NCBI GenBank assembly: GCA_028285525.1 | Contig: JANQOZ010000122.1 | Span: 1-64,000, forward strand | Reading direction: 5' to 3' | Source: Lysobacterales bacterium | GTDB lineage: Bacteria > Pseudomonadota > Gammaproteobacteria > Xanthomonadales > SZUA-38 | Length of the DNA: 64,000 nucleotides | In this document: piece after piece, positions 1 to 64,000 of the stretch | Numbering within the stretch: position 1 is the first letter of the stretch | Layout of the letters: each line of letters starts with the position of its first letter | Program-made: the position numbers and the translations under genes | Notes under the pieces: generated by a model | Told to the model about the DNA's origin: nothing | What the model saw: the letters and a program-made list of their open reading frames with translations, nothing else | Databases searched by the model: none

Positions 1-68
1 AGCAGTACATGTGGCTGCATCGCCGCTTCAAGAATCGCCCGCCCGGAGAGCCGTCCGTCTACGACTAG
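1..68 (+). CDS. lpxL: Lipid A biosynthesis acyltransferase, C-terminal fragment
   Basis: Only the last 21 codons lie in the window, read in frame from base 3 to the TAG at 66-68. The residues QYMWLHRRFKNRP followed by a short Pro/Gly-rich tail match the conserved end of the LpxL/HtrB lauroyl acyltransferase family, which acylates Kdo2-lipid IVA at the inner membrane. The catalytic HX4D motif lies outside the window, so LpxL, LpxM and LpxP cannot be told apart. The TAG stop lies inside the left terminus of the repeat element at 65-336, so the natural C-terminus may have been reset by that insertion. Confidence 0.72.
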   Translation, partial: QYMWLHRRFKNRPPGEPSVYD

Positions 69-336
69 TGCCCTGTTTGGCAAGTTCGTTGCGTTTCAGT
101 GCCCCGTTGGGCGCCAAGAACAAGGCGCATCGCGCCGCCAATGGCCGTAGCCCTTGGCAAGCGATGCAACGCGGTTATTGGCGCCCAAGGGGGCTCCCTC
201 CGGGCGCGTCCCACAAGGCCTGGAGCGGCGTTGCGAGCCTTGGCCAGGGAGCCACCCTGGCCGGCGGCTCGCGCCTAACTCCAGGGCCTTGTGGACACGC
301 GCTGAAATACAACGAACTTTCCAAACAGGGCACTAG
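65..336. mobile_element. MITE-like inverted-repeat element, 272 bp, no transposase
   Basis: The element begins CTAGTGCCCTGTTTGG at 65 and ends CCAAACAGGGCACTAG at 336. The two termini are imperfect inverted repeats extending about 36 bp, through AAGTTCGTT and a TTTCAG core. Inside there are two further palindromes: a perfect 11-bp pair TTGGGCGCCAA at 107-117 and TTGGCGCCCAA at 178-188, and an imperfect long one over roughly 210-296, with CCACAAGG...CCTTGTGG at its ends. No plausible protein is encoded; the open frames across it are by-products of high GC. It sits between two convergent genes and supplies the TAG stop of each. A collapsed relative is at 6108-6145. Size, termini and lack of coding capacity suggest a non-autonomous mobile repeat; the family is not one I can name. 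Confidence 0.6.
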
Positions 337-623
337 CGGAGCAGCTGTTCGTTCGGCAGCAGCGGCGTTTTGGGCGGCGGCGGCTGAAAGTAGTAGCCGA
401 CATCCGCCAGCGCCTCCCGAACCTTCCGCGGATCTGAGCGCGCCAGCTTGCGGTCGGGACCGAGGCTGAGCGCCATGACCAGAGACAGCTCACCGAGCTG
501 CTCCAGCAGCGCCGCAGGCACCTGGGCAAAATCATCCTCCAGCGGTACGAACAGGTAGCCCTCGCTGAGTTTTTTCCCGGCATAGACGAAGCATTCGACG
601 GATTCATCGTCGGGTTTGGTCAT
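333..623 (-). CDS. ycgL: YcgL domain-containing protein
   Basis: A 96-residue protein with the hallmarks of the YcgL family, small soluble proteins of gammaproteobacteria with no settled function: an N-terminal CFVYAGKK strand, the YLFVPLEDDFAQVP segment, a hydrophobic LxMALSLGPDRKLAR stretch, and GYYFQPPPP near the C-terminus. Length is normal for the family. It overlaps the upstream lipocalin-like gene by four bases (ATGA), so the two are probably co-translated. Its TAG stop is formed by the terminal CTAG of the repeat element at 65-336, so the last residues after the PPPP run may not be ancestral. Confidence 0.85.
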   Translation of the reverse strand: MTKPDDESVECFVYAGKKLSEGYLFVPLEDDFAQVPAALLEQLGELSLVMALSLGPDRKLARSDPRKVREALADVGYYFQPPPPKTPLLPNEQLLR

Positions 624-1102
624 CGATCGTGGCCCTCCTGCGTGGTCTCAGCCCGATGCCAGGTCAGCCTGTGGTGCCGCTCTCTGTCACTCAGGCTCTC
701 GACGCCGGTCAGCACCAGGGCGGTTCCGGAAATTTCTGCGTGTCGCGCCTGAGTGGTCCCCACCATATTCGGGTTCAACGCGGCAGAGACATCGTGGAAC
801 ACCTGGTTGCCCTCGACCCGCCAGCGTCCGGCGTAGTGGAAAAAGCTCACGAATGCCGCAGCCAGATCCTCAGCTGCCGTTTGCCGCGGACTGACGCCCT
901 CGGCAAAGCGGGACCGCTCTTTCGCGCAGACGGTGGCGCTCATAAAACCGTCGGGGCTGTAGAGCAGAAGGCCTACGGGATCCGGACCGAAGGGAAACTG
1001 GGGCGGAGGTGAGTCCGCTTTGGAGTGCTTCTGCGTCGAGACGCTCCAGGTCGAAAGCCGCCAGGTTCCGCAAAGTGCTGTCTCGAGCTGGCTAGGGCTC
1101 AC
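620..1102 (-). CDS. Lipocalin-like domain protein
   Basis: A 160-residue soluble protein without a signal peptide. The opening GTWRLSTWSV followed by PFGPDPVGLLLYSPDGFMSATV is the typical start of the Lipocalin_5 family, where a barrel strand carries the G-x-W signature. The middle holds FVSFFHYAGRWRVEGNQVFHDV and a later EISGTALVLTG strand, also typical. Members have no established ligand; some sit beside aromatic or fatty-acid catabolism genes. It is the first gene of a two-gene operon with ycgL (ATGA overlap) and is divergent from the acyl-CoA ligase gene at 1191. Confidence 0.65.
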   Translation of the reverse strand: MSPSQLETALCGTWRLSTWSVSTQKHSKADSPPPQFPFGPDPVGLLLYSPDGFMSATVCAKERSRFAEGVSPRQTAAEDLAAAFVSFFHYAGRWRVEGNQVFHDVSAALNPNMVGTTQARHAEISGTALVLTGVESLSDRERHHRLTWHRAETTQEGHDR

Positions 1103-1190
1103 CTCAACAACACCAAATGTTTAAGCCCGAGCCCGCTTGACCTATTATCGGCTCGAGGAACTGCGGCCCACTGGGGAGAATTTCACTGTG

Positions 1191-2882
1191 ATGACGTCGC
1201 CACAACATCGTATCGATGAGTTTACCCGTTCGGGCTGGTGGTCCGACACCCAGCTGCATCAGATGCTGGAGCGGCAGGCTGCTGACAACCCCTCCATGCT
1301 GGCTGTGGCTGACCCGCCCAACCGGCCGGCGTTGACAGGCGAGGCGCCGGTTCGGCTGACCTTTGCTGAGCTTGAACAGCTGGCGCGTTCGCTGGCATCC
1401 CAGCTTCGTGCCGCGGGACTGGTGCGCGGCGACACGGTGCTGCTCCAGCTGCCCAACACGGTGGAGCTGGTTGCGCTGTATTTTGCGGCCAGCCGTCTCG
1501 GGCTCATTCTGTCGCCGGTGCCGATGCAGTATCGGCAGCATGAGCTGAAGGTCGCCAGGAAGACCTTGGACCCCCAGGCCATGATCACGCTCGAACGCTT
1601 TCATGAAACGGAGCATGCGGCGCAGGCGCGCGACTGCCTCGATGAGGGCATTCAGGTGCTGGCGTTTGGCGCCAGTCTGCCCGAGGGGTGTAAGGCGCTG
1701 AGCGCAGACCTCGCTGGCAGCCCGGCCGGGGGGCAGCTGCAAGAACATAAAGAGGACGATGACCCGGGCAGCGCCAACGACGTCCTGACGGTCTGCTGGA
1801 CCTCCGGGACCACCGGCGAGCCCAAGGGTGTTCCCCGGTCGCATAACATGTGGCTCGCGACGGCCCGAAACTCCTCGGCGGCCGGCGCGTACCGGCAGGG
1901 CGATCGGCTCCTCAATCCCTTTCCGCTGGTCAACATGGCGGGCATCGGCGGTTTTCTGTTTCCGTTTGTCGACGTGGGCTGCAGCCTGTTTCTGCATCAC
2001 CCGTTCGACCCCGGGGTGTTTCTCCAGCAGATGGCGGAGGAAAAGATCACCTTCACCATCGTGCCGCCTGCCGTGTTGAACCAGCTGGCCGGCTCGCCGG
2101 AAACCTGGAACGCCTTCGACTTCAGCGAGCTGCGCCGCATCGGCTCAGGTTCCGCCCCGCTGGCGCCGTGGATGGTCGACACGTTCGACAACACCTACGG
2201 CAAGCAGATCGTCAACTTTTATGGTTCGAATGAGGGGATTGCGCTGTTTTCAACGCCGGAAACCTCACCCGATCCGAAGGTGCGCGCGACGATGTTTCCG
2301 CGGATGGGCGTCGAGGATATGCCTTGGACCGGTATCACTCACGACATGGTGGGAACCCGGGTGGTCGCGGTCGACACCGAGGTGGATATCACCGAGCCGG
2401 GGGAGCCGGGTGAACTGCTGTTTTACGGCCCGACGGTCTTCGATGGGTACACCAACAATCTGGGTGATGACGTCTTCACCAGCGACGGCTGGTTTCGCAC
2501 CGGAGATCTCGTTGAGATCTGTCCCGAAGCGCCGGACTATTACCGCATCGTGGGCCGCTGCAAGGACATCATCAATCGGGGCGGCATGAAGATCTCGCCG
2601 GCGGAGCTCGACATTCTGCTGGAGGCGTTTCCGGGGATTCGGGAAGGGGCGGTGTGTGCTTATGCCGACGACAAGCTGGGCGAGCGGGTTTGCGCCTGCA
2701 TCGTGCCTCAGGAGCTGCAGCACGTTCCCACGCTGGAAAAGATCTGCGCTTTTCTGACGCAGCAGGGCCTCGCGCGGTTCAAGCTGCCCGAACGGCTGCT
2801 GCTGATGGATGCCCTGCCGCGAAACCCGATGGGCAAGGTGCAGCGCAACCTGCTTGAGCAGGCCGTCGCCGCTGATGAGTGA
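1191..2882 (+). CDS. Class I adenylate-forming enzyme (acyl- or aryl-CoA ligase)
   Basis: A 563-residue AMP-forming synthetase. The P-loop-like TSGTTGEPKG begins at residue 204. FYGSNE is the A5-type motif, GWFRTGDL (433-440) carries the ribose-binding Asp439, GRCKDIINRGGMKISPAEL is the hinge/A8 region, and the C-terminal Lys549 in GKVQR is the adenylation lysine. The overall look resembles 2,3-dihydroxybenzoate-AMP-ligase-like and fatty acyl-CoA ligases; the exact acid cannot be read from sequence. An upstream in-frame ATG exists at 1137, but alignment with the family begins after the ATG at 1191, which also has a GGGGAG purine run upstream. It overlaps the thiolase gene, so ligase and thiolase are probably made together for activation and cleavage of a carboxylic acid. 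Confidence 0.82.
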   Translation: MTSPQHRIDEFTRSGWWSDTQLHQMLERQAADNPSMLAVADPPNRPALTGEAPVRLTFAELEQLARSLASQLRAAGLVRGDTVLLQLPNTVELVALYFAASRLGLILSPVPMQYRQHELKVARKTLDPQAMITLERFHETEHAAQARDCLDEGIQVLAFGASLPEGCKALSADLAGSPAGGQLQEHKEDDDPGSANDVLTVCWTSGTTGEPKGVPRSHNMWLATARNSSAAGAYRQGDRLLNPFPLVNMAGIGGFLFPFVDVGCSLFLHHPFDPGVFLQQMAEEKITFTIVPPAVLNQLAGSPETWNAFDFSELRRIGSGSAPLAPWMVDTFDNTYGKQIVNFYGSNEGIALFSTPETSPDPKVRATMFPRMGVEDMPWTGITHDMVGTRVVAVDTEVDITEPGEPGELLFYGPTVFDGYTNNLGDDVFTSDGWFRTGDLVEICPEAPDYYRIVGRCKDIINRGGMKISPAELDILLEAFPGIREGAVCAYADDKLGERVCACIVPQELQHVPTLEKICAFLTQQGLARFKLPERLLLMDALPRNPMGKVQRNLLEQAVAADE

Positions 2883-4110
2883 GGTCTTCATCCTTGGCGG
2901 GGCCCAGACCGACTTCGCGCGGAACTGGGCGAGGGAAGGGCACTCAGTTTTCGACCTTTTCAGCGAAAGCCTTACGAGCGCCGTGGCGTCTGCTCAACTG
3001 GAGCCGAGCAGCATCCAGTCCGGGCATGTAGGCAACTTTGTCGCCGACCTGTTTGCCGGCCAGGGGCTCATGGGCGGATTCTTTGCTCACGTGTTTCCCG
3101 AACTCGACGGTATTCCGACGGCACGCCACGAGGCGGCCTGCGCCTCCGGGTCGATGGCGGTGATCGCGGCGATGAACGAGATCCTCGCCGGGCACGTCGA
3201 GTGTTCTGCGGTAGTGGGTCTTGAGCTCATGCGCAACGTTCCCGGGCGCCAGGGCGCTGAGCATCTCGGCGCGGCTGCCTGGGCCGGGGTTGAGGCGACC
3301 GACTGCGAGTTTCCGTGGCCGTTCCTGTTCGACCAGATCACCGATGCCTACCAGTCACGCTACGGCATCGACGATGCGCATCTGCGGGAAATTGCCCGGA
3401 TCAACTACGCCAACGGCAGACGTAATCCGCTGGCCCAGACACGCGGCTGGGATATCACCGAGGCGTTTTTTTCAGACGACCCGTCGGCCAATCCAGTGAT
3501 CGAGGGGCGCGTGAGGAAGAGCGACTGCGGCCAGATGACGGATGGTGCGGCCACCGTGATTCTGGCAGGCCGGGCCTTCGCTGAGTCGTATGCTCGACGC
3601 CACGCGATGGCGCTGGAAGACCTGCCCCGAATCCGCGGCTGGGGTCATCGCTCGGCGCCGCTGCTATTGGAAGAGAAGCTGAGCCGTAGCAGCGGCGAAG
3701 CATTGCTATTTCCGCATGCGGCAAAGACCTTTGACGACGCGCTGCGTAGAGCGGGATTCAGCGACATCACGGAGCTGGACGGACTGGAAACCCACGACTG
3801 CTTTACGGTGACCGAATACATGGCGATCGATCACAGCGGCCTAACGCCGCCGGGCGAGAGTTGGCGGGTTATCGAGGACGGCACGATCGGTCCGGAGGGT
3901 CGCTTTCCCGTCAACGCCAGCGGTGGGCTGATCGGGCTGGGTCATCCGGTAGGCGCCACCGGCGTCAGGATGGTGGTCGACTGTGCGAGACAGGTAGCCG
4001 GTCAGGCGGGTGATACGCAGATTGACGGGGCCAAAAACATGATCACGTTCAATCTCGGCGGCAGCGCAACAACCTGTGCCAGCTTTGTGGTGGGTGCCGG
4101 CGCAACCTAA
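2875..4110 (+). CDS. Thiolase family protein (SCP-x-like acyl-CoA acetyltransferase)
   Basis: A 411-residue thiolase starting at the ATG that overlaps the end of the ligase gene. The nucleophilic Cys89 lies in EAACASGSMAV. The HDCFT motif (Cys310 region) is typical of the SCP-x/archaeal-type thiolase branch, and the C-terminal GLGHPVGATG carries the catalytic His357. It would perform thiolytic cleavage or Claisen condensation of acyl-CoA in the cytoplasm. Members of this branch often act on branched, steroid or other unusual side chains; paired with the ligase, a small catabolic module is likely. The substrate is unknown. Confidence 0.82.
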   Translation: MSEVFILGGAQTDFARNWAREGHSVFDLFSESLTSAVASAQLEPSSIQSGHVGNFVADLFAGQGLMGGFFAHVFPELDGIPTARHEAACASGSMAVIAAMNEILAGHVECSAVVGLELMRNVPGRQGAEHLGAAAWAGVEATDCEFPWPFLFDQITDAYQSRYGIDDAHLREIARINYANGRRNPLAQTRGWDITEAFFSDDPSANPVIEGRVRKSDCGQMTDGAATVILAGRAFAESYARRHAMALEDLPRIRGWGHRSAPLLLEEKLSRSSGEALLFPHAAKTFDDALRRAGFSDITELDGLETHDCFTVTEYMAIDHSGLTPPGESWRVIEDGTIGPEGRFPVNASGGLIGLGHPVGATGVRMVVDCARQVAGQAGDTQIDGAKNMITFNLGGSATTCASFVVGAGAT

Positions 4111-4145
4111 TAGCACGGGCTAATACTGTGCCATTGGTTGATTGT

Positions 4146-4165
4146 ATTTAGATATTTCTCTAAAT
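4146..4165. promoter_or_regulatory. Inverted-repeat operator candidate for the SdpR-like repressor
   Basis: A perfect inverted repeat, ATTTAGA-6 bp-TCTAAAT, lies eleven bases upstream of the ATG at 4177. A second, shifted palindrome (ATATTT-CTCT-AAATAT, 4152-4167) overlaps it. The AT-rich character stands out from its GC-rich surroundings. ArsR-family repressors commonly bind 12-2-12-like AT-rich dyads overlapping their own promoter, so autoregulation is the natural reading. Repressor binding here is inferred. Confidence 0.55.
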
Positions 4166-4176
4166 ATCATAAAGCG

Positions 4177-4476
4177 ATGATCGGGCAATCGCTGTTCAAG
4201 GCTTTGGCAGACCCAACCCGGCGGGAAATCCTGCGGATCCTGCGAGCTGGGTCTATGCCCGCGGGCGATATCGCTGAACACTTTCCCATGACCAAAGCCT
4301 CGCTGTCGCACCACTTCAGTCTGCTGAAGCAGGCTGAACTGGTGCGCACCGAGCGACGCGGCCAACAGATTGTCTACTCCCTCAACACAACCGTCATGCA
4401 GGACGCCGCCGGCGTGTTGATGGAGCTGCTCGATCCCCCTTCAACGGAGGTCAACCATGACGCAAAAAACCGCTAA
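4177..4476 (+). CDS. sdpR: ArsR/SdpR-family winged-helix repressor
   Basis: A 99-residue protein consisting of a single winged helix. FKALADPTRREILRIL is the ArsR signature first helix, the recognition helix region is MTKASLSHHFSLLKQAELV, and the wing is RTERRGQQIVYSLN. There are no metal-binding cysteines, which matches the SdpR subgroup that is encoded next to SdpI-type membrane proteins. A TTG 39 bases upstream could extend it but would read through the AT-rich palindrome, so the ATG at 4177 is preferred. Its last 20 bases overlap the sdpI-like gene, indicating one transcript and coupled translation. Confidence 0.83.
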   Translation: MIGQSLFKALADPTRREILRILRAGSMPAGDIAEHFPMTKASLSHHFSLLKQAELVRTERRGQQIVYSLNTTVMQDAAGVLMELLDPPSTEVNHDAKNR

Positions 4477-5113
4477 CCTGCTGTCCGCACTGCTGATCAC
4501 GGCCGGAGCGCTGGCCGGTGCCTTTGCCTATCCCCACATGGCCGACGTGGTGCCGACCCACTGGAACGCCGCCGGCGAGGTGGACGGCTACTCCAGCAAG
4601 CTGAAAGGCGTTCTCATCGGGCCGGTGGGCGCTTTGGCCATGTGCCTGCTGATGTGGGTCATCCCCAAGATCTCGCCGAAGGGTTTTCGGACGACCGAGT
4701 TTGCCGGCGTAATCCACATTTTTCAGGTCACGCTGGTGCTGTTTATGCTCGCGGTCGGTGGGCTGATCGTGTTGAGCGGCCTGGGACATCCGGTATCCAT
4801 CGAACGGGTCATCCCGCTGGCCGTCGGGCTGCTGCTGATCATTATCGGCAATTACGCCGGCAAGCTGCGCAAGAATTTTTTTGTGGGGATCCGAACCCCC
4901 TGGACCCTGGCCAGCGATGAAGTCTGGATGAGAACCCACCGGATGGCGGGCTATTGTTTTGTCGCCGCGGGTGTCGGACTGATGATCGTCGGTGTTGCCG
5001 GACTGGGCATTGTGCCCCTGGTAGGCCTATCGATCGCTGCCGGCCTGCTGCCCGTTGCCTATTCGTTTCTGCTTTACCGCAGGCTCGAGGGATTCGATCA
5101 TGCGGATGAGTAG
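4457..5113 (+). CDS. sdpI: SdpI/DUF1648-family integral membrane protein
   Basis: A 218-residue protein with about six hydrophobic segments. The DUF1648 signature PTHWNAAGEVDGY follows the first helix, and the SdpI-like region KLRKNFFVGIRTPWTLASDEVW follows the fourth. In Bacillus SdpI is the immunity and signalling partner that sequesters SdpR at the membrane. The same gene pair is widespread in proteobacteria, where the signal is unknown. Here it overlaps both the repressor gene (20 bp) and the following hydrolase gene (14 bp). A role in sensing membrane or antibiotic-peptide stress is inference from the family. Confidence 0.83.
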   Translation: MTQKTANLLSALLITAGALAGAFAYPHMADVVPTHWNAAGEVDGYSSKLKGVLIGPVGALAMCLLMWVIPKISPKGFRTTEFAGVIHIFQVTLVLFMLAVGGLIVLSGLGHPVSIERVIPLAVGLLLIIIGNYAGKLRKNFFVGIRTPWTLASDEVWMRTHRMAGYCFVAAGVGLMIVGVAGLGIVPLVGLSIAAGLLPVAYSFLLYRRLEGFDHADE

Positions 5114-6062
5114 CTGTTTGGGCCGTCGAATTGCCGCCTGCCTGCTGTTGCTGTCGCTGGCCTCGGGCGCAGCGGCGGTGGAGACCGAGGTTGAAATTGC
5201 GGTCGAAGGCGGCACGCTCAAGGGTTCTCTGCTGGCTCCGGACCTTCTGCCGACGCGCGCCTGCGGCCTGATTGTTGCCGGTTCAGGGCCCACGGACCGT
5301 AACGGCAACACGCCTTTGCTGCCAGGCAGCAACAACAGTCTGAAATATCTGGCCCAGGGGCTTCAGGCCCACGGGATCGAAACCCTTCGCTACGACAAGC
5401 GCATGGTGGGGGCCAGCACTACGGCCGGTCAGTCGGAAGCCACGCTGCGTTTCGAACACTATGTGGCGGATGCCGTGGCGCTGTATCGCTGGCTCGAGCA
5501 ACGATGCGGTGCACCGACCTACCTGCTGGGCCACAGCGAAGGGGGCCACATCGGGCTGACCGCCGCGCATAGGGTTCGGCCGGCGGGACTGGTGATCCTG
5601 GCCGGTCCCGGGACCCATCCGGCCGAGCTGATCACGTCCCAGCTCAGCGCGCAGCTCAGCGGTGAACCGCTGGCCAAGGCCGTTGCCGCCCTCGAATCGC
5701 TGCGGGCGGGCCGGACCGTGGATGAGGTGCCGGCAGGACTCGAGTCGCTGCTTCGTCCCTCGGTCCAACCCTACCTGATCTCCTGGTTTCGCTATGACCC
5801 GGCCCGGCAGATTGAAGGCCTCTCGATGCCGCTGCTGCTCCTGTACGGGAGCACCGATCTCCAGGTTCCGGTCAGCGAGGGCGAGAGACTCGCGGCGCGC
5901 AACCGGGAGGCCCGGCTCGTGGTGATCGACGGGATGAACCATATTCTCAAAGTTGCCGGCGGGGGCATGGCGGAGCAGATGGCCAGCTACAGCGACCCGT
6001 CCCTGCCGCTCGCGCCGGAACTGATGCCCGCCATCGTCGACTTTATGGACCTGAAGCGCTGA
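5100..6062 (+). CDS. Secreted alpha/beta hydrolase
   Basis: A 320-residue protein with a signal peptide (LLLLSLASGAAA, cleavage near residue 26). The oxyanion region is VAGSGPTDRNG and the nucleophile elbow GHSEGG contains Ser146. The acid is probably Asp in YGSTDLQVP, and the His lies in DGMNHILK. This is the pattern of the family of exported peptidase/esterase-like hydrolases annotated as S9-like or DUF-type serine aminopeptidases. The ATG at 5100 lies inside the end of sdpI, so the hydrolase is third in the sdpR-sdpI operon. The substrate is unknown. Confidence 0.75.
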   Translation: MRMSSCLGRRIAACLLLLSLASGAAAVETEVEIAVEGGTLKGSLLAPDLLPTRACGLIVAGSGPTDRNGNTPLLPGSNNSLKYLAQGLQAHGIETLRYDKRMVGASTTAGQSEATLRFEHYVADAVALYRWLEQRCGAPTYLLGHSEGGHIGLTAAHRVRPAGLVILAGPGTHPAELITSQLSAQLSGEPLAKAVAALESLRAGRTVDEVPAGLESLLRPSVQPYLISWFRYDPARQIEGLSMPLLLLYGSTDLQVPVSEGERLAARNREARLVVIDGMNHILKVAGGGMAEQMASYSDPSLPLAPELMPAIVDFMDLKR

Positions 6063-6107
6063 CGCGAAGCCCCGGATTTGACAGGCTATACGCGACCCTC
6101 GACACTG

Positions 6108-6145
6108 CTAGTGTCCTGTAACGAACTTTCCAAACAGGACACTAG
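6108..6145. repeat. Collapsed copy of the 65-336 repeat element
   Basis: Perfect 11-bp inverted arms (CTAGTGTCCTG at 6108-6118 and CAGGACACTAG at 6135-6145) flank a 16-base spacer. The right part, AACGAACTTTCCAAACAGG plus CACTAG-like end, is nearly identical to the right end of the element at 65-336. The left arm matches the first eleven bases of that element's left end. It therefore looks like a deletion product that kept about 12 bases of the left terminus and 27 of the right. It lies between the hydrolase stop and the ECF sigma gene, where the hairpin could influence transcription. Confidence 0.6.
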
Positions 6146-6181
6146 TTACGCGATTTTGGTCAGCCGGCTGCGGAGTCCAAC

Positions 6182-6760
6182 ATGTCGAGCCAAAGCCCCG
6201 TTGCGCCGGGAGAGGTCACTCAGCTACTGCAGGCCCAGGCTAAGGGCGGCGAGGCGGCACTCAATCACGTGGTGTCGCTGCTGTACGACGAGCTTAAAAA
6301 ACTGGCCCAGTCTCAGCTCCGGCGCTCGGGCGTTCGCAGCGAACTGCAGACCACCTCGCTGGTCCACGAAGCCTTCGAAAAGCTGTCGGCATCCAGCAGC
6401 GCTCACTTCCGAAATCGCGGACACTTCTTTGCCGTCGCCTGCCGGGTGATGCGTCAGATAGTGATCGATACCTGGCGGGCCCGGATGGCGTCGAAGCGCG
6501 GTGGTGGACTGCAGGTGGAATCGCTGCACAGCAATCTGCTGGCCGACCTGAATGATCCGCAGCGGGTGCTCCGTCTGGACGAGGCGCTCAATCAGCTGGA
6601 GCAAGACAACGAAGAGCTCGCCGAGATCATCGACCTTTCCTGCTTCGGCGGCTTCAGCAGCGCGCAGATTGCCGAACTTCGCGGCACCAGCGACCGGACG
6701 GTCCAGCGACAGCTCAAGCGGGCTCGCGCCTGGGTAAGCCATATCCTGGAAAACGCCTGA
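6182..6760 (+). CDS. ECF-type RNA polymerase sigma factor
   Basis: A 192-residue sigma factor. Region 2 spans VVSLLYDELKKLAQSQLRR through HFRNRGHFFAVACRVMRQIVIDTWRAR. Region 4 is the C-terminal helix-turn-helix SAQIAELRGTSDRTVQRQLKRARAW. The acidic linker and the phrase TSLVHEAFEKL are characteristic of the ECF subgroup found beside Ser/Thr kinase genes (TIGR02999-like). Its TGA overlaps the ATG of the kinase gene (TGATG). No anti-sigma gene is adjacent, so activity is probably controlled by the linked kinase; phosphorylation is inference. Confidence 0.85.
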   Translation: MSSQSPVAPGEVTQLLQAQAKGGEAALNHVVSLLYDELKKLAQSQLRRSGVRSELQTTSLVHEAFEKLSASSSAHFRNRGHFFAVACRVMRQIVIDTWRARMASKRGGGLQVESLHSNLLADLNDPQRVLRLDEALNQLEQDNEELAEIIDLSCFGGFSSAQIAELRGTSDRTVQRQLKRARAWVSHILENA

Positions 6761-9660
6761 TGGCAGATTCCCGGGAAACCGGGCCGCTGGACTTCCAAAC
6801 GCTGGACGCGCTGCTGGACGAGGCGCTGTCCCTCACCGAAACGGAGCGCGAAGCCTGGCTGGCGGCATTGCCGCAAGGGCACCGGCGCCAGGTCGAGGAC
6901 CTGCTGAAGCGGACCGAGGCTGAGGACCTGGCGCCGCTTGAGTCCGCGGCGCGTGCACTGAGCCAGGATCACGCGGCCATCGTCGAGAACTCGACCCCCG
7001 CGCAGCCCGGCAACTGGCGGCTGATCAGGCTGCTGGGCTCGGGCGGTATGGGGCAGGTGTGGCTGGCGGTCCGCGAGGCTCAGGACTATGCGCAAACCGC
7101 GGCAATCAAAATGCTTCAGTCGGCGCGCCACGGCCCTGATCTAGTGGATCGGTTTCTGCGCGAGCGTCGTATCCTGGCGTCGCTGCAGCATCCCGGGATC
7201 GCCCGCTTTCTGGATGCTGGGGTCCTGGACGATGGCTCCCCTTGGTTCGCTATGGACTTTGTTGCCGGCACCGACCTGCTCGAGGCGGTAGAGGAACTGT
7301 CGGTCGAGGCAAAGATCCAGCTGTTTCTTAAGGTTTGCGACGCGGTCGCCTATGCGCACAACCGTCTCGTGATCCATCGCGACATCAAGCCCGCCAACAT
7401 CCTGGTCGACGAGGACGGTCAGCCCAGACTGCTGGACTTTGGCGTCGCGGCCCTGCTCGAAGACCGGGTTGACGCCTTTCAGACGGGCCAGGCGGGCAGC
7501 CCAATCACTTTGCAATATGCGAGCCCCGAGCAGGTCAGCGACACGGAGGTTTCCGTGGCCAGCGACGTCTATCAGCTTGGGCTGCTGCTGTTCGAGCTCC
7601 TGGCCGGGCGGCCGCCCTATCGGCTGGGAGAGCTCTCGCTCGAGCAGGCGCTGGTGACGTTGACTCAGGTCGAGCCTTCGCCGCCCAGCCGCTACAACCC
7701 GCGGATCGCTCCCGATCTCGACGCGATTGTGCTCAAGACGCTGCGCAAAGAACCCGGCGATCGTTACCAGCAGGTGGCCCTGCTGATCGCCGACCTCAAA
7801 AACTATCTTGGCGGTTATCCGGTTCAGGCGCGGTCACCTTCGCCGTGGTACGTGGCCAAACGGTTTGTGCAGCGCCACGCCACGCTGGTGTCGGTGGCGG
7901 GACTGTTTGCCGTTGGCCTGACAGTGGCGACCTCGGTGGCGGTCAACCGGGCACGCGAAGCGAACGCCCAGGCTGAGCGAAGCGCAAACGCCCAGGAGAT
8001 CTTGGCCAGCGTATTTCGGCAGGCGGATCCCTATCGGGAGGGGCAAAGCAACATCGGGCTGGCCGACGCGCTGCGGCGGGCGCGGGGGTCGATCGACGAA
8101 CGGGTTCGAGGCGATCCACACCTGGCGGCGGAAGTGTACCTTGCGCTCGGGGAAACCTACGCGAAGCTCGGTCTGCCCGACGAGGAGAGAGACGCCTACC
8201 AGCTGGCTTACGACGCGTCGCGAAACCTGCCGGTTTCGGGCCGTCGCCTGTACCTCAGCTCGGTGAACGGCCTGGGCAATGCCCTGGTCCGCGACGATCC
8301 GGCGGAGGCTGAACAATTCCTGACGGCGTCGCTGCCAGACCGGCCCGCCGGCGTGGAGGAAAGTCAGACCTGGCTCAAGGCCAGCTATGCGCGGGCCAAC
8401 GCCTACCTGCGGCTCCGTCAGCTTGACCGGGCAGACGAAACGGTGCGGGCGATGGCCGAAGTTGCCGAGCGTTATGGCCAGAAAAGTCCGCGCAGTCGCG
8501 GTCAGCTCAGCCAGCTGCTGGCCGGGGTTGCCGACCGGGCCGGAGATCGAGAAGCCGCAGACGCTCACTGGCGGGCGGCGGTGGCACACATGCGGGAAAC
8601 CGAGAACCCCTTTCCGCTGGCGGTCATGCTGAGCAACTACGGCATTTTTCTGGGGCAGGAGGGGCGCTTCGATGCGTCGGACGCCGCATTCCAGGAATCG
8701 CTGGCCATTTTCCGCAGACACTCGCCGAGTGACCCAACCCATGCGAGCGTACTCCGAACCTACTCAGGTCTACTGATTCGCACTGCCCGCTACGGTGAAG
8801 CGGTTGATCGCCTGCAGCACGCGCGGCGAATTGTTGAGCCAACCAGCGAGCACTACACGCGCTTTGTCGTGCTGGTGAACCTGGTTCGCGCGGCGTTTCT
8901 CGACCGGCGCAGTGAGGCGACCGTCGAGGCCGCGACTGCCGGGCTTCAGCTGGCGCTCGATCGCTACGGGGATCGGTCCGCCATCAGTCAGCGCATGTTG
9001 CTGCAGGTTGCCCGGCTGTTGTCATTCGCGGGGGAAAGCCGTCAGGCGCTGCGTCTGCTTCGGCCGGCGGCAGAGCAGGAGCCGGTTTCGCGCGGCCTGC
9101 TGCTGGAGCTGGCTGAACTCGCGCTGGACGACAAGCAGCCCGCGACGGCGCGGTGGGCGTTGGGCGAGCTCGATGCTCCGAAGACGGCTGACCATCGGCG
9201 GGTGCTGCTGCGCACGCTTTTTGCCGGCGGTGAGCCGCTGCCGGATGCCGGTGACTACGCCTGCGGGCAGTCGCCGGCCACCTATCCGGATGCATTCAGC
9301 GTGGCCCTCAACCGATGGTTTCATGTTCTGACCGCGTCGAATGATCAGGCGATTGCTGCAGCCCTTGAGTTGTACGACCACTCGCTGTTCGATCCGCTGG
9401 ATGAGCTCCGCATTGACCGGGCGATCGTCGTCACACGTCTGTCCTGGGGTGGTGAAGCCAGCAGCGTCGAGGCCGAGAACGCTCAGACGCGCGCGGCATT
9501 CAGCGACACCCTTCGGGCAGAAATCGCACGGTCATCACTGCCGGAACTCCTGGCGCCGCTGCTGGACGAGCCGGACCGGCCCCTGCCTGCCTCAGACGAG
9601 CCGCTGCGCTGGTTCTGTCCTGAGGAATCTTTAGACGCTGCGGGTCAGAAGAGCGGATAG
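6760..9660 (+). CDS. Membrane Ser/Thr protein kinase with TPR-rich periplasmic region
   Basis: A 966-residue protein. Residues 1-85 are a linker with acidic helices. The kinase domain runs about 87-350: glycine loop GSGGMG at 93-98, ATP-binding Lys117, catalytic HRD at 206-208 with DIKPAN, and DFG starting at Asp226. One transmembrane helix at about 373-395 is followed by roughly 570 residues of helical TPR-like sequence ending with a Cys-containing tail. This is a Hanks-type kinase of the type often encoded after an ECF sigma factor in Xanthomonadales and Planctomycetes. The outer region probably senses a periplasmic partner. Translation is coupled to the sigma gene. Confidence 0.88.
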   Translation: MADSRETGPLDFQTLDALLDEALSLTETEREAWLAALPQGHRRQVEDLLKRTEAEDLAPLESAARALSQDHAAIVENSTPAQPGNWRLIRLLGSGGMGQVWLAVREAQDYAQTAAIKMLQSARHGPDLVDRFLRERRILASLQHPGIARFLDAGVLDDGSPWFAMDFVAGTDLLEAVEELSVEAKIQLFLKVCDAVAYAHNRLVIHRDIKPANILVDEDGQPRLLDFGVAALLEDRVDAFQTGQAGSPITLQYASPEQVSDTEVSVASDVYQLGLLLFELLAGRPPYRLGELSLEQALVTLTQVEPSPPSRYNPRIAPDLDAIVLKTLRKEPGDRYQQVALLIADLKNYLGGYPVQARSPSPWYVAKRFVQRHATLVSVAGLFAVGLTVATSVAVNRAREANAQAERSANAQEILASVFRQADPYREGQSNIGLADALRRARGSIDERVRGDPHLAAEVYLALGETYAKLGLPDEERDAYQLAYDASRNLPVSGRRLYLSSVNGLGNALVRDDPAEAEQFLTASLPDRPAGVEESQTWLKASYARANAYLRLRQLDRADETVRAMAEVAERYGQKSPRSRGQLSQLLAGVADRAGDREAADAHWRAAVAHMRETENPFPLAVMLSNYGIFLGQEGRFDASDAAFQESLAIFRRHSPSDPTHASVLRTYSGLLIRTARYGEAVDRLQHARRIVEPTSEHYTRFVVLVNLVRAAFLDRRSEATVEAATAGLQLALDRYGDRSAISQRMLLQVARLLSFAGESRQALRLLRPAAEQEPVSRGLLLELAELALDDKQPATARWALGELDAPKTADHRRVLLRTLFAGGEPLPDAGDYACGQSPATYPDAFSVALNRWFHVLTASNDQAIAAALELYDHSLFDPLDELRIDRAIVVTRLSWGGEASSVEAENAQTRAAFSDTLRAEIARSSLPELLAPLLDEPDRPLPASDEPLRWFCPEESLDAAGQKSG

Positions 9661-9723
9661 AAGGTCAGGCAACAGATTTTCTGCGGCCGGCCGATATGCA
9701 GGCTAATTCGCGGATGATTCGTG

Positions 9724-11112
9724 ATGGCCGAAGACTGGAAACATAAATACTTTGACGCTCTTGCCGAGGCCGAGCGCCAGGAAGAAGAGCTTAAGCGAAT
9801 GTCGGTACTGCTGCGCCTGACCGCCAGCAGGCTGGCAGCGCCGGCGACGGGACTGGATCCTGAGCTCGACCAGCAGCTCGACAGGCTCCTCTCGGGCGTG
9901 CGCGCCTCTCCGGTTGCCGCGTCGGTTGAATCGCTGCTGGATGACATTTCCTGCAGCGTCTCGGCCCTCGATCGGCAAACCGGCCAGGTCGGTGGCGCGC
10001 TGCAGCCCGCGACCGCAGCACCGTCGTCGCGGCCGTCACCGGAGTCACGTTTTTTGGCGATGCTCGATGCGGTGGACCGTCAGATTCTGGATCCCCAGGC
10101 GCTCGAGGCGGCCCGATCATCACTGATGCAGCCGGTCCCTCACAGTCGTTGGCCGGCCACCGTCAAACAGATCGCTGATCTCATTAGCGAAGCGGCCGCC
10201 AGACAGTCGCGTGAGGTGCGGGAGCTTAAGGGTTTCCTGCACCGCCTGACCTCACGGCTCAAGGAGATCGACCGGTCTCTGGCCGGCACGCAAGATCAGT
10301 TTGCGCAGAATCTGAGGCGTGGCGAGGCGATGGCAGAGTCAGTCAACAGCGATCTGGGGCTGCTCAGCAGCGATGTCGCGCAGGCCACTGATCTGCCCGA
10401 GCTGCGGGAGCTGGTCGAGCTACGCACGGAGGCGATTCACAGCCGTCTCCAGGGTTTTATCGACAACGAGCGGGAGCGTCACGTCGCCCAGGACGAGGAG
10501 CTCGAGACGCTGCGGCGCCGGGTCAATGAGCTGGAGTCTTCGGCTGGAGAGCTGAAGTCCGAGCTTGCGGACGCGCGACAGGCCGCGAGCTTTGACGCGC
10601 TGACCGGACTGATGAACCGCGGGACGTACGATACCCGGATCGACGAGCTGATCGAGGAAAGCCGGCGGGAAGGCGCGGCGCTGAGTCTGGTGGTTTGCGA
10701 CATCGACCATTTCAAAAAGCTGAACGACACGCTGGGGCATCAGGCCGGTGACAAGGTGCTCGAGTCGGTGGCGCGGGTGCTCACCGACAGCGTTCGGCGA
10801 AGCGATCTGGTTACACGTTATGGTGGTGAGGAGTTTGTTGTGGTGCTCCCGGGCAGTTCGGGTTCACATGCACGACAGGCGGCGGAGAAAATCCGCTCGG
10901 CGATCGAGGCAGCGAACTTCCGCTTTCAGGGCGAGAAGGTGGCAGTGACAACCTCCTGCGGCTGCGCGGAGCTCAGCAAGGAAGACAGCGCCCAGTCGCT
11001 GTTTGAGCGAGCCGATCGATTGCTTTATCAGGCCAAGGCGTCGGGCCGCAATCGGGTCTGCGGTCCCGACGAGGAAGCGACCGCCAGCCCGCCGGTTTCG
11101 CGAGCGGGCTAA
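9724..11112 (+). CDS. Diguanylate cyclase (GGDEF)
   Basis: A 462-residue cytoplasmic protein. The first 250 residues are helical; a coiled-coil-like stretch rich in Glu, Arg and Leu precedes the GGDEF domain, which starts at FDALTGLMNRGTYD. The active-site loop is GGEEF at 367-371. The inhibitory I-site RxxD (Arg358-Asp361) sits five residues before it, so product feedback is expected. It synthesises cyclic di-GMP. The N-terminal region (KYFDALAEAERQEEELKRMSVLLRLTASRL) recurs in a proteobacterial GGDEF subfamily and probably controls dimerisation. A GTG three bases upstream is an alternative start. A 63-bp gap separates it from the kinase gene, so it may share that transcript. Confidence 0.9.
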   Translation: MAEDWKHKYFDALAEAERQEEELKRMSVLLRLTASRLAAPATGLDPELDQQLDRLLSGVRASPVAASVESLLDDISCSVSALDRQTGQVGGALQPATAAPSSRPSPESRFLAMLDAVDRQILDPQALEAARSSLMQPVPHSRWPATVKQIADLISEAAARQSREVRELKGFLHRLTSRLKEIDRSLAGTQDQFAQNLRRGEAMAESVNSDLGLLSSDVAQATDLPELRELVELRTEAIHSRLQGFIDNERERHVAQDEELETLRRRVNELESSAGELKSELADARQAASFDALTGLMNRGTYDTRIDELIEESRREGAALSLVVCDIDHFKKLNDTLGHQAGDKVLESVARVLTDSVRRSDLVTRYGGEEFVVVLPGSSGSHARQAAEKIRSAIEAANFRFQGEKVAVTTSCGCAELSKEDSAQSLFERADRLLYQAKASGRNRVCGPDEEATASPPVSRAG

Positions 11113-11143
11113 CCCGTCCGCGGCGGCCTCGTCGTGCGGCCGA

Positions 11144-12892
11144 TCAGGCGGCCGACTCGTCCAGCACCGACTCCACGGCTTCAAGGAAGCCGTGCATATC
11201 CACGATCTGCTCACTGTCCGGGTCGACGGTTTTGCCCTTGAGGTCGCCGGTGATGATGCCCCGACCAACCGTTTCGATCAGCGCACTCTTGAGACGAACC
11301 GAGTAGTCGAGCAGCGGCGGGTTGTCCTCGCGTGTCGCGAGCGCCTCCAGCGCGTTGGCCAGCGCGTACAGCAGCGCGGAGGAATTGAACAGCGCAACCT
11401 CGCCGTCACTCTCCAGATATTTGAGATAGAGATCGTGGGCGGTACCGTGGGGTGCCTCAAACAGCATGGTCCCGTCGGTACTTTCGATGACCGAGCTGGC
11501 GGTGGCCAGGCTGCCGCCGAGGGCTGCCGAAATATCGGAGAAGATGTCGCCGTCGAGGTTCTGCGCCGGGTACAGCGCGTTTCGCGGCGGGTCGGTGACC
11601 ATCTTCACCAGCTGCCGCGAGGGCCGCATAATCATAAATGACGGCGGCGGCGTGTCCTGCTTGGCCAGCTCGCGCCGTACGTCGGTAATGATGGTGCTGA
11701 AGACGTCGTCGTAGGCCATGTACTCGCGCTTGAGTCCGAAGTACACCTCTTTGTCCTTGTGTGAGGCGTCGCGAAACACCTGGCTGACCCAGTCTTTGAT
11801 CGCCTGCCGGTCGTTGGACATGAACAGCATCGGGTCACCCTGGCGCACGTGCCGGGCGTGTTTTTCATCGCCGTCCACGATCACCTTAACGATGCCATCT
11901 TCGGGCGCCGGTGCGTTGTAGCTGCCGTACTGGTCGCCGCCCCCGGCGCTCATGCGGGAGATGGAGACGTGGGCCTCGCGGTCCGAAATACCAAACTTCT
12001 TGAGCTGCTTGACCAGCTTGTAGAGCTTGCGCCCGGAAGTGTTGTCCGGCACGCCCCAGAGCCCGCGCTCCGGCGGATTAGCCACAATCCGGGCGGCCTG
12101 CGCGTCGATGAGCTCATAGTGATAGCTGAGGCCCAGCTCTTCGAACTTCGCCTGATAGTGTTCCTTGAAAATATCCTCGATGGCCTCCCGCATCACGCCG
12201 TCGTAGCCGGGTATCACCGTGTCCTTCAGCCCGAGATAGGTGTCACGCTTTTCCGCAACCGCCAGCTGAAAAAACTCGTGCGCCCAGGCCTGTACCGCCT
12301 CGAGGTCATTGGTGGCAAGCAGCCAGGGATCACCCTTGTTGATGAAGCGTCGATGCAGCTCTTCGGGGTCACCGCTGCTGCCCACAAAAACCAGCTTGGC
12401 GACACCGGAAGCCGTCGACAGCGCGTTGGCGCTGTGTTTGATGCCGCCGGTATCCATCGTTGAGACGGTGATGTCGCGGTCCTGCCAACCCGGCCGGCGA
12501 ATCTTCAGATTGGTGAACTGGATGTCCTCACGCGTGATGTTGCCGCCGATGCCCTTACGGATTGCGCCGTTGGGCGACTTGGTCGCAAGACGATCCAGCT
12601 CGCTTTCCTTGATAGTCGGGTGCTTCTCCAGCAGCTCATCAAGCTGCTGACGATTCACCGTCATGCCGGCATTCTTGATGCCCACGCCGTGAGTCTTCAG
12701 CGCCTCAATGGCGTCGCGGACGGCCTGGCCGTTGGTCAGCAGCCGGTTCTCCGCCGTCAGGTCGATTTCCACCAGCTTGAGGTCGAGGCGCTGGGCCACA
12801 AAGCGGTCGAGGATCAGCTCGAAGGCGACCTGCGCCATTTCGTCGCCATGCAGGACAACCAGCGGTTTTTCGACAGCAATACGGGACGCCAT
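11144..12892 (-). CDS. icd: NADP-type isocitrate dehydrogenase with internal duplication
   Basis: A 582-residue homologue of the roughly 410-residue type II isocitrate dehydrogenases (TCA cycle: isocitrate to 2-oxoglutarate plus CO2). The N-terminal region has the substrate-binding KSPNGAIRK (Ser106, Asn108, Arg112). Residues about 141-285 and 307-450 are two divergent copies of the clasp/small-domain region: GDPWLLATND and YLGLK at 187 and 219 recur as GDPMLFMSND and YFGLK at 352 and 384, a shift of 165. Copy 1 keeps the LID Asp263. Copy 2 keeps the RxxxGGGDQY segment (Arg313, Tyr322) and NLDGDIFSD (Asp449, Asp453). The C-terminal EAPHGTAHD loop is intact. It is monocistronic and convergent with the diguanylate cyclase gene. 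Enzyme identity is likely; oligomeric state and cofactor are open. Confidence 0.82.
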   Translation of the reverse strand: MASRIAVEKPLVVLHGDEMAQVAFELILDRFVAQRLDLKLVEIDLTAENRLLTNGQAVRDAIEALKTHGVGIKNAGMTVNRQQLDELLEKHPTIKESELDRLATKSPNGAIRKGIGGNITREDIQFTNLKIRRPGWQDRDITVSTMDTGGIKHSANALSTASGVAKLVFVGSSGDPEELHRRFINKGDPWLLATNDLEAVQAWAHEFFQLAVAEKRDTYLGLKDTVIPGYDGVMREAIEDIFKEHYQAKFEELGLSYHYELIDAQAARIVANPPERGLWGVPDNTSGRKLYKLVKQLKKFGISDREAHVSISRMSAGGGDQYGSYNAPAPEDGIVKVIVDGDEKHARHVRQGDPMLFMSNDRQAIKDWVSQVFRDASHKDKEVYFGLKREYMAYDDVFSTIITDVRRELAKQDTPPPSFMIMRPSRQLVKMVTDPPRNALYPAQNLDGDIFSDISAALGGSLATASSVIESTDGTMLFEAPHGTAHDLYLKYLESDGEVALFNSSALLYALANALEALATREDNPPLLDYSVRLKSALIETVGRGIITGDLKGKTVDPDSEQIVDMHGFLEAVESVLDESAA

Positions 12893-12987
12893 GAGGTCTC
12901 CAGGAAGGGGCAGTTGGGGTCGGGGAGCAGAGTATAGGCCAAGCGTCAGGCGCTTGCAGCAGCCCCCGACGCCATTCCAGCGAGCGC

Positions 12988-14811
12988 CTAGCGAACCAGG
13001 GGAAGCGTGAGCCGACTGGGTGTGTCGGGCCCGATGTGAACTCGGATCTGAGCCGTTTGAGCGTCTTCAGCGGTTTGGCTGGCGACCGGGCCCGCCCCGT
13101 TGTAGTGACGCATCTGCGCAACGCCGTTGGCGGGCCGGATAAACAGCCTGAGACGGCTCCCCTCGGCAACCTGTCGAGAGAACCAGTAGAACCGATTGAA
13201 GCTGAGTTTTTCCACTTGGCCGGGCGTCATCAAAACGGGTTTGCTGCGCGAGTTGCGGTAGCGGGTTCGCAGCGTTTGACCCGCCAGCGCGATGCTCTGA
13301 CCGTCTCGCGTGATCTCGTAGAGCGTCGCGTTGATGTCGGTGTCAGGTACGCTCATCTCCAGCCATAGCTCCAGCTCGACATAGCCGCTGATTTCTGTCG
13401 GCGCCGAAAACGGCTCGCTGTGGTAGATGAGCCCGTCTCCCTGCGTCTGTACCACCTCCGTCTGGTCGGTGATGTAGGCGTCGGGCGGATCAAGCTGCGC
13501 TTTGCGGGTGTCCAGCGGGTCGTAGCGGTACTGATCGATATCGACCGACTTGGCCGGTTGACCCGCCAGCTGCCCGGATTCAAACAGGCTGTCCGCAGTG
13601 GCGCCAGCCGAGGTGAGGTAGAGCACCTGTTCGTCGTTGCTTACGGCCTCCAGGCTGGCCGCCGATTTCCACTGATCCGCCCCAGCGACAAACCACGTCA
13701 CCCGGTCCTTGATGAACGCGGGCCGTTCGCCTTTACCGAGCGTCCAGTTGTACCAGTCTCGGTCCAGGCCGAAGGCGTCAAACATCATCGAGTCGCCAAA
13801 GGTCAGCCCGCCGAAGGTTTGCCGCGGAATCCGCGTCCCGCTGTGATCCCACGGTCCCAGCAGCAGGAAGTGTTGTGCCTTGCCCGACGGGCTGCCGTGT
13901 TTCATGTGCTCGCGGTAGTACTCCATGGCGCCCGGCTGATCGCCGTCGTAATAGCCGGTGATCGTCAGGATCGGCAGATCCATGCGGTTGAGCGCGTCGG
14001 CATCCGGAACCCTTGCCGCCCAGTAGTCGTCGCTGTGAGGGTGGGCGACCCACTCGTCGAAGCTCGGATTGGGGTGGCCGACAAAGTCGTCGAGCTCAGC
14101 AAAGGCGATGCCGGCCTCGTGGTAGGCGCGGAACTTTCGGTTCCAAAACGCGTTGTCACCAAAGATGCGGCCTTGAGGCGTGACCCCCGCCGTTAATGTC
14201 AGCCACCGAATGGAGTAGGGGTAGGGGACGTTGTCGTTCATCGGGAAGTCGACCCCGTGATAGGGGGACGCGATAGGGACAATCGTTGTCAGGTTCGACG
14301 GAAAATAGCGTGCCGTCGCCCACTGGTTGTAGCCGCCGTAAGACCCGCCGCGCATCATCACCTTGCCGTCGGACCAGGGCTGCGCCGCAATCCACTGGAC
14401 CACGTCATGCCCGTCCAGCCCGTCCTCCAGCCCCAGCGGTTTGAAGTCACCCTCGCTGTTGCCCCGGCCTCGGGTATCAACGACCAGGAAATTAAAGCCG
14501 TGACGGGCGAAGTACAGCGCGTCCGGATGATATCGGTCGCTGATGTAGGGGGTGATGGTCACAATGGTCGGGAGCGGATCCTGCCCCGAAGCCGCTGGCC
14601 GATACCGGGTAGCGCCAAGCTTGACGCCGTCTCTCATCGGAAGCTTAAGTCCCCAGCGAAAGTCGACGTCGCTGGGCAGGGTCTCTGTGCCTGACTCCTC
14701 GTTGCCGGTCTGAGCCTCGGCGTAGAGATTCACGCAGGTCAGCACGAGTGCGGCAAGGAGCGCGGGGACCAGGGAGCCGATCGGCAAAGCGTTGATCGAC
14801 CGTAGCGGCAT
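12988..14811 (-). CDS. CocE/NonD-family secreted hydrolase
   Basis: A 607-residue X-Pro dipeptidyl-peptidase/cocaine-esterase family protein with an N-terminal signal peptide (LLAALVLTCVNLYAEA). The N-terminal hydrolase domain carries LVVDTRGRGNSEG, the nucleophile motif RGGSYGGYNQW with Ser157, a helical cap, and then GYYDGD and LLGPWDHSG with probable Asp and His. The C-terminal jelly-roll domain begins near GQPAKSVD. A TTG start at 14847 would add 12 residues and overlap the next gene; the ATG at 14811 places the signal peptide correctly. Members hydrolyse acyl esters, amides or glutaryl antibiotics, so the substrate cannot be assigned. It probably shares a transcript with the small DGFE protein gene. 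Confidence 0.82.
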   Translation of the reverse strand: MPLRSINALPIGSLVPALLAALVLTCVNLYAEAQTGNEESGTETLPSDVDFRWGLKLPMRDGVKLGATRYRPAASGQDPLPTIVTITPYISDRYHPDALYFARHGFNFLVVDTRGRGNSEGDFKPLGLEDGLDGHDVVQWIAAQPWSDGKVMMRGGSYGGYNQWATARYFPSNLTTIVPIASPYHGVDFPMNDNVPYPYSIRWLTLTAGVTPQGRIFGDNAFWNRKFRAYHEAGIAFAELDDFVGHPNPSFDEWVAHPHSDDYWAARVPDADALNRMDLPILTITGYYDGDQPGAMEYYREHMKHGSPSGKAQHFLLLGPWDHSGTRIPRQTFGGLTFGDSMMFDAFGLDRDWYNWTLGKGERPAFIKDRVTWFVAGADQWKSAASLEAVSNDEQVLYLTSAGATADSLFESGQLAGQPAKSVDIDQYRYDPLDTRKAQLDPPDAYITDQTEVVQTQGDGLIYHSEPFSAPTEISGYVELELWLEMSVPDTDINATLYEITRDGQSIALAGQTLRTRYRNSRSKPVLMTPGQVEKLSFNRFYWFSRQVAEGSRLRLFIRPANGVAQMRHYNGAGPVASQTAEDAQTAQIRVHIGPDTPSRLTLPLVR

Positions 14812-14839
14812 CGCCGCGTAGCGGCGCGGCGATCGGGAG

Positions 14840-15094
14840 TTATTCAAATCCGTTGCTGAACAGGAGGTCGGGGCGCTGGCCGGGCGTCCAGAAGCCGCCG
14901 GAGAGGGAGAACTGGCCGCCCTGAGAAGTGGCTACCACCGGTTGGCCAATGGTCCCGGTGAGCGTGAAGTCGCCGCCCGAGCTGCTTCCCCCGGCCCCGA
15001 TGACCGAGCGGGTGATGGCAAAGTCGCCGCCGGAGGATTGGGCCAGTGCGCCGGGCACCACAGTCAGCAGCAGGGCAATTGTAGGTAATTTCAT
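14840..15094 (-). CDS. Small secreted Gly/Ser-repeat protein with DGFE-type tail
   Basis: An 84-residue protein. A signal peptide (TIALLLTVVPGALA) precedes three related units of the form S-x-G-G-x-F-x-[IL]: SSGGDFAITRS, SSGGDFTLTGTIGQP and SQGGQFSLSGGFWTPG. These resemble the SGG-x-[FY]-x-L-x-GTIGQP repeats common in secreted proteins of Planctomycetes and other marine bacteria. The chain ends LLFSNGFE directly before the stop, a tail shared with four other proteins in this window. An upstream in-frame TTG at 15193 would add 33 residues without a signal peptide and is less likely. Function unknown. Confidence 0.62.
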   Translation of the reverse strand: MKLPTIALLLTVVPGALAQSSGGDFAITRSVIGAGGSSSGGDFTLTGTIGQPVVATSQGGQFSLSGGFWTPGQRPDLLFSNGFE

Positions 15095-15226
15095 TGCGAA
15101 CACCTCATGTTCGTTGCGATCGAGTATAGCGCCGGCCTTCGAGTCTGTCCCGGCGCCAGCAGGTCCCAGCCGATGGACCGCCTGCCGCGGCAAAATCGAC
15201 TGCTTACCTTAAGAAACGTAAAACGG

Positions 15227-15294
15227 GCACTATTTGCACCCCCTTTGAGCATTATTGGATCCATTACGACCGCGATCTTGCTGAAAAATAGTGC
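15227..15294. repeat. Widely spaced inverted repeat in a divergent intergenic region
   Basis: GCACTATTT at 15227-15235 and its exact complement AAATAGTGC at 15286-15294 flank 50 bases between the divergently transcribed genes starting at 15094 and 15323. Both arms are AT-richer than the surroundings. They could be paired regulator half-sites or a chance match; no regulator is adjacent. Confidence 0.3.
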
Positions 15295-15322
15295 GGTGAC
15301 CGCCAAAAAAACTCACGTTTCG

Positions 15323-15979
15323 ATGGATCGCCCCACGCTCTACTGCCGCCCCTTTTTCGCTGTGACCCTCCGGCATCTGCTGCCGCTGGCGATGGTGCTG
15401 TTGATTGCCGCCTGCGCGGCGCCGATCAAAGAGCCGGAGCCCAGCGGTTTCCTCAGAGACTACGAGCGGCTCGAGCCCGTCGCTGACAATCACCTTCGGG
15501 CGCTGAACCCGGCTTTGGCGGACTATCGGCGGTTCATTGTTGAGCGGCCGATTGTGCTTTATCAGCCGGCTGAGAACGGGGATCAGTTCAGTCCGGAGGA
15601 GCTGGACTCGCTCAAGGAGTACACGGTCGAGCAGTTCACCGCCAAACTCGTTAAGGAGCCCGGTTTTGAGGTTGTGACGGACGCCGGGCCGGAAACGGCC
15701 AGGATTCGCTTTGTCGTGACGGACCTCGATGCCACCGATGGTGTTCTCAACGTGTCGCTGATCACCAAGGCCACGGGGGCAGGCCTCGGCGGGGTGGCCG
15801 TGGAAATGGAGGTCAGCGATTCGCGGTCCGGTGAGGAACTGCTGGCGGTGGTGCGCTGGGGCTCCGGGAGCCGCGTGCTGCGGGCCGGCTTTACGCGTCT
15901 TGGCGACGCGAAGATTCAGATTGGTCGCTGGGCGTCAGAGTTTCGCAAACTGCTGGACGAACTGTCCGCCGAAGGCTGA
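15323..15979 (+). CDS. DUF3313-like lipoprotein
   Basis: A 218-residue lipoprotein. The hydrophobic n-region ends in the lipobox LLIAAC, so Cys is the acylated residue and outer-membrane anchoring is likely. The following GFLRDYERLEPV, then PALADYRRFIVERPIVL and a C-terminal GDAKIQIGRWASEFRKLLD match the DUF3313 pattern of small gammaproteobacterial lipoproteins. Function unknown. The long open frame begins at 15107, but only the ATG at 15323 gives a proper signal sequence. Its stop is one base from the stop of the convergent dipeptidase gene. Confidence 0.75.
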   Translation: MDRPTLYCRPFFAVTLRHLLPLAMVLLIAACAAPIKEPEPSGFLRDYERLEPVADNHLRALNPALADYRRFIVERPIVLYQPAENGDQFSPEELDSLKEYTVEQFTAKLVKEPGFEVVTDAGPETARIRFVVTDLDATDGVLNVSLITKATGAGLGGVAVEMEVSDSRSGEELLAVVRWGSGSRVLRAGFTRLGDAKIQIGRWASEFRKLLDELSAEG

Positions 15980-15980
15980 G

Positions 15981-17285
15981 TCAGCCTGAATCTTTGTCGC
16001 TGCGGGCGTGGTCGGTGACCTCCTGGAACACGCGCAGCCAGTTGCCGCCCCAGATCTTTTTGACGTCTTCTTCGGCGTAGCCCCGGCGCAGCAGCTCGGC
16101 GGTCACCTGAAAACTATCGCCGGCATTTTTCCACTCTTTGAGCCCGCCACCGTGGTTGAAGTCTGTGCCGATGCCGACGTGGTCGATGCCGATCAGCTTC
16201 ACCGCATAGTCGATGGCGTCAACGTACTGAGCGACGCTGGCCTTCGGTAATCGGCGCAGCAGGGATACGATCTCGCCCTGGTAGGCCTTTTGCTTAGCTT
16301 CCGGCAAAGCCGCCACGTCACTTTCCTCGGCAACGCCGAAGCGCGCCTGCACCTTTTCCATCTCAGCGTTGAAGTCCATGCCGACGTCGATCAGGTAGCC
16401 GCCAAACGCCACGATACAGACCACGCCGCCGCTGTTGGCGATCAGCTTCATGTCGGCGTCAGACAGGTTGCGAGGGTGTTCCAGCAACGACGCCACCGCC
16501 GAGTGAGACGCGATGACCGGCGTTTCGGAGATCGCCACCGACTGCTGCAGTCCTGCCGGCGTGAGCTGCGACACGTCGACGATAATGCCGAGCCGGTTCA
16601 TGCGTCGGATCACCGATTTGCCAAGCTCGGACAGCCCGCCGTGTTCAGTAGGGCCGTCGCCGTAGCGATCGCGCGGTCTGGAAGAGTCGGACAGCGCGTT
16701 GTGGCCGGCGTGATTGAAAGCAAGCTGGCGCAGGCCGCGCTCGAAGTAGGCGTCCAGCTCCTCGGCCTCCGGTCCAAGCGGGAAACCGTTGAGCATGCCG
16801 ACCACGGCAAAGTGGCGCCCGCTGTCGTGCAGTTCCCGCACCTGCGCAGGTGTGGTGGCGACGCCAATCCGGTCGGGATACTGCTCCGCCATGCGCCAGA
16901 TTGCGTCCAGTTTGGTTTGCGCGTCCTGTTTGGCACGCCGGTAGTTTTCTGCGTTTCTGACGTCCTGCGAGACAAAAATCGCCATGACCGCGCCCGTCAG
17001 GCCGCCGCGATCCATCTTTGGCAGGTCGATCTGCCCGCGGGTCTCGGTCCCGGGATCCGCCTGCTCGGTCGCAAAGTTTTCCGGGATGTCCGTATGGGCG
17101 TCGAGCGAGAGCATCTGCTGATGCAGCGCCTTTGCCTGAACCACATAGGGGTCGTTAGTATCGTCTTGGGCGGGGGCGGTGGACACCGGCAGCCAGGCCG
17201 CCAGCAGGAGAAGCGCGATCTGAGCGGCCGACTTCACGGCGGGCAGACCTTGGATCGTGGGGGAAGCTGGGTTCATGTGCCGCAT
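15981..17285 (-). CDS. Membrane dipeptidase (peptidase M19)
   Basis: A 434-residue renal-dipeptidase-family zinc enzyme. A signal peptide (IALLLLAAWLPVSTAPA) is followed by LSLDAHTDIPENF, carrying the first metal ligands (His and Asp); the canonical motif is H-x-D. Later come QLAFNHAGHNAL, the ISETPVIASHSAVASLLEHPRNLSD segment with metal-binding His, and GIDHVGIGTDFNHGGG with the terminal Asp. It cleaves dipeptides in the periplasm. ATG codons at 17285 and 17276 are both possible starts. It is preceded by no operon partner. Confidence 0.87.
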   Translation of the reverse strand: MRHMNPASPTIQGLPAVKSAAQIALLLLAAWLPVSTAPAQDDTNDPYVVQAKALHQQMLSLDAHTDIPENFATEQADPGTETRGQIDLPKMDRGGLTGAVMAIFVSQDVRNAENYRRAKQDAQTKLDAIWRMAEQYPDRIGVATTPAQVRELHDSGRHFAVVGMLNGFPLGPEAEELDAYFERGLRQLAFNHAGHNALSDSSRPRDRYGDGPTEHGGLSELGKSVIRRMNRLGIIVDVSQLTPAGLQQSVAISETPVIASHSAVASLLEHPRNLSDADMKLIANSGGVVCIVAFGGYLIDVGMDFNAEMEKVQARFGVAEESDVAALPEAKQKAYQGEIVSLLRRLPKASVAQYVDAIDYAVKLIGIDHVGIGTDFNHGGGLKEWKNAGDSFQVTAELLRRGYAEEDVKKIWGGNWLRVFQEVTDHARSDKDSG

Positions 17286-17350
17286 TGTAAGGCATACGCT
17301 GCGGGTCGGCGTGACCGCCCTGGCGCGGCTGGAACTCGAGGGCGTCTTCG

Positions 17351-17668
17351 TCAGGGCCCCGCGAAGGAGTGCTCGCTAAAGCGGCTCGGGCGGGTGATGA
17401 CCCGCAGGCTGCGGAGTTGGTCGAGCCGTACCTGCAGCTGCTGTCCGTCGCTGTCGACGAGCACGAGGTACTCGGCCTGCTGCCTGACTTCGGTCGTTAG
17501 CGCGCGACCCTGCAGCGTGCCGCCTGGGGTCTCCAGGACCACCTCGTAACCGTCGAGACACGCAATCTCCAGGAAGTCGTAGTCCCCGCACGCGATTGGT
17601 GCATAGGGCCCAAGGGCAGCAGCGTCATCGTTTGCCGCCGCCGCACCGGGTTCGCTTGGCTCGGTCAA
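17351..17668 (-). CDS. rof: Rho-binding antiterminator (Rof-like)
   Basis: A 105-residue protein whose [19 protein letters not shown] core matches Rof (YaeO), which in Escherichia coli has the equivalent YQPINCDDYDNLELAC and inhibits Rho-dependent termination by binding the Rho RNA-binding site. The later [10 protein letters not shown] strand is also Rof-like. An N-terminal Ala/Asp-rich extension of about 20 residues is not typical. The start is TTG, overlapping the msrA stop (TTGA), so translation is coupled to msrA. Confidence 0.72.
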
Positions 17669-18180
17669 GACGCCTTGCGTTTGGGCAAGCGCCAGTCTGG
17701 CCGGATGAAATGGCAGGTGTAGCCGTTGGGATAGCGCTGAAGGTAGTCCTGATGCTCCGGCTCGGCTTCCCAGAATGGGCCCGCCGGCGCCACTTCGGTC
17801 ACCACCTTGCCGGGCCAGAGGCCGGACGCATTGACGTCGGCAATGGTGTCTTCGGCGATGGCGCGCTGCTCTTCGCCGACGTAGTAGATGCCGGACCGAT
17901 AGGACATGCCGCGATCGTTCCCCTGTCGGTTGAGGGTGGACGGATCATGGATCTGGAAGAAAAACTCCAGCAGCGTTCGGTAGCTGATCTGGCTCGGGTC
18001 AAAGATGATCTCGATGGCCTCGGCATGCGTGCCGTGATTGCGATAGGTGGCGTTGGGAACGTCACCGCCGCTGTAGCCGACGCGGGTGGAAAGCACCCCC
18101 GGCATGTGGCGAATCAGCTCCTGCATTCCCCAGAAACAGCCTCCGGCAAGAACGGCTCGTTGCTGTGTGGACTCGGTCAT
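17665..18180 (-). CDS. msrA: Peptide methionine-(S)-sulfoxide reductase
   Basis: A 171-residue MsrA with the active-site motif GGCFWG (Cys15), followed by [23 protein letters not shown] and the C-terminal PNGYTCHF. It repairs oxidised methionine in proteins using thioredoxin. The longer frame from 18216 adds 12 residues; the ATG at 18180 is preceded by AGGAG and gives the conventional length. It is followed by rof with a four-base overlap. Confidence 0.92.
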
Positions 18181-18351
18181 CACTTTCTCCTGGCATTCGG
18201 CCGTCTGTCGGCGCACCTTTCGAGTATGCGGGCGGATCCGACGGGTTCAAGCGCTGGCTACGCTTTTGCCGGTCGTGACGAGGGTCAACAGGCGCTGCTG
18301 ACGACCCGGTTTTGGCGTTTCCCTCACGCTTGCGACGGCTAAGATAAAGAC

Positions 18352-18792
18352 ATGAGTAAGAAAGAGACCATCGAGGTTTACTACGACGGCAGCTGCCCCA
18401 TCTGCGTGGCGGAAATCGACGAGCTCAGCCGGGGTGATCGGGATAACGCCCTGTCGATGATCAACTGCGCCGGCGAAGACTTCGCCAGCGCTTTGCCTGA
18501 GGGCGTGCCGGCACAGGACGACCTCATGCGCGCGCTTCACATCCGGGAGGACGGCCAGTGGCTCTCGGGACCGGAGGCTTTCGCTCGGATCTACGAGCGG
18601 ATGGGGATGACCCGGATGGCCGGGTTCTGGGGCTCGCGCGCGCTCAAACCCCTGGTGCATAGCGTTTATCGACTGTTTGTCGTGACCCGACCGCTGCTGG
18701 CGCGGCTGGGGATGGCCCGGGTCGTTCGCTGGTTTGTCCGCCGGGAGCTGCGCCATAAGGCGAGTACACCGGCAAGCCGGAGTTCCCATTAG
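18352..18792 (+). CDS. DCC-family thiol-disulfide oxidoreductase (DUF393)
   Basis: A 146-residue protein with the DCC signature YYDGSCPICVAEI (Cys15 and Cys18), giving a thioredoxin-like CxxC. The second half, RIYERMG, then KPLVHSVYRLFVVTRPLLAR, includes the amphipathic helix usual in the family. Members probably perform disulfide exchange, but substrates are undefined. It is followed after 58 bases by the MBL-fold gene. Confidence 0.82.
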   Translation: MSKKETIEVYYDGSCPICVAEIDELSRGDRDNALSMINCAGEDFASALPEGVPAQDDLMRALHIREDGQWLSGPEAFARIYERMGMTRMAGFWGSRALKPLVHSVYRLFVVTRPLLARLGMARVVRWFVRRELRHKASTPASRSSH

Positions 18793-18824
18793 ACCGGGGT
18801 CAAGATTTACGCGATAGTCTCAGG

Positions 18825-18848
18825 TCAGTCTGATTCAGGAGAGACTGA
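18825..18848 (+). promoter_or_regulatory. Hairpin presenting the ribosome-binding site in its loop
   Basis: TCAGTCT (18825-18831) pairs perfectly with AGACTGA (18842-18848), with one further G-U pair possible. The ten-base loop GATTCAGGAG contains the Shine-Dalgarno sequence of the MBL-fold gene, whose ATG is two bases after the stem. Exposure of the SD in a loop next to a structured start codon could tune translation; no experiment supports this. Confidence 0.35.
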
Positions 18849-18850
18849 TC

Positions 18851-19825
18851 ATGGGCATTGACCCTTTGCGATCGATTGGACCCACCCTCGCGGTGTTTTT
18901 GCTGCTGCTGTCGTTCATAACGAACGCAATGGCGTCCGACGAACTGGTGTACCGGCCGGACGAGGTCTATCGCAGTCCTGACGGAACAACCTCCGTAGAG
19001 GCGTTAGGCAACGGCGTTTTTCTGTTTCGCTGGTGGCCCGGCCTGTACGTCAGTCCGTTTCTGGTGGGTGACCGGGAGGTTCTCGCCGTCGATCCCGTAA
19101 ACCCCCGCGTGGCGGCAGACTATCGGCGCGCCATCGCTGCCGTCACCGATTTTCCCATCACCAAAGTGGTTTACAGCCACGATCATCGCGACCATATCGG
19201 CGGTGCCGGTGTGCTCGCGCCCAAGGCCGAGATTCTTGCTCATCCAGGAACGGTCGATGCGGTGCATCGCTGGAGCCAGGACGACATCCCCGTGCCGAGT
19301 CGGACGGTCGACAACGGCGACGTCATCGCGGTGGGCGGCCGCTCGGTGGGCGTGCATTACTTCGGGCCCAATCACGGCAACTCAAATATCGCCCTGTCGT
19401 TTAACACCGGTGACGGCAATATGCTGGTCCTGGTCGATACCATTGAAATCGGCATTGTTCCTTACCGAACCTTGCCGGACACCAACTACTACGGCTACTT
19501 GAGTTCGCTGGAACAGGCGATCGAGCTCGAGCCGCGCTGGGTGCTCGGTGGCCACAGCGGTCCCGGCCCTGGCATCTGGCTCCAGCGCTACCGGGACTAC
19601 TTTCTCGACATGGCAACCGCGCTGGCGAAAGCCGAGCAGGAGATCGATGAACAGCCGGCTGCGCCCGGCGAGGATTTCATCGTCGCCAGCGAACGGCACA
19701 TCCAGGCGGTTATCGATCGGGCGGTTGCTCTTCTCCGGCCCCGCTACGGCCGCTGGCGGGGGTTCGAGCAGTGGGCGCCGATGAACGCTCAGACGATTCG
19801 GATGGCTATCACCATCGGCAAGTAG
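18851..19825 (+). CDS. Secreted MBL-fold metallohydrolase
   Basis: A 324-residue metallo-beta-lactamase-fold protein. A signal peptide (AVFLLLLSFITNAMA) places it in the periplasm. The zinc motif is SHDHRDHIGG. Further ligands are likely the His in FGPNHGNSN, the Asp in LVLVDTIEIG and the His in LGGHSGPG. This is the quinoprotein relay/SoxH-like or class B-like hydrolase arrangement; beta-lactamase activity cannot be asserted. The start is supported by AGGAGA upstream. The stop lies seven bases from the convergent autotransporter gene. Confidence 0.83.
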   Translation: MGIDPLRSIGPTLAVFLLLLSFITNAMASDELVYRPDEVYRSPDGTTSVEALGNGVFLFRWWPGLYVSPFLVGDREVLAVDPVNPRVAADYRRAIAAVTDFPITKVVYSHDHRDHIGGAGVLAPKAEILAHPGTVDAVHRWSQDDIPVPSRTVDNGDVIAVGGRSVGVHYFGPNHGNSNIALSFNTGDGNMLVLVDTIEIGIVPYRTLPDTNYYGYLSSLEQAIELEPRWVLGGHSGPGPGIWLQRYRDYFLDMATALAKAEQEIDEQPAAPGEDFIVASERHIQAVIDRAVALLRPRYGRWRGFEQWAPMNAQTIRMAITIGK

Positions 19826-19832
19826 CCGTCGA

Positions 19833-21839
19833 CTACCACTGATACTGCACGCTGAGGCCGGCACTGTAGCCGTCCAGCCTGCTGGCGCCCTGTTCGACGA
19901 TCCCGCCAAGCTGCACGCTGAGGCGTTCGCTGACGGCGGCCTCGAGCGCCAGCGCGAGGCGCCAATAGTCGTCGTCGGGTGCTTCGATCGAGAAAGAGCG
20001 AACCACCTCCTGCACCGTCGCCAGCCGGCTGTTCACCTGCTGGCTGCGGTCGCCAAGCTGGCTTCGGTAAAACAGGCTGGCGGTTGGCCGTAGCCGCAGG
20101 CCCGCGCCGTTTTCTTCCGACCAGGCGGATGCGGCGCTGAGGCCGAGCTCGGCAAAACTGTTGGTGGATCGCCGATCCGACACACGCTGGTTCATGGCCA
20201 CCGCGCCGCTTTCCAGATACTCGTCCAGTTCACTTTCGCTGTAGCCAAGGCGAAGCGTCGGCGCCAGCCGCCAGCGATTCCACTCGTAGTGACGCTGCAT
20301 CTGCAGCAGCAGCGAGAGGCTGTCCCCGTCGCTGGCCCCGGCTGCCACCTGGCCGGCAACGCCGGTGCTGCGGCGAATATTGTCCAGCTCGTCATCGCCA
20401 AAGTGCACCGCCATGGCCATTGACCAGCTGTCCGTGTGACGCGCCAGGAAGGCGCCCAGACGCAGACTGTCCATGTCGTGGCTGGCCGCGATCCCGCGGT
20501 GCGCAACGTCTCCACGGTCGCTGCTCACCGCGACGCCAGCGGTCAGCTCGCTGCCGATAAACTCGGCGGCCAGGGTCACCCTGTCTAACTGCGCGTCGTA
20601 GCCAAACGCCAAGGTATCGCCGTCGCGCTGCCAGTCGACGCGGTCGTAGGCGAGGCGCACGCGCCAGCCGTCAGGCCCCTGTTCGCCAGCCCGCGCGTCC
20701 AGATCGCTCAGCAGGCTTTGCACGAACTTTTCGGCCGCGTAGCGAGCCGCCTCCGACTGCGCGGCCAGCGTTTTTGGTGCGTTGATAGTGTCGGCCAGCG
20801 CGGCGGCCGCAATTGACTGCACCCGGGCGGTCGGGAAAAAGGTGTCCCAGAACAAGAACTGATCCGCCTGGCCGGGGTCGGCCACGCAGCTTGGCACCGC
20901 CAGGCAGGGGTTCGTGGTGTCGGTCAGCCCGTATCGGCCCGGGTTAGCGGTGATGTCATTGAGCAGCGTAAAGCTGTCGAAAACCGTGACAACCGCTCCG
21001 GTATCGGCCGCGAGCTGGGCCGCTCCCTGAGCGAGCGCATCGTTGGCCACCTGGCTGAAGCCGGTGGCGGCAGCAACACCCGCCAGGCCGCCGGCTGCCG
21101 CGGCGGGCGTGGCGCCGATATCGGGCAGGTTCGCCAGCACAACCTGGCGGGCGCCGGCGGCCACCAGCTGGCCCGCTGCCGCAACCGTGTTCCGAGCGTT
21201 CGTTCGTGCACCCTGAAGGATCAGGTTTTGGGCTTCTGCACCCGTGAGTCCCGTCAGGCCGATGGTGTTGAGCGCCAGCGCGCCGTCGTTGGCGCTCATG
21301 TAGATCAGCATCAGATCGTCGGGCGCCAGCTGTGGCCTGCTGCTGAGGTATGCGTTCACCCGGCTCGTCACATCGGTTTCGTTCAGCGCGGCAAGCCCGC
21401 GGCCGATCGGCCCGGGGATGGAGCTGCCGTTGCCGATCAGGACGCCGCCGGCCAGGCTGACCGGGAGCTGAGCGGAGAAAGCGTTGCCGACCGCCAGGTT
21501 CACAATGGAATCGGCCTCGATGCCCGGCAGGCCGGGCAGTAGCTCAGCGGCGACCGGGCCGTTGGAAAATCGATTGCCAAAGTAGGGCGGCGATGGGGGG
21601 AAGTTGGTGTCGACCGGTCCGAGCCCCGCCTGATTGCCGGCCTCCAGCAGCGCGGGAATATTGCCTGGGTCGGCCACGTTGTCGCCGAAGACCGCCAGCT
21701 CGCCGATCGTTTGGGCCCTGGCTGCGCCGCTGGCGATCAACAGCAGCGTAAGCCACAGCGTGGCTCCGATGCTGAGCCTGCCGCGTCGAGCGACGACCGA
21801 AGCGCGTTCTCTTTGGGTTGGCTGAGTCCTTTCCATCAT
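19833..21839 (-). CDS. GDSL-type autotransporter lacking catalytic Ser and His
   Basis: A 668-residue EstA-like protein. A signal peptide (LTLLLIASGAARA) precedes an SGNH passenger, then a C-terminal beta-barrel of about 280 residues with alternating patterns ending in SVQYQW. In block I the expected FGDS is FGDN (Asn54), so the nucleophile is absent. In block V the expected DxxH is DTFF (Asp332 to Phe335), so the catalytic His is also absent. The block III Asn (SAND) is kept. The fold and secretion route appear intact, suggesting a binding or structural role. The ATG at 21839 has a good GGGAG site; an upstream start at 21896 is less likely. Confidence 0.82.
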   Translation of the reverse strand: MMERTQPTQRERASVVARRGRLSIGATLWLTLLLIASGAARAQTIGELAVFGDNVADPGNIPALLEAGNQAGLGPVDTNFPPSPPYFGNRFSNGPVAAELLPGLPGIEADSIVNLAVGNAFSAQLPVSLAGGVLIGNGSSIPGPIGRGLAALNETDVTSRVNAYLSSRPQLAPDDLMLIYMSANDGALALNTIGLTGLTGAEAQNLILQGARTNARNTVAAAGQLVAAGARQVVLANLPDIGATPAAAAGGLAGVAAATGFSQVANDALAQGAAQLAADTGAVVTVFDSFTLLNDITANPGRYGLTDTTNPCLAVPSCVADPGQADQFLFWDTFFPTARVQSIAAAALADTINAPKTLAAQSEAARYAAEKFVQSLLSDLDARAGEQGPDGWRVRLAYDRVDWQRDGDTLAFGYDAQLDRVTLAAEFIGSELTAGVAVSSDRGDVAHRGIAASHDMDSLRLGAFLARHTDSWSMAMAVHFGDDELDNIRRSTGVAGQVAAGASDGDSLSLLLQMQRHYEWNRWRLAPTLRLGYSESELDEYLESGAVAMNQRVSDRRSTNSFAELGLSAASAWSEENGAGLRLRPTASLFYRSQLGDRSQQVNSRLATVQEVVRSFSIEAPDDDYWRLALALEAAVSERLSVQLGGIVEQGASRLDGYSAGLSVQYQW

Positions 21840-21995
21840 GCGGGTTCTCCCTGTTACCTCATGTACATCGCGCAGCGTCGCCGCAAAAGTGGACATCGAA
21901 TGCGGTGTGGCGCGGTTTTTCGTTCGGCGTCCGACGACGCGGTAAAGCTTTCCGGGCTTCGGGCCGATGAGGTTATGAAGGATAAGAAGGACCGC

Positions 21996-23087
21996 ATGAT
22001 GCCGACCGTAGCCGTCGACCCAGTGTTAGCGTGCCATGATGCTGGCAACTATCGATTGCTCGATCAGGTTGCCATGCCGGTTTTTGTGCTGGAGAGGTGT
22101 CCGACTCGGCGTGCGGTGTACGCGGCCTACAACCTAACGGCCTGCGAAATTGCGGGTTTCCGCCCGGAAGACGTAGTCGGTCGCACTGCGAAAGAGCTGT
22201 ACGGCGGACGATTCGGGCAGGTGGCTTACGACCGGCACTGCGTGGCGATGGAGAGCGGCTGCCCGATGGTTTACGAGCTGACGCTCCCCCTGAGTGGTTC
22301 CAACCGCCAGGTTCGAACCAGCCTGGAGCCGGTATTCGACGACGACGGTCAAACCCTTCGACTTGTCGGCACCTCGCAAGACATCTCGGCGGCAGCCAAT
22401 ATCGATCACTTGAAGACGCATGCGGCGACCCTGCACTCGGAAATTGAAGAGTTTGTCTCTCTCGCCGCTCACGATCTGCGCAGTCCGATGCGGAAGGTTG
22501 GGGCCCTGGCGAACCTGATCAGGGACGAGATTTCACCTGATAACGCCGAAGCCGGTGAACTGATCGACATGCTTGAAGGCGTCGCCGGCAACGCCATGTC
22601 CCTGATTGCCGACGTCCTGTCGTATGCCCAGGCGACGGGCTCAGCGGAGAGCGTCGAGAAATTTGATCTGGAGGCGCTTTGCGAGAGCCTGATGGTGGTG
22701 CTGGATCCGGAAGGTCGGCACCGGTACGAGGTTCCCGACCAGTACATCTTTGGCGACCGGCTTGCGACCCAGATTGTGCTCCGCAATCTGCTCGACAACG
22801 CGATCAAGCACAATCCCGACTGCCGTCTGACGTTGCGGGTCAGCGTCGAAACCGTGGATGCCAGCAGCTATGCAATCAGTCTTTCGGACGACGGCAAAGG
22901 TCTACCGGACGCGGGTACGCTGTTTGAGGACAGCGGCAGGCTCAAGATCGACAGCGGATACGGACTTGCCGGCGCTCGCCGGCTGGTCAGGTCACGCGGA
23001 GGGGACATCGCCGCTGACCCGCACCCGGTGGATGGCGGCGCCACCATTCGCTTTTCCCTGCCTGGAACCTTGCTGCCAGGACCCTGA
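21996..23087 (+). CDS. Soluble PAS-domain sensor histidine kinase
   Basis: A 363-residue cytoplasmic kinase without transmembrane segments. A PAS domain (LLDQVAMPVFVLE to TSQDIS, roughly residues 20-130) precedes the H-box SLAAHDLRSP with phosphoacceptor His159. The catalytic domain has the N-box NLLDNAIKHN, SDDGKGLP and a degenerate second Gly box in GYGLAGARRLV. The open frame continues far upstream, but the ATG at 21996 has AGAAGG at correct spacing; 21975 is an alternative. No response regulator is adjacent, so it is an orphan. It is divergent from the autotransporter gene. Confidence 0.86.
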   Translation: MMPTVAVDPVLACHDAGNYRLLDQVAMPVFVLERCPTRRAVYAAYNLTACEIAGFRPEDVVGRTAKELYGGRFGQVAYDRHCVAMESGCPMVYELTLPLSGSNRQVRTSLEPVFDDDGQTLRLVGTSQDISAAANIDHLKTHAATLHSEIEEFVSLAAHDLRSPMRKVGALANLIRDEISPDNAEAGELIDMLEGVAGNAMSLIADVLSYAQATGSAESVEKFDLEALCESLMVVLDPEGRHRYEVPDQYIFGDRLATQIVLRNLLDNAIKHNPDCRLTLRVSVETVDASSYAISLSDDGKGLPDAGTLFEDSGRLKIDSGYGLAGARRLVRSRGGDIAADPHPVDGGATIRFSLPGTLLPGP

Positions 23088-23269
23088 GTTTTTTCGTCAC
23101 CGTCTGGCTGACGCCGCAAAAACCCCCGTGTAAGATGCCGTGCGAAGTCAATGCCGGCTACCAGAGTTCCGCTGAACATAATTGCCAGGCATCTGTCATA
23201 CGGACAACGGCTGCCGTGGCAGGCCTGCGGATCGATAGCCGTCAGCCCGGCGGCCCAATAGGACAACCC

Positions 23270-24091
23270 ATGCACCTGATCAGGTCACTGAGCAAACGTT
23301 TGCCTCTTCGATGCCTGCAGCGCCTGCTGATCGCACTTGCCTGCCTAACCGCCGCAGGTGCCTATGCTCAGAGTATCCCGGTCTACGGTTACGAGCTGCA
23401 CCAGACCTATCCTCACGATCCGGCCGCTTTTACTCAGGGATTGTTTTTCAGCGACGGCTTTCTCTTTGAAAGCACCGGCATGGTCGGTAAGTCTACGATT
23501 CGAAAAGTGGATCCCGAGACCGGCCGGGTGCTTCAGGTCGAGGACTTTCCCTCAGGCGTTTTTGGCGAGGGGATCGTGTCCTGGCAGGATCGGCTGCTGG
23601 GGTTGAGCTGGCGCCGGCGCACCGGATACGTCTGGGAGTTAAGTTCTTTTGCCCTGAAAGACACCTTCAGCTATAGCGGTGAGGGCTGGGGCCTGACGCA
23701 CGATGGAAAGTCGCTCATCATGAGTGACGGAACGCCCGAACTGCGATTCCTCGATCCGGAAAACTTCGAGGAACAGCGGCGCGTGACGGTGAAGCTGGGC
23801 ACCAAAACCCTGCCTTATCTCAACGAGCTGGAGTGGGCGAACGGCGAGATCCTCGCGAACGTCTGGCAAACGAACTACATTGCGCGCATCGATCCGGCGG
23901 ATGGCCGGGTGCTCAGCCTCATCAACCTCACCGGGATACTCAAACCTGAGCACGTCGCCGGCCGCCGTGTGGACGTCTTGAATGGTATTGCGGTGGGCGA
24001 AGACGGCCGGCTGTGGGTCACCGGCAAATACTGGCCGCTGATGTTTGTTATCTCGCCAGGCGCGGAGCCGATCGGCTACGTCAACCAGTAG
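23270..24091 (+). CDS. Glutaminyl-peptide cyclotransferase (plant/bacterial type)
   Basis: A 273-residue beta-propeller enzyme. The signal peptide is LLIALACLTAAGAYA. The mature start YGYELHQTYPHDPAAFTQGL is diagnostic, followed by EGWGLTHDGKSLIMSDG, YLNELEWANGEILANVW and VLNGIAVGEDGRLWVTGKYWP. It forms N-terminal pyroglutamate in exported peptides or proteins. The ATG at 23270, with an upstream AGGA, puts the signal peptide at the terminus; the frame extends upstream without a better start. Confidence 0.9.
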   Translation: MHLIRSLSKRLPLRCLQRLLIALACLTAAGAYAQSIPVYGYELHQTYPHDPAAFTQGLFFSDGFLFESTGMVGKSTIRKVDPETGRVLQVEDFPSGVFGEGIVSWQDRLLGLSWRRRTGYVWELSSFALKDTFSYSGEGWGLTHDGKSLIMSDGTPELRFLDPENFEEQRRVTVKLGTKTLPYLNELEWANGEILANVWQTNYIARIDPADGRVLSLINLTGILKPEHVAGRRVDVLNGIAVGEDGRLWVTGKYWPLMFVISPGAEPIGYVNQ

Positions 24092-24106
24092 CTATATTCA
24101 ACGGCG

Positions 24107-26254
24107 CTAGCTGACCTTTAGCAGTCCACGCTCTTCGAGCTCCAGCAGCAGGAGCTGCTGTACCAGAAAATCTTTGGTGGTTTCCGGATGGTCGAGATGC
24201 ACCCGCTCCAGGAACGGGCGTGCAGCCTCTTCGTCGTCTTTGTGCAGCAGCGCGCGAAAGGACGCCGCGATGAACTGTCCCGGCCGGGTGCTCAGGTCTT
24301 TGATCTTTCGGAGGCTGGCGGCCAGCGCAATCTCCTGGTCGGTAAGATCGGTGCCGAGCGGGTAGGCCGGCAACAGCCCGCTGTCCTGAAACGGCCGGAG
24401 CGTTTGTTTGATGCGCTCCGGCGTGTTCTGACGAGCCTCGTCGGGGATCAGGTAATCGCGTTCGACTTTCCCATGGTCCTTGGCAAAAGCCAGCAGCTCA
24501 TGCTGGAAGCGCGAGTCGGCGACGTTGATCAGGCGTTTGATGACGGTGGCGTCACTCTGGCCGCGGAGGTCGGCAACACCGTACTCGGTCACGATGACGT
24601 CGCGCAGATGCTTCGGAATGGTTGTGTACCCATAAAACGGCACAACGTTCGACTCCAGATTTCGGCCGTGGCCGCGGGTGCTTCGGATGCACAGGATCGA
24701 CCTTGCGCCCGGCAGGTCGTGCGCCATCGCCACAAAATTGTACTGTCCGCCAACGCCGCTGATGACGGTGCCGTCTTCCAGCGCGTCTGAGGCCACTGAG
24801 CCGTTCAGCGCCACCTTCATGCCGGTGTTGATGAAACGCGCATCGGTTCGCTGGGCGCAGTAAAGCGGATAGTCCAGCAGAAGCTGATTGGTCCTTCTGA
24901 CCCCCGTCATGCAGATCTGCTCGTGACGCGCCGGATCGAGCTCGCGAAGCTTCTGGTAGAAATCTGCGGGCCCCAGAAAAAAACCGCCGTGCAGTATCCG
25001 GCCGTTGCGCAGCGGCTGGTTTTCGAGCTGGTTCAGGAGCACCTCGCGGGTCTGCGGATCGTCCATGTTGCTGGACGTTGACCGGCCGTTGATCGTGAGC
25101 TGGTCACCCGCGAGCTCCGCGTCTGGCGGGAGGATGCCCCAGTGCTTGAGTTCGGCCATAGACCGATCGTCAAGAACGCGCGGAATGATCCCGCTTCGCC
25201 GGCCGTAGTCGAGCAGCCGCCCGTCGACGCGTGGCTCGATTTCCCCGCTGTTGAGCCCCTCCTGCAGCGGCAGGCTGTCATAGACCGGCCGTTTGACGAT
25301 GCCGCGCTCGATGAGATGCATCATGCCGTTGACGAACATTTCGGTGGAGACGTAAAGGCCTTGCCCAAAAGTGCCTAGCGGCTCGCGCAGCGGATTGGCG
25401 ATGCGGGTCAGGCTCTCGACCATCTGGTGATAGTCGTCGTTGCTTTGCTGACGAAGGATGCACGCGTGCGTGATGGCGTCACCCAAGGAGCCGATGCCGA
25501 TCTGCAGCGTCCCGCCATCACGGATCATTGTGCTGGCGTGCAGGGCCGTTGCGTAGTCGGTGAGAGGAACCGCGGCATTGGGTACCGCGAACAGCCGCTT
25601 ATCGTATTGCCGACTGTTGACCACCAGGTCGAACGCCTCACCCGGGACCTCGGCGTCGTGCTCCATAAAAGGCAGCTCCTGATGAACCTGCGCCAGCATC
25701 ATGATCGGAAGGTCGGCGGCCTCTTTTCGATCGATAAGCTCCAGCGTCACGTCAGGATTGCACGACAGGCTGAGGCGCAGACCCGCTTCGGTTTCTTTCG
25801 CGGCAACCAGCTGCACGAGCACGTTGATGCCGTAGGCGAGCATGTCCCGGCCGATGTGGGTGTAGTTGCTGGAGATGTAGTTCTGCTGGGCGACCGGCAG
25901 GTTTTTCATTGAGCCGGCTTTGAAGTACACCTCGCTGACGCGGATGTTGTGGGGCAGGGTGCCGGCTTTGAGCGGCTGGACGAACGCGAGCTCCTCGTAG
26001 TCACCAAACAGACGCTCCAGGATCGGCTCGGCCAGCCCGGCTTCGATGTGGCTCGCAGGCTTTGGAACTTCCAGACAAAGCGCCGTCACGATCTGCAGCG
26101 TCAGTGAGGGGTCCGCTTCGACCCTGCGGTAGAATGCATTCAGCAGCTGCACCGGTTTTCCCAGCGCCAGCGGCGCGCCGATCACGAGGTTCTTGCCGAC
26201 ACGGGCGATCGTTTGCTCTACACACTCTTCGACGGTCGGAACGGTGTTGGTCAC
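24107..26254 (-). CDS. Acetyl-CoA hydrolase/transferase family protein
   Basis: A 715-residue member of the family that includes succinyl-CoA:acetate CoA-transferase and acetyl-CoA hydrolase. The central and C-terminal regions hold IGIGSLGDA, ISGVGGQYNFVAMA and VVTEYGVADLRGQSD, where the Glu is the likely CoA-thioester nucleophile. It is longer than the usual 430-500 residues; the extra length is in the N-terminal half and a C-terminal helical tail (LDHPETTKDFLVQQLLLLELEERG). It interconverts acyl-CoA and free acid in the cytoplasm. The GTG start has GGAGA upstream. It stands alone, convergent with the glutaminyl cyclase gene. Confidence 0.82.
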   Translation of the reverse strand: MTNTVPTVEECVEQTIARVGKNLVIGAPLALGKPVQLLNAFYRRVEADPSLTLQIVTALCLEVPKPASHIEAGLAEPILERLFGDYEELAFVQPLKAGTLPHNIRVSEVYFKAGSMKNLPVAQQNYISSNYTHIGRDMLAYGINVLVQLVAAKETEAGLRLSLSCNPDVTLELIDRKEAADLPIMMLAQVHQELPFMEHDAEVPGEAFDLVVNSRQYDKRLFAVPNAAVPLTDYATALHASTMIRDGGTLQIGIGSLGDAITHACILRQQSNDDYHQMVESLTRIANPLREPLGTFGQGLYVSTEMFVNGMMHLIERGIVKRPVYDSLPLQEGLNSGEIEPRVDGRLLDYGRRSGIIPRVLDDRSMAELKHWGILPPDAELAGDQLTINGRSTSSNMDDPQTREVLLNQLENQPLRNGRILHGGFFLGPADFYQKLRELDPARHEQICMTGVRRTNQLLLDYPLYCAQRTDARFINTGMKVALNGSVASDALEDGTVISGVGGQYNFVAMAHDLPGARSILCIRSTRGHGRNLESNVVPFYGYTTIPKHLRDVIVTEYGVADLRGQSDATVIKRLINVADSRFQHELLAFAKDHGKVERDYLIPDEARQNTPERIKQTLRPFQDSGLLPAYPLGTDLTDQEIALAASLRKIKDLSTRPGQFIAASFRALLHKDDEEAARPFLERVHLDHPETTKDFLVQQLLLLELEERGLLKVS

Positions 26255-26394
26255 GGACTGGTCTCCACGATGGAATTGACGGCACGCCGGAGCGGCTGCT
26301 TAGTAAAGCGGAAATCGCTGCGGCGTGTTCTCGTGGATACTACGTAGCCGTACGGCGGTTCAGGCCGTCCGGTTTGCGGTGACCGGGCTGCCGG

Positions 26395-26823
26395 TCAGCT
26401 TTGGATGTAGCGCGTCAGCTGGTCGATCATTTCTTCCTGGTCGGCAATCCGACTCTTGACCAGGTCGCCGATGGATACAACGCCGATCAGATTACCATCG
26501 TCGAGCACCGGTAGATGCCGGATCCGATGCTGGGTCATCAGCGTCATACACTCGTCGACCGACTGGTCGGGCGAGACGCAGACCGGTTCCGCCGACATAG
26601 CTTCGGTGACCGGAGTACTGTCAGAACGACGGCCGGCAAGAATGACGTTACGGGCGTAATGCCGTTCGGTCAGGATGCCCAGAAGCTTTCCACCTTCGGT
26701 GACCAGAACCGAACCGATGTCGCGCTCTGCCATTTCCCGCACCGCGTCGAGCACCGAAGAGCCGGGCCCAATACAAACGACATCGCCGGTTTTGTGGTCT
26801 AGCAGCTGTCTTACCGTGTTCAT
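26395..26823 (-). CDS. Two-CBS-domain protein
   Basis: A 142-residue protein made of a tandem CBS pair. CBS1 is VVCIGPGSSVLDAVREMAERDIGSVLV with GILTERHYAR; CBS2 is PVCVSPDQSVDECMTLMTQHRIRHLPVLD with GVVSIGDLVK. Such stand-alone Bateman modules bind adenine nucleotides and report energy or redox state. The partner is unknown. ATG has AGGGAG upstream. It is divergent from the second CBS gene across about 195 bases, an arrangement suggesting shared regulation. Confidence 0.88.
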   Translation of the reverse strand: MNTVRQLLDHKTGDVVCIGPGSSVLDAVREMAERDIGSVLVTEGGKLLGILTERHYARNVILAGRRSDSTPVTEAMSAEPVCVSPDQSVDECMTLMTQHRIRHLPVLDDGNLIGVVSIGDLVKSRIADQEEMIDQLTRYIQS

Positions 26824-27018
26824 CTCGGTCTCCCTAAGGCTGGAAAATTTGGTCGTCTTCAGTGCGCTCGTTGGTTCATCCTTGCCTTAGTGTACTCCTT
26901 CAGCGTGCTCCCCGGGGCCAGGCGGGCGGATTGGCGGCTGCGACCTGTGGAAACTACGGAGCCCTAACGTCCGGGTTTTTCTGCATGCTGAAAGGAAGAT
27001 TTGCAACGTGGAGCGGGT

Positions 27019-27441
27019 ATGAATATCAAGGTGGACGAACTGATGAGCCAGAGCGTGGTTACCGCCGAACCTCATCAGAGCGTCGAGCATGTGCGCAAAA
27101 TGCTCGATAACAACAACATTAGCGCCGTGCCCGTCGTGGACACCCACGGCGAGCCCGTTGGCATTGTCTCGCGAACCGACCTGGCGATGGACCTGAAGCC
27201 GGGTTCACCTATCAGCAACATGATGACGGAAAAGGTGCTGGTGGTGCCGAAGTATGAGGACGTCAGCATCGCGGCCCGCGTTATGCGAAACCATGGAATC
27301 CACCGCGTCGTGGTGACCCATGAAAAGCAGGTTGTCGGCGTGCTCAGCGCGTTTGATCTGCTGAAGCTCGTCGAAGGACATCGCTACGTCGCGAAGAATC
27401 CGCCGACGCCGTCTAAGCGGAAGGGCAGCAAACGCCACTAG
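27019..27441 (+). CDS. Two-CBS-domain protein
   Basis: A 140-residue tandem CBS protein: VDELMSQSVVTAEPHQSVEHVRKMLDNNNISAVPVVD with GIVSRTDLAMD, then MMTEKVLVVPKYEDVSIAARVMRNHGIHRVVV with GVLSAFDLLKLV, and a Lys/Arg-rich tail. It is a paralogue, not a close copy, of the protein encoded divergently at 26395. The basic tail could contact nucleic acid or a partner. An in-frame TTG 18 bases upstream is possible but the ATG has GGAG upstream. Its gene is convergent with the PRPP synthetase-like gene. Confidence 0.87.
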   Translation: MNIKVDELMSQSVVTAEPHQSVEHVRKMLDNNNISAVPVVDTHGEPVGIVSRTDLAMDLKPGSPISNMMTEKVLVVPKYEDVSIAARVMRNHGIHRVVVTHEKQVVGVLSAFDLLKLVEGHRYVAKNPPTPSKRKGSKRH

Positions 27442-27459
27442 CGGACGCTTAGCGGGAGC

Positions 27460-28344
27460 TCAGGTCTCCAGCGCCTCGGCCAGGAGATGGTCGAGGTGAA
27501 CCCGGTTGGTGCTGTGGGGAATGGCGTCGGTACTCCACACGTGCCGGATACCCGAGGCGGTAAGACGTTCCAGCGCGTCGCCGGCGAACAGTGCGTGGGT
27601 CACCAGCACGTCAACTGACGCCGCCTGCTTCGCCAGGAGCAGCTCGCCGGCAACCCGCAGCGTGCTGCCGGTGCTGGCGACATCGTCCACCAGCACCGTA
27701 TGCCGGTCGCGGTAATTCATGGTCGGCAGCTCGATCTCCACATCGCGATCGCCGTGGCGAACCTTTCTTCCCACCACAAAATCGAGCTGCTGCTCCCGGG
27801 CGATGGCGCCGACCCACTGCTCCGACTCTTCGTCCGGACCGACCAGCAGCGGGTTGTCGAGCTGACCCTTGAGAAAACTCGCGAGAACCGGCGCCGTATC
27901 GGGTACCTGGGGTCTGCTGACGGGTACCGCTTCGCCGAGGCTGTGGACCCGATGCAGGTGAGGATCTACGGTAATCAGTCCGTCGAAATGCTGGGCGAGT
28001 AGAGCGCCCAAGATGCGCTGGCTCACCGCCTCGCCGGGCGTAAAGGCGATGTCCTGGCGCATGTAGCAGAGATACGGCGCCACCAGCGTCAAGTCGATGG
28101 CGCCGAGCTGGCGGGCCGTGGCGGCAGCGAGAAACAGCTCGATCAGCTTGTGATCAGGGTCATTCAGCGACCGGCAGAAAACCACTCGATCGGGCAGTGA
28201 ACCCGGAAGCTGCACACGCCTCTCCCCATCCGGAAATTGATGCACGCTGACTTCAGCGAAGTCATACCCGCAGGCTTCGGCCAGGCGCCGGCCCGCCTCG
28301 GCATACTCGGAAAAACCCAGCACGAGCGTAGCGTTATCAGTCAT
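27460..28344 (-). CDS. prs: Ribose-phosphate diphosphokinase (PRPP synthetase) homologue
   Basis: A 294-residue phosphoribosyltransferase-fold protein. The PRPP-synthetase motifs are present: HQFPDGERRVQL, the APYLCYMRQDIAFTPGEAVS catalytic loop region, HLHRVHSLG, and the PRPP-binding VLVDDVASTGSTL. It is shorter than housekeeping Prs (about 315) and is the variant paired with thymidine phosphorylase-like genes; here the pair overlaps by one base (TGATG). It should make PRPP from ribose 5-phosphate and ATP, or act on a related sugar bisphosphate product of its partner. The latter is speculative. Confidence 0.85.
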   Translation of the reverse strand: MTDNATLVLGFSEYAEAGRRLAEACGYDFAEVSVHQFPDGERRVQLPGSLPDRVVFCRSLNDPDHKLIELFLAAATARQLGAIDLTLVAPYLCYMRQDIAFTPGEAVSQRILGALLAQHFDGLITVDPHLHRVHSLGEAVPVSRPQVPDTAPVLASFLKGQLDNPLLVGPDEESEQWVGAIAREQQLDFVVGRKVRHGDRDVEIELPTMNYRDRHTVLVDDVASTGSTLRVAGELLLAKQAASVDVLVTHALFAGDALERLTASGIRHVWSTDAIPHSTNRVHLDHLLAEALET

Positions 28345-29924
28345 CAGTCTTCCCGATTTGCGGTCGCCACCGACCGGTAGCCGTTAGCCGCCAGCTCAAC
28401 GGGCTGCCGGTCGGTGATGGTGTAGCCGGTGGCCCTGCTGACGAAGTCACTCGCGAAGCGGGCGTCTGCCGGGAAATCGGCGCGGATCTCGTAGAGGGGT
28501 TCTCCCTGTTCCACCCGGTCGCCGAGTTTCTTGAGCAGGTCTACGCCAGCGCCGGGGTCCATGGGCGCACCGGCCAGGCGCGCAACCCGCGCCATGTGCA
28601 GATTGTCGATCCCCTCGACCCAGCCGCTCCTGGGCGCTGTCACCAGCTGCTTCAGGCGCCCGGCGGCCGGGGGCTGCGACACGCGCCCCTGCGCGTCGAT
28701 GATGGCCTCCATCTTGGCCAGGGCACGGCCGGAGTCCAGGATATCTCTGGCAATCGTGAATCCCTGTCCGCCCCGCACGTCCGGGTCAAATTCGATCACC
28801 CGCCCGGCGAGGCGCAAGGATTTCTGGCGCAGGTCCTGCGGTGCCTCCGGGTCGTTGTGCAGTACCTGCATCACGTCACGGGCTTCCAGCACCGGCCCGA
28901 TCCCCCGGCCGATCGGCTCCAAGGCGTCGGTGATCACGGTTTGGATGTGCAGCCCGAGGCGGTCGCCGACATACTCAAACAGCTTTCGCAGGGTCAGGGC
29001 ATCAGCCATCGACCTCACCTTTGCCGTCGGTCCCACGGGGATATCGATCAGCAGGTGGGTTGAACCCGCAGCGAGCTTTTTCGACAGGATGGATGCAACC
29101 ATCTGGCCCGGCGAGTCGATCGACAGCGGACGTTCAACGGAGATCATCAGGTCGTCCATGGGAGCGAGTTTGGCCGTTCCGCCCCACGCCAGGCAGCCCC
29201 GGTGCCGCCGCACCACCTGCTGCAGTTGCTCCGGCGGCAGGTCGACCTCAGCCAGCACGGCCATGGTGTCGGCCGTGCCCGCGGGTGAGGTGATCGCTCT
29301 GCTGGAGGTCTTTGGAATAAACATGCCGTGGGCGGCAACGATGGGCACAACCAGCATGGTGGTGCGATTGCCGGGAATGCCGCCGATGCAGTGTTTGTCG
29401 GCCACCACCGGTTCGTCCCAGCGCAGCCGCTCCCCGGTCTCCAGCATCGCGCGGCAAAGATGAAGGACCTCCTCGCGCTCAAGACCGCTTTGCACCGAGG
29501 CCACGAGAAAAGCGGCGATCTCCGGCTTGGAATAGCGATTGCCGACAATATCCTGGGCGATGTGACGAAAGTCGTCGCCGGAGAGCGCCTCCCCGGCAAT
29601 TTTCCGCCGGACCGCTTCGAGCGAGGGCGGGGGCTCAGCGTGCGACACGCTGCAGCGGTGGCCCTCCTCAAGGCCCAGCTGATCGAACGCGGACTCCGCC
29701 AAGCCGATTTCATCGGTGGCGACGATGCCTGTGTCGTCGACCACGTTCAGCACGGCGAGCAGCGGCTGGGTGCGGTCGCTGGCCAGTACCTCCAGCTTGG
29801 CCAGGGCCTGAAAGCCTTCGGTCCGATAGATTTCACAGTCGCGGTGCAGGTAAGCGACGTTCTCGCGATAGGTATCGATCGCCACCCGGCGAACCTTCAG
29901 GGTTTGGCCGTTGGTGCTGCTCAT
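28344..29924 (-). CDS. Thymidine phosphorylase/AMP phosphorylase-like protein
   Basis: A 526-residue protein. An N-terminal double-psi-like region of about 90 residues precedes the pyrimidine-nucleoside phosphorylase fold: [38 protein letters not shown] and [12 protein letters not shown]. The extra N-terminal domain and the [15 protein letters not shown] motif resemble the archaeal AMP phosphorylase branch (AMP + Pi to adenine + ribose 1,5-bisphosphate) rather than classical DeoA. Substrate is unproven. The ATG at 29924 is preferred over a TTG 33 bases upstream. It is first in a two-gene operon with prs. Confidence 0.83.
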
Positions 29925-29940
29925 CTGATCAGATCTGTCC

Positions 29941-30016
29941 CGCGCTAGTTGTGGCAAGCCCCAGTGGATCGACCGACATCCTAACCCTAATTTTCTGACT
30001 CTGCGCAGCTAGCGCG
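29941..30016. repeat. Inverted repeat flanking the divergent promoter region
   Basis: CGCGCTAG (29941-29948) is repeated in inverted orientation as CTAGCGCG (30009-30016); extending to eleven bases leaves one mismatch. The sites flank 60 bases containing an AT-richer TAACCCTAATTTTCTGAC stretch between the phosphorylase gene and the haem protein gene. They could be binding sites of one regulator; low certainty. Confidence 0.3.
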
Positions 30017-30077
30017 TAGAATGATGGAAAAACCTTTTGGCCTGCGACACTTGAGAAGAAGGATCGGCAAACGGCGT

Positions 30078-30680
30078 ATGTTCACGGTAACGAAAATCGG
30101 ATTAGCGAGCCTTTGGCTGGCATTAGCTGGCTTCACGGCAGGGGTTGCGAACGCGGCCGAGCTTTCGCGGCTCGACGAGAGCCGTGCCCTGGCGCAATCG
30201 TTCGGCCAGCGATTGAAAGGCGAGCTGACGGCAGCGATGGCTGCTGGTGGGCCCGTTGAGGCGGTAAAGGTCTGCCGGGATCGCGCGCCCCAGCTGGCGT
30301 CCGAGCTGTCGCGCAGCAGCGGCGCCCGCGTCGCGCGGACCAGTCTTCGCTATCGCAATCCGATCAACGCACCTGATCCGTGGGAGGCGCAAATGCTCGC
30401 GGAGTTCGAGCGTCTTGTGGCCAGCGGGCAGACCGATCCAGCCGATCTTGAGGTGAGCCAGACGTCGACGACGGGTCGTTTCCACTACCTTTCCGCGATC
30501 CGCACCCAGCCGCTCTGCCTGACGTGTCACGGCAGCGCTATCGACCCGGCCACGGCTGCCGAGCTGAATGCTGCGTATCCCCATGATCTGGCCACCGGCT
30601 ACACCGCAGGCGAGGTTCGGGGCGCGTTCAGCATCGTCTGGCCGCGTGAAACGCAAACTGCTGAGGAGCTTCGGCCATGA
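30078..30680 (+). CDS. DUF3365 (Tll0287-like) c-type haem protein
   Basis: A 200-residue exported protein: signal sequence LASLWLALAGFTAGVANAAE, then a helical region with VEAVKVCRDRAPQLASEL, and a single c-haem motif CLTCHG (Cys147 to His151). The order SAIRTQPLCLTCHG followed by YPHDLATGYTAGEVRGAFSIVWP is typical of the Tll0287-like family, PAS-like periplasmic haem domains suggested to sense redox or gas ligands. An upstream ATG at 30021 would place 19 basic residues before the signal. It overlaps the SDR gene (ATGA). Confidence 0.85.
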   Translation: MFTVTKIGLASLWLALAGFTAGVANAAELSRLDESRALAQSFGQRLKGELTAAMAAGGPVEAVKVCRDRAPQLASELSRSSGARVARTSLRYRNPINAPDPWEAQMLAEFERLVASGQTDPADLEVSQTSTTGRFHYLSAIRTQPLCLTCHGSAIDPATAAELNAAYPHDLATGYTAGEVRGAFSIVWPRETQTAEELRP

Positions 30681-31573
30681 CTACGGAAAACCCAACGATC
30701 GATTTAACCGGGCAGGTGGCAATTGTGACCGGCGCAGGCCAGGGGCTGGGGCGGGCGCACGCGCTGGCGCTTGCCCGGCGGGGAGCAAAGGTGGTGGTGA
30801 ACGATCTGGGTAGTGCCGGCGCACCGTCCTCTGCGCTGGCCGTTGCGGCCGAGATCGAAGCGGCCGGAGGTGAGGCGATGGCGGACGGCGCCAACGTCGC
30901 GGATACCGCCCAGGTTGAAGCGATGGTGGCGGCAGCGGTCGGTCGCTGGGGGCGTGTCGATGTCCTGGTCAACAATGCCGGAATTCTTCGCGATCGGTCG
31001 TTTGCCAAAATGTCGATGGCGGAGTTTCGCGAGGTGATCGAGGTGCACCTGATCGGGTCTGCCAACTGCGCCAAGGCCGTGTGGAGCACGATGCGCGAGC
31101 AGGCCTACGGCCGGATTGTCTTCACGACTTCGGGAACCGGGCTGTGGGGGAATTTCGGGCAGGCCAACTATGCCGCGGCGAAGATGGGCATGGTGGGGCT
31201 CATGAACACGCTCCACATCGAAGGCGCCAAGTACAATATTCGAGTTAAATGTCTCGCCCCGACAGCCGGGACGGCGATGATGGAGGGGCTGGTATCCGAG
31301 GAGGTCTATAGCGCCCTGACGCCCGAATCGGTGAGCCCGGGCGTCGTGTTTCTGACCGGGCCGGAAGCACCCAGCAAGACGGTCCTCTGCGCCGGGGGCG
31401 GTTCCTACGCGGTCTATAAGGGTTTTGAAACGCGCGGCGCAACGCTGGGCCGTGGCGACGACGCGGCGGAACAGCTCGCGGATGCCTGGAGCTGCGTCCT
31501 GGACGAAGAGGGTATGCAGACCAACGACGGCGCGTTCCGCCAGACCGAGCGCTACATGCAGAACCTCAAGTGA
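30677..31573 (+). CDS. Short-chain dehydrogenase (hydroxyacyl-CoA dehydrogenase-like)
   Basis: A 298-residue SDR. The NAD(P)-binding TGAGQGLGRAHALALARRGAKVVVNDLG with acidic Asp at the end of the second strand indicates NAD preference. NNAGILRDRSF is the NNAG motif, a Ser lies in TTSGTGLWGNFGQ, and the YxxxK is YAAAK. The sequence resembles the dehydrogenase domain of peroxisomal multifunctional enzyme type 2, which oxidises 3-hydroxyacyl-CoA. The four-base overlap with the haem protein gene implies co-transcription, although the functional link is not obvious. Confidence 0.87.
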   Translation: MTTENPTIDLTGQVAIVTGAGQGLGRAHALALARRGAKVVVNDLGSAGAPSSALAVAAEIEAAGGEAMADGANVADTAQVEAMVAAAVGRWGRVDVLVNNAGILRDRSFAKMSMAEFREVIEVHLIGSANCAKAVWSTMREQAYGRIVFTTSGTGLWGNFGQANYAAAKMGMVGLMNTLHIEGAKYNIRVKCLAPTAGTAMMEGLVSEEVYSALTPESVSPGVVFLTGPEAPSKTVLCAGGGSYAVYKGFETRGATLGRGDDAAEQLADAWSCVLDEEGMQTNDGAFRQTERYMQNLK

Positions 31574-31579
31574 TCGCTG

Positions 31580-32191
31580 TTAATCCTCCCAGATGTTGGG
31601 AATGACCCGGCTGGAGTAACCGCTGACAAACGGCGACGCGGACCCCGTCTGGGGGTCGAACACGGAGCGGGTGATCCGTCCGATGTTGGCGCCGTAGACG
31701 TGGATGCTGATCGCGTCACCCGGTCCCGGGTTAACAACCTGGTGCACGTCGCCGCCCGCCGGCGTAAACGCGACGACGTCGCCGGGCCGCGTTGTCTCCG
31801 GGTTCCCGGACACCAGCTGGCCTTTGTTACGAACGGTGTAGGGCGTTGACACCTCGGTGCCTCGCAGCTGACCGATGGCGCCCCACACGGTGTGATCGTG
31901 TATCGGCGTGCGCTGCCCGGCTGCCCAGACAAAGCTCACCACGCTGAAGCGCTCGAGCGGGTCACAGTAGAGCAGGTACTGGCGGTAGGTCTCGGAGTCG
32001 GGCTGCGCGAACGTCTCGGGCAGCCACTCGTCTTCCGATACCAGCTGTGCCAGCAGGTCAGGGAGCGGCGCTGGGTACCCCTCCTCGGTGTCTCCGGTGT
32101 CGATGGCTTCGGTCAGCGCGACCACAAACCGGCGCAGGGGGTTCGCTGCGTGTTCTGCGCCCGCGTTCGTTGTTTCGTGCTGCTCCGTCAT
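31580..32191 (-). CDS. Gln-type thiol dioxygenase, probable 3-mercaptopropionate dioxygenase
   Basis: A 203-residue cupin of the cysteine-dioxygenase superfamily. Iron ligands are His98, His100 (PIHDH) and His150 (GDVHQV). The second-sphere Ser162-His164-Tyr166 triad (ISIHVYG) is present. The substrate-binding position is Gln71 in YRQYLL rather than the Arg of mammalian-type cysteine dioxygenases; this Gln form is the bacterial class shown to prefer 3-mercaptopropionate. It oxidises the thiol to a sulfinate. It overlaps the class III CoA-transferase gene by four bases, supporting a route thiol to sulfinate to sulfinate-CoA. Confidence 0.85.
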   Translation of the reverse strand: MTEQHETTNAGAEHAANPLRRFVVALTEAIDTGDTEEGYPAPLPDLLAQLVSEDEWLPETFAQPDSETYRQYLLYCDPLERFSVVSFVWAAGQRTPIHDHTVWGAIGQLRGTEVSTPYTVRNKGQLVSGNPETTRPGDVVAFTPAGGDVHQVVNPGPGDAISIHVYGANIGRITRSVFDPQTGSASPFVSGYSSRVIPNIWED

Positions 32192-33348
32192 GTCGACGGC
32201 ATTGCCGAGTAAGGCATGGAAAGCTCCGCCAGGATCTCTTCGGTATGCTCGCCCAGCTCCGGTGGCGGCCGGTATATCGGCGCGTTCTGGCCGTCGATCA
32301 ACGCGGGAAAACCGAAGGTCTTTGTGGTGACGCCCGAGGGCAGGTTGAGGTCGGTGACCCAGCCAGCGTGTGCGACCTGTGGATCGTCCAGCGCCTCGCG
32401 ATAGGCGTTGATGGGTTCGCAGGGCACGCCTCTTGCGCGGAGCCGCTGGATCCAGACGGCGGCGTCCTCCTTAGCAAAAATCTGCTCCAGCAGCGTCTTG
32501 AGCTGGACCTGGTTACGAGCGCGGTCGGTGGTTGTGAGATAGTCGGAATGATCGGTCAGCTCAGGTCGATCGATCACCTCGCAGACCGAGGCCCACAGCT
32601 TGTCGTTGCCGGCCGCCAGCACGAAGTGTGTATCGCGAGCCTTGAACGCCTGGTAAGGCGCATTGCGCGGATGGGCTGAACCGAGCTTTCCTGGATTGAT
32701 GTCAGTGCCGAAGAACTCACTGGTCTGCAGCGCCGCCACACCCAGGCTCGCGCCGAGCATCGACATGTCGACAAAACCGCCGGGACCACCATCCGCGACA
32801 CGCCTGAGCAGCGCCGCGATGGTGTATGCGGCGTAAAGGCCCGCGCAGAAGTCCGACACAGGAACCCCTGCCTTAACCGGCTCCTCCCCTTCCTGACCAG
32901 TGACGCTCATAATCCCGGAAGCGGCCTGAACGGTGACGTCGAAGCCGCCATCGGTTGCTCGCGGCCCGCTTTGGCCAAAGGCCGAGATCGCGCAGTACAC
33001 CAGCTTTGGCTGAAGCGCCTTCGCGTCGTCATAGGAGAGCCCGAGGCGAGCCATGACGCCCGGGCGGTTGTTTTCGATCACCACGTCGGCGCCGCTGACA
33101 AGCTTGCGGGCGGCTTCCCTGCCGGATTCCGATTTCAGGTCCAGCACTACCGAACGCTTGTTGCGATTGAGCGACGCAAAGTTTTCGCTGTAGCCTTCGG
33201 TCAGCGGCGGCCAGGCGCGCATCGAGTCACCCTGGCGTGGCTCCACCTTGATGACGTCTGCGCCAAGGTCCGCGAGCAGCATGCCCGCATAGGGGCCGGC
33301 GGCCACCTGGCAGAACTCAATGACGCGAATGCCGGTCAGTGGCTGCAC
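32188..33348 (-). CDS. Class III CoA-transferase (CaiB/BaiF)
   Basis: A 386-residue family III CoA-transferase. Hallmarks are IRVIEFCQVAAGPYAGMLLADLGADVIKVE, the segment GDSMRAWPP, NRNKRSVVLDLK, and the catalytic Asp166 in VPVSDFCAG. The C-terminal LGEHTEEIL is standard. It moves CoA between acids in the cytoplasm. The gene lies between an HxlR regulator and a Gln-type thiol dioxygenase with overlaps on both sides. That context fits the succinyl-CoA:3-sulfinopropionate CoA-transferases (Act) of mercaptopropionate degraders, but formyl- or other transferases cannot be excluded. Confidence 0.86.
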   Translation of the reverse strand: MQPLTGIRVIEFCQVAAGPYAGMLLADLGADVIKVEPRQGDSMRAWPPLTEGYSENFASLNRNKRSVVLDLKSESGREAARKLVSGADVVIENNRPGVMARLGLSYDDAKALQPKLVYCAISAFGQSGPRATDGGFDVTVQAASGIMSVTGQEGEEPVKAGVPVSDFCAGLYAAYTIAALLRRVADGGPGGFVDMSMLGASLGVAALQTSEFFGTDINPGKLGSAHPRNAPYQAFKARDTHFVLAAGNDKLWASVCEVIDRPELTDHSDYLTTTDRARNQVQLKTLLEQIFAKEDAAVWIQRLRARGVPCEPINAYREALDDPQVAHAGWVTDLNLPSGVTTKTFGFPALIDGQNAPIYRPPPELGEHTEEILAELSMPYSAMPST

Positions 33349-33728
33349 TACGACGCTTCTCCTCGTTCTGTTTCACCAGGCAGGCTTTCGCTCCACTGTC
33401 GGAGCTGATCCAGAAACCCCAGTGCGGTTGTGCCGAGCTCCGTGATTGAATACTCCACAGAGACCGGCGCGCTGTCGATGACCGTTCTGTCCACCAGTCC
33501 TCGCGCCTGGAGTAGCCGCAAACGCTCCGTGATCATCTTCTTGCTGGCGCCACCCACCATCCGTGCCAGGTCGTTAAAGCGCACCGGTCCGTCTTTGAGG
33601 TGCCACAGGATTGACCCCGTCCACTTGCCGCCGATGATGCGCATCCCCCGTTCGATCGCACAGGGTTCGAGGCATGGATCGCGTGCTTCGCGTCGGCCTT
33701 TGCCGTCGACTTCAACCCTGGCTCGCAC
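33348..33728 (-). CDS. HxlR-family transcriptional regulator
   Basis: A 126-residue winged-helix protein. CAIERGMRIIGGKWTGSILWHLKDGPVRFNDLARMV is the HxlR signature with Cys22, and the wing is VDRTVIDSAPVSVEYSITELG. The conserved Cys may sense oxidants or electrophiles, as in HypR or YodB. It is the first gene of the operon with the CoA-transferase and thiol dioxygenase (one-base overlap), so it probably regulates them in response to a thiol or reactive compound. That role is inferred from position. Confidence 0.83.
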   Translation of the reverse strand: MRARVEVDGKGRREARDPCLEPCAIERGMRIIGGKWTGSILWHLKDGPVRFNDLARMVGGASKKMITERLRLLQARGLVDRTVIDSAPVSVEYSITELGTTALGFLDQLRQWSESLPGETERGEAS

Positions 33729-33905
33729 GGCAGGCTCCTACAGCGGGGTTTCTAAAAGTACGTTGGTAACCATTATTTTTCATCGCGCCAATCTCGGTGA
33801 GGTGGCGTTTGAAGTCAAGCGCAATTCACGCGCCGCGAGCCGCTCGCATTCTGCGTGCAGTCCGGTAATCTAACCGCTGGTTTTTACCCGTAGAGGCGCA
33901 GGCAG

Positions 33906-34754
33906 TTGATCACCCAGGCTCACATCGATGAATACCAGGAAATCGGCTGCGTTCGTATCGAGGGAGCGTTCAGTCAGCACTGGGTCGATCGGATCACAGG
34001 CGCGATCGAGCGGGTCAGCGCAACGTTTGTCGCCGGGCGGACGCCCGAAGCGGTCTGGGACTGCCCCGTACCGATCTCCCCGACACGCTATGAGGTGCCG
34101 GGCGGAGAGCAGATGAACGGCGTTATGGCCTGTGCGCAGGAGTTTCAGGACTGGATGACCCACTCGCCCGCGACGGAAATTGTCGGGGAGCTGACGGGCG
34201 CTGACGATCTGCGCTTCTGGGTGGACGCCGTATTTCGTAAGACCGGCAGCGACGAGCGGCAGGCCACACCCTGGCACAACGACGAGTGTACTTACGGCTA
34301 CAAGGGGACACAAATTCCGTCGCTGTGGATGGCATTAACCGACGTTTCGGAAGACAACGCGCCGCTGCTTACGCTGGCCGGCTCCAATCACGATGAGCAC
34401 CGCTACCATTCAACCTTCGCGCCCCAGGACATCGAGCGCCCGCCGGACTATCTGCCCTGGCAGCATCTGCTTGACCGCGTTCACGCGCCGGACGCCGACA
34501 TCCGTTCGTGGCCGGCACGAGCGGGTGACGCGCTGCTGATCCATCCGAAGACAATCCACGGTTCACGCGCCCGCACCGGCGGCGATGAGGGCAGTAGGCT
34601 GTCCTTCTCGACGCGCTGGCTGGGGTCGGACGCGCGATGGGATCCCAACCCGCTGACGCTGCCACTGGCGAATCTGCCCGATCAGAACGTGCTGGTTCGG
34701 GGCGAAGCGCCGCCCGAATCGATTTTTCCGGTGGTCTGGCGTCGCGAAGCGTGA
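33906..34754 (+). CDS. Phytanoyl-CoA dioxygenase (PhyH) family protein
   Basis: A 282-residue 2-oxoglutarate/Fe(II)-dependent oxygenase. Iron ligands are His124 and Asp126 in PWHNDE and distal His218 in KTIHGS, followed by the 2-oxoglutarate-binding Arg in GSRAR. The start is TTG with GAGG upstream; no closer ATG exists. It overlaps the next gene by GTGA. The PhyH family hydroxylates diverse acyl or small-molecule substrates, so the target is unknown. It is divergent from the HxlR operon. Confidence 0.8.
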   Translation: MITQAHIDEYQEIGCVRIEGAFSQHWVDRITGAIERVSATFVAGRTPEAVWDCPVPISPTRYEVPGGEQMNGVMACAQEFQDWMTHSPATEIVGELTGADDLRFWVDAVFRKTGSDERQATPWHNDECTYGYKGTQIPSLWMALTDVSEDNAPLLTLAGSNHDEHRYHSTFAPQDIERPPDYLPWQHLLDRVHAPDADIRSWPARAGDALLIHPKTIHGSRARTGGDEGSRLSFSTRWLGSDARWDPNPLTLPLANLPDQNVLVRGEAPPESIFPVVWRREA

Positions 34755-35584
34755 GCGCGATACGTTTTTCCTACCTCGATACGGAGTTTGGGCAGATACA
34801 CGCCCGTTGCGTCGGTGAGGGTGACCCGGTCGTATTGCTTCATCTCACGCCCGGCAGCGGCGCCCAGTTCGACCCCATTCTTCCGGTCCTGGCAGAGCAG
34901 GGTTACCAGGCCTGGGCGCTCGATGCGCTCGGCAACGGGCGCTCGGCCCCGCTGCCGTCCGGGTACTCCTTCGAGATGGCGGCCGCGGCGCTGGGTCAGG
35001 CGATCGATGATGCCGGGCTGCGTTCAATCAAGCTGGTGGGCGGGCACATGACCGCGCAGATGGCGGTGGAGCTGGTTGTGACGCGGCCGCAGCTTGCCAC
35101 CCATCTCGTGATCGACGGTCTGCCGCTGTGGGATCGGGAGACGCGAGAGCGCATCATTGGCCTTTTCGACAATACGGCTCCGAACCCTGACGAGTCTGGT
35201 ACCCATATTCTTGAGGCCTGGCGCCGATCTCTGAATCTGCATCGGGCCTGGAACCCCAAGCTGGTGTTGGACACAACCGGCAACCGGCGCGTCGTGCGTG
35301 CACTGCTCGACAGTCTCGAACAGGGTCTCGATATGGAGCTCGGCGCCAACGCGTTTCTGAACTACGACGTCCATCCGCAGCTGGCGAAACTGTCGCTGCC
35401 GACCCTCGTCACTGCGGCGACTGACGACACGTTGTTCGACCAGCACGAGGCAACCCTGGGGGCTATCCCCGGCGCCCGGTCGCACGAATTCACGGGCCCT
35501 CATCCGCGTCACGTAGACGAGCGTGCCGGGGAATACGTGGACGTCCTCGTCGATTTCTTCCGGTTTCAGCCGGATTCATCCTGA
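34751..35584 (+). CDS. Alpha/beta-hydrolase fold protein without a nucleophilic Ser
   Basis: A 277-residue protein with the fold's usual order: VVLLHLTPGSGAQFDP for the oxyanion strand, VLAEQGYQAWALDALGNGRS, then the elbow LVGGHMTAQMAVEL, a helical cap, TLVTAATDDTLFDQ with acidic Asp, and a C-terminal PHPRHVDERAG with His. The elbow G-G-H-M-T lacks the expected Ser, Asp or Cys. The protein may be inactive or use a different chemistry. The GTG start overlaps the PhyH stop, so the two are coupled. An upstream start at 34637 would lie wholly inside phyH and is rejected. Confidence 0.72.
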   Translation: MSAIRFSYLDTEFGQIHARCVGEGDPVVLLHLTPGSGAQFDPILPVLAEQGYQAWALDALGNGRSAPLPSGYSFEMAAAALGQAIDDAGLRSIKLVGGHMTAQMAVELVVTRPQLATHLVIDGLPLWDRETRERIIGLFDNTAPNPDESGTHILEAWRRSLNLHRAWNPKLVLDTTGNRRVVRALLDSLEQGLDMELGANAFLNYDVHPQLAKLSLPTLVTAATDDTLFDQHEATLGAIPGARSHEFTGPHPRHVDERAGEYVDVLVDFFRFQPDSS

Positions 35585-35601
35585 CTGCTGAGGAGAGCAC
35601 T

Positions 35602-35988
35602 TTGGCCGACAGTTCAAGCGGCATCGATGTGGGCAAGATGTTTGTCCTGATCGAGAAAACCATTCTGATCCTGATTGCACTGCTCACGGTCGGTGCGGTC
35701 GTGATTGAGGTCGGTGTGGTCTGGCGTAACCAGACGATCCAGATTGCAGACATTCTGCTGCTGTTTCTCTACACCGAGGTGGTTTCTATGGTGGGTGTCT
35801 TCTATCGAAGCCAGGTGATCCCGGTGATGTACCCGATCTTCATCGCGATAACCGCGCTGGCACGGCTGATTGTCCTGCAGAGCAAAGACATGGCGCCAGA
35901 AACCATCCTCTTTGAAGCGTCAGCGATCCTGGTCCTGTCTCTCGCGGCGATTGCGCTGCGTCGAGGCCAGGACGAAACCAACGAATAG
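35602..35988 (+). CDS. PsiE-family inner membrane protein
   Basis: A 128-residue protein with four hydrophobic segments: IEKTILILIALLTVGAVVIEV, then IADILLLFLYTEVVSMVGVFY, VMYPIFIAITALARLIVL and ILVLSLAAIALRR. The combination matches the PsiE (phosphate-starvation-inducible E) family, function unknown. The TTG start has an excellent GAGGAG site. It follows the hydrolase gene by 17 bases and is probably the last gene of the PhyH operon. Confidence 0.78.
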   Translation: MADSSSGIDVGKMFVLIEKTILILIALLTVGAVVIEVGVVWRNQTIQIADILLLFLYTEVVSMVGVFYRSQVIPVMYPIFIAITALARLIVLQSKDMAPETILFEASAILVLSLAAIALRRGQDETNE

Positions 35989-36004
35989 ACGATAGCTGGA
36001 CGGG

Positions 36005-37564
36005 TCACACCCGCGATGAATCGCCGTCTTGAATGGTGCTCCAGGCGATGGCGGCGGCCGCCAGCGCCAGACCGGCACACGTGAGCATCAGTCGGCGGAA
36101 GACGGTGACGTAGCTATCGTGGACCGCTTCTGCCAGACCGGCAGTACCCTCGGCTGAGGTCAGGTCGATTCCCGCCAGCTCGTGCGCGCGAGCCAACAGG
36201 TGGACGCGGACATTTTCGCTGAGTGGCATCGACAGCAGCGCCTCGCCAAGCTCCGAACGAAACCAGTACACCGCCAGCGAGGTCAGCGCGGCAATCGCCA
36301 GCAGTCCCGCCATCCGTGCCGCGAGGTTGTTGATACCGGAGGCGACGCCGGACTGCGATTCGTCGACCGAGGTCATGATGACCGTCGTCAGCGGGGCGAC
36401 GCACAGCGTCATGCCAACCCCGATGGTTGTGATGCCCGGGAGCCAGTGGATGGCGTAGCTCGACGTGGTCGCGGGTATCACCAGCAGGGCAAACCCCACC
36501 CCGGTCAAAGCTGCACCCGCCGCGAGGAGTCTCCGGGGCGATCGCCGCTTCAGCTGTTCGCCGGCCAGCACCGAACCGAAGCCCAGCAGCAGCGTCAGCG
36601 GAAGGAAGGCCAGCCCCGCCTGTAGCGCCGAATACCCCTGGACCTGAATCAGGTTGAAGGGAACAAAAAACAGCGCGCCGCCGAGGGCAAAGTACAGCAG
36701 AAACGTCATCGCGTTGGCCCCGCTAAACTGCCTGCGGCGGAACAGACCGAGCGGCAGCATCGGATCGGCAACGCGACTTTCGAAAAAGAAAAACCCCAGG
36801 AGCGCGGCCAGGCCGATTACCAGGGCAGGTATCGGGTTGGCGTCTGAGCCGAAACTCGCCAGTACGAGGGTGAGTGGTGCGAGGGCGGCGACGAGCAGCG
36901 CAGCGCCAACAAAATCCAGGCGGCGACGCGAGTCACCGGACCGGCTGGGCACCTTGGCCAGCGCCAGGGCGCACGCGATCGCGGTCAAAGGCAGCATCAG
37001 CAGGAAAATAGATCGCCAGCCGAAGTGGTCGACGAGCGTACCGCCCAGCAGCGGTCCCAGCGCCGTGGTGAGGGCAGACGCACCGGCCCAGATGCCGATG
37101 GCTCGCGGACGATCCTGCGGCTCGAAGTGAACGTTGAGCAGCGCCAGGCTGGTGGGGACCAGCAGCGCTGAACCGGCGCCCTGGGCAGCCCGCCACGCGA
37201 TCAGCCAACGGGCGTCGCTCACCAGTCCGCAGGCACAGGAAGACAGTCCAAACAGCACCAGGCCAAGCACAAAAATCTGTCGGATACCGAATCGGTCGCC
37301 CGCTGCGCCGCCAACCAGCACGAGCGACGAAAGCGCCAGGAGATACGCGTTGACAACCCACTGCAGCCCGACGGAATCGAGCTTGAGATCGGCCTGCAGG
37401 GCGGGCAGTGCCAGGTTAACGATGGAGCCCTCGATAAACGCCAGGCTCGACCCGAGAACCGAGACTGCGAGCACCCAGCGTCGACTGGACTCAGCGCAGG
37501 GCTCGCATGATCCTCCCGCCGGTTCGCCGTCGCACGGCTGGCGAAGACCGTATGCCAGTGACAT
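36005..37564 (-). CDS. MFS drug exporter, DHA2 (14-TM) family
   Basis: A 519-residue transporter with about fourteen hydrophobic helices. The N-half has GSSLAFIEGSIVNLALPALQADL (motif D1-like), GGAAGDRFGIRQIFVLGL (motif A) and IAWRAAQGAGSALLVP (motif B), all typical of DHA2 EmrB/QacA-type drug:proton antiporters. A short Cys-containing N-terminal tail precedes helix 1. It lies between the PhyH operon (convergent) and the GFA-like gene (divergent). The substrate is unknown. Confidence 0.88.
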   Translation of the reverse strand: MSLAYGLRQPCDGEPAGGSCEPCAESSRRWVLAVSVLGSSLAFIEGSIVNLALPALQADLKLDSVGLQWVVNAYLLALSSLVLVGGAAGDRFGIRQIFVLGLVLFGLSSCACGLVSDARWLIAWRAAQGAGSALLVPTSLALLNVHFEPQDRPRAIGIWAGASALTTALGPLLGGTLVDHFGWRSIFLLMLPLTAIACALALAKVPSRSGDSRRRLDFVGAALLVAALAPLTLVLASFGSDANPIPALVIGLAALLGFFFFESRVADPMLPLGLFRRRQFSGANAMTFLLYFALGGALFFVPFNLIQVQGYSALQAGLAFLPLTLLLGFGSVLAGEQLKRRSPRRLLAAGAALTGVGFALLVIPATTSSYAIHWLPGITTIGVGMTLCVAPLTTVIMTSVDESQSGVASGINNLAARMAGLLAIAALTSLAVYWFRSELGEALLSMPLSENVRVHLLARAHELAGIDLTSAEGTAGLAEAVHDSYVTVFRRLMLTCAGLALAAAAIAWSTIQDGDSSRV

Positions 37565-37723
37565 GTGTTGACCTCTTAGTGCTGCGCGGCCGGTTGCGTC
37601 GACGCGTTCTGACGCCTATTCAACACCCGGGCTTGAGGACAACGCAAACCGCCGTACTTTTGAGCTATGGCTGGATGAAAGAAGGGAAACTAAGATGGGG
37701 CGTCGCAACCGGGAAACGTCACA

Positions 37724-38350
37724 ATGACTCACGATCTAGAGGTCAGCTGCCGCTGTGGGAAGCTAAGGGGTGTCGCCAGAGGGGTTTCGCCGAGCCTGGT
37801 CAACCGCGCCGTCTGCTACTGCGATGACTGCCAGCTGTTTGCGTTTTACCTGGGTGATACCGACGAGGTCCTTGATAAGTTTGGCGGCAGCGAAATCTGC
37901 CAGATGTCGCCAACCCATTTGGAGATCACCGACGGCGCTGAGAACCTCGCCTGCGTTCGGCTGCGCCCGAAAGGTCTGTACCGATGGTACGCCGGGTGCT
38001 GCAACACCCCGCTGGCTAACACGCTGACCAGCGCCGTCCCGTTTGTGGGCCTGATTCGCCCGGGCATCAAGGGGGTCAGCGAAGCGAGCGTCGGCCCGGT
38101 GAGAATGCGCATCCACGGACGTCACGCCAAAGGCGGCGCGCAGGCGGCGGGAGCACACCCCAAAGCTCCGCTATCCGCGGCCTTCGGGATTCTGCTGAAG
38201 CTGCTGCGCCGGCGGTTTGCCGGAGAGCACAAGCGTCACCCGCTGTTCGATCCAGAGTCCGGCCGGGCCATCGTCAAACCCCGTGTGCTCGAGGCCAAAG
38301 AGCTGGCCGAAGTAGAGCAGGCCAGGGAGCGCTGGCTGCACACCGGCTGA
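37724..38350 (+). CDS. GFA/DUF6151-like zinc-binding protein
   Basis: A 208-residue protein with the cysteine pattern of the glutathione-dependent formaldehyde-activating family: VSCRCGKLRG near the start, AVCYCDDCQLFAFYL, and RWYAGCCNTPLANT. These Cys residues would bind zinc. The rest is a longer C-terminal helical region than in classical GFA enzymes. Function is not established. Its gene is monocistronic and divergent from the MFS transporter. Confidence 0.72.
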   Translation: MTHDLEVSCRCGKLRGVARGVSPSLVNRAVCYCDDCQLFAFYLGDTDEVLDKFGGSEICQMSPTHLEITDGAENLACVRLRPKGLYRWYAGCCNTPLANTLTSAVPFVGLIRPGIKGVSEASVGPVRMRIHGRHAKGGAQAAGAHPKAPLSAAFGILLKLLRRRFAGEHKRHPLFDPESGRAIVKPRVLEAKELAEVEQARERWLHTG

Positions 38351-38356
38351 TGCGCG

Positions 38357-38377
38357 GGTCCTGAGGACCGTTCTTTT
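38357..38377 (+). terminator. Weak intrinsic terminator candidate
   Basis: A five-base stem GGTCC-TGA-GGACC (38357-38369) is followed by GTTCTTTT. The stem is short, so efficiency is uncertain, but its position just after the GFA-like stop fits. Confidence 0.35.
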
Positions 38378-38517
38378 CGTCCGTTAGCTCCAACGGCCTG
38401 GCTTTGTCCATACCATTTCTGTGACCAGCACCGCCGTCGCAAGGCGGGGTGTGCGCTTTTCCGGATTGCGTCGTTATCAGAGCAAGTTCCAAGCACTGAG
38501 AACCGAGGAGCAATCTG

Positions 38518-40653
38518 GTGAAGCAATCCATAAACAGAGTCTTAGGACCGGCGCTGCTGCTCGCTGCCGCAGCGTCCCACGCGGGAACGCCGCTGCGGTC
38601 CGACAGTGAAAACCTGGTTCCAAACGGAGCGTTCGCCGTCTCCCCAATACAGACACCCGGGGGTGGCTGGACGGCGTCGACGGAGGGCGGCGGTGAGGTG
38701 TTCTACCAGGCCAGCACCGGCTTCCCTGCCAGCGCGCTGGGAGCGGTCACAATGCGCGTGAGCGGCAGCGGCGACCGCGCGGTGCTGACCTCAGACTGTA
38801 TCAATCTGGTGGGGTCGAGCAATTTCGCGTACCTGGCCACGGCGCGCTACCTGCGCAGCGTGGGCAGCGCGTCTCCCAGACTGGCTCTGGAGACATTCAG
38901 CGGCGCAAATTGCTTAGGCTCAGTCCTGGGCGAAGTCGGTGATGGCGGGCCCAGGGAAATTGGATCCTCCATCAACGGCAACTGGAGCCTGCTTCGTGCC
39001 AGCACCAGTGGAGTATCGGTGCGCGTCTCGCTGGTCCTGGACTTTGCCGAAACCGGCGAAGCGGTCCAGGTGCTCTGGGACGACATTTCGCTCCGTCAGA
39101 TCAACACGATTGACGCTCCGCGGGGGGTGTTCTGGCAGCAAAGTGACCTTGTGAGCGGCGAGGACAATGGTGCCGACGACGGTTTTGGCGCCTCGCTGGC
39201 GGTCGGTGATTTTAACGGCGACGGGCGGGATGACGCCGCGATCGGGGCTCCGCTGGAAGACACCGCTGCCGGTACCGATCGGGGACAGGTGGTGGTTGCT
39301 TACGGCTCGCAGTTCGGTCTGTCGAGCGTCGGCGCTCAGGTCCTATCGCCCGCCACGCAGGCGCTTGGGCGCGTCGGCGAGGCGCTCGCAGCAGGAGACT
39401 TCAGCTGCGACGGTTTTGACGATCTGGCCATCGGCGCGCCGAGCAGCAATACCAGCTTTTTTAACGCTGGGGCCGTTTACGTGATCAACGGCTCTGCCAC
39501 CGGGCTCGATCCGTCGTCGACGGTCAGAATCGACCGGGACACGGGCGATATCAACGGCAGTTCTGCCGGGGGTGACGAATTCGGCGCCAGTCTGGTGGCG
39601 GGAAACTTTGACCGCGACAGCGCCCAGGCCGGTGATCGGAACCGACTGTGTATCGATCTGGCAATCGGTTCGCCGGGCGCCGCCATCAACGGTCAGAACG
39701 AGGCCGGTGCGGTGTTCCTGCTGTTTGGTAGCCCAGGCGGTCTGGAAACCAGTTTCGATAACCCGGGCGGCCGCATCTGGCATCAGGATCGATCGTTGAT
39801 TGCCGGCGTGGCGGAAACGGGTGACCGGTTCGGGGGTTCGCTGGCGGTCGCGTCGCGGGGACCGGTGCAGCCGGATCAGCTGTTTATCGGCGCCAACGCG
39901 GATGAGTTCAACGGCCGTGTCGGCGCTGTCCACCTGCTGCCCGGTGATGCGTTCAGCCAGTTCATGGATCAGGCCAGCAGCGACCAGCTTGCGGCGGCTG
40001 AGATCAGTGAGCCTGGCCTGGAGATCAATGGTTTTGGCAAGGCTTTGGCGATCGGTACCGACTACGACGCGATGGATCAGTTTCCCAGTCTCGCTGCAGG
40101 AGCGCCGGACAGCGACATAACGGCGGTACTCGACCCCGACCTCGGTGCGGCAGTTCAGGTCACGCTGTCGTCCTCCTATCAGCTCACCAACCTCTTCTTG
40201 CCGCAAGTGTTTCTTCCGCCTTCGGAGGAGACGCAGGCGAACTTTGGGCAGCAGGTTATCTATGGCGATACGCTCAATCGGGCGCTTCGCGGCGAGCTGT
40301 GGATAGCAGAGCCGGGCTTCAACCTCGGCCGCGGGAGACTGCGGCTGACGGGACGAAACCTGCTGGGAATTGGCCCAAACACGCCGGTCGCCTCGACCGA
40401 CTTTGTGCTGGACGATTTTGGCTTCAGCGGGAGTCCCGGAGATCGGTTTGGGCAGGTCATCGCGCGCGGGAACTTCAACGGGTTCGGCGGTGATGAGCTG
40501 CTGATCGCCGTTCCAGGCTGGGATTCGACCATACCGCTGAACCCGCCCCAGAACATCGGGGCGGTGCTGGAACTGACATTCGATGCCGGCCTGACGGAGG
40601 TTGTTCCCGACTTCCTTTTCAGCGACAGCTTCGAGCTGCCGGTGCTGCGCTAG
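38518..40653 (+). CDS. Secreted FG-GAP beta-propeller protein with DGFE-type tail
   Basis: A 711-residue exported protein starting at GTG with GAGGAG upstream. The signal sequence is [13 protein letters not shown] jelly-roll-like region (to about 200) precedes FG-GAP/integrin-alpha-type repeats such as [16 protein letters not shown] and [16 protein letters not shown], each with calcium-binding Asp-rich loops and spaced at about 60-70 residues. The chain ends [13 protein letters not shown], a variant of the DGFE tail with GS replaced and six extra residues. A surface adhesin or matrix protein is plausible. Its TAG overlaps the stop of the convergent oxidase gene in one CTAG. Confidence 0.82.
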
Positions 40654-41357
40654 GCGTCGGCCTCGGTAAGCGTATTGCCGGACGCACCAAGCTCTGGTGA
40701 GGGCCGCTGCTCGGCGTTGTCATTCCGGCGTCGGTTGAGCTGATCGGCGAATTCGTGATTTACGTCACGGTGCCCGGCCTCGTCGGCCCGGACGGCAATG
40801 ATCACGTCGCGCAGGCGGGCGTCTTCCGGCAGCTGCCAGTAGTCGATCGCCAGCTGGGGTGCGGGGACGTTCTCATGCCGCCCTGCGTCCACCTCGGCCA
40901 AGTACTGGGTGTAGCTCACCACCGCCTCTTCCTCGAAGTAGCCCACCACGCGGTGCGCGGTCCGAGGAGAAAAGAGATACAAGAAGAAGTAGGCGTTGTA
41001 GAACACAAACTGGGTCGCCATCACGAGCCAGCGCTCAAAGCGGCTGGGCTTCGCGATTTCGATGAAGGTCATCAGGTGCATCCGCTCGTTTTCCGCCTCG
41101 TCGAGGAGCGTGCGGATCCAGCCGTGATCGTCGCGGATGCGACGGAGCGCGGACAGGTGCTGGAGCAGGCCGCCGACCATACCCGGCACGGCGGCAACGG
41201 TTTCCAGCACAACGGCCCGGTGGCCATAGCGGCGGGCAAAAAACCGATCGGCCACACATCTCAGCGCCTTCACGAACGCGAAGGCAATCTTGTCAGACAG
41301 CGTTTGCGGCTTGCGATGATTCGGAGCGGTAAGGGCTACGCCTGAGTTGCTGTTCAT
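40650..41357 (-). CDS. aox: Alternative oxidase (cyanide-insensitive ubiquinol oxidase)
   Basis: A 235-residue diiron membrane-associated protein. All iron-binding motifs are present: LET (Glu52), NERMH (Glu91, His94), the FEEEA cluster near Glu143, and RADEAGH (Glu193, His196), the latter followed by VNH. Hydrophobic helices near 111-130 would lie on the membrane surface. It oxidises ubiquinol and reduces oxygen to water without proton pumping. The start is the ATG at 41357; a longer frame from 41411 lacks support. The gene is single, flanked convergently by the FG-GAP gene and divergently by the dihaem gene. Confidence 0.9.
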
Positions 41358-41554
41358 GTCTCTCTTTGCTGCTTGGTTCGGTGTTAAGAAAGTATCAAAT
41401 GCGGCATGCACGGAACGTCAACGGTTTCATCGAACAGAGCGATGGCGGAGATCGAAAAAACCGAAACTTCAAGTCGCGTCGCTTAGGTTGAAGGACCTGG
41501 CAGGGATCGACCTGGATCACACTTCCAGCCTTCACATTTTGCTAATTTGACGGG

Positions 41555-44500
41555 ATGAAAAAGTCCCGTTTTCTGCTGGTGCTGCTTTCACTGCAGCTCT
41601 GCTGCCTGTCGCCCGCCGGGGCGCAGGGGGTACCCAACATCTCGCGACCGGGTCAGGCGGGTGCGCTGCTGGCTGGACCGGTAGCCCCCGAGATGGGTCG
41701 GCTGGCGGTCATCGCCTGGCATGGCGACTATCTTTTCACCCTGCCGGAGATTCCGGGCGGCCCCCCGGGCGACTGGATTGTGCGCGCCTGGGATCTGTCG
41801 GATCCCGCCAACCCGAACCGCGTGGCGATCACGCCGTTCACCGGCGACAACGACGGCGACTCACTGGTGACCCGTCACGGCTTTATGGCCCACGGGTTTA
41901 TCAAGACGGGCAATATCCTCAGCTCCGGCCGCGCTTTTCGAGTGGACGGCAACACGCCGGTCGAAACCAACAACGTCAACTTTCGGATGCTGGGCTGGAC
42001 CCACGGAGGCATGAGCGTTCCCTGGGGTGCAACCAACTACTGGTCATACGGCGAAACCGACGAGCCGGCGGAGCTGTATCTGGATCTGCCCTACGGCGCG
42101 ACGCCAAACGCGGTATTCGATCCGGTTGGACAGACGGGCGTGATCGGCCATCCCTTTATCTTTGGCACCACGCTTTATTACGCTTCTGACCAGAGCCGCT
42201 CCGGCATCGCTTCCTACGACATCTCCGATCCGTCCAACCCCGTGCTGCTGGACGTGCTGACCCAGAACAGCGTCGGGGGTTACTGGCCCGATCCGTTCGG
42301 GTTGAACGGCCGGCTGTATTTCTTTTTCCCGCACGACAACCCCGAAGGCGGCTTTCAGGTGGTGGACGCCACCGATCCGACGGATCTTCAGCTGGTCGCC
42401 TCGGTGCCGCTCGCCGGCAATCTGAACTACGCGCAGTTTCAGGATGAGTTTGCGTTCAGCGAGCGCTACAAGATCGATATGCGCACGTTCGACGTGGTGC
42501 TTGAGCTTGATGAAGAGGCCAACTCACGCAGCGGTGAGCGCATCGATACCAGCCAGTGGCAGCTGCCGGTCGGCAATCTGATCGTCACAGGTGGGATCTA
42601 CATCAACGGCACCTGCTCGGTGCCCGGTGGCGGCACCCATTGCGGTACCGGCATGTCGATCTGGGTTCATCAGGAGACGTCGGACAATCGCGGGCCTTTC
42701 GTGGGCTACCACCGGCCGGCGGACGGCGAGACCGGCTACCCGACCGACTTCCCGATCCAGGTGCTCATCCACGAGACTCTCAAATCAGAGACCATCAACG
42801 GATCGACCGTTCTGCTGCAGCCGGTCAACGGCGGCAGCCTCGGCTCACCGCTTCAGACCGAGCTTTGGTTTTCATCTAACGACATCCTGTCGATCGTTCC
42901 GGATCAGCCGCTGGCCGACAACACCACCTATCAGGTCACTCTCGTTGACGGCGGGATCGAAGACGCGGTGGGCAACGGTATGCAGGGCTATTCCTTCACC
43001 TTCTCCACCGGCAGTGCCCTCAGCGGGAATGCCCGGCCCGAGATCAGCAGCGTCAGCACCAACGCCTCACCCGTGACGCCCGGCAGCTCGGTACAGGTCA
43101 GCGTGGCGGCCGTCGACCCCGACGGCGGGCCGCTGGAGTACCGCTTCGACTTTGGCGACGGCAGCACCCCAACGGACTGGGGTTCAGCGGCGCAGGTGAG
43201 CCACAGCTATGCGGAAGTCGGCCATTTTTCGATCTCGGTGCAGGTCCGGGATGCCCAGGCGGCGGTCGCTACCGGGACAACCGGCGTGGCGGTCCTGAAC
43301 AACTTCACGCCGGGCGACCATCGGCGTTCACGGCACCTGGCGCAGGCGCCCGACGGGCGGATCTGGGTGGTCAATCCGGACAACAGCACCGTCGCGGTGC
43401 TCCGGGCCGGCAGTCATCAGCGGGTTGCTGAGTATCGGACCTGTACCGACCCGCGGAGCGTTGCGTTCGACGCAGCCGGGCGTGCGTGGGTCAGCTGCTT
43501 CGACGTGGATCAGCTGATCGTCTTAGAAAGTGACGGTCGGCGGGTCGCGACCATCGATACGGGCTACGGCTCCGCGCCCTTTGCGGTCGTGTCGCGTTCG
43601 CAAAGCAACAGAATGCTCGTGACGCTGTACGGCAGCGGCGAGCTGGCGCTTTATGACGCAGCGGGACTCAGCGAACTGGACCGGCTGGCCCTGGGACCGA
43701 CCGCCCGCGCGATCGCTCTGGCGGACGGCGGCAATCGGGCCCTGGTCACTCGGTTTATCTCACCCGAGGATCGCGCGGAAGTCTGGGACGTCGCCGTTGC
43801 CGGCAACAGTCTGAGCCTCGATCGAACGATCACCCTGGCTCAGCAGTGGGGACCTGACGAACGTTTTGACGGTCGGGGCGTGCCTAACTATCTGGCCGCG
43901 GTCAGCATTACCCCGGACGGCGGCCGAGCCTGGGTAGCCGCCAAGAAAGACAACACAACCCGCGGGGTTTATCTGAGCGGCGAAGATCTGGACCAGGACA
44001 ACACGGTGCGCGCGATGGTCGCGCAGATTGACCTCGCCAGCGGCACTGAGCTCGAGGACCTGCGCCGTGACCTCGACAACAGCGAGCAGCCCAGCGACGT
44101 GGAGTTTTCGCCGCAGGGCGACTACGCGTGGGTCAGCCTGCAGGGCAGCAACGTGGTGCTGGTGATGGACACACTGATGATCGACGCCGGCTTTACCGGA
44201 GTTTCCAGCGTGATCTCGAGAATCGGGGTGGGCCTCGCGCCGCAGTCGCTGCTCCTGGTGCCCGGCACCGACATGCTCTTGACCCACAACTTTCTGGATC
44301 GGCAGGTCAGCCGGGTCAACGTCGACAGTCTTCTCAGCACCGGCAGTACTTCATTCAGCAGCTCAACTCGGGATCTGGTTTCCCGAGAGGCGCTGGCGGT
44401 GAACGTTAAGCGAGGCAAAGAGATTTTCTACAACGCCGCGGACGAGCGCATGAGTGGGGAAGGGTACATGACCTGCGCCACCTGCCATATCGACGGCGGC

Positions 44501-45907
44501 CACGACGGCCGGTCCTGGGACTTCAGCGGCCGCGGCGAGGGCGTGCGGAACACAACAGATCTTCGCGGTCGAGCCGGTACCGGGCACGGCCTGGTGCACT
44601 GGAGCGCAAACTTCGACGAAATTCAGGATTTCGAAAACGATATTCGCGGCGCCTTCGGAGGGACCGGTTTCTTAACGGACCCTCAGTTCAATCAGACGAG
44701 CAACACGCTCGGTTCGCCGAAGGCGGGCTTGAGCACGGAGCTGGATCAGCTGGCGGCCTACGTTGCGTCGCTGGACGCTCAGTCGATTCCCCGATCGCCT
44801 TATCGCCAGAGTGACGGGCGGCTGACCTCTGACGCTGAGCGCGGGCGCGATATCTTCAGCAGCCAGGGCTGCGCCAACTGCCACATCGGCCCCGAGCGGG
44901 TGCAGCGGACCGACCTGACGCTGGCGCTGGAGGATCTGGGCACAACAGGCACCGATTCGGGTGGTCGCCTGGGCGGCAATCTTGCCGGAATCGACGTTCC
45001 CACGCTGAACGGCATCTGGGACACGCCGGCTTACCTTCATGACGGCTCGCAGCCGACGCTTGAACTGGCGCTGCTGGGCACCGGTGATCGCGCGTGGCAG
45101 GCGGAGCAGGGAAACTTGAGCGGCAGCACCGATATTCGTTTTCAGTCCCACTGGGCGGTGGACGACCTGGCGGTGCTGCGCGGCGGCGAGTACGTCAATA
45201 TGGATGACGGGGCGGCGGTGACCTTTGACGTGAACGTTGGCGGGGCAACGGATGCAACGCTCACACTGCGCTATCACGCCAACTACGGAGACGCCAACCT
45301 GACGCTGACAATCAACGGTTCAAATCAGTCGGTACAGGCGCCGCGCACGCTGGCCAACGACTGGATGTTCCGCCAGTGGGGTGAAATGAGCCTGCCGATT
45401 CAGCTCAGCGGCGGCAGCAACACCGTGCGGGTTCGCTACGACAACGGCGGCTCGTTTGGGCTGGACGAGATCCGGGTCAGCGATACGGCCAGCCAGCTCA
45501 GCCGGTCAGCGCCCCACAGCCGGGTCGCTGATCTCAGCGGCGGAGACTTTGGCGATCTACTGGCGTACCTGCAGCAGTTGGACGCTCGACCAGACACGCC
45601 GCTGGCTGTCCAGATCACCGCGCCCGGCGTCGATTTTGGGGTCAGCGGGACGGTCAGCGTCTCCGGAACGGCAAGCGGTGCTGTGGATCAGGTGGAGGTT
45701 GCGTTGGGCAGCGGCCCGTTTGTGCCGGCCAGCGGGACCGATAGCTGGACGGCAGCCGTCAGCGCTCAAGGTCTGGAAGAGGGCTGGCAGATCATCACCG
45801 TGCGAGCCCACGACAACCTGACCGGAACCTGGGCGGAAACGCAGCGTCAGGTCAATCTGGGCGCCATCGGGCCGCCGGCTCTGATCTTCGGCGACGGGTT
45901 CGAATAA
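41555..45907 (+). CDS. Large secreted dihaem cytochrome/beta-propeller protein with DGFE tail
   Basis: A 1450-residue exported protein. In order: signal peptide (LLVLLSLQLCCLSPAGA); an N-terminal propeller-like domain (about 25-370); an Ig-like Big_5 domain near 400-490 (DNTTYQVTLVDGGIEDAVGNG); a PKD domain (PEISSVST to TGVAV, about 495-590); a YVTN-type propeller (590-920); then two cytochrome c domains with CATCH (974-978) and CANCH (1106-1110), resembling MauG/dihaem peroxidase modules. A carbohydrate-binding-like beta domain (about 1170-1318) is inserted into the second cytochrome. A last Ig-like domain ends LIFGDGFE. Role unknown; an extracellular redox or peroxidase function is inferred. 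Confidence 0.84.
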   Translation: MKKSRFLLVLLSLQLCCLSPAGAQGVPNISRPGQAGALLAGPVAPEMGRLAVIAWHGDYLFTLPEIPGGPPGDWIVRAWDLSDPANPNRVAITPFTGDNDGDSLVTRHGFMAHGFIKTGNILSSGRAFRVDGNTPVETNNVNFRMLGWTHGGMSVPWGATNYWSYGETDEPAELYLDLPYGATPNAVFDPVGQTGVIGHPFIFGTTLYYASDQSRSGIASYDISDPSNPVLLDVLTQNSVGGYWPDPFGLNGRLYFFFPHDNPEGGFQVVDATDPTDLQLVASVPLAGNLNYAQFQDEFAFSERYKIDMRTFDVVLELDEEANSRSGERIDTSQWQLPVGNLIVTGGIYINGTCSVPGGGTHCGTGMSIWVHQETSDNRGPFVGYHRPADGETGYPTDFPIQVLIHETLKSETINGSTVLLQPVNGGSLGSPLQTELWFSSNDILSIVPDQPLADNTTYQVTLVDGGIEDAVGNGMQGYSFTFSTGSALSGNARPEISSVSTNASPVTPGSSVQVSVAAVDPDGGPLEYRFDFGDGSTPTDWGSAAQVSHSYAEVGHFSISVQVRDAQAAVATGTTGVAVLNNFTPGDHRRSRHLAQAPDGRIWVVNPDNSTVAVLRAGSHQRVAEYRTCTDPRSVAFDAAGRAWVSCFDVDQLIVLESDGRRVATIDTGYGSAPFAVVSRSQSNRMLVTLYGSGELALYDAAGLSELDRLALGPTARAIALADGGNRALVTRFISPEDRAEVWDVAVAGNSLSLDRTITLAQQWGPDERFDGRGVPNYLAAVSITPDGGRAWVAAKKDNTTRGVYLSGEDLDQDNTVRAMVAQIDLASGTELEDLRRDLDNSEQPSDVEFSPQGDYAWVSLQGSNVVLVMDTLMIDAGFTGVSSVISRIGVGLAPQSLLLVPGTDMLLTHNFLDRQVSRVNVDSLLSTGSTSFSSSTRDLVSREALAVNVKRGKEIFYNAADERMSGEGYMTCATCHIDGGHDGRSWDFSGRGEGVRNTTDLRGRAGTGHGLVHWSANFDEIQDFENDIRGAFGGTGFLTDPQFNQTSNTLGSPKAGLSTELDQLAAYVASLDAQSIPRSPYRQSDGRLTSDAERGRDIFSSQGCANCHIGPERVQRTDLTLALEDLGTTGTDSGGRLGGNLAGIDVPTLNGIWDTPAYLHDGSQPTLELALLGTGDRAWQAEQGNLSGSTDIRFQSHWAVDDLAVLRGGEYVNMDDGAAVTFDVNVGGATDATLTLRYHANYGDANLTLTINGSNQSVQAPRTLANDWMFRQWGEMSLPIQLSGGSNTVRVRYDNGGSFGLDEIRVSDTASQLSRSAPHSRVADLSGGDFGDLLAYLQQLDARPDTPLAVQITAPGVDFGVSGTVSVSGTASGAVDQVEVALGSGPFVPASGTDSWTAAVSAQGLEEGWQIITVRAHDNLTGTWAETQRQVNLGAIGPPALIFGDGFE

Positions 45908-45917
45908 GCCGCTTCGT

Positions 45918-46826
45918 CTATTCCTGAGTCTGTTTCGAGTTCCAGCTGTCGGCCATGCGGGGCGGCAGCACCTCGCAGATCTGGCTGTCCAGCAGCGACA
46001 CCACCGCCTCGTACCCGTAGCGGGGCCGCCAGCCGAGTTCTTGCTGCACGAGCGAAGAGTCGTAAACCCGATCGATCGAAGCGGGCAGGGACCAGCCCCG
46101 CTGCTCGAACAGTTCACATACATCCGGATGTTGGTGCTGCAGCGCGGCCGGCGCATCGGTTCGCAGGCGCTCACAGTCAGCACGCGTGAATCGGGTGGTG
46201 CCGGAGAGAATATAGGTTCGGTAGGCGTCGCCAGGGTTCATGATCGCCAGCCGATGACCTTCGGCAACGTCGCGCGCATCAACCCCGCGGTGGAGCCGAT
46301 AGGAAGCCATGAGCGGCGCGGGTTCGGGAAAACACCGCGACATGCGCATGGTGGTGATCCGAAATTCTTCGCTGGCCTGGGAAGCCAGGTACGACTCGGC
46401 GGTCAGCTTGGTGCGGTGATAGATCGATTTGGGCAGGGGATGTGTGGATTCGTCGATCCAGGCGGCCCGACCTGGGTCCTCATCAACCGCGTGGCCGTAA
46501 AGTGCGGTAGTGCTGGTGAAGATCAGCGTTTCGACACCGGCGCTTTTGGCGGCTTCGACCACCTTTTTGGTTCCCTCAATGTTGATGCGCAGGAACTCCT
46601 CATCCGGCACGACGCCAACGTGCGGCGCGTGCAGGGCGGCCGTGTGCACCACCGCCTGGGCGCCCTCGAAGGACCGGGCGAGCAGGTCAGCGTCACCGAT
46701 ATCGCCGACAATCGACGTGGCCGACGACAGGGCGCGGTCGATGCCGACAACGCTGTGTTCCTGGCTCAAGCAGAAATGGATGGCCCGGCCGATCCGACCG
46801 CTGGTTCCCGTTACCGCAATTCGCAT
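45918..46826 (-). CDS. NAD-dependent epimerase/dehydratase
   Basis: A 302-residue extended SDR. The Rossmann motif is MRIAVTGTSGRIGRA (TGxxGxxG), an acidic IDRA follows, and the active-site pair is Tyr and Lys in YHRTK, with VHTAALHAPH as the NAG-like strand. It probably acts on a nucleotide sugar or small ketone in the cytoplasm. The ATG at 46826 places the Rossmann motif at the N-terminus; an upstream ATG adding 13 basic residues is rejected. The C-terminal RPRYGYEAVVSLLD is typical. No adjacent sugar genes. Confidence 0.83.
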   Translation of the reverse strand: MRIAVTGTSGRIGRAIHFCLSQEHSVVGIDRALSSATSIVGDIGDADLLARSFEGAQAVVHTAALHAPHVGVVPDEEFLRINIEGTKKVVEAAKSAGVETLIFTSTTALYGHAVDEDPGRAAWIDESTHPLPKSIYHRTKLTAESYLASQASEEFRITTMRMSRCFPEPAPLMASYRLHRGVDARDVAEGHRLAIMNPGDAYRTYILSGTTRFTRADCERLRTDAPAALQHQHPDVCELFEQRGWSLPASIDRVYDSSLVQQELGWRPRYGYEAVVSLLDSQICEVLPPRMADSWNSKQTQE

Positions 46827-46904
46827 GTTTTTACTCTTCTGGCCGCCTTTTCGGCGTCTCCGCAAGGCTGCCAGCCTAAGTGAGCGGCTGAGAAACCGCC
46901 AACC

Positions 46905-46931
46905 GTAAGGTCGCGTAAGGAATCGGTAAGG
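46905..46931 (+). promoter_or_regulatory. Three helically phased GTAAGG direct repeats
   Basis: GTAAGG occurs at 46905, 46915 and 46926, spacings of 10 and 11 bases, so all three face the same side of the helix. Tandem direct repeats with such spacing are the usual binding pattern of OmpR/PhoB/CadC-type winged-helix domains, and the next gene downstream encodes exactly such a domain. Binding is inference. Confidence 0.45.
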
Positions 46932-46963
46932 ACTCTCGGGCCTGGCTAATCCAGGCTCCGGGA

Positions 46964-47227
46964 ATGCATTTCTTACGTCTATCTGTCCTTACTCTTGGCC
47001 TGTGGATGGTCAGTGAGCTTGCGGGTCAGGCTGAAGGGTCCGTTCCTTCGGAAACCCCTCATGGTTTGCCTGCTGGTGGCCCGAACGGGCATTTCCAGCG
47101 TCCAGCCAGCCAATTGACCTCGTCGGGCGCGGGGGGCGGCGACGAGAGGGCAAACCGGTTCGCCGTGTCCGGTGTGCTTCAGGCTGCAGACGAGCCGGCC
47201 AAAACGGAGTGCTGCATGCCCTGGTAG
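46964..47227 (+). CDS. Possible small secreted protein (uncertain ORF)
   Basis: An 87-codon frame whose start, MHFLRLSVLTLGLWMVSELAGQAEG, looks like a signal peptide, followed by a low-complexity Gly/Pro/Ser-rich tail ending CCMPW. No family is recognised. The ribosome-binding site is weak, but the ATG lies eight bases after a hairpin and 33 after the GTAAGG repeats, where a regulated transcript could begin. An overlapping antisense frame is equally open. It may be non-coding. Confidence 0.25.
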   Translation: MHFLRLSVLTLGLWMVSELAGQAEGSVPSETPHGLPAGGPNGHFQRPASQLTSSGAGGGDERANRFAVSGVLQAADEPAKTECCMPW

Positions 47228-47353
47228 CGGGGGGATAGCGACACCCTGCCGGTGTTGCAGAGGGCACCCAACTGCGGGTCGGTTAATGGATTGACGTGTT
47301 GGGCAAGGTAAACTTACGGGTCGTGCAGCAGATCCGGCCCTGGCCCCTTTTCG

Positions 47354-49243
47354 TTGACAACGCAGTTTCAAATCCGCTCTTGGCAGGTGGACGTCGAGGC
47401 GCTTCGCCTCTGTCGACCTGAGGGGGAGGTGACGCTCGAGCCACGAACCATGGCGCTGCTGGCGTATTTCTGTCGGCATCCAGGGATCACCGTCAGCAAA
47501 GACACCCTGCTGGACGAAGTCTGGGGCACCGAGCACTTCTCAGATTCTGTCGTGACGCGCGCAGTCTCACTGCTTCGCACGGCGCTTGGCGACTCGCGCG
47601 AGAACAGCAAGTACATACAAACGGTTCCGAGGCGTGGTTACCGCTTCATTGCGCCTGTGGAGGCGCTTGACGGACCCCCGACAGCATCTCCCAGCGTTCA
47701 GCCGGCGAGCCCGCCGTCACATAGACGTTGGCCGTGGGGCTTGGCGGCGATGATTGTATTGGGAGTTACGGGGTGGCTACTCACCACCTCACCTGAAAAC
47801 CCCGGGCCAGAGGCGCAGGCTCACCCGCTGCAGGGGCTCAAGTCGATGGCCGTCGCGCCCTTTGAGGCGCCGGTCGGAGAAGACGCTGATCTTCCTCTGT
47901 CCAGCCTGCACTTTGACGTTGCCGCGCAGCTGGCGCGCCTTGAATCGCCTCGCATCTATGTGCTGTCTCAGGAAGAGCTCGGAGACGGGGTCACTACGGC
48001 TGCCGGCCAAGCGGGTGCCGACGCGGTGCTAAGCGGTCGGCTCTATCGCCAGGTCGGCGAGACCGCGATCGAACTCACGCTGCTGAGGATCGCCACAAGA
48101 GAATTAATCTGGTCATCGGAGTACAAAATCGACCAGTCACAAACTTTCCTCACGCGACAGCAGATGATCCGGGATCTGGCATCGTTGACCCGCGCCGGCC
48201 TGGCTCGCTGGGAGTCGCGCGAACAGGACGAGACGATCAACGCCGAGGCGTATGAAACGTACCTGGAAGCGCTGTGGTTCTGGCGGCAGCGTACGCGGGA
48301 AAGCCTGGTGCAGGGACAGCAGCTTTTTGAAAAAGCCGTGCGGGCAGATAAGGGTTTCGCTGACGCCTACGCGGGCCTGGCGCTCAGCCACCTGGCCCGC
48401 GTCAGCTACGGCTACGAGGACCGCGAGCAGGGCTACGAGGCTGCCGCAGACGCGGCGCGACAGGCCATCGCGCTCGACCCGGAGAACCCCTGGGCCCTGA
48501 CTGCTCAAGGTGAAATTGCTTTCCAGCGCGACTGGGACTTCGAACGTGCGGCCCAGCTTTTTGAGGCAGCGATCAACGCTTCACCCAGCGCCGTTGATGC
48601 TCACCAGTACCTCGCCGAGATCCAAAGCATTCTGGGGCGACACCCGCAGGCACTGCAGACCATTGAAGCGGGGCTTTCCTTGCGTCCCGCCAGTCCGCTG
48701 CTGCTGGGCATCAAAGGGATGGTCCAAACGGCTGCGGGCGAATACGGCAGCGCCAACGCCACCATGGAGGCGCTGGCGAAAAAGGGTCCAAAATTTGACT
48801 GGTACTACTGGTATTGGTCGTTTGCACAGCAGCGCAGCGGTGATCACAAGCGTGCGCTGATGATGCGTTTGGCTCGGTATGAAAGTCGCCTGTCGGCGGA
48901 AGAGTTTGCGGCGATGGAAGACGGCATTGAGCGTGGTCGAGGGGATGTGTTTTGGGAGTATCAGGTCAATCGGCTGCAGGCCGGGAATGGGCCTTCCTAC
49001 GCGGTAAATGCATGTCTGTTAGCCGAGGCGTTGAGCGCTCTGGGGCGCCCGGACGAAGCGATGAACGCGCTGAAATTGGCTGTGTCTCTTCGCGGAGAGG
49101 CGTTTCCGATGTTCCGCATCAGCCCGCAGTTTGATGCACTCCGTGATAGGCCCGATTTCCAGTCGATCTTGAGCGAATATCGACTTCCGCCCAGCAGCGC
49201 AGGCCTCTCTCCGGCTACTAAGGCGTTTCAAATCCGTCGCTAA
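47354..49243 (+). CDS. CadC-like winged-helix membrane regulator with TPR domain
   Basis: A 629-residue protein. The N-terminal OmpR/CadC-type DNA-binding domain (residues 1-103) includes LEPRTMALLAYFCRHPGITVSKDTLLDEVW and YIQTVPRRGYRFIAPV. One transmembrane helix (WGLAAMIVLGVTGWLL, about 128-145) is followed by a domain resembling the predicted TolB-like region of this family and then TPR repeats rich in Ala and Leu. It likely senses a periplasmic signal and activates genes directly from the membrane. The only start is TTG without a clear Shine-Dalgarno. Its last 26 bases overlap the convergent FG-GAP gene. Confidence 0.83.
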   Translation: MTTQFQIRSWQVDVEALRLCRPEGEVTLEPRTMALLAYFCRHPGITVSKDTLLDEVWGTEHFSDSVVTRAVSLLRTALGDSRENSKYIQTVPRRGYRFIAPVEALDGPPTASPSVQPASPPSHRRWPWGLAAMIVLGVTGWLLTTSPENPGPEAQAHPLQGLKSMAVAPFEAPVGEDADLPLSSLHFDVAAQLARLESPRIYVLSQEELGDGVTTAAGQAGADAVLSGRLYRQVGETAIELTLLRIATRELIWSSEYKIDQSQTFLTRQQMIRDLASLTRAGLARWESREQDETINAEAYETYLEALWFWRQRTRESLVQGQQLFEKAVRADKGFADAYAGLALSHLARVSYGYEDREQGYEAAADAARQAIALDPENPWALTAQGEIAFQRDWDFERAAQLFEAAINASPSAVDAHQYLAEIQSILGRHPQALQTIEAGLSLRPASPLLLGIKGMVQTAAGEYGSANATMEALAKKGPKFDWYYWYWSFAQQRSGDHKRALMMRLARYESRLSAEEFAAMEDGIERGRGDVFWEYQVNRLQAGNGPSYAVNACLLAEALSALGRPDEAMNALKLAVSLRGEAFPMFRISPQFDALRDRPDFQSILSEYRLPPSSAGLSPATKAFQIRR

Positions 49244-51482
49244 ACGTACGATCGGACCCCGGTACTACCGTGATCTGAAATTCCTGTTCTTCCGATACGT
49301 TGATTCCACCATTCGCGACACCACCATCGTCGACCACTCGAACGGAAAAACGGGTTGTGCCGCTGGTATCCGGGGCAGCCTCGTACGTCAGGGCGCCTGC
49401 CGGAGTGATCGCCGGCGGAGCAATTAGCAACGTACCGTCCCAGTCCAACACTTCAAACGCTGGTCGCTGATCGAGCTCAAATCCAGTGCCGGGGTCAAAG
49501 GCAGCCCAGAAAACAACTTGCTGAGGGCCGTCGTTTTCAATGGTAGGCGGAGGATCGACTGCGGTGAAGGAAGGCCGGTCGTTCACGTCCTCGATGATCA
49601 CCGAAATACCAACTAGGTGTTCGTCGCCGGCCAGCCCGCCAAGAGAATTAACGGCAAAACGTATGTCTCTGGATGTGGGCGTTATTCCTCGCTGCCCGTC
49701 CCACATTCGGGCCACCAGCGCTCCCGGTTCACCCGAAAAATTTGGCCCCGGCCGAAATCGGAGTTCGACGTCAGGGGTTAGGATCAGTGCGCTTGTGTCA
49801 GCGAGTTCGTTGGGTATCCAGAACCAACTGCCGCCGGGCATGCGGTATTCCCAGTTACCCTGCCAAATCTCAGCAAAATTGGAGATGAGGGCGACGCCAG
49901 CGATCGGATCGGAGTCTGAGTAAATGCCGGCGAACAGGTCTTGTACGCTCAAACCATCTGACATGCTGTCCTCGAGACCGTCTGGGAGCAGTGCCAGGTT
50001 GGATTCGGCTTTAGGTGAAGCATTTCCGTAGAGGAGAAAGACCGTGCCGCCAGCGGTCGCAAGGTCCGACGTGAAAGGGCTCCCAATCAGTAGGTCATCA
50101 ATCCCGTCACCGTTGACGTCACCAACTTCATCAATGGTTGGTGGCTGAACGCTTTCCGAGCGCTCAAGCCGCAGGCCGTTCGATCCGTTGAGCGTTTGTA
50201 GAAAAAATTCAGAGCCGAACGAGTCTTTGCGCCCAAAAATCAGGTAAACGTACCGCGAAGAGTCAGACGTCAGAAGCAGATCTCTGAGTCCGTCACCGTT
50301 GACATCCCCGACGGACGTCAATTCTTTGCCAATGGATTCGCGCTCGTTTAAGAGCGTGATGACAAACCCGTTTTCGCCATCGATAGAAGACAAATCCAAC
50401 GACGCGGGAAACGGTGCCGTGGACCCATATATCACATAGACATTTCCATCATCTTCTGTCCCGCCTCCGGGTTCGCTCACCGCAAAATCGTCGATGCCGT
50501 CCCCGTTAAAATCCCCGAGCCCCGTGGTTGCTTTTCCTAGCTCTCCAGATCGGGTTGCGCCAATGATGCTAAACCCGTTCTCTCCGTTGAGAGCCAAGTC
50601 ACTGATTCCGACGCCACTTCCGGATGGAACACCAAAGACAACGTAAGCTGCGCCGACGTTAAAGGCTGGGTCGGCGTCGAAATCATCAGCCCCGACGACG
50701 ACGTCATCTCGGCCGTCGCCATTGATGTCGCCTATGCCTCGAACGGAATTTCCCAGTTCTGAGAATCGCTGCGAACCGAGCAGCTGATATGCCTCTCCAT
50801 CCACAGCAAGGCTAAGCAGGAGGTCGCTCTGCGGACGGTTTGAGCTGCCGTACACCACAGCACCCATGCCGGAATCCAACACGTAGCGGGGATCTCCCAG
50901 CACAAAGTCATCAATGCCGTCGCCATTGAAGTCGCCAGCGGAGGCGAGGTCTCGGCCAACGCTGTCGGACGGCTGGCGAGGAAACACTCGAAAGCCCTGC
51001 GGTGGGCGAACGCCAGTTAAGGTCGTCGGGAAACCGCGACTTTCATTGCCGAACACCACGTAAATTGATCCTTGCGTATTCAGTCCGCCGAAATTGCCAA
51101 CCGCAAAATCCGCAATGCCGTCGCCATCAATGTCGCCGATACCTCTGGCTGCGCCTCCTAAAGGCCCTGGCGCCGAAATGCTGCGGAGCTGCGCTCCCGC
51201 GGGTGAGGAAGGACTGATGTCCCGTGGAAGATCCGGCGCACCGAAAATCAGGTAAGTAAGGTGCTGCTCGACAAGTCCCCTTGAACGTATGGCGATGTCA
51301 GCAAAACCGTCCGCATTGATGTCACCAAGGCCGCCAAGTTTTATGCCGGCAAATCCGAACTCGATGTTTCCCTGGAAAATAAACCCCTGCTCACCGGTCA
51401 GACTAGGGAGGAAAATGGTGTTGTTCTGTGGCTGATTCCCTGCCGTTTGCAGGAGCAAAAGGAGCGTTGGCACGATCAACAA
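49218..51482 (-). CDS. Secreted seven-bladed FG-GAP protein with DGFE tail
   Basis: A 754-residue exported protein. The TTG start is preceded by AAGGA; the N-terminus MLIVPTLLLLLQTAGNQ is a short signal-like segment. Seven FG-GAP repeats are visible: GDINADGFADIAI, GDIDGDGIADFAVGN, GDFNGDGIDDFVLGD, GDINGDGRDDVVVGA, GDFNGDGIDDFAVSE, GDVNGDGLRDLLL and GDVNGDGIDDLLIGS, the number expected of an integrin-alpha-like propeller. About 250 residues of cadherin-like or Ig-like sequence follow, ending RTFSDGFETP. Base composition is lower in GC than in flanking genes. A calcium-binding surface protein is likely; function unknown. Confidence 0.83.
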   Translation of the reverse strand: MLIVPTLLLLLQTAGNQPQNNTIFLPSLTGEQGFIFQGNIEFGFAGIKLGGLGDINADGFADIAIRSRGLVEQHLTYLIFGAPDLPRDISPSSPAGAQLRSISAPGPLGGAARGIGDIDGDGIADFAVGNFGGLNTQGSIYVVFGNESRGFPTTLTGVRPPQGFRVFPRQPSDSVGRDLASAGDFNGDGIDDFVLGDPRYVLDSGMGAVVYGSSNRPQSDLLLSLAVDGEAYQLLGSQRFSELGNSVRGIGDINGDGRDDVVVGADDFDADPAFNVGAAYVVFGVPSGSGVGISDLALNGENGFSIIGATRSGELGKATTGLGDFNGDGIDDFAVSEPGGGTEDDGNVYVIYGSTAPFPASLDLSSIDGENGFVITLLNERESIGKELTSVGDVNGDGLRDLLLTSDSSRYVYLIFGRKDSFGSEFFLQTLNGSNGLRLERSESVQPPTIDEVGDVNGDGIDDLLIGSPFTSDLATAGGTVFLLYGNASPKAESNLALLPDGLEDSMSDGLSVQDLFAGIYSDSDPIAGVALISNFAEIWQGNWEYRMPGGSWFWIPNELADTSALILTPDVELRFRPGPNFSGEPGALVARMWDGQRGITPTSRDIRFAVNSLGGLAGDEHLVGISVIIEDVNDRPSFTAVDPPPTIENDGPQQVVFWAAFDPGTGFELDQRPAFEVLDWDGTLLIAPPAITPAGALTYEAAPDTSGTTRFSVRVVDDGGVANGGINVSEEQEFQITVVPGSDRTFSDGFETP

Positions 51483-51503
51483 GGTTTCGTTCCTTTTTTT
51501 CGG

Positions 51504-53921
51504 CTATCCGTTAAGTTGAAGGGCGTGTCGCCAGTGCGGCAGCCGCGTCGAGAGCATGTGTTGGCTTCTGACCCATTCCCGAAGCCTCTGTCCCGATTCC
51601 TGCCGGCGTTCGAGGTTGCTTGTATGGGCGACCAGAGCCTCGGCCCATGCTGACGGTTCGGCCGGCATCCGTTGAATGTGGGGGATGTTCCGATAGGCCG
51701 TCACATCGCTTGTAATGACCGGGACGCCAAGTGCTCCAAACTCAAGTACTTTGAGAGGGCTTTTGCACTGGCCAAACGCCGAGTCAGTGAGCGGAGCAAT
51801 GGCGACATCCAGCTTTAGCGACGCCAGCCGGCTCGGGTAGGCATGGAAGGCAACCGGTTCGACGACCTCCGACACGTAGGGTCTGAGTTCTTTTGGACAC
51901 GGGCCGAAAATCACCCAGCTTACGTGTTTCGCGAGCGACCGGATGACGGGGCTAACAAGCGCCAGGTCGCCTTCGTGATCGTTCGCCCCGGCCCAGCCAA
52001 CGCGGATTTTTCCAGGGCTGTCACAAGCCCTGTGCGTTGCCAGGTGCCCCCAAAGCGAATCGGGCAGGGCATTCTGGATGACGTAATGTCGTTTTCCGTT
52101 GGGTGGAATTTTCTGTTCCAGTTGGCTTGTCGTGTAGATCAGCACATCTGCCAAAGCCAAAGCCTGCGAAAAACGATCGGCAAAGTCCGGCATCGCCTTT
52201 GCCAGTGCGCTTCCCTCGGGCAATTGCAGCCAATTGTCGTCAATGATCAGATGGAGGCTGGCATGCTGGGCCAACCATTCGAGCTTTTCGAGCCCCCAGT
52301 CAGACAGCAAAGGCAGGGACAAGACTCGAGTTGAAGAGCTGATGACGGCCGGATCAAGTTCGTCCCATTTTTCGAGTAGCGCCAGGCCGAATTGGCAACG
52401 GTCAGAGCGAATCTGGTCCGATAATGCCTGGAGGGGCCAGCGTATCCGGTATTGTGAGGGCGCCCAGCGGTCCCGCATCAGGCCAATGCAGCCGGGGCGC
52501 TGTTGCGTCGATCTCAACGGAGCGCTGCGATTAGCGCTTGAGCACAAATCATCCAGATGCTGCCGATACCGAAATCCGACTTCGGTGGTGCTGGGCCATT
52601 GGGTATTGGCGAGCCCTGCCTTGAGCTTCTGGATCTTTTCGATGGTGAGCGCGTTAATGGCCTCGACCCACGGCTCAATGCCGTTTGGATCTAGCAACCA
52701 ACCGTCGACGCCATGGCTAACGCGGTCGCCCATTGCCCCTAACCGACTGGCGAGCACTGGCCGGCCCATGGCCCAAGCCTCAGAAAGAATCAGCGAGAAA
52801 GACTCTTCCACCTGCGACGGGACAAGAACGACATCCACCTCGGCGAGCCGCTCGGCAAGTGCCTCGCGACGGTACGGTCCATGAACATGAATACCGGGCC
52901 GTCCAGAGAGCGTCGATAGACTGCCCTGAAAGCCACTGACGTGCAGCGAAAACCTTGACGTATCCAGGCGAAAAGCGATCGCTTCGACCAGATCAGCGCC
53001 CTTCGCAGAGAGTCCGCCACCAAAATAGCCGAGCCTAATACGATTATCGTTCCGATCATTGGCCTGCGATGGGAATGTGTCTACTCCGTGAACCAAGGTC
53101 TGAATTCTCTGACCCGGGACAGTTGGAAAAGCAGATTGCAGCTTTTTGCGGCTGAACGCTGAGGGAACAAGTATGAGTTGGCACGCTTCCAGCACCTGTC
53201 GGATCATCTCATTTCGGGCGTTGATAAGCGCAAGCGGACTTGCGATGCCTTCGATTCCATAGCTAACCAAACAGCGGTGGCACCTTTGGTCGGGAGCGCA
53301 ACGTGCGCGCTGACAGGCTAACCGACTGTTCCACTCCTGCTGCGTATGTATCGGGCACCAGAGGAAATGGTCGTGGACGCTGATCGCTGTGGGGATGCCT
53401 TTCGCTGAGGCAATCATTGGCAAGAGCAGCGAATCCCAGTGCTGCAGGTGATGAAAGTGAACCAGGTCCGGGCGAGTCTCATCGATTAGCCAGGCCAAAA
53501 AAGCTTCGCTTGCCGGACAACTGAGGTCAGCGCCTAGCCCGCCAATTTTCGTCCGAGGTCTGATCAGTTGGCGGTCGAACACCAAATGTTCAAAGTGTGC
53601 GCTGCCAAGCCTGAGCACCCCTGGCCCGGGATCGAGGATGCCGGGGGTCACCAGGATATGGTGATAGCCATCCGCGGCGGCGAGGAGGTTTCGGGTTGCT
53701 ACCTCTGTGCCGCCAGTTTCGTAGGCGCTATGCATGAGGTGGAGCGCTATTTTTGTTCTGGAACCCGGCGTTCTTCCCCGGGAAGGCACCCTCATCGACT
53801 CTGGGAAACTCGCGTGTTCGATGCCGGCCAGGGCGCTGCGAACTTGCCTAGCAATAAACTCCCTAAGCCGATCAGAGTGGCTAGTTGGGTTGCTCTTCAA
53901 ATCCGTCGCCAAAGAGAGCAA
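51504..53921 (-). CDS. Double glycosyltransferase (two GT4/GT1-like domains)
   Basis: An 805-residue cytoplasmic protein with two glycosyltransferase B-fold units. Domain 1 (about 55-450) has an initial GGTEVATRNLL, VHDHFLWCP, a Cys-rich insert CQRARCAPDQRCHRCLV that could bind a metal, and the nucleotide-sugar motif ESFSLILSEAWAMGRPVLAS. Domain 2 (about 480-800) has KIRVGWAGANDHEGD and KSPLKVLEFGALGVPVITSD. The likely product is a glycan on the surface. The gene lies in the AT-richer locus, directly downstream of and overlapping a DGFE-tailed protein gene by 41 bases. The TTG start is uncertain; translation could begin after the upstream stop. Confidence 0.8.
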   Translation of the reverse strand: MLSLATDLKSNPTSHSDRLREFIARQVRSALAGIEHASFPESMRVPSRGRTPGSRTKIALHLMHSAYETGGTEVATRNLLAAADGYHHILVTPGILDPGPGVLRLGSAHFEHLVFDRQLIRPRTKIGGLGADLSCPASEAFLAWLIDETRPDLVHFHHLQHWDSLLLPMIASAKGIPTAISVHDHFLWCPIHTQQEWNSRLACQRARCAPDQRCHRCLVSYGIEGIASPLALINARNEMIRQVLEACQLILVPSAFSRKKLQSAFPTVPGQRIQTLVHGVDTFPSQANDRNDNRIRLGYFGGGLSAKGADLVEAIAFRLDTSRFSLHVSGFQGSLSTLSGRPGIHVHGPYRREALAERLAEVDVVLVPSQVEESFSLILSEAWAMGRPVLASRLGAMGDRVSHGVDGWLLDPNGIEPWVEAINALTIEKIQKLKAGLANTQWPSTTEVGFRYRQHLDDLCSSANRSAPLRSTQQRPGCIGLMRDRWAPSQYRIRWPLQALSDQIRSDRCQFGLALLEKWDELDPAVISSSTRVLSLPLLSDWGLEKLEWLAQHASLHLIIDDNWLQLPEGSALAKAMPDFADRFSQALALADVLIYTTSQLEQKIPPNGKRHYVIQNALPDSLWGHLATHRACDSPGKIRVGWAGANDHEGDLALVSPVIRSLAKHVSWVIFGPCPKELRPYVSEVVEPVAFHAYPSRLASLKLDVAIAPLTDSAFGQCKSPLKVLEFGALGVPVITSDVTAYRNIPHIQRMPAEPSAWAEALVAHTSNLERRQESGQRLREWVRSQHMLSTRLPHWRHALQLNG

Positions 53922-54846
53922 TCGATGTAATGCCGATGTTGTCTGACGTCGGGCTTCCCAGTGGTCCAGAAAGCGAGGCTGAAAGGGCAGCAGTTCCGGG
54001 GCCAGTAAACGGCTGTCCTAGGCTTCCGCTTACATCGATGGTGATCAGTAACGAATCTTCGGGAGGCAGATCGATTTCAGGAATGAGAATCCGTTCCGAG
54101 TTAACGTCAATATCGGGAGCGACACATTCGTCGTTGGACAGAAGGCTGCATTGAGCCGACTCGATGAGAACTGTCTCGGAGGCGTGGATCAACAGGCGGT
54201 GAGACAGGAGTTCTCCGGAGCCCCGATTGTCGATTCGGACCGAAACCCTGGTGGGTTTTCCGGGAACGATCGCGCGGGGCAGCGTGATCGAGATGCCCAC
54301 ATCCGGAATCAGGTCGTTATCGATGTTGATGAAGGTTTCCTGATCCTGGGTTCCCCCCTGTTCGTCGATTACCTGAATCTCGAAGCGCTGATCTCCGTCG
54401 TCCTCCCCGTCGTTTAGCCCGACAATCTCAAAATTAATGCCCGTACAATTTGCACCGGGCGGAAAGGACTTGAGTGGGTACAAGACCTGGCCCTCGCTCG
54501 GATTGCTTGACCTGAGCTCATAGGTCAGTTGGCGGTCGGCTGTTCCCGTCAGAAAGAGCGTTTGTCTGATCGATTCCCCGTCTTCCGAGACCGCAATGTT
54601 GTCTCCGCCTCGAATAGAAACACCAAGTGGGTTGGAAGGAAGACAGCCGCTGGGATCATGTCCCAGGGGCAACGTTGATTCACTGATAGCGGCGTAATCC
54701 AGCCCCCAAGGTGGGTTTGACGGTGGGGAGTTTGCGACGAACTGATCTAGCTCTGCATGATCCAAGGCGCCACTGGGATCCGCTATGCTGACGGTTAGCC
54801 CAACGACAACGCCGTCAACGACCCTTTTCCCTAATCGGATTCCCAT
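53881..54846 (-). CDS. Unrecognised beta-rich protein with DGFE-type tail
   Basis: A 321-residue protein of unknown family. The ATG has AAAAGGA at correct spacing. The first 40 residues (MGIRLGKRVVDGVVVGLTVSI) contain no clear signal peptide. It continues with LTGTADRQLTYELRSSNPSEGQVLYPL, an acidic GLNDGEDDGDQRFEIQVID and repeated hydrophobic strands (IPDVGISITLPRAIVPGKPTRVSVRIDN), probably CARDB- or Ig-like sandwich folds. It ends IALFGDGFEEQPN. Upstream, the frame stays open for about 25 codons with no start, so a lost N-terminal segment is conceivable. It shares a locus with the glycosyltransferase and radical SAM genes. Confidence 0.66.
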   Translation of the reverse strand: MGIRLGKRVVDGVVVGLTVSIADPSGALDHAELDQFVANSPPSNPPWGLDYAAISESTLPLGHDPSGCLPSNPLGVSIRGGDNIAVSEDGESIRQTLFLTGTADRQLTYELRSSNPSEGQVLYPLKSFPPGANCTGINFEIVGLNDGEDDGDQRFEIQVIDEQGGTQDQETFINIDNDLIPDVGISITLPRAIVPGKPTRVSVRIDNRGSGELLSHRLLIHASETVLIESAQCSLLSNDECVAPDIDVNSERILIPEIDLPPEDSLLITIDVSGSLGQPFTGPGTAALSASLSGPLGSPTSDNIGITSIALFGDGFEEQPN

Positions 54847-54915
54847 GCTATTCCTTTTGCTTGAATCGCGACGGAACCTGTCGCTCTGACGGAGGATGTT
54901 GTAAAACGTACCGTA

Positions 54916-56274
54916 GTGAATTATTCCGCGTCAAACCCAATGTTCCGAAGGCGTCATCAGGGCGTGACGACGATGGTAGCGGCTCGCCCAGGAGCTGTAC
55001 CGCGCGTTTTCTATGGTCCGACTGTCAACGATTCCTTTTGTCGGGATCACGGGAGTGATCCTCAGCATGTCGAGCCGGTAAGTGGGCCGTTTCCGGATGT
55101 TCCAACGCAGCTCCCATCGGCTCTGATTGCGGCAGTCGAACTCGCCAAAGGCAGTGATTTTGTTGGACTTGAGCTTGCCGGAGAGGTGCCCGAGCACAGT
55201 GATTTTGTCGAGTGGTTGGCTGGCGAATTGGCGAGCTTCGAAAAATGCCTCTGGATCAACGGCCGCCGTTTCACACCCGCGCCTTGTCAGTCCAGCGAAG
55301 ACTGGCAGAATGCGTACGTGCTCAAACGGCTTGAGACGCTCCGTTTGGTCCACGAGCCAGTATCAGCGTTGCCTAGAGTACTGGCTATCACCGTAAAGGC
55401 TGAGAAGTGCTTCGCGTCATGCCGTTTCTGCCCTCAGCACCTGGACCCTGATCGTACCCGCGCGAGCGAGCTATCTCACGAAACCCTGAACCGGATCCTT
55501 GACGGCGTTCCTGAAGATTCGCGGATCTGGATCAGGCTCGGCATGGACGGAGAGCCGCTAAATTTTCCTGGCATCGTCCCGATCATCCGAACGATTCGAG
55601 CAAGGCGCCCTATGGTGAGGATTGAAACCGCCACTAACGGGTTGCTCCTCAACGAAGATTGGTACCAAAAACTCGCTCGCGCTGGACTCGATCATTTGTC
55701 GATTAGTGTCAACGCACCGACCCGAGACGATTACGCCTGGTTTTCCGGGCTGGACGGTTTTGATCGTCTGGCTGAGGCCTTGCCGCAGCTACCATTGTGG
55801 CGGCAGCGTGGCCGCGCAATTCCATTGGTCACCGTCAATTTACTGAATGTTCGGCGATGGGCTAAGCGTCTGCGGCCCGCAATTCGCTGGCTCGACCAGT
55901 GTGTCGATCGCGTGGATCTGACTCACGTTCAGTTCGTTGATGACAAAGAGCTCGAGAACCTTGATCCGCGACGCGAGGCGGTCCGATCGTCGGTCGCTCG
56001 ATGCACGTTTCTCAACAACGTCATGACCATCGATTGTGAAGGCAGGTTGAACATCTGCTGCGCAACTGAGTTTTCAAGCGACGCCGCGCCTGAGCTTGGC
56101 AACGTCCATCAACACACGATCGGACAGCTATGGCGGTCCGAGACGTATACCCAGTTGCGTGAACGCAATCGCCAAGGCCGGGCCGTGATTCCGGCTTGCC
56201 AGAGGTGTAAGGTCAATTGCCAAACCGCAACTAGAGATGCGCTGATGAAAGCGGCAGCGGTCGAGTTTGGGTAA
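54916..56274 (+). CDS. Radical SAM protein with SPASM-type C-terminal cluster
   Basis: A 452-residue protein (from GTG 54916; ATG codons at 54940 and 54973 are alternatives). The 4Fe-4S motif CFASCRFC (Cys165, Cys169, Cys172) opens the radical SAM domain, with GMDGEPLNFP and later ETATNGLLLN as typical strands. The C-terminal part holds Cys in RCTFLNNVMTIDCEGRLNICC and CQRCKVNC, the SPASM-like auxiliary cluster pattern used by peptide-maturing and other enzymes. The N-terminal 150 residues are unrecognised. It is divergent from the DGFE-tailed protein gene, with 69 bases between them. Its substrate is unknown. Confidence 0.84.
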   Translation: MNYSASNPMFRRRHQGVTTMVAARPGAVPRVFYGPTVNDSFCRDHGSDPQHVEPVSGPFPDVPTQLPSALIAAVELAKGSDFVGLELAGEVPEHSDFVEWLAGELASFEKCLWINGRRFTPAPCQSSEDWQNAYVLKRLETLRLVHEPVSALPRVLAITVKAEKCFASCRFCPQHLDPDRTRASELSHETLNRILDGVPEDSRIWIRLGMDGEPLNFPGIVPIIRTIRARRPMVRIETATNGLLLNEDWYQKLARAGLDHLSISVNAPTRDDYAWFSGLDGFDRLAEALPQLPLWRQRGRAIPLVTVNLLNVRRWAKRLRPAIRWLDQCVDRVDLTHVQFVDDKELENLDPRREAVRSSVARCTFLNNVMTIDCEGRLNICCATEFSSDAAPELGNVHQHTIGQLWRSETYTQLRERNRQGRAVIPACQRCKVNCQTATRDALMKAAAVEFG

Positions 56275-56385
56275 ACCTATGAATCGCTGAACAGGTGACT
56301 CAACTGATCGCTGTCAGGTGAGGAGTTAGCGAGACTATTAATCCTGTTTGCCGGAATCGTCAAGCGAACGTGTTCGTTCCGTTGA

Positions 56386-57483
56386 TCAGCCCTCAAGCAG
56401 CTTGAGAGTATGACAGGCGATCGAACGGCACTCGTCAGCATGGAGGATCAGCACGGCAACTTTGCTTTGATCGCTGGCCAGGTTGACCGGTAACGGTGGT
56501 GGATCATCGGGGGTCGGGGCAAGCGAGAGGCCGGGCAGCGGCAAGTCTTTCAGGACCTGCCCGACCAGCCACAGGTGGTGTTCACCCACGCCGCCGCTGA
56601 ACACCAGGGCGTCGACGCGTCCGAGGACGGCGAAGTAAGCGCCAAGGTATTTGCGGATTCGATACACGTAGGTCTCGACAGCGTGAGTCGCCGCCTGATC
56701 GCCGGCCAGCATGCGGGCGCGGATCTTGCGCATGTCGGCGTCTCCGCAAAGGCCGAGCAATCCGCTCTCTCGATTGATGATGGCATCGAGTTTCTCCGCG
56801 TTGATCGCCTGTGTGCGAAGCAGGTGGGTAAGCAAGCCGGGGTCAACGTCGCCGGCGCGGGTTCCCATCACCAGCCCTTCGGCCGGCGTCATGCCCATGG
56901 AGGTGTCGACACTCTGGCCTTGTTTTATGGCCGTGGCGCTGGCGCCATTGCCCAGGTGGAAGGTGATGAGGTTAAGCGCCTGAGGCGCTTGCGCCAGAAA
57001 AGACGAAGCGTCCAGCATCAGCTGCTCGTGAGAGATGCCGTGAAAACCGAAACGCCTCAGTCCATGTTCGTGGGTCAGCGATGCGGGCAGCGCGTAGCGA
57101 CTCGCACAAGCGGGTAGCGTGGCGTGAAAGGCCGTATCAAAAACGGCTACCTGAGGAAGCTGGGGCCAGACTTCTCGGCAGGCCTGGATGGCGGCCAGAT
57201 TGACCGGATTGTGGAGTGGGGCAAAGGTCGAAGCGGCCTCGATGTTGCGAATGACGTCATCATCCACCAGGACGGGCGTCGTCAGCCGGGCGCCGCCGTG
57301 CACGACCCGGTGGCCGACGGCCGTAGGCGTGGGTTGTCCGTTGAGCTCGCTGAACATCCGGTCCAGGGCGGCGTTGATCTCACCCTGGGTTTCCAGCGTC
57401 CGGCTGAACAGCTCCGAACCATCGTCGCCGTGGATTGAGTAGCGAAGAGTGGAGCTTCCGGCGTTGACGACGAGCACACTCAC
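56386..57483 (-). CDS. ackA: Acetate kinase
   Basis: A 365-residue acetokinase (typical length about 400). The N-terminal VLVVNAGSSTLRYSI is the phosphate-binding start, VGHRVVHGGARL the substrate loop, FHGISHEQL with catalytic region, HLGNGASATAI and FSGGVGEHH near the end. It interconverts acetyl-phosphate plus ADP with acetate plus ATP. The start is GTG. It lies 15 bases after the phosphoketolase gene, so acetyl-phosphate from phosphoketolase would be used directly for ATP synthesis. Confidence 0.92.
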   Translation of the reverse strand: MSVLVVNAGSSTLRYSIHGDDGSELFSRTLETQGEINAALDRMFSELNGQPTPTAVGHRVVHGGARLTTPVLVDDDVIRNIEAASTFAPLHNPVNLAAIQACREVWPQLPQVAVFDTAFHATLPACASRYALPASLTHEHGLRRFGFHGISHEQLMLDASSFLAQAPQALNLITFHLGNGASATAIKQGQSVDTSMGMTPAEGLVMGTRAGDVDPGLLTHLLRTQAINAEKLDAIINRESGLLGLCGDADMRKIRARMLAGDQAATHAVETYVYRIRKYLGAYFAVLGRVDALVFSGGVGEHHLWLVGQVLKDLPLPGLSLAPTPDDPPPLPVNLASDQSKVAVLILHADECRSIACHTLKLLEG

Positions 57484-57498
57484 GGCTGCTCGGCTGCG

Positions 57499-59862
57499 TC
57501 AGTAGGGCCAGCGCCAGTTGCGATATTCGGGCTTGTCGATGCCGTGTTCATGGGCGTATTCGCGGGCGTCGATGCGCATGTCCTTGAGCGTGTCTTTCAC
57601 ATGGGCGCCGGCAACGTGCAGTTCCGGCAGCCGATCGATCACGTCGATTGCCAGGCTGAAGCGATCGATTTCGTTGGCGATCGCCAGTTCGAGCGGCGTG
57701 TTGATGTTGCCCTTTTCCTTGTAGCCCCGGACATGCAGATTGTCGTGGTTCGTGCGCCGATACGCCAGGCGATGGATCAGCCACGGGTACCCGTGAAAGT
57801 TGAAGATCACCGGCCGGTCGATGGTAAACAGGCTGTCGAAGTCAGGGTCCGAAAGACCGTGCGGGTGTTCGCCCGCCGGCTGCATGCAGAACAGGTCTAC
57901 CACGCTCAAGAAACGAAGCTTGAGATCCGGAAAGTGCTCGCGCAATAAAGCCGTTGCCGCCAGCGCTTCCTGGGTCGGGATATCGCCGCAGCCGACCATC
58001 ACAATGTCGGGTTCGCCGCCGTGATCGTTGCTCGCCCAGTCCCAGGTGCTTATCCCTTTCTCGAGATGTTTGGCGGCCTCATCAATGTCGAGATACTGAA
58101 GGTGCATCTGTTTGTCGCAGACGATCACGTTGATGTTGTCGGTGCTACGCAGGCAGTGATCCGCTACGCAGAGCAACGAGTTGACGTCGGGTGGCAGGTA
58201 GATCCGGGTAACCTCGGGCGCCTTGTTCACAACCACGTCCAGAAAGCCCGGGTCCTGATGGGTGAACCCGTTGTGGTCCTGCCGCCAGACGGTTGAGGTA
58301 ATCAGCAGGTTCAGCGATGAAACCGGCGCGCGCCAGGGGATCTCGCGGCTGATGTCCAGCCACTTGGCGTGCTGGTTGTACATGGAGTCGATGACGTGGA
58401 CAAACGCTTCGTAGGTGGCAAAAAAACCGTGTCGCCCGGACAGGACATACCCTTCGTACCAGCCTTCCAACGTATGCTCGGACAACATCTCCAGGACCCG
58501 CCCGTCGGTCGCCAGCTCGCCACCGTCTTCGTCTTCCGGCAGATAGTCGGCGAGCCAGAGCTTTTTGCTCACGTCGTAAATCGCGTCGAGCTTGTTGGAG
58601 GTGTTTTCGTCAGGCCCAAAAACCCGAAAGTTGTCCATGTTCCGGGCCAGGATGTCCCGTAGAAACGCTCCCAGCGGTGGCGTGTTCATGGCGACGTCGT
58701 CAGCGGGTCTGGCAACCTCAATCGCGTAGTCGCGGAAGTTTGGCATGCGGAGCGCCCGTCGAATCAGGCCGCCGTTGGCGTGCGGGCTCGCGCTCATGCG
58801 CTTTTGACCCTGCGGGGCAAGCGCGCGCAGCTCGGCAATCAGTCGCCCGTCAGCATCAAACAGCTCCTCAGGCCGATAGCTCCTCAGCCAGTCCTCGAGC
58901 TGTTCCAGGTGCGCGGGGTTGTCGTGAATCCCGCCCAGGGGGACCTGATGGGCCCGCCACGATCCCTCGACCTTGCGCCCGTCTACCTCTCTGGGGCCGG
59001 TCCAGCCTTTGGGCGTTCTCAGGACGATCATCGGCCACCGACCGCGGGTCACCTCGCCAGCTTGGCGGGCCGTTTGCTGAATGTCGCGGATTCTGGCGTA
59101 GCATGCGTCGAGCGTCGCGGCCATAGCCTGATGCATGGTTGCCGGTTCGCTGCCCTCAACAAAATGCGGCTCCCACCCGTAGCCGCGAAACAGCGCTTCG
59201 AGTTCCGTATGGGGGATGCGCGAGAGGATCGTGGGGTTGTTGATCTTGTATCCGTTCAGGTGAAGGATTGGCAGCACAACGCCGTCGCGCATGGGGCTCA
59301 AGAACTTGTTTGAATGCCAGGAGGTGGCGAGCGGCCCGGTCTCCGCTTCGCCGTCGCCCACCGCAACGACCACCACCAGATCAGGGTTGTCAAAGGCCGC
59401 ACCAAAGGCGTGAGAGAGGCTGTAGCCCAGTTCACCTCCCTCATGAATCGACCCGGGCGTCTCCGGGGTGCAGTGACTGCCGATCCCGCCGGGAAAAGAA
59501 AACTGCTTAAGGAACCGCTTCAGGCCCTCCTCGTCCTCCGACATATTGGGGTAGATCTCAGAATACGTTCCCTCGAGATAGACGGGCGCCAGGACACCCG
59601 GCGCGCCGTGGCCTGGTCCGGCCAGGAAAATGGCGTTCAGGTTGTGCTCCCGAATCAGCCGATTCATGTGCACATACACAAAAGACAGGCCTGGGCTGGC
59701 TCCCCAGTGTCCGAGGAGTCGCCGCTTAACGTGCGCGGCGCTGAGCGGTTCTCTGAGCAGCGGGTTGTCGCGCAGGTAGATCATTGCGGCACCCACGTAG
59801 TTGCAGGCCCGCCAGTAGGCGTCGATCAGCGTGGTTTCGTCCTGACTCAGGATGTCGCTCAC
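57499..59862 (-). CDS. xfp: Xylulose-5-phosphate/fructose-6-phosphate phosphoketolase
   Basis: A 787-residue thiamine-diphosphate enzyme of full length. The family signature [25 protein letters not shown] and the ThDP-binding [14 protein letters not shown] are present, with the later [10 protein letters not shown] motif and PYRNWRWPY-like C-terminus. It cleaves xylulose 5-phosphate (or fructose 6-phosphate) with phosphate to acetyl-phosphate plus glyceraldehyde 3-phosphate (or erythrose 4-phosphate). GTG start with AGGAG. Operon with acetate kinase. Confidence 0.94.
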
Positions 59863-60094
59863 GGGGGTCTCCTGTGGTCTCTAGGGTGTTGAGTATGTCG
59901 CTGCGCTATGAACCGGTGATGACGGTTTGGCGGCTTTGACGATAGCGAGCGACTTGGGCCATATCGATTCGGTTTTACCGAGCGTCAACGACCGGTAGTC
60001 CGAACCTGTTGACAGTAATGCGTGTTAGGATTTTTTGACACTGCCTTGAACGGCTTGACCGTTAGCCGATGACGTTTCGACACGAGGTCTCAGC
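59863..60094. other. Divergent promoter region
   Basis: A 232-base gap between the phosphoketolase and ATPase genes. It holds two TTGACA hexamers, at 60009-60014 and 60035-60040, on the side of the ATPase gene. Neither has a convincing -10 at 17 bases. No clear operator is seen. Confidence 0.3.
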
Positions 60095-62968
60095 ATGCTC
60101 GACAGCGACCTGTTTCTATTGGAACTGATTGCCCTGGAGTGGCTGATTGCGATGATGGCCGCGGGATTGCTCCTGGGATTTGGCATCCGCGACTGGCGCC
60201 GACGACAGCGCCATGCGGCAGCGGCCGGTCAACGACGGGAAGGGGTCGTTGCTGAGTGGCACCACCTGTCAGCGGACCAAGTGTTGGCTCGCGTTGGCGC
60301 CCATGAATCGGGCCTGAGCACATCCCAGGCGAGGCGGCGGCTTGACGAGGTCGGTCCGAACCGACTGCCCGAGCCAAGACCCCGCAGCGCCCTGGTTCGC
60401 TACCTGAGCCAGTTTCACAACCTGCTGATTTACGTGCTGCTGGCCGCAGGTGTCGTGACCGCGCTCCTGCAGCACTGGCTCGACGCCGTGGTGATTCTCG
60501 GCGTTGTGCTGGTGAACGCGGCGATCGGGTTTGTCCAGGAAGGCAAAGCTGAGGACGCCCTCAAGGCGATCCGACAGATGCTGTCACCGAGCGCCATGAC
60601 GCTGCGCGACAACAAGCTGGTGACCGTCGAAGCAGCGGACCTCGTGCCCGGTGACATTGTTCAGCTTCAGTCCGGAGATAAGGTCCCGGCGGATGTTCGT
60701 CTGCTGCGCAGCAAGGGCCTGTTTGTTGAGGAAGCGCCGCTGACCGGTGAATCGGTGCCGGTCGAAAAGGACTGTAGGATTCTGCCGTCGCAAACGCCGC
60801 TGGCCGAGCGTAACTGCATGGCCTACTCAGGCACACTCGTGACGCAGGGGCAGGGGACCGGCGTGGTCGTCGCAACCGGCGGCGCCACCGAAATCGGCCG
60901 AATCAGTGCGCTGGTGGCGAACGTTCAGCAGCTGACCACACCGTTGCTGCGCCAGATGGACCAGTTCAGCCGGTGGTTGACCGGCGCGATTTTGGTGCTG
61001 GCGACCGTGAGCTTTGTGTTTGGCGTTTTGATCCGAGACTTTACCGCGGCGGAAATGTTTATGGCCGCGGTGGGATTGGCGGTAGCCGCGATTCCGGAAG
61101 GGCTGCCGGCCATTATGACCATTACGCTGGCTATCGGCGTCCAGCGGATGGCGGGTCGAAGTGCGATCATCCGCCGCCTGCCGGCGGTGGAGACGCTGGG
61201 TACCGTCGGCGTTATCTGCTCCGACAAGACCGGCACGCTCACCCGAAACTCCATGACCGTCGCCACCGTTCAGACCAGCGAAAGGCAGATTAACGTCACC
61301 GGCACCGGCTATGAGCCACAAGGGACTTTCCTGGATGGCTCAAACGAACTGGCGCCAGGTGACGATCTTCCCCTTCAGGAACTCCTGCGCGATGCCGCTC
61401 TCTGCAACGACGCGACGCTCGCGGAGCAGGCTGAGACCGGCTGGGAGGTTCATGGAGACCCGATGGAAGGCGCGCTGATCGTTGCGGCCGCCAAACACGG
61501 GCTCGATCTTGAGCAAACCCACCGGTGCTGGCCTCGCGCTGACATTATTCCGTTTGAGTCAGGCCACAAGTTCATGGCGACGCTGAATCGTTGTGAGAAC
61601 GACGAACGGCTGATTGTCGTCAAGGGCGCACCCGAGGTTGTGCTGGGGATGTGCGACACGGCGCGCGGTGCGGACGGCGACCTGCCGCTCGACCGAGACC
61701 TCTGGTTACAGCGGATGGACGCGATGGCTGCGGAGGGACAGCGCATCCTGGCGGTTGCTACCAAGTCGGTGGATTGCGCGCAGCAGGAGCTGGGCTTTGC
61801 CGATGTCGAGGGAGGTCTCACGCTGCTTGGACTGCTGGGGTTGATGGACCCGCCGCGGGAAGAGGCGATCAGCGCCGTTCGCGCCTGCCGAGAGGCGGGT
61901 ATCCGGGTGAAGATGATCACCGGGGATCATGCCGGCACGGCCCAGGCGATCGCCAAGCGAGTGGGGCTGGAGAACCACGAGCGGGTTTTGACGGGTTCAG
62001 AGCTCGACACGCTCGACGACGACGCGCTGACGGATTTGGTCAACACGGTCGACGTGTATGCGCGCGTCACGCCGGAGCACAAGCTTCGGCTGGTAGAGCT
62101 CCTCCAGCGTACCGACGCGGTGGTCGCCATGACCGGCGACGGCGTGAACGACGCCCCGGCGCTAAAGCGTGCCGACGTTGGGGTCGCGATGGGTATCAAT
62201 GGAACCGAAGCGGCCAAAGAGGCCTCCGAGATGGTGCTGGCTGACGACAATTTTGCGTCAATCGCCAGCGCCGTTGAGGAAGGCAGGACGGTCTATGACA
62301 ACCTGAAGAAAGCGATCCTGTTCATCCTTCCGACCAACGGTGGTGAGGCCCTCGTTGTGCTCAGCGCTATTGTGCTTGGCTTCCACGAGTTTCCGCTGAC
62401 CCCGGTGCAGATCCTTTGGGTCAACATGATCACGGCCGTAACGCTGGCGCTGGCGCTGGCCTTTGAACCGCCCGAGCCGGGCGTAATGGGTCGGCCGCCG
62501 CGCAACGCGAGACAGCCCGTCCTGACGCCGCTGTTTCTCTGGCGCATCGGCTACGTGTCCGTGATCCTGATGGCGGGCACGTTCGGCATGTTTTTGTGGG
62601 AACAGCGACAAAACGCGACGATTGAAGAGGCCAGAACCGTTGCCGTCAACACGCTGGTGATGTTCGAAATCTTCTACCTGTTCAGCGCCCGCTACATCAC
62701 AGCGCCGGTGCTCAACCGGCAGGGGTTGCTCGGGAACTCCTACGTACTCTACGCCGTGGGGTTGCTGGTGGTGTTCCAGCTGGCGTTTACGTATCTGCCG
62801 GCGCTGCAGGCGCTGTTCGGCACTGCGGCCATCAGCGCGGGAGTCTGGTTGCGGATTGTCCTGGTCGCCGTATCTGTCCTGTTCATTGTCGAACTGGAAA
62901 AGATGCTGGTACGCCGCTGGTTTCGGCCTAAGGAAAGGGTAAGGGAGCTGGACCAGGTTTCAGGCTGA
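60095..62968 (+). CDS. P-type cation-transporting ATPase (P2 type)
   Basis: A 957-residue pump. An additional N-terminal helix (residues 8-30) precedes the usual cation ATPase N domain (LSADQVLARVGAHESGLSTSQARRRL). The actuator motif TGES is at 217-220, the ion-binding PEGLP at about 334, the phosphorylated Asp377 in DKTGTL, and the hinge TGDGVNDAPAL. PEGLP is typical of SERCA/PMCA-like and Na,K-type ATPases, so calcium, sodium or manganese is likely rather than heavy metals. Ten or so helices follow the normal plan. It stands divergent from phosphoketolase. Confidence 0.9.
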   Translation: MLDSDLFLLELIALEWLIAMMAAGLLLGFGIRDWRRRQRHAAAAGQRREGVVAEWHHLSADQVLARVGAHESGLSTSQARRRLDEVGPNRLPEPRPRSALVRYLSQFHNLLIYVLLAAGVVTALLQHWLDAVVILGVVLVNAAIGFVQEGKAEDALKAIRQMLSPSAMTLRDNKLVTVEAADLVPGDIVQLQSGDKVPADVRLLRSKGLFVEEAPLTGESVPVEKDCRILPSQTPLAERNCMAYSGTLVTQGQGTGVVVATGGATEIGRISALVANVQQLTTPLLRQMDQFSRWLTGAILVLATVSFVFGVLIRDFTAAEMFMAAVGLAVAAIPEGLPAIMTITLAIGVQRMAGRSAIIRRLPAVETLGTVGVICSDKTGTLTRNSMTVATVQTSERQINVTGTGYEPQGTFLDGSNELAPGDDLPLQELLRDAALCNDATLAEQAETGWEVHGDPMEGALIVAAAKHGLDLEQTHRCWPRADIIPFESGHKFMATLNRCENDERLIVVKGAPEVVLGMCDTARGADGDLPLDRDLWLQRMDAMAAEGQRILAVATKSVDCAQQELGFADVEGGLTLLGLLGLMDPPREEAISAVRACREAGIRVKMITGDHAGTAQAIAKRVGLENHERVLTGSELDTLDDDALTDLVNTVDVYARVTPEHKLRLVELLQRTDAVVAMTGDGVNDAPALKRADVGVAMGINGTEAAKEASEMVLADDNFASIASAVEEGRTVYDNLKKAILFILPTNGGEALVVLSAIVLGFHEFPLTPVQILWVNMITAVTLALALAFEPPEPGVMGRPPRNARQPVLTPLFLWRIGYVSVILMAGTFGMFLWEQRQNATIEEARTVAVNTLVMFEIFYLFSARYITAPVLNRQGLLGNSYVLYAVGLLVVFQLAFTYLPALQALFGTAAISAGVWLRIVLVAVSVLFIVELEKMLVRRWFRPKERVRELDQVSG

Positions 62969-62992
62969 GCGTTGTCTAAAGCGCCCGGTTTG

Positions 62993-63009
62993 CCATGCGG
63001 CTCGCATGG
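62993..63009. other. Small palindrome after the ATPase gene
   Basis: CCATGCG-GCT-CGCATGG is a perfect seven-base stem with a three-base loop located 25 bases after the ATPase stop. No T-tract follows, so it is not a classical intrinsic terminator; it might stop ribosomes or assist Rho. Confidence 0.3.
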
Positions 63010-63142
63010 GCGTATTGGCCCTTGGCGTACCACAATCGATTAAGTTCCCTCGTCTTCCTTTCGGCTGGCGTAAGCCGCCGCACCTGTGCGATTGTTGGAT
63101 CAACGGCATTTCTCCAGTTAACAATTCATCAGGAGGAAAGCG

Positions 63143-64000
63143 ATGAGAGGCACGCAACGACTATTGCTGGCGGCGGTTTTTCTCTCAGGTGCGGCCGAGG
63201 CCCAGCACCCGATTATCGATGTGCACGTGCACGCCAGCCTGCCCACGATGAACGGGCCGATCCCGTCGTCTATGTGTGTGCCGTTGGTGCCGTCACTGCC
63301 GGCGCCGACAACCGCCAAAGCCTGGCCCATGCAGCTGATGGGGGCGACTCGGAATCCGACCTGTGACGACCCGATACCCACACCCGAGACGCCCAGGAAG
63401 ATGCTCAAGGCCGTGATCAAGGAGCTCGAGCGCAACAACGCGGTGGGCATCCTGAGCGGCCCGCCAGGGCTCGTCAACGAATGGAAAGCGGCGGCGCCTG
63501 ACCGTTTCATCAAAAGCTTGCAGCTCAACGTGGTGCGTGACCCCTATTCGGCTGAGCAGGCCCGTGAGTTCTTCAAAGACGGCGGATTCCTCGTGCTGGG
63601 TGAGGTAAGCAACCAGTATGTGGGCGTGTCGCCGGAGAACGAGAAAATGATGCCTTACTGGGCGATGGCGGAGGAGATGAACATCCCAGTGCAGATCCAC
63701 ATGGGCAGCGGCCCCCCGGGTGCTGCGGCGCTTTACCCAGACTATCGGGTCGCCCACGGTAATCCGCTCCTGCTTGAGCCGGTGCTCGCCAAACATCCGG
63801 GGCTTCGAATCTCGATCATGCATATGGCCGAGGGCTTTAACGATGAGCTGGTCATGATGCTCTGGACCTACCCGCAGCTCTATGTCGACATCGGCGGCAT
63901 TATGTGGGGCAAGGGTACCAACTACTTTTATGGCCAGCTTCGGGACCTCGTGAACGCCGGGTATGCCAACCGTCTGATGTTCGGCGCTGACGCCATGAAC
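63143..64000 (+). CDS. Exported amidohydrolase family protein (5' part)
   Basis: The frame stays open from the ATG at 63143, with an ideal AGGAGG site, to the window end: 286 codons visible. A signal peptide (LLLAAVFLSGAAEA) precedes the amidohydrolase-2 metal motif IIDVHVHA. MNIPVQIHMGSGPPG carries a further metal-site His, ISIMHMAEG follows, and the visible end MFGADAMN matches the Asp-containing motif. Such proteins are often decarboxylase- or hydrolase-like; the substrate cannot be assigned. The C-terminus lies outside the window. Confidence 0.82.
   Translation, partial: MRGTQRLLLAAVFLSGAAEAQHPIIDVHVHASLPTMNGPIPSSMCVPLVPSLPAPTTAKAWPMQLMGATRNPTCDDPIPTPETPRKMLKAVIKELERNNAVGILSGPPGLVNEWKAAAPDRFIKSLQLNVVRDPYSAEQAREFFKDGGFLVLGEVSNQYVGVSPENEKMMPYWAMAEEMNIPVQIHMGSGPPGAAALYPDYRVAHGNPLLLEPVLAKHPGLRISIMHMAEGFNDELVMMLWTYPQLYVDIGGIMWGKGTNYFYGQLRDLVNAGYANRLMFGADAMN

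Follow-up and report, generated by a model that had tools for sequence, protein, structure and literature searches.

A transposase-less inverted-repeat element in a Lysobacterales genome: IS630-like ends, a two-hairpin interior and probable movement in trans

The question raised by this locus is what kind of genetic unit occupies positions 65-336 of the window (the whole 64,000-nucleotide stretch of Lysobacterales DNA analysed here), and by what means it could have arrived there. A sequence-only reading had described it as an inverted-repeat element without transposase, mobilised in trans in the manner of a miniature inverted-repeat transposable element (MITE) or a REP/NEMIS-like repeat, with a collapsed second copy further along. 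It had also proposed counting copies by their termini, checking target-site duplications and looking for a transposase with matching ends. The features on which the following analysis is based are listed below.

65-336, no strand assigned: complete element, 272 bp, the flanking TA being included in the CTAG ends
65-102, plus strand: terminal inverted repeat, first end (CTAGTGCCCTGTTTGGCAAGTTCGTTG...), IS630-type by repeat search and end comparison
299-336, minus strand: terminal inverted repeat, second end, 89% complementary to the first
101-194, minus strand: hairpin module B, its core motif lying at 133-161 of the minus strand and differing from the search pattern by one mismatch
195-207, no strand assigned: linker CCCTCCGGGCGCG, a short hairpin in the predicted fold
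208-296, minus strand: hairpin module A, apparently the same module as B, inverted; boundaries approximate
6108-6145, no strand assigned: reduced copy, 38 bp, composed of 12 nt of one end and 26 nt of the other; the orthologous sister-species site is without it

The terminal repeats, first estimated at about 36 bp, were measured by an inverted-repeat search of the window as arms of 38 nt (65-102 and 299-336), both of which start with CTAGTG when read inwards. The two internal palindromes that had been noticed by eye were also recovered, one as the inverted pair 101-121/174-194 in the same search and the other as a hairpin at about 208-296 in the predicted fold. The predicted fold of either strand, calculated with RNA parameters, is one stem with two arms (-197.1 and -193.4 kcal/mol). 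The consensus arms of modules A and B both read AAGGCGCG ... GCAACGC and look like a single module present in inverted orientation. When the window was searched with CTAGTGNCCTGT, allowing at most one mismatch, four matches were obtained, namely the four ends of 65-336 and 6108-6145, against a mean of 0.52 and a largest value of 3 in 100 shuffles.

The described lack of coding capacity was borne out, since the only frames listed across 65-336, 11..469 (plus strand) and 275..607 (minus strand), extend through the repeat into the flanks on both sides. Frames from 85 related stretches were also clustered and the 25 largest clusters judged by eye; the recurring frames overlapping the element in these loci are the translated element itself, and no transposase-like frame was seen among the 25 clusters. 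A deletion derivative of an IS630 copy was considered as a candidate and rejected on the same recurring frames, judged by eye, because the interior consists of the two-hairpin core without a remnant of a transposase gene.

Copies, empty sites and reduced copies

Copies were counted in the window's own genome (G000, a draft of 125 contigs) and in a sister species (G001). The end pattern gave 12 matches in G000 and none for the reversed control, and a looser version gave 29 against 3; a blastn search of the element against its own genome found more than 20 places with near-identical copies, many of which are cut by contig ends, so that a single element split between contigs may contribute two counts, and the total of complete elements is not derivable from the draft. 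A restriction of the repeat to the two loci of the window, which had been named beforehand as a result that would speak against a mobile element, therefore did not occur. Among 41 genomes searched with the core motif at no more than three mismatches, 16 matches were found in G000, 31 in G001, 19 in G012 and 3 in G029; the other 37 genomes gave none, and the reversed control gave none in all 41. With the whole element as query, and with the first 12 candidates per genome scored, 7 of 61 genomes had a match at E 1e-5.

Insertion polymorphism between the two species was examined by joining the flanks of 13 insertions (nine from G001 and four from G000) and searching the joined sequences in both genomes. 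An orthologous site without a full element was found for 12 of the 13 (all nine of G001 and three of the four of G000), the remaining G000 insertion (L003) matching by one flank only. Eleven of the empty-site pairs were aligned, L003 and L018 being left out. The insertion point was CTA or TTA in four of these (L060, L061, L062 and L069); the empty site carried CAA in L064, GAA in L027, which is the reduced copy of the window, and no TA in L015. At L058, L063, L065 and L066, extra or differing bases were present at the insertion point, some of them resembling element ends, which may reflect excision or deletion. The left flank of L065 (query positions 841-907) also contains a palindrome, CTAAAAACCACGCTTTTTAG..., which is repeated elsewhere in G000 and G001 and represents a different repeat family.

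An exact TA on both sides was seen in four of the nine G001 insertions (L058, L060, L063 and L069), and a TA stood directly outside 38 of 49 ends of the IS630-type end class. The flanking TA and the CTA or TTA of four empty sites make a duplicated TA target likely, the exact pattern being seen in part of the insertions only.

The locus at 6108-6145 was said to keep only the two ends of the element, and this held on direct reading, by its absence (L027) at the orthologous sister-species site, and by comparison with end-only copies in a Marinobacter genome (G063), in which three pairs of ends spanning 74-78 bp have lost both hairpins (L206-L208). In the 38-bp locus the same reduction has gone further; loss of the palindromic interior during replication is the likely cause. 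This short hairpin ends 36 bp before the frame 6182-6760, which presumably encodes a factor resembling ECF-type sigma factors, and may lie within its leader; the next frame is 966 aa long and has kinase-like motifs.

Terminal sequences and candidate transposases

The ends of the element were compared with those of known insertion sequences. Two viral contigs (L202 and L203) have in common the end CTAGTGTCCTGTTTGG, or CTAGTGTCCTGTTTGGTTAGTTCATTAC in a longer reading. In L202 this end comes after a protein C-terminus, TKHAKPFRWTKSANAILASVQKAKDSL, which in a single comparison is 62% identical over 26 aa (E 5e-8) to an IS630 transposase encoded on a Marinobacter plasmid, itself scoring 301 bits to the NCBIfam IS630 model. 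Compared with the window ends, the viral-contig end matches at 22 of 26 positions, against a mean of 7.9 and a highest value of 18 in 20,000 shuffles. Given the size of the collection, a 16-base pattern by itself might be a chance occurrence, and the argument for IS630 is drawn instead from the position of the end next to an IS630 gene together with the 22/26 agreement. The 33-aa viral fragment, too short for Pfam, gave no match in a Pfam scan, and its matches to plasmids were weak (E 0.02 or worse).

A second case was provided by a Thioalkalivibrio IS630 remnant (PF13358 below the cut-off) followed by CTAGTGTCCATTAACAAAAGTTCG, which shares 22 of 26 positions with a family element of Natronospirillum and only 16-17 of 26 with the window ends. 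CTAGTG was present at both ends in 10 of 14 IS630 copies, a set from which three partial copies were left out and in which two pairs seem to be duplicates. The proposed search for a transposase with matching ends succeeded to this extent, in that IS630 ends match; its other part failed, as the IS630 transposase domain PF13358 was found in none of G000, G001 and G003, although a MITE does not need one in its own genome. Ten further element-bearing genomes likewise had no PF13358 match over the cut-off, one giving a weak partial match. The source of the enzyme may possibly lie on phages or plasmids. The end of L203 gave only chance matches to phages and four weak matches to plasmids, and the two annotated plasmid stretches viewed were without transposase; the window's end pattern had no match in contigs of the genome collection.

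Taken with the dispersed near-identical copies and the empty orthologous sites, the IS630-matching ends make it probable that the element is a MITE whose movement depends on an IS630-type transposase acting in trans, and the original MITE reading was right. Its length of 272 bp, its 38-nt repeats, the lack of a frame of its own, the dispersal of its copies and their insertion polymorphism agree with this class. An IS630-family (Tc1/mariner-like) transposase supplied in trans would recognise the terminal repeat, which in elements of the window type would consist of CTAGTG.CC, eight variable bases and AAGTTCG; it would excise the element and insert it at a TA-containing, mostly YTA, target that is usually intergenic. 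The two inverted hairpin modules would represent conserved cargo, not the remnant of a transposase gene; they would fold in single-stranded DNA and may help the element to persist or spread. The 38-bp locus would be a copy after interior loss, with the ends remaining.

The ends are of another type in part of the relatives. Marinobacter G063 frequently carries ends such as GGGAGCCTCTGATTAACTC or GGGAGCCTCTGAATAACTC (60 forward and 69 reverse matches at no more than two mismatches, with 1 and 1 for the control), and the element end GGAGCCTCTGAATAACTC agrees at 16 of 18 positions with GGAGACTCTGAATAAGTC, the end of insertion sequences of G063 and G062; the G062 transposase scores 337 bits to the NCBIfam IS5 model. 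Similarly, the Neptuniibacter elements end with GGAAGGTGCGAATAAGTC, 15 of 18 positions of which agree with GGAACATGCGATTAAGTC, the end of an insertion sequence of the DDE_Tnp_1 type (PF01609) in the same genome. PF01609 was found in three of seven element-bearing genomes tested and was absent from G000, G001 and G003. Among the plasmid matches (L199 and others), the Neptuniibacter-type end has a weak resemblance (E 3) to short sequences of numerous enterobacterial and Aeromonas plasmids, in one plasmid close to a quinolone-resistance gene.

In a tree built from the interior only, a branch with 100/100 support separated 32 rows with IS5-type ends from 28 rows with IS630-type ends and three others, the end labels of 12 rows having been assigned by hand. 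Because the interior tree separates the end types, the interior seems to have persisted through one change of ends; alternatively, a single enzyme might accept both end types.

The folded interior across genera and the competing explanations

An exact match to the core was found at 89 places, which are spread over 85 stretches of the genome collection. Among the 80 titles listed, most were Gammaproteobacteria (Marinobacter, Wenzhouxiangella, Alcanivorax, Thioalkalivibrio, Gilvimarinus, Natronospirillum and others), four were named only "Proteobacteria bacterium" and one was Nitrosomonas. The exact core pattern had no match in viral contigs, nor did two other end patterns. Clear terminal repeats were present at 56 of the 63 places lying far enough from the stretch ends; 47 of these 56 elements measured 259-274 bp and the rest 176-397 bp, with repeats of 31-36 bp in 43, and their terminal sequences differ greatly.

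Plasmid searches with whole elements gave mostly chance-level matches, with the exception of the Azotobacter chroococcum plasmid pAcX50f, which carries a family member (L201:1842-2111) with a third type of end, CTAGGGTCTGTTGACGTTTTG, and the two-hairpin layout. Several loci show unusual structures. In L205 (G012:C2:6400-7300), the second hairpin is interrupted by about 250 bp starting with GGGTGAGCC and ending with GGCTCACCC, probably another structured repeat. Two Marinobacter G063 copies (L212 and L217) have enlarged apical loops, that of L212 with an apparent tandem duplication of loop sequence, and a 1.6-kb spacing between two Marinobacter ends (L204) contained no transposase when inspected by eye.

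The strings GGGCTACGGCCATT and GGGTCTGTTGACG and topics related to the element were not found in the open-licence literature, and the element is not described in the available parts of PMC4666352, PMC4853749, PMC3733652 and PMC10969869. Through its interior the window copy belongs with a wide group of elements that this literature was not found to describe.

Conservation of the fold was evaluated in an alignment of 63 rows, comprising 51 of the 89 core places and 12 copies from G000 and G001; the other 38 places were dropped as lying near a stretch end, having a weak terminal match or falling outside a size of 255-285 bp. Three loci with the pattern on both strands (L078, L123 and L149) entered the alignment, the tree and the first wobble tests twice, and were counted once each in the final wobble test and in the count of TA outside the ends. 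The alignment contained 110 consensus pairs with 91% of cells paired; at least three Watson-Crick types occurred in 77 of the 110 and all four in 50. Invariance of the 29-nt core in module B has no value as evidence, because the search required that core; no such requirement applied to the AGGC and AACGC of module A.

G-U cells outnumbered A-C cells in module A and the reverse was true of module B, so that wobble pairs prevail in both modules, each in its own direction. Counted in the direction of each module, the final comparison gave 79 against 28 cells and 20 against 3 sequences of 26 (p 0.0005), p-values of this kind being too small because the copies are related; in 19 less related copies the figures were 56 against 23 cells and 13 against 2 sequences (p 0.007). 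The outer stem gave 31 against 25 cells and 14 against 11 sequences. Under a stricter column filter, the single-module tests were weaker, with p of 0.04 to 0.15 by sequence, and partly not significant. This pattern fits, indirectly, selection for folding of each module as a single strand, the two modules using opposite DNA strands.

Such constraint on two inverted modules would also fit a giant REPIN-like element, in which a Y1 (RAYT-type) transposase would move a pair of inverted REP-like hairpins in single-stranded form and leave no target duplication. Six Y1 matches, five of them over the family cut-off, exist in G000, and the target duplication is not exact in five of the nine G001 insertions. 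However, no significant similarity to the element was found within about 1.5 kb of the six Y1 genes (the best match being 13 nt, E 0.06), and the ends correspond to those of IS630 or IS5 elements, whose transposases are of the DDE type; we consider this explanation improbable, and the REP alternative of the first description was not upheld. Two of the Y1 genes (L163 and L164) lie on one contig, G000:C67, where a repeat, CCTGGCACTTGAA, unrelated to the element, surrounds L163.

A structured non-coding RNA gene, spread by duplication and acting through its transcripts, would account for the strong covariation and for a wobble asymmetry present in the hairpins and not in the outer stem, but the asymmetry indicates opposite strands for the two modules. 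The neighbouring genes of 57 loci, defined by frame length only, were convergent in 14, divergent in 16 and in tandem in 15 + 12, with two places perhaps inside a frame; this spread over all orientations points neither to an RNA nor to a terminator. No Rfam match over the gathering score was obtained in the window or in eight related loci; two microRNA matches below that score in L149 (E 0.56 and 0.71) were regarded as chance. An RNA gene seems slightly less probable still than the REPIN-like element. A bidirectional terminator or mRNA-end structure held in place by selection, which the strong intergenic hairpins might suggest, is very improbable, since the sister species differ in position at 12 of the 13 insertions, the empty sites contradict such a reading, and the convergent context expected of it occurs in only 14 of the 57 loci.

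Within the preferred reading of a MITE moved in trans, a broader proposal can be put forward tentatively, with somewhat less than even confidence: the folded core, rather than the ends, would be the unit under selection. It would belong to a two-module parasite, old in gammaproteobacteria, that folds as single-stranded DNA and whose transposase was exchanged one or more times (between IS630-type and IS5-type ends) with no change of interior, size or arrangement of parts; each module would act in folded, single-stranded form, one on each DNA strand. Bacterial MITEs are usually seen as pieces left over from one insertion sequence, with the ends as their defining feature. In this family the ends vary between groups and the interior is common, which makes testable the idea of a non-coding element with a function of its own that recruits different transposases.

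Relation to known systems

The element resembles IS630 family insertion sequences in its CTAGTG end, the TA outside it and the agreement with the viral-contig end, and differs from them in having neither a transposase gene nor an interior trace of one. The likeness to IS5 family insertion sequences concerns the ends of the Marinobacter-type relatives, which approach GGAGACTCTGAATAAGTC in G063, whereas the window element has IS630-type ends and its genome, like G001 and G003, is without PF01609. With REP sequences and REPINs mobilised by RAYT transposases it has in common imperfect hairpins in inverted pairs, but its modules are longer, its long terminal repeats match those of DDE-type elements, and no Y1 gene adjoins it in G000.

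A parallel in general form is found in bacterial MITEs such as Correia/NEMIS and Nezha, which are linked to IS630. Like these, the element falls within 70-300 bp, has terminal inverted repeats, and is non-coding, mostly intergenic and foldable. Such MITEs are listed in PMC3733652 and PMC10969869. Judged by their descriptions, what sets the window family apart is a two-module fold conserved across genera behind two unrelated types of end.

Follow-up and report, generated by a model that had tools for sequence, protein, structure and literature searches.

Probable pairing of an exported Ig-like protein with a flagellin-type glycosyltransferase in a recently acquired locus of an uncultured Lysobacterales bacterium

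An uncultured Lysobacterales bacterium has recently acquired a pair of adjacent genes whose products are probably an exported Ig-like protein and a flagellin-type enzyme that attaches sugars to that protein. The exported protein is p321, and the enzyme is a two-domain glycosyltransferase (GT). Both are encoded in a stretch of DNA of 64,000 nucleotides, here called the window. Comparison with related loci makes it moderately likely that p321 and GT are a cognate pair, GT being a flagellin-type cytoplasmic protein O-glycosyltransferase dedicated to the p321 encoded in cis. To our knowledge, no protein glycosylation system is known in these bacteria. If this assignment is true, both the enzyme and the substrate of such a system can be named, and there are lineages without flagellin in which a flagellin-type GT has a different surface protein as its partner. 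It would also provide a short candidate site, D-P-[S/T]-G, of which a related protein has as many as 16 copies.

The pair is part of a block of four open reading frames (ORFs) at 49218-56274 of the window (Table 1). A preliminary description of this DNA had singled out these four genes by their lower GC, and both their coordinates and their composition have been confirmed. GC over 49-57 kb is 0.55-0.59 in 1-kb windows, compared with about 0.60-0.66 for most other DNA of the window. Consistently, GC3 of the four ORFs is 0.58, 0.64, 0.59 and 0.61, as against 0.757 ± 0.040 in 34 further long ORFs of the window. A genome of the same genus (G001) shares the left flank of the block (43.5-49.256 kb) at 79% DNA identity. 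No G001 DNA matches to the right of 49256, where unrelated catabolic genes stand in G001, and the four-gene block is missing at the corresponding site. Because G001 has different genes to the right, only the left border (49256) can be placed. Composition and absence from G001 at this site therefore give the block a foreign look. The earlier suggestion that these genes were acquired is supported by both observations and by the presence of the closest p321-GT pair in another family. A clean insertion with target-site repeats was ruled out, since no such repeats and no 12-mer common to both boundary regions were found. At 56386-59862 of the window, an acetate kinase gene adjoins a phosphoketolase gene, next to a P-type ATPase gene; these genes are of normal composition, yet they have no DNA match in G001.

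Table 1 Features of the four-gene block, in window coordinates
Feature	Position	Strand	Description and basis
FG-GAP protein, 754 aa	49218..51482	-	exported-type, C-terminal FSDGFETP; ORF call, Pfam
DGFE codons of FG-GAP protein	49227..49238	-	
Two-domain glycosyltransferase (GT), 805 aa	51504..53921	-	Pfam and homologues
p321, 321 aa, candidate acceptor	53881..54846	-	exported-type; beta-rich model (low confidence); homologues in G096 and G062
DGFE codons of p321	53896..53907	-	within the overlap with the GT frame
Radical SAM/SPASM protein, 452 aa	54916..56274	+	divergently transcribed; PF04055, PF13186; alignment with relative

GT has two GT-B-type halves, in agreement with the two domains of the preliminary description, and PF13692, PF13439 and PF13524 score above the Pfam cut-off. 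The GT4-type half covers residues about 60-440, and the C-terminal half, which belongs to a family found at flagellin loci, covers residues about 480-801. No signal peptide is seen in GT, and a solved-structure search with GT returned generic GT4 enzymes. An overlap of 41 bases with the p321 gene had been described. It requires translation of GT to begin at the most upstream TTG, but later in-frame starts exist, and the overlap is uncertain because the start codon is uncertain.

As judged from sequence comparison, the C-terminal half of GT is homologous to GTs encoded beside flagellin. It is 29-41% identical across 52 loci (20 class-level and 32 order-level). FliC lies within the fetched stretch in 16 of the 20 class-level loci of this family, and in 11 of them it is 400 bp or less from the GT domain; 11 of the 32 order-level loci also have FliC. 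In a phylogenetic tree, the flagellin clade is split from the rest with full support, and the window GT, which has a long branch, groups with the pair of another family (f7), but only weakly so (support values 84/28 and 89/78). The window GT itself is not beside flagellin. Flagellin domains are encoded on contig C30 of the source genome and the window lies on contig C9, where the neighbour of GT is p321.

Flagellin glycosylation genes usually adjoin the flagellin gene, often together with methyltransferases (PMC4875605). In the fgt1/fgt2 locus of Pseudomonas syringae, Fgt1, which is encoded upstream of fliC, transfers rhamnose to serine (PMC3927599). The p321-GT locus resembles such loci in the homology of the C-terminal half to GTs adjacent to fliC or fliD, Fgt1 itself being outside the comparison. 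It also resembles them in the position of GT beside its presumed acceptor, in its foreign composition, and in the methyltransferase gene that adjoins GT in related loci. In contrast, the candidate acceptor is an Ig-like exported protein, and most genomes with such a version of the locus have no flagellin. Unlike the flagellin-locus GTs, the window enzyme consists of the GT4 and C-terminal halves only, and the N-terminal GT2 domain found in its closest homologues is missing.

The main rival explanation is that GT makes a surface polysaccharide or a lipopolysaccharide side chain and that the exported neighbours have nothing to do with it, being mere cargo of a surface-variation region. Enzymes of polysaccharide synthesis typically have GT4-type domains. 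The NCBIfam scores of GT are mixed and all far below cut-off, and GpsX, a two-domain Xanthomonas enzyme (GT2 plus GT-B), acts in polysaccharide production (PMC3364877). However, there are no polymerase, flippase or nucleotide-sugar genes within the four-gene block, kin of the C-terminal half adjoin flagellin across the class, and the same kind of exported neighbour recurs in several families. We regard a role of GT in polysaccharide synthesis as unlikely.

The recurrence of the pair argues for a cognate relation of GT with p321. p321-GT pairs are found in two genera of family f7 (G096 and G062), in each of which a p321 homologue lies immediately upstream of a GT homologue and a TylF-type O-methyltransferase gene follows. 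The GT homologue of G096 is 38% identical over residues 58-804. p321 is 25-26% identical, in the aligned parts, to the GT-adjacent proteins of G096 and G062, and its identity to its counterparts in general is only 19-26%. An N-terminal segment is common to p321 and these homologues (MKLSVRKKIANGLVL... versus MGIRLGKRVVDGVVV...).

In other Lysobacterales lineages, a small exported protein adjoins a GT of the C-terminal-half family in place of flagellin. These partners belong to different domain families: they are mostly of the DUF11 or Calx-beta type, the latter also with Big_1, and have DGFE-like tails, or they have DUF1554 and no tail. When DGFD, NGFE, NSFE, SGFE and SSFE were allowed in the search, DGFE-like tails were found in 11 ORFs in 542 kb of 32 GT loci, and all of these ORFs adjoin GT or lie within its gene run. 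They span five genera of families f2, f3, f8 and f9. Related genomes do not count as independent observations, so that the effective number is about five lineages in addition to the window. A flagellin N-terminal domain was searched for in 23 genomes and was found in none of the 14 outside f1 and f2 that have an identified exported partner. Flagellin is present in the source genome (on another contig), in G236 and in the flagellin-locus genomes. Therefore, GT cannot serve flagellin in these 14 genomes, within the limits of draft genomes. The case for pairing is one of adjacency, which is not proof of substrate, and the compared loci, all from draft genomes, are not fully independent. The low identity of p321 to its counterparts, the diversity of domain families among the partners, the weak placement of GT in the tree and the lack of nucleotide-sugar genes in the block also weigh against it, as do the short signal segment of p321 and the restricted occurrence of its D-P-[S/T]-G motif. 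A literature search returned nothing on DUF11-glycosyltransferase pairs. The FG-GAP gene lies 21 bases downstream of GT on the same strand and is probably co-transcribed, and its product may be a second substrate or a passenger. No FG-GAP-type gene is seen beside GT in the related loci whose genes were listed.

p321 has an N-terminal hydrophobic segment, which is short for a signal segment and contains an Asp, and two D-P-S-G motifs. It carries two probable Ig-like beta domains; its structure model is beta-rich but of low confidence (pLDDT 41) and too poor for comparison with known folds, and a solved-structure search returned nothing for p321. The G096 and G062 homologues have runs of D-P-T/S-G-G. 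A screen of 180,669 residues in 18 stretches, made on predicted ORFs of which some are spurious, found D-P-[S/T]-G in seven ORFs: 16 copies in L076, three in L100 (the f2 counterpart), two in p321 of the window and one in each of four others. A run of the motif is also present in L077. The tandem form occurs in three of 393 genomes, two of which carry these loci. The f8 and f9 partners lack D-P-[S/T]-G. The small DUF11-type partners of f8 (L111, L103, L104, L117 and L118) have Gly-Ser/Gly-Phe motifs, for example GSGF and SGGF, near both ends of the mature protein, and these are possible alternative acceptor sites.

These features allow a mechanism to be proposed. GT would act in the cytoplasm as a nucleotide-sugar-dependent O-glycosyltransferase of the flagellin-locus type and build a short glycan on Ser/Thr of newly made p321. 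D-P-[S/T]-G, in the segment that precedes the Ig-like domains, is the best guess for the site, and glycosylation would precede export. Cytoplasmic glycosylation of p321 is proposed because of the analogy with flagellin systems. The GTs of serine-rich repeat adhesins and the autotransporter heptosyltransferases are likewise encoded beside an exported adhesin-like protein and act before export. GT resembles them in adjoining the gene of an exported adhesin-like protein, and its predicted action before export is the same. However, there are no accessory Sec genes in the block, Pfam gave no heptosyltransferase family match, and the acceptor families differ. A broader proposal is put forward tentatively, namely that in a Lysobacterales branch of the flagellin-type GTs, flagellin has been replaced by Sec-exported Ig-like proteins, mostly of the DUF11/Calx-beta type and with DGFE-like tails, and that these enzymes glycosylate D-P-[S/T]-G or similar Ser-Gly sites. 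Such enzymes and their partners may constitute a class of glycosylation systems that is dedicated to exported proteins, is so far undescribed and persists in lineages without flagellin.

The fourth gene encodes a divergent radical SAM protein with SPASM-like cysteines, as had been read from the sequence. Both of its domains score above the Pfam cut-offs (43.5 bits for PF13186, cut-off 21.5), and C165-x3-C169-x2-C172, C363, C381-C382, C428 and C431 are conserved with the sole relative found. This relative is 33-35% identical and is encoded in another Lysobacterales genome (G002; MAG JASJDM010000021.1). The protein resembles SPASM maturases in having CxxxCxxC and a SPASM domain. Unlike them, it scores far below every NCBIfam equivalog cut-off (best TIGR04317, 59.2 bits versus 380), has no precursor peptide gene beside it and yielded one relative only. 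A RiPP-type precursor beside the radical SAM gene was ruled out, since its distances to p321 on one side and to ackA on the other leave no room: the free space amounts to about 70 and 110 bp, and the small ORFs in these gaps overlap longer genes. A defence-system library gave only weak viperin-like matches.

The preliminary description had proposed a module that makes and modifies a surface protein and had suggested a search for the same neighbourhood in other genomes. This proposal is supported for the p321-GT pair, which recurs in relatives of f7, but not for the radical SAM gene, homologues of which are found in two of 398 genomes of the order, the source genome included, and in none of the genomes with related GT loci. 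A single module of all four genes would have the radical SAM enzyme modify p321 or the FG-GAP protein by epimerisation, a cross-link or similar and GT decorate it. Low GC3 is common to all four genes, none of which stands at this site in G001. The radical SAM protein has an intact SPASM domain, and the only relative found also follows the gene of an exported, repeat-containing protein. However, this neighbour has neither a DGFE tail nor similarity to p321, and there is no GT homologue beside the relative. Together with the narrow distribution of the gene and the lack of room for a separate precursor gene, this makes a single module improbable.

It is also doubtful that the radical SAM enzyme modifies the sugar of GT by dehydrogenation, epimerisation or dehydration of the carbohydrate. 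The only match in a solved-structure search is BtrN, a radical SAM dehydrogenase whose substrate is an aminocyclitol. This match covers a short stretch, in the C-terminal domain only, and is weak (E 3.5e-4); the structure model of the protein (pLDDT 36) is unusable for comparison with known folds, and the locus of the relative is devoid of a GT homologue. Sugar-tailoring enzymes are nevertheless common in flagellin glycosylation islands (PMC4875605). The p321-GT pair does not seem to include the radical SAM gene, which in the proposed mechanism would be a neighbour of similar composition. In G002, an exported protein of 546 residues, in which an acidic repeat occurs three times, is encoded 110 bp upstream of the radical SAM relative on the same strand (L099:5998-7638), and it is a candidate substrate.

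The two DGFE tails that had been described are real and read FSDGFETP in the FG-GAP protein and FGDGFEEQPN in p321. FxDGFE greatly exceeds chance expectation in the source genome, with 66 matches compared with one for a reversed-pattern control, and 73, 77 and 39 sites in three relatives of the same family. At least one site is found in 165 of 200 genomes of the order, with a patchy distribution of 0 to 77 per genome. The DGFE tail thus occurs order-wide in exported proteins. It is not peculiar to this locus, tells little about it and calls for an explanation of its own. Modification of the surface protein through its C-terminal region, as suggested earlier, is not supported, since the p321 homologues beside the closest GTs have no DGFE tail and the tail is found genome-wide. 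The suggested partnership of the radical SAM protein with DGFE proteins also fails. Its homologue is absent from G001 and G003, which have 73 and 39 FxDGFE sites, respectively. A role as DGFE maturase was ruled out by this phyletic distribution, and the tail does not depend on the radical SAM gene.

Like PEP-CTERM and GlyGly-CTERM sorting signals, DGFE is a short motif at the extreme C-terminus of many exported proteins. In contrast to these signals, neither a transmembrane segment nor a basic cluster follows it: among the 40 distinct sites that were read, FxDGFE lies 20 residues or fewer from the C-terminus in 33, which leaves DGFE outside the PEP-CTERM-like pattern of a motif followed by a hydrophobic helix and a basic tail. 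No processing enzyme was found, and a search of one literature collection returned nothing on the DGFE tail. A further difference is that FxDGFE directly follows an apparent signal peptide in four of the 40 sites (for example L007, L027, L028 and L047 among loci L001-L050). The same short tag can thus stand at either end of a mature protein, and no known system was found for that. Across families f1-f12, some Lysobacterales genera have plentiful FxDGFE (20-77 sites) and close relatives have none, so that it should be possible to search for the machinery that handles it by phyletic profile. Within the part of the window conserved in G001, a 1450-residue exported protein (41555-45907) with Big_5, PKD, cytochrome-c-like and CBM-like domains ends in IFGDGFE. 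A 690-residue protein of the source genome (L063:12633-14705; contig C9, about 74.6-76.7 kb) ends in LFGNGFE, and the tails of GT partner proteins include NSFE, SGFE, SSFE and DGFD. The tag therefore tolerates variants, and the DGFE counts are lower bounds.
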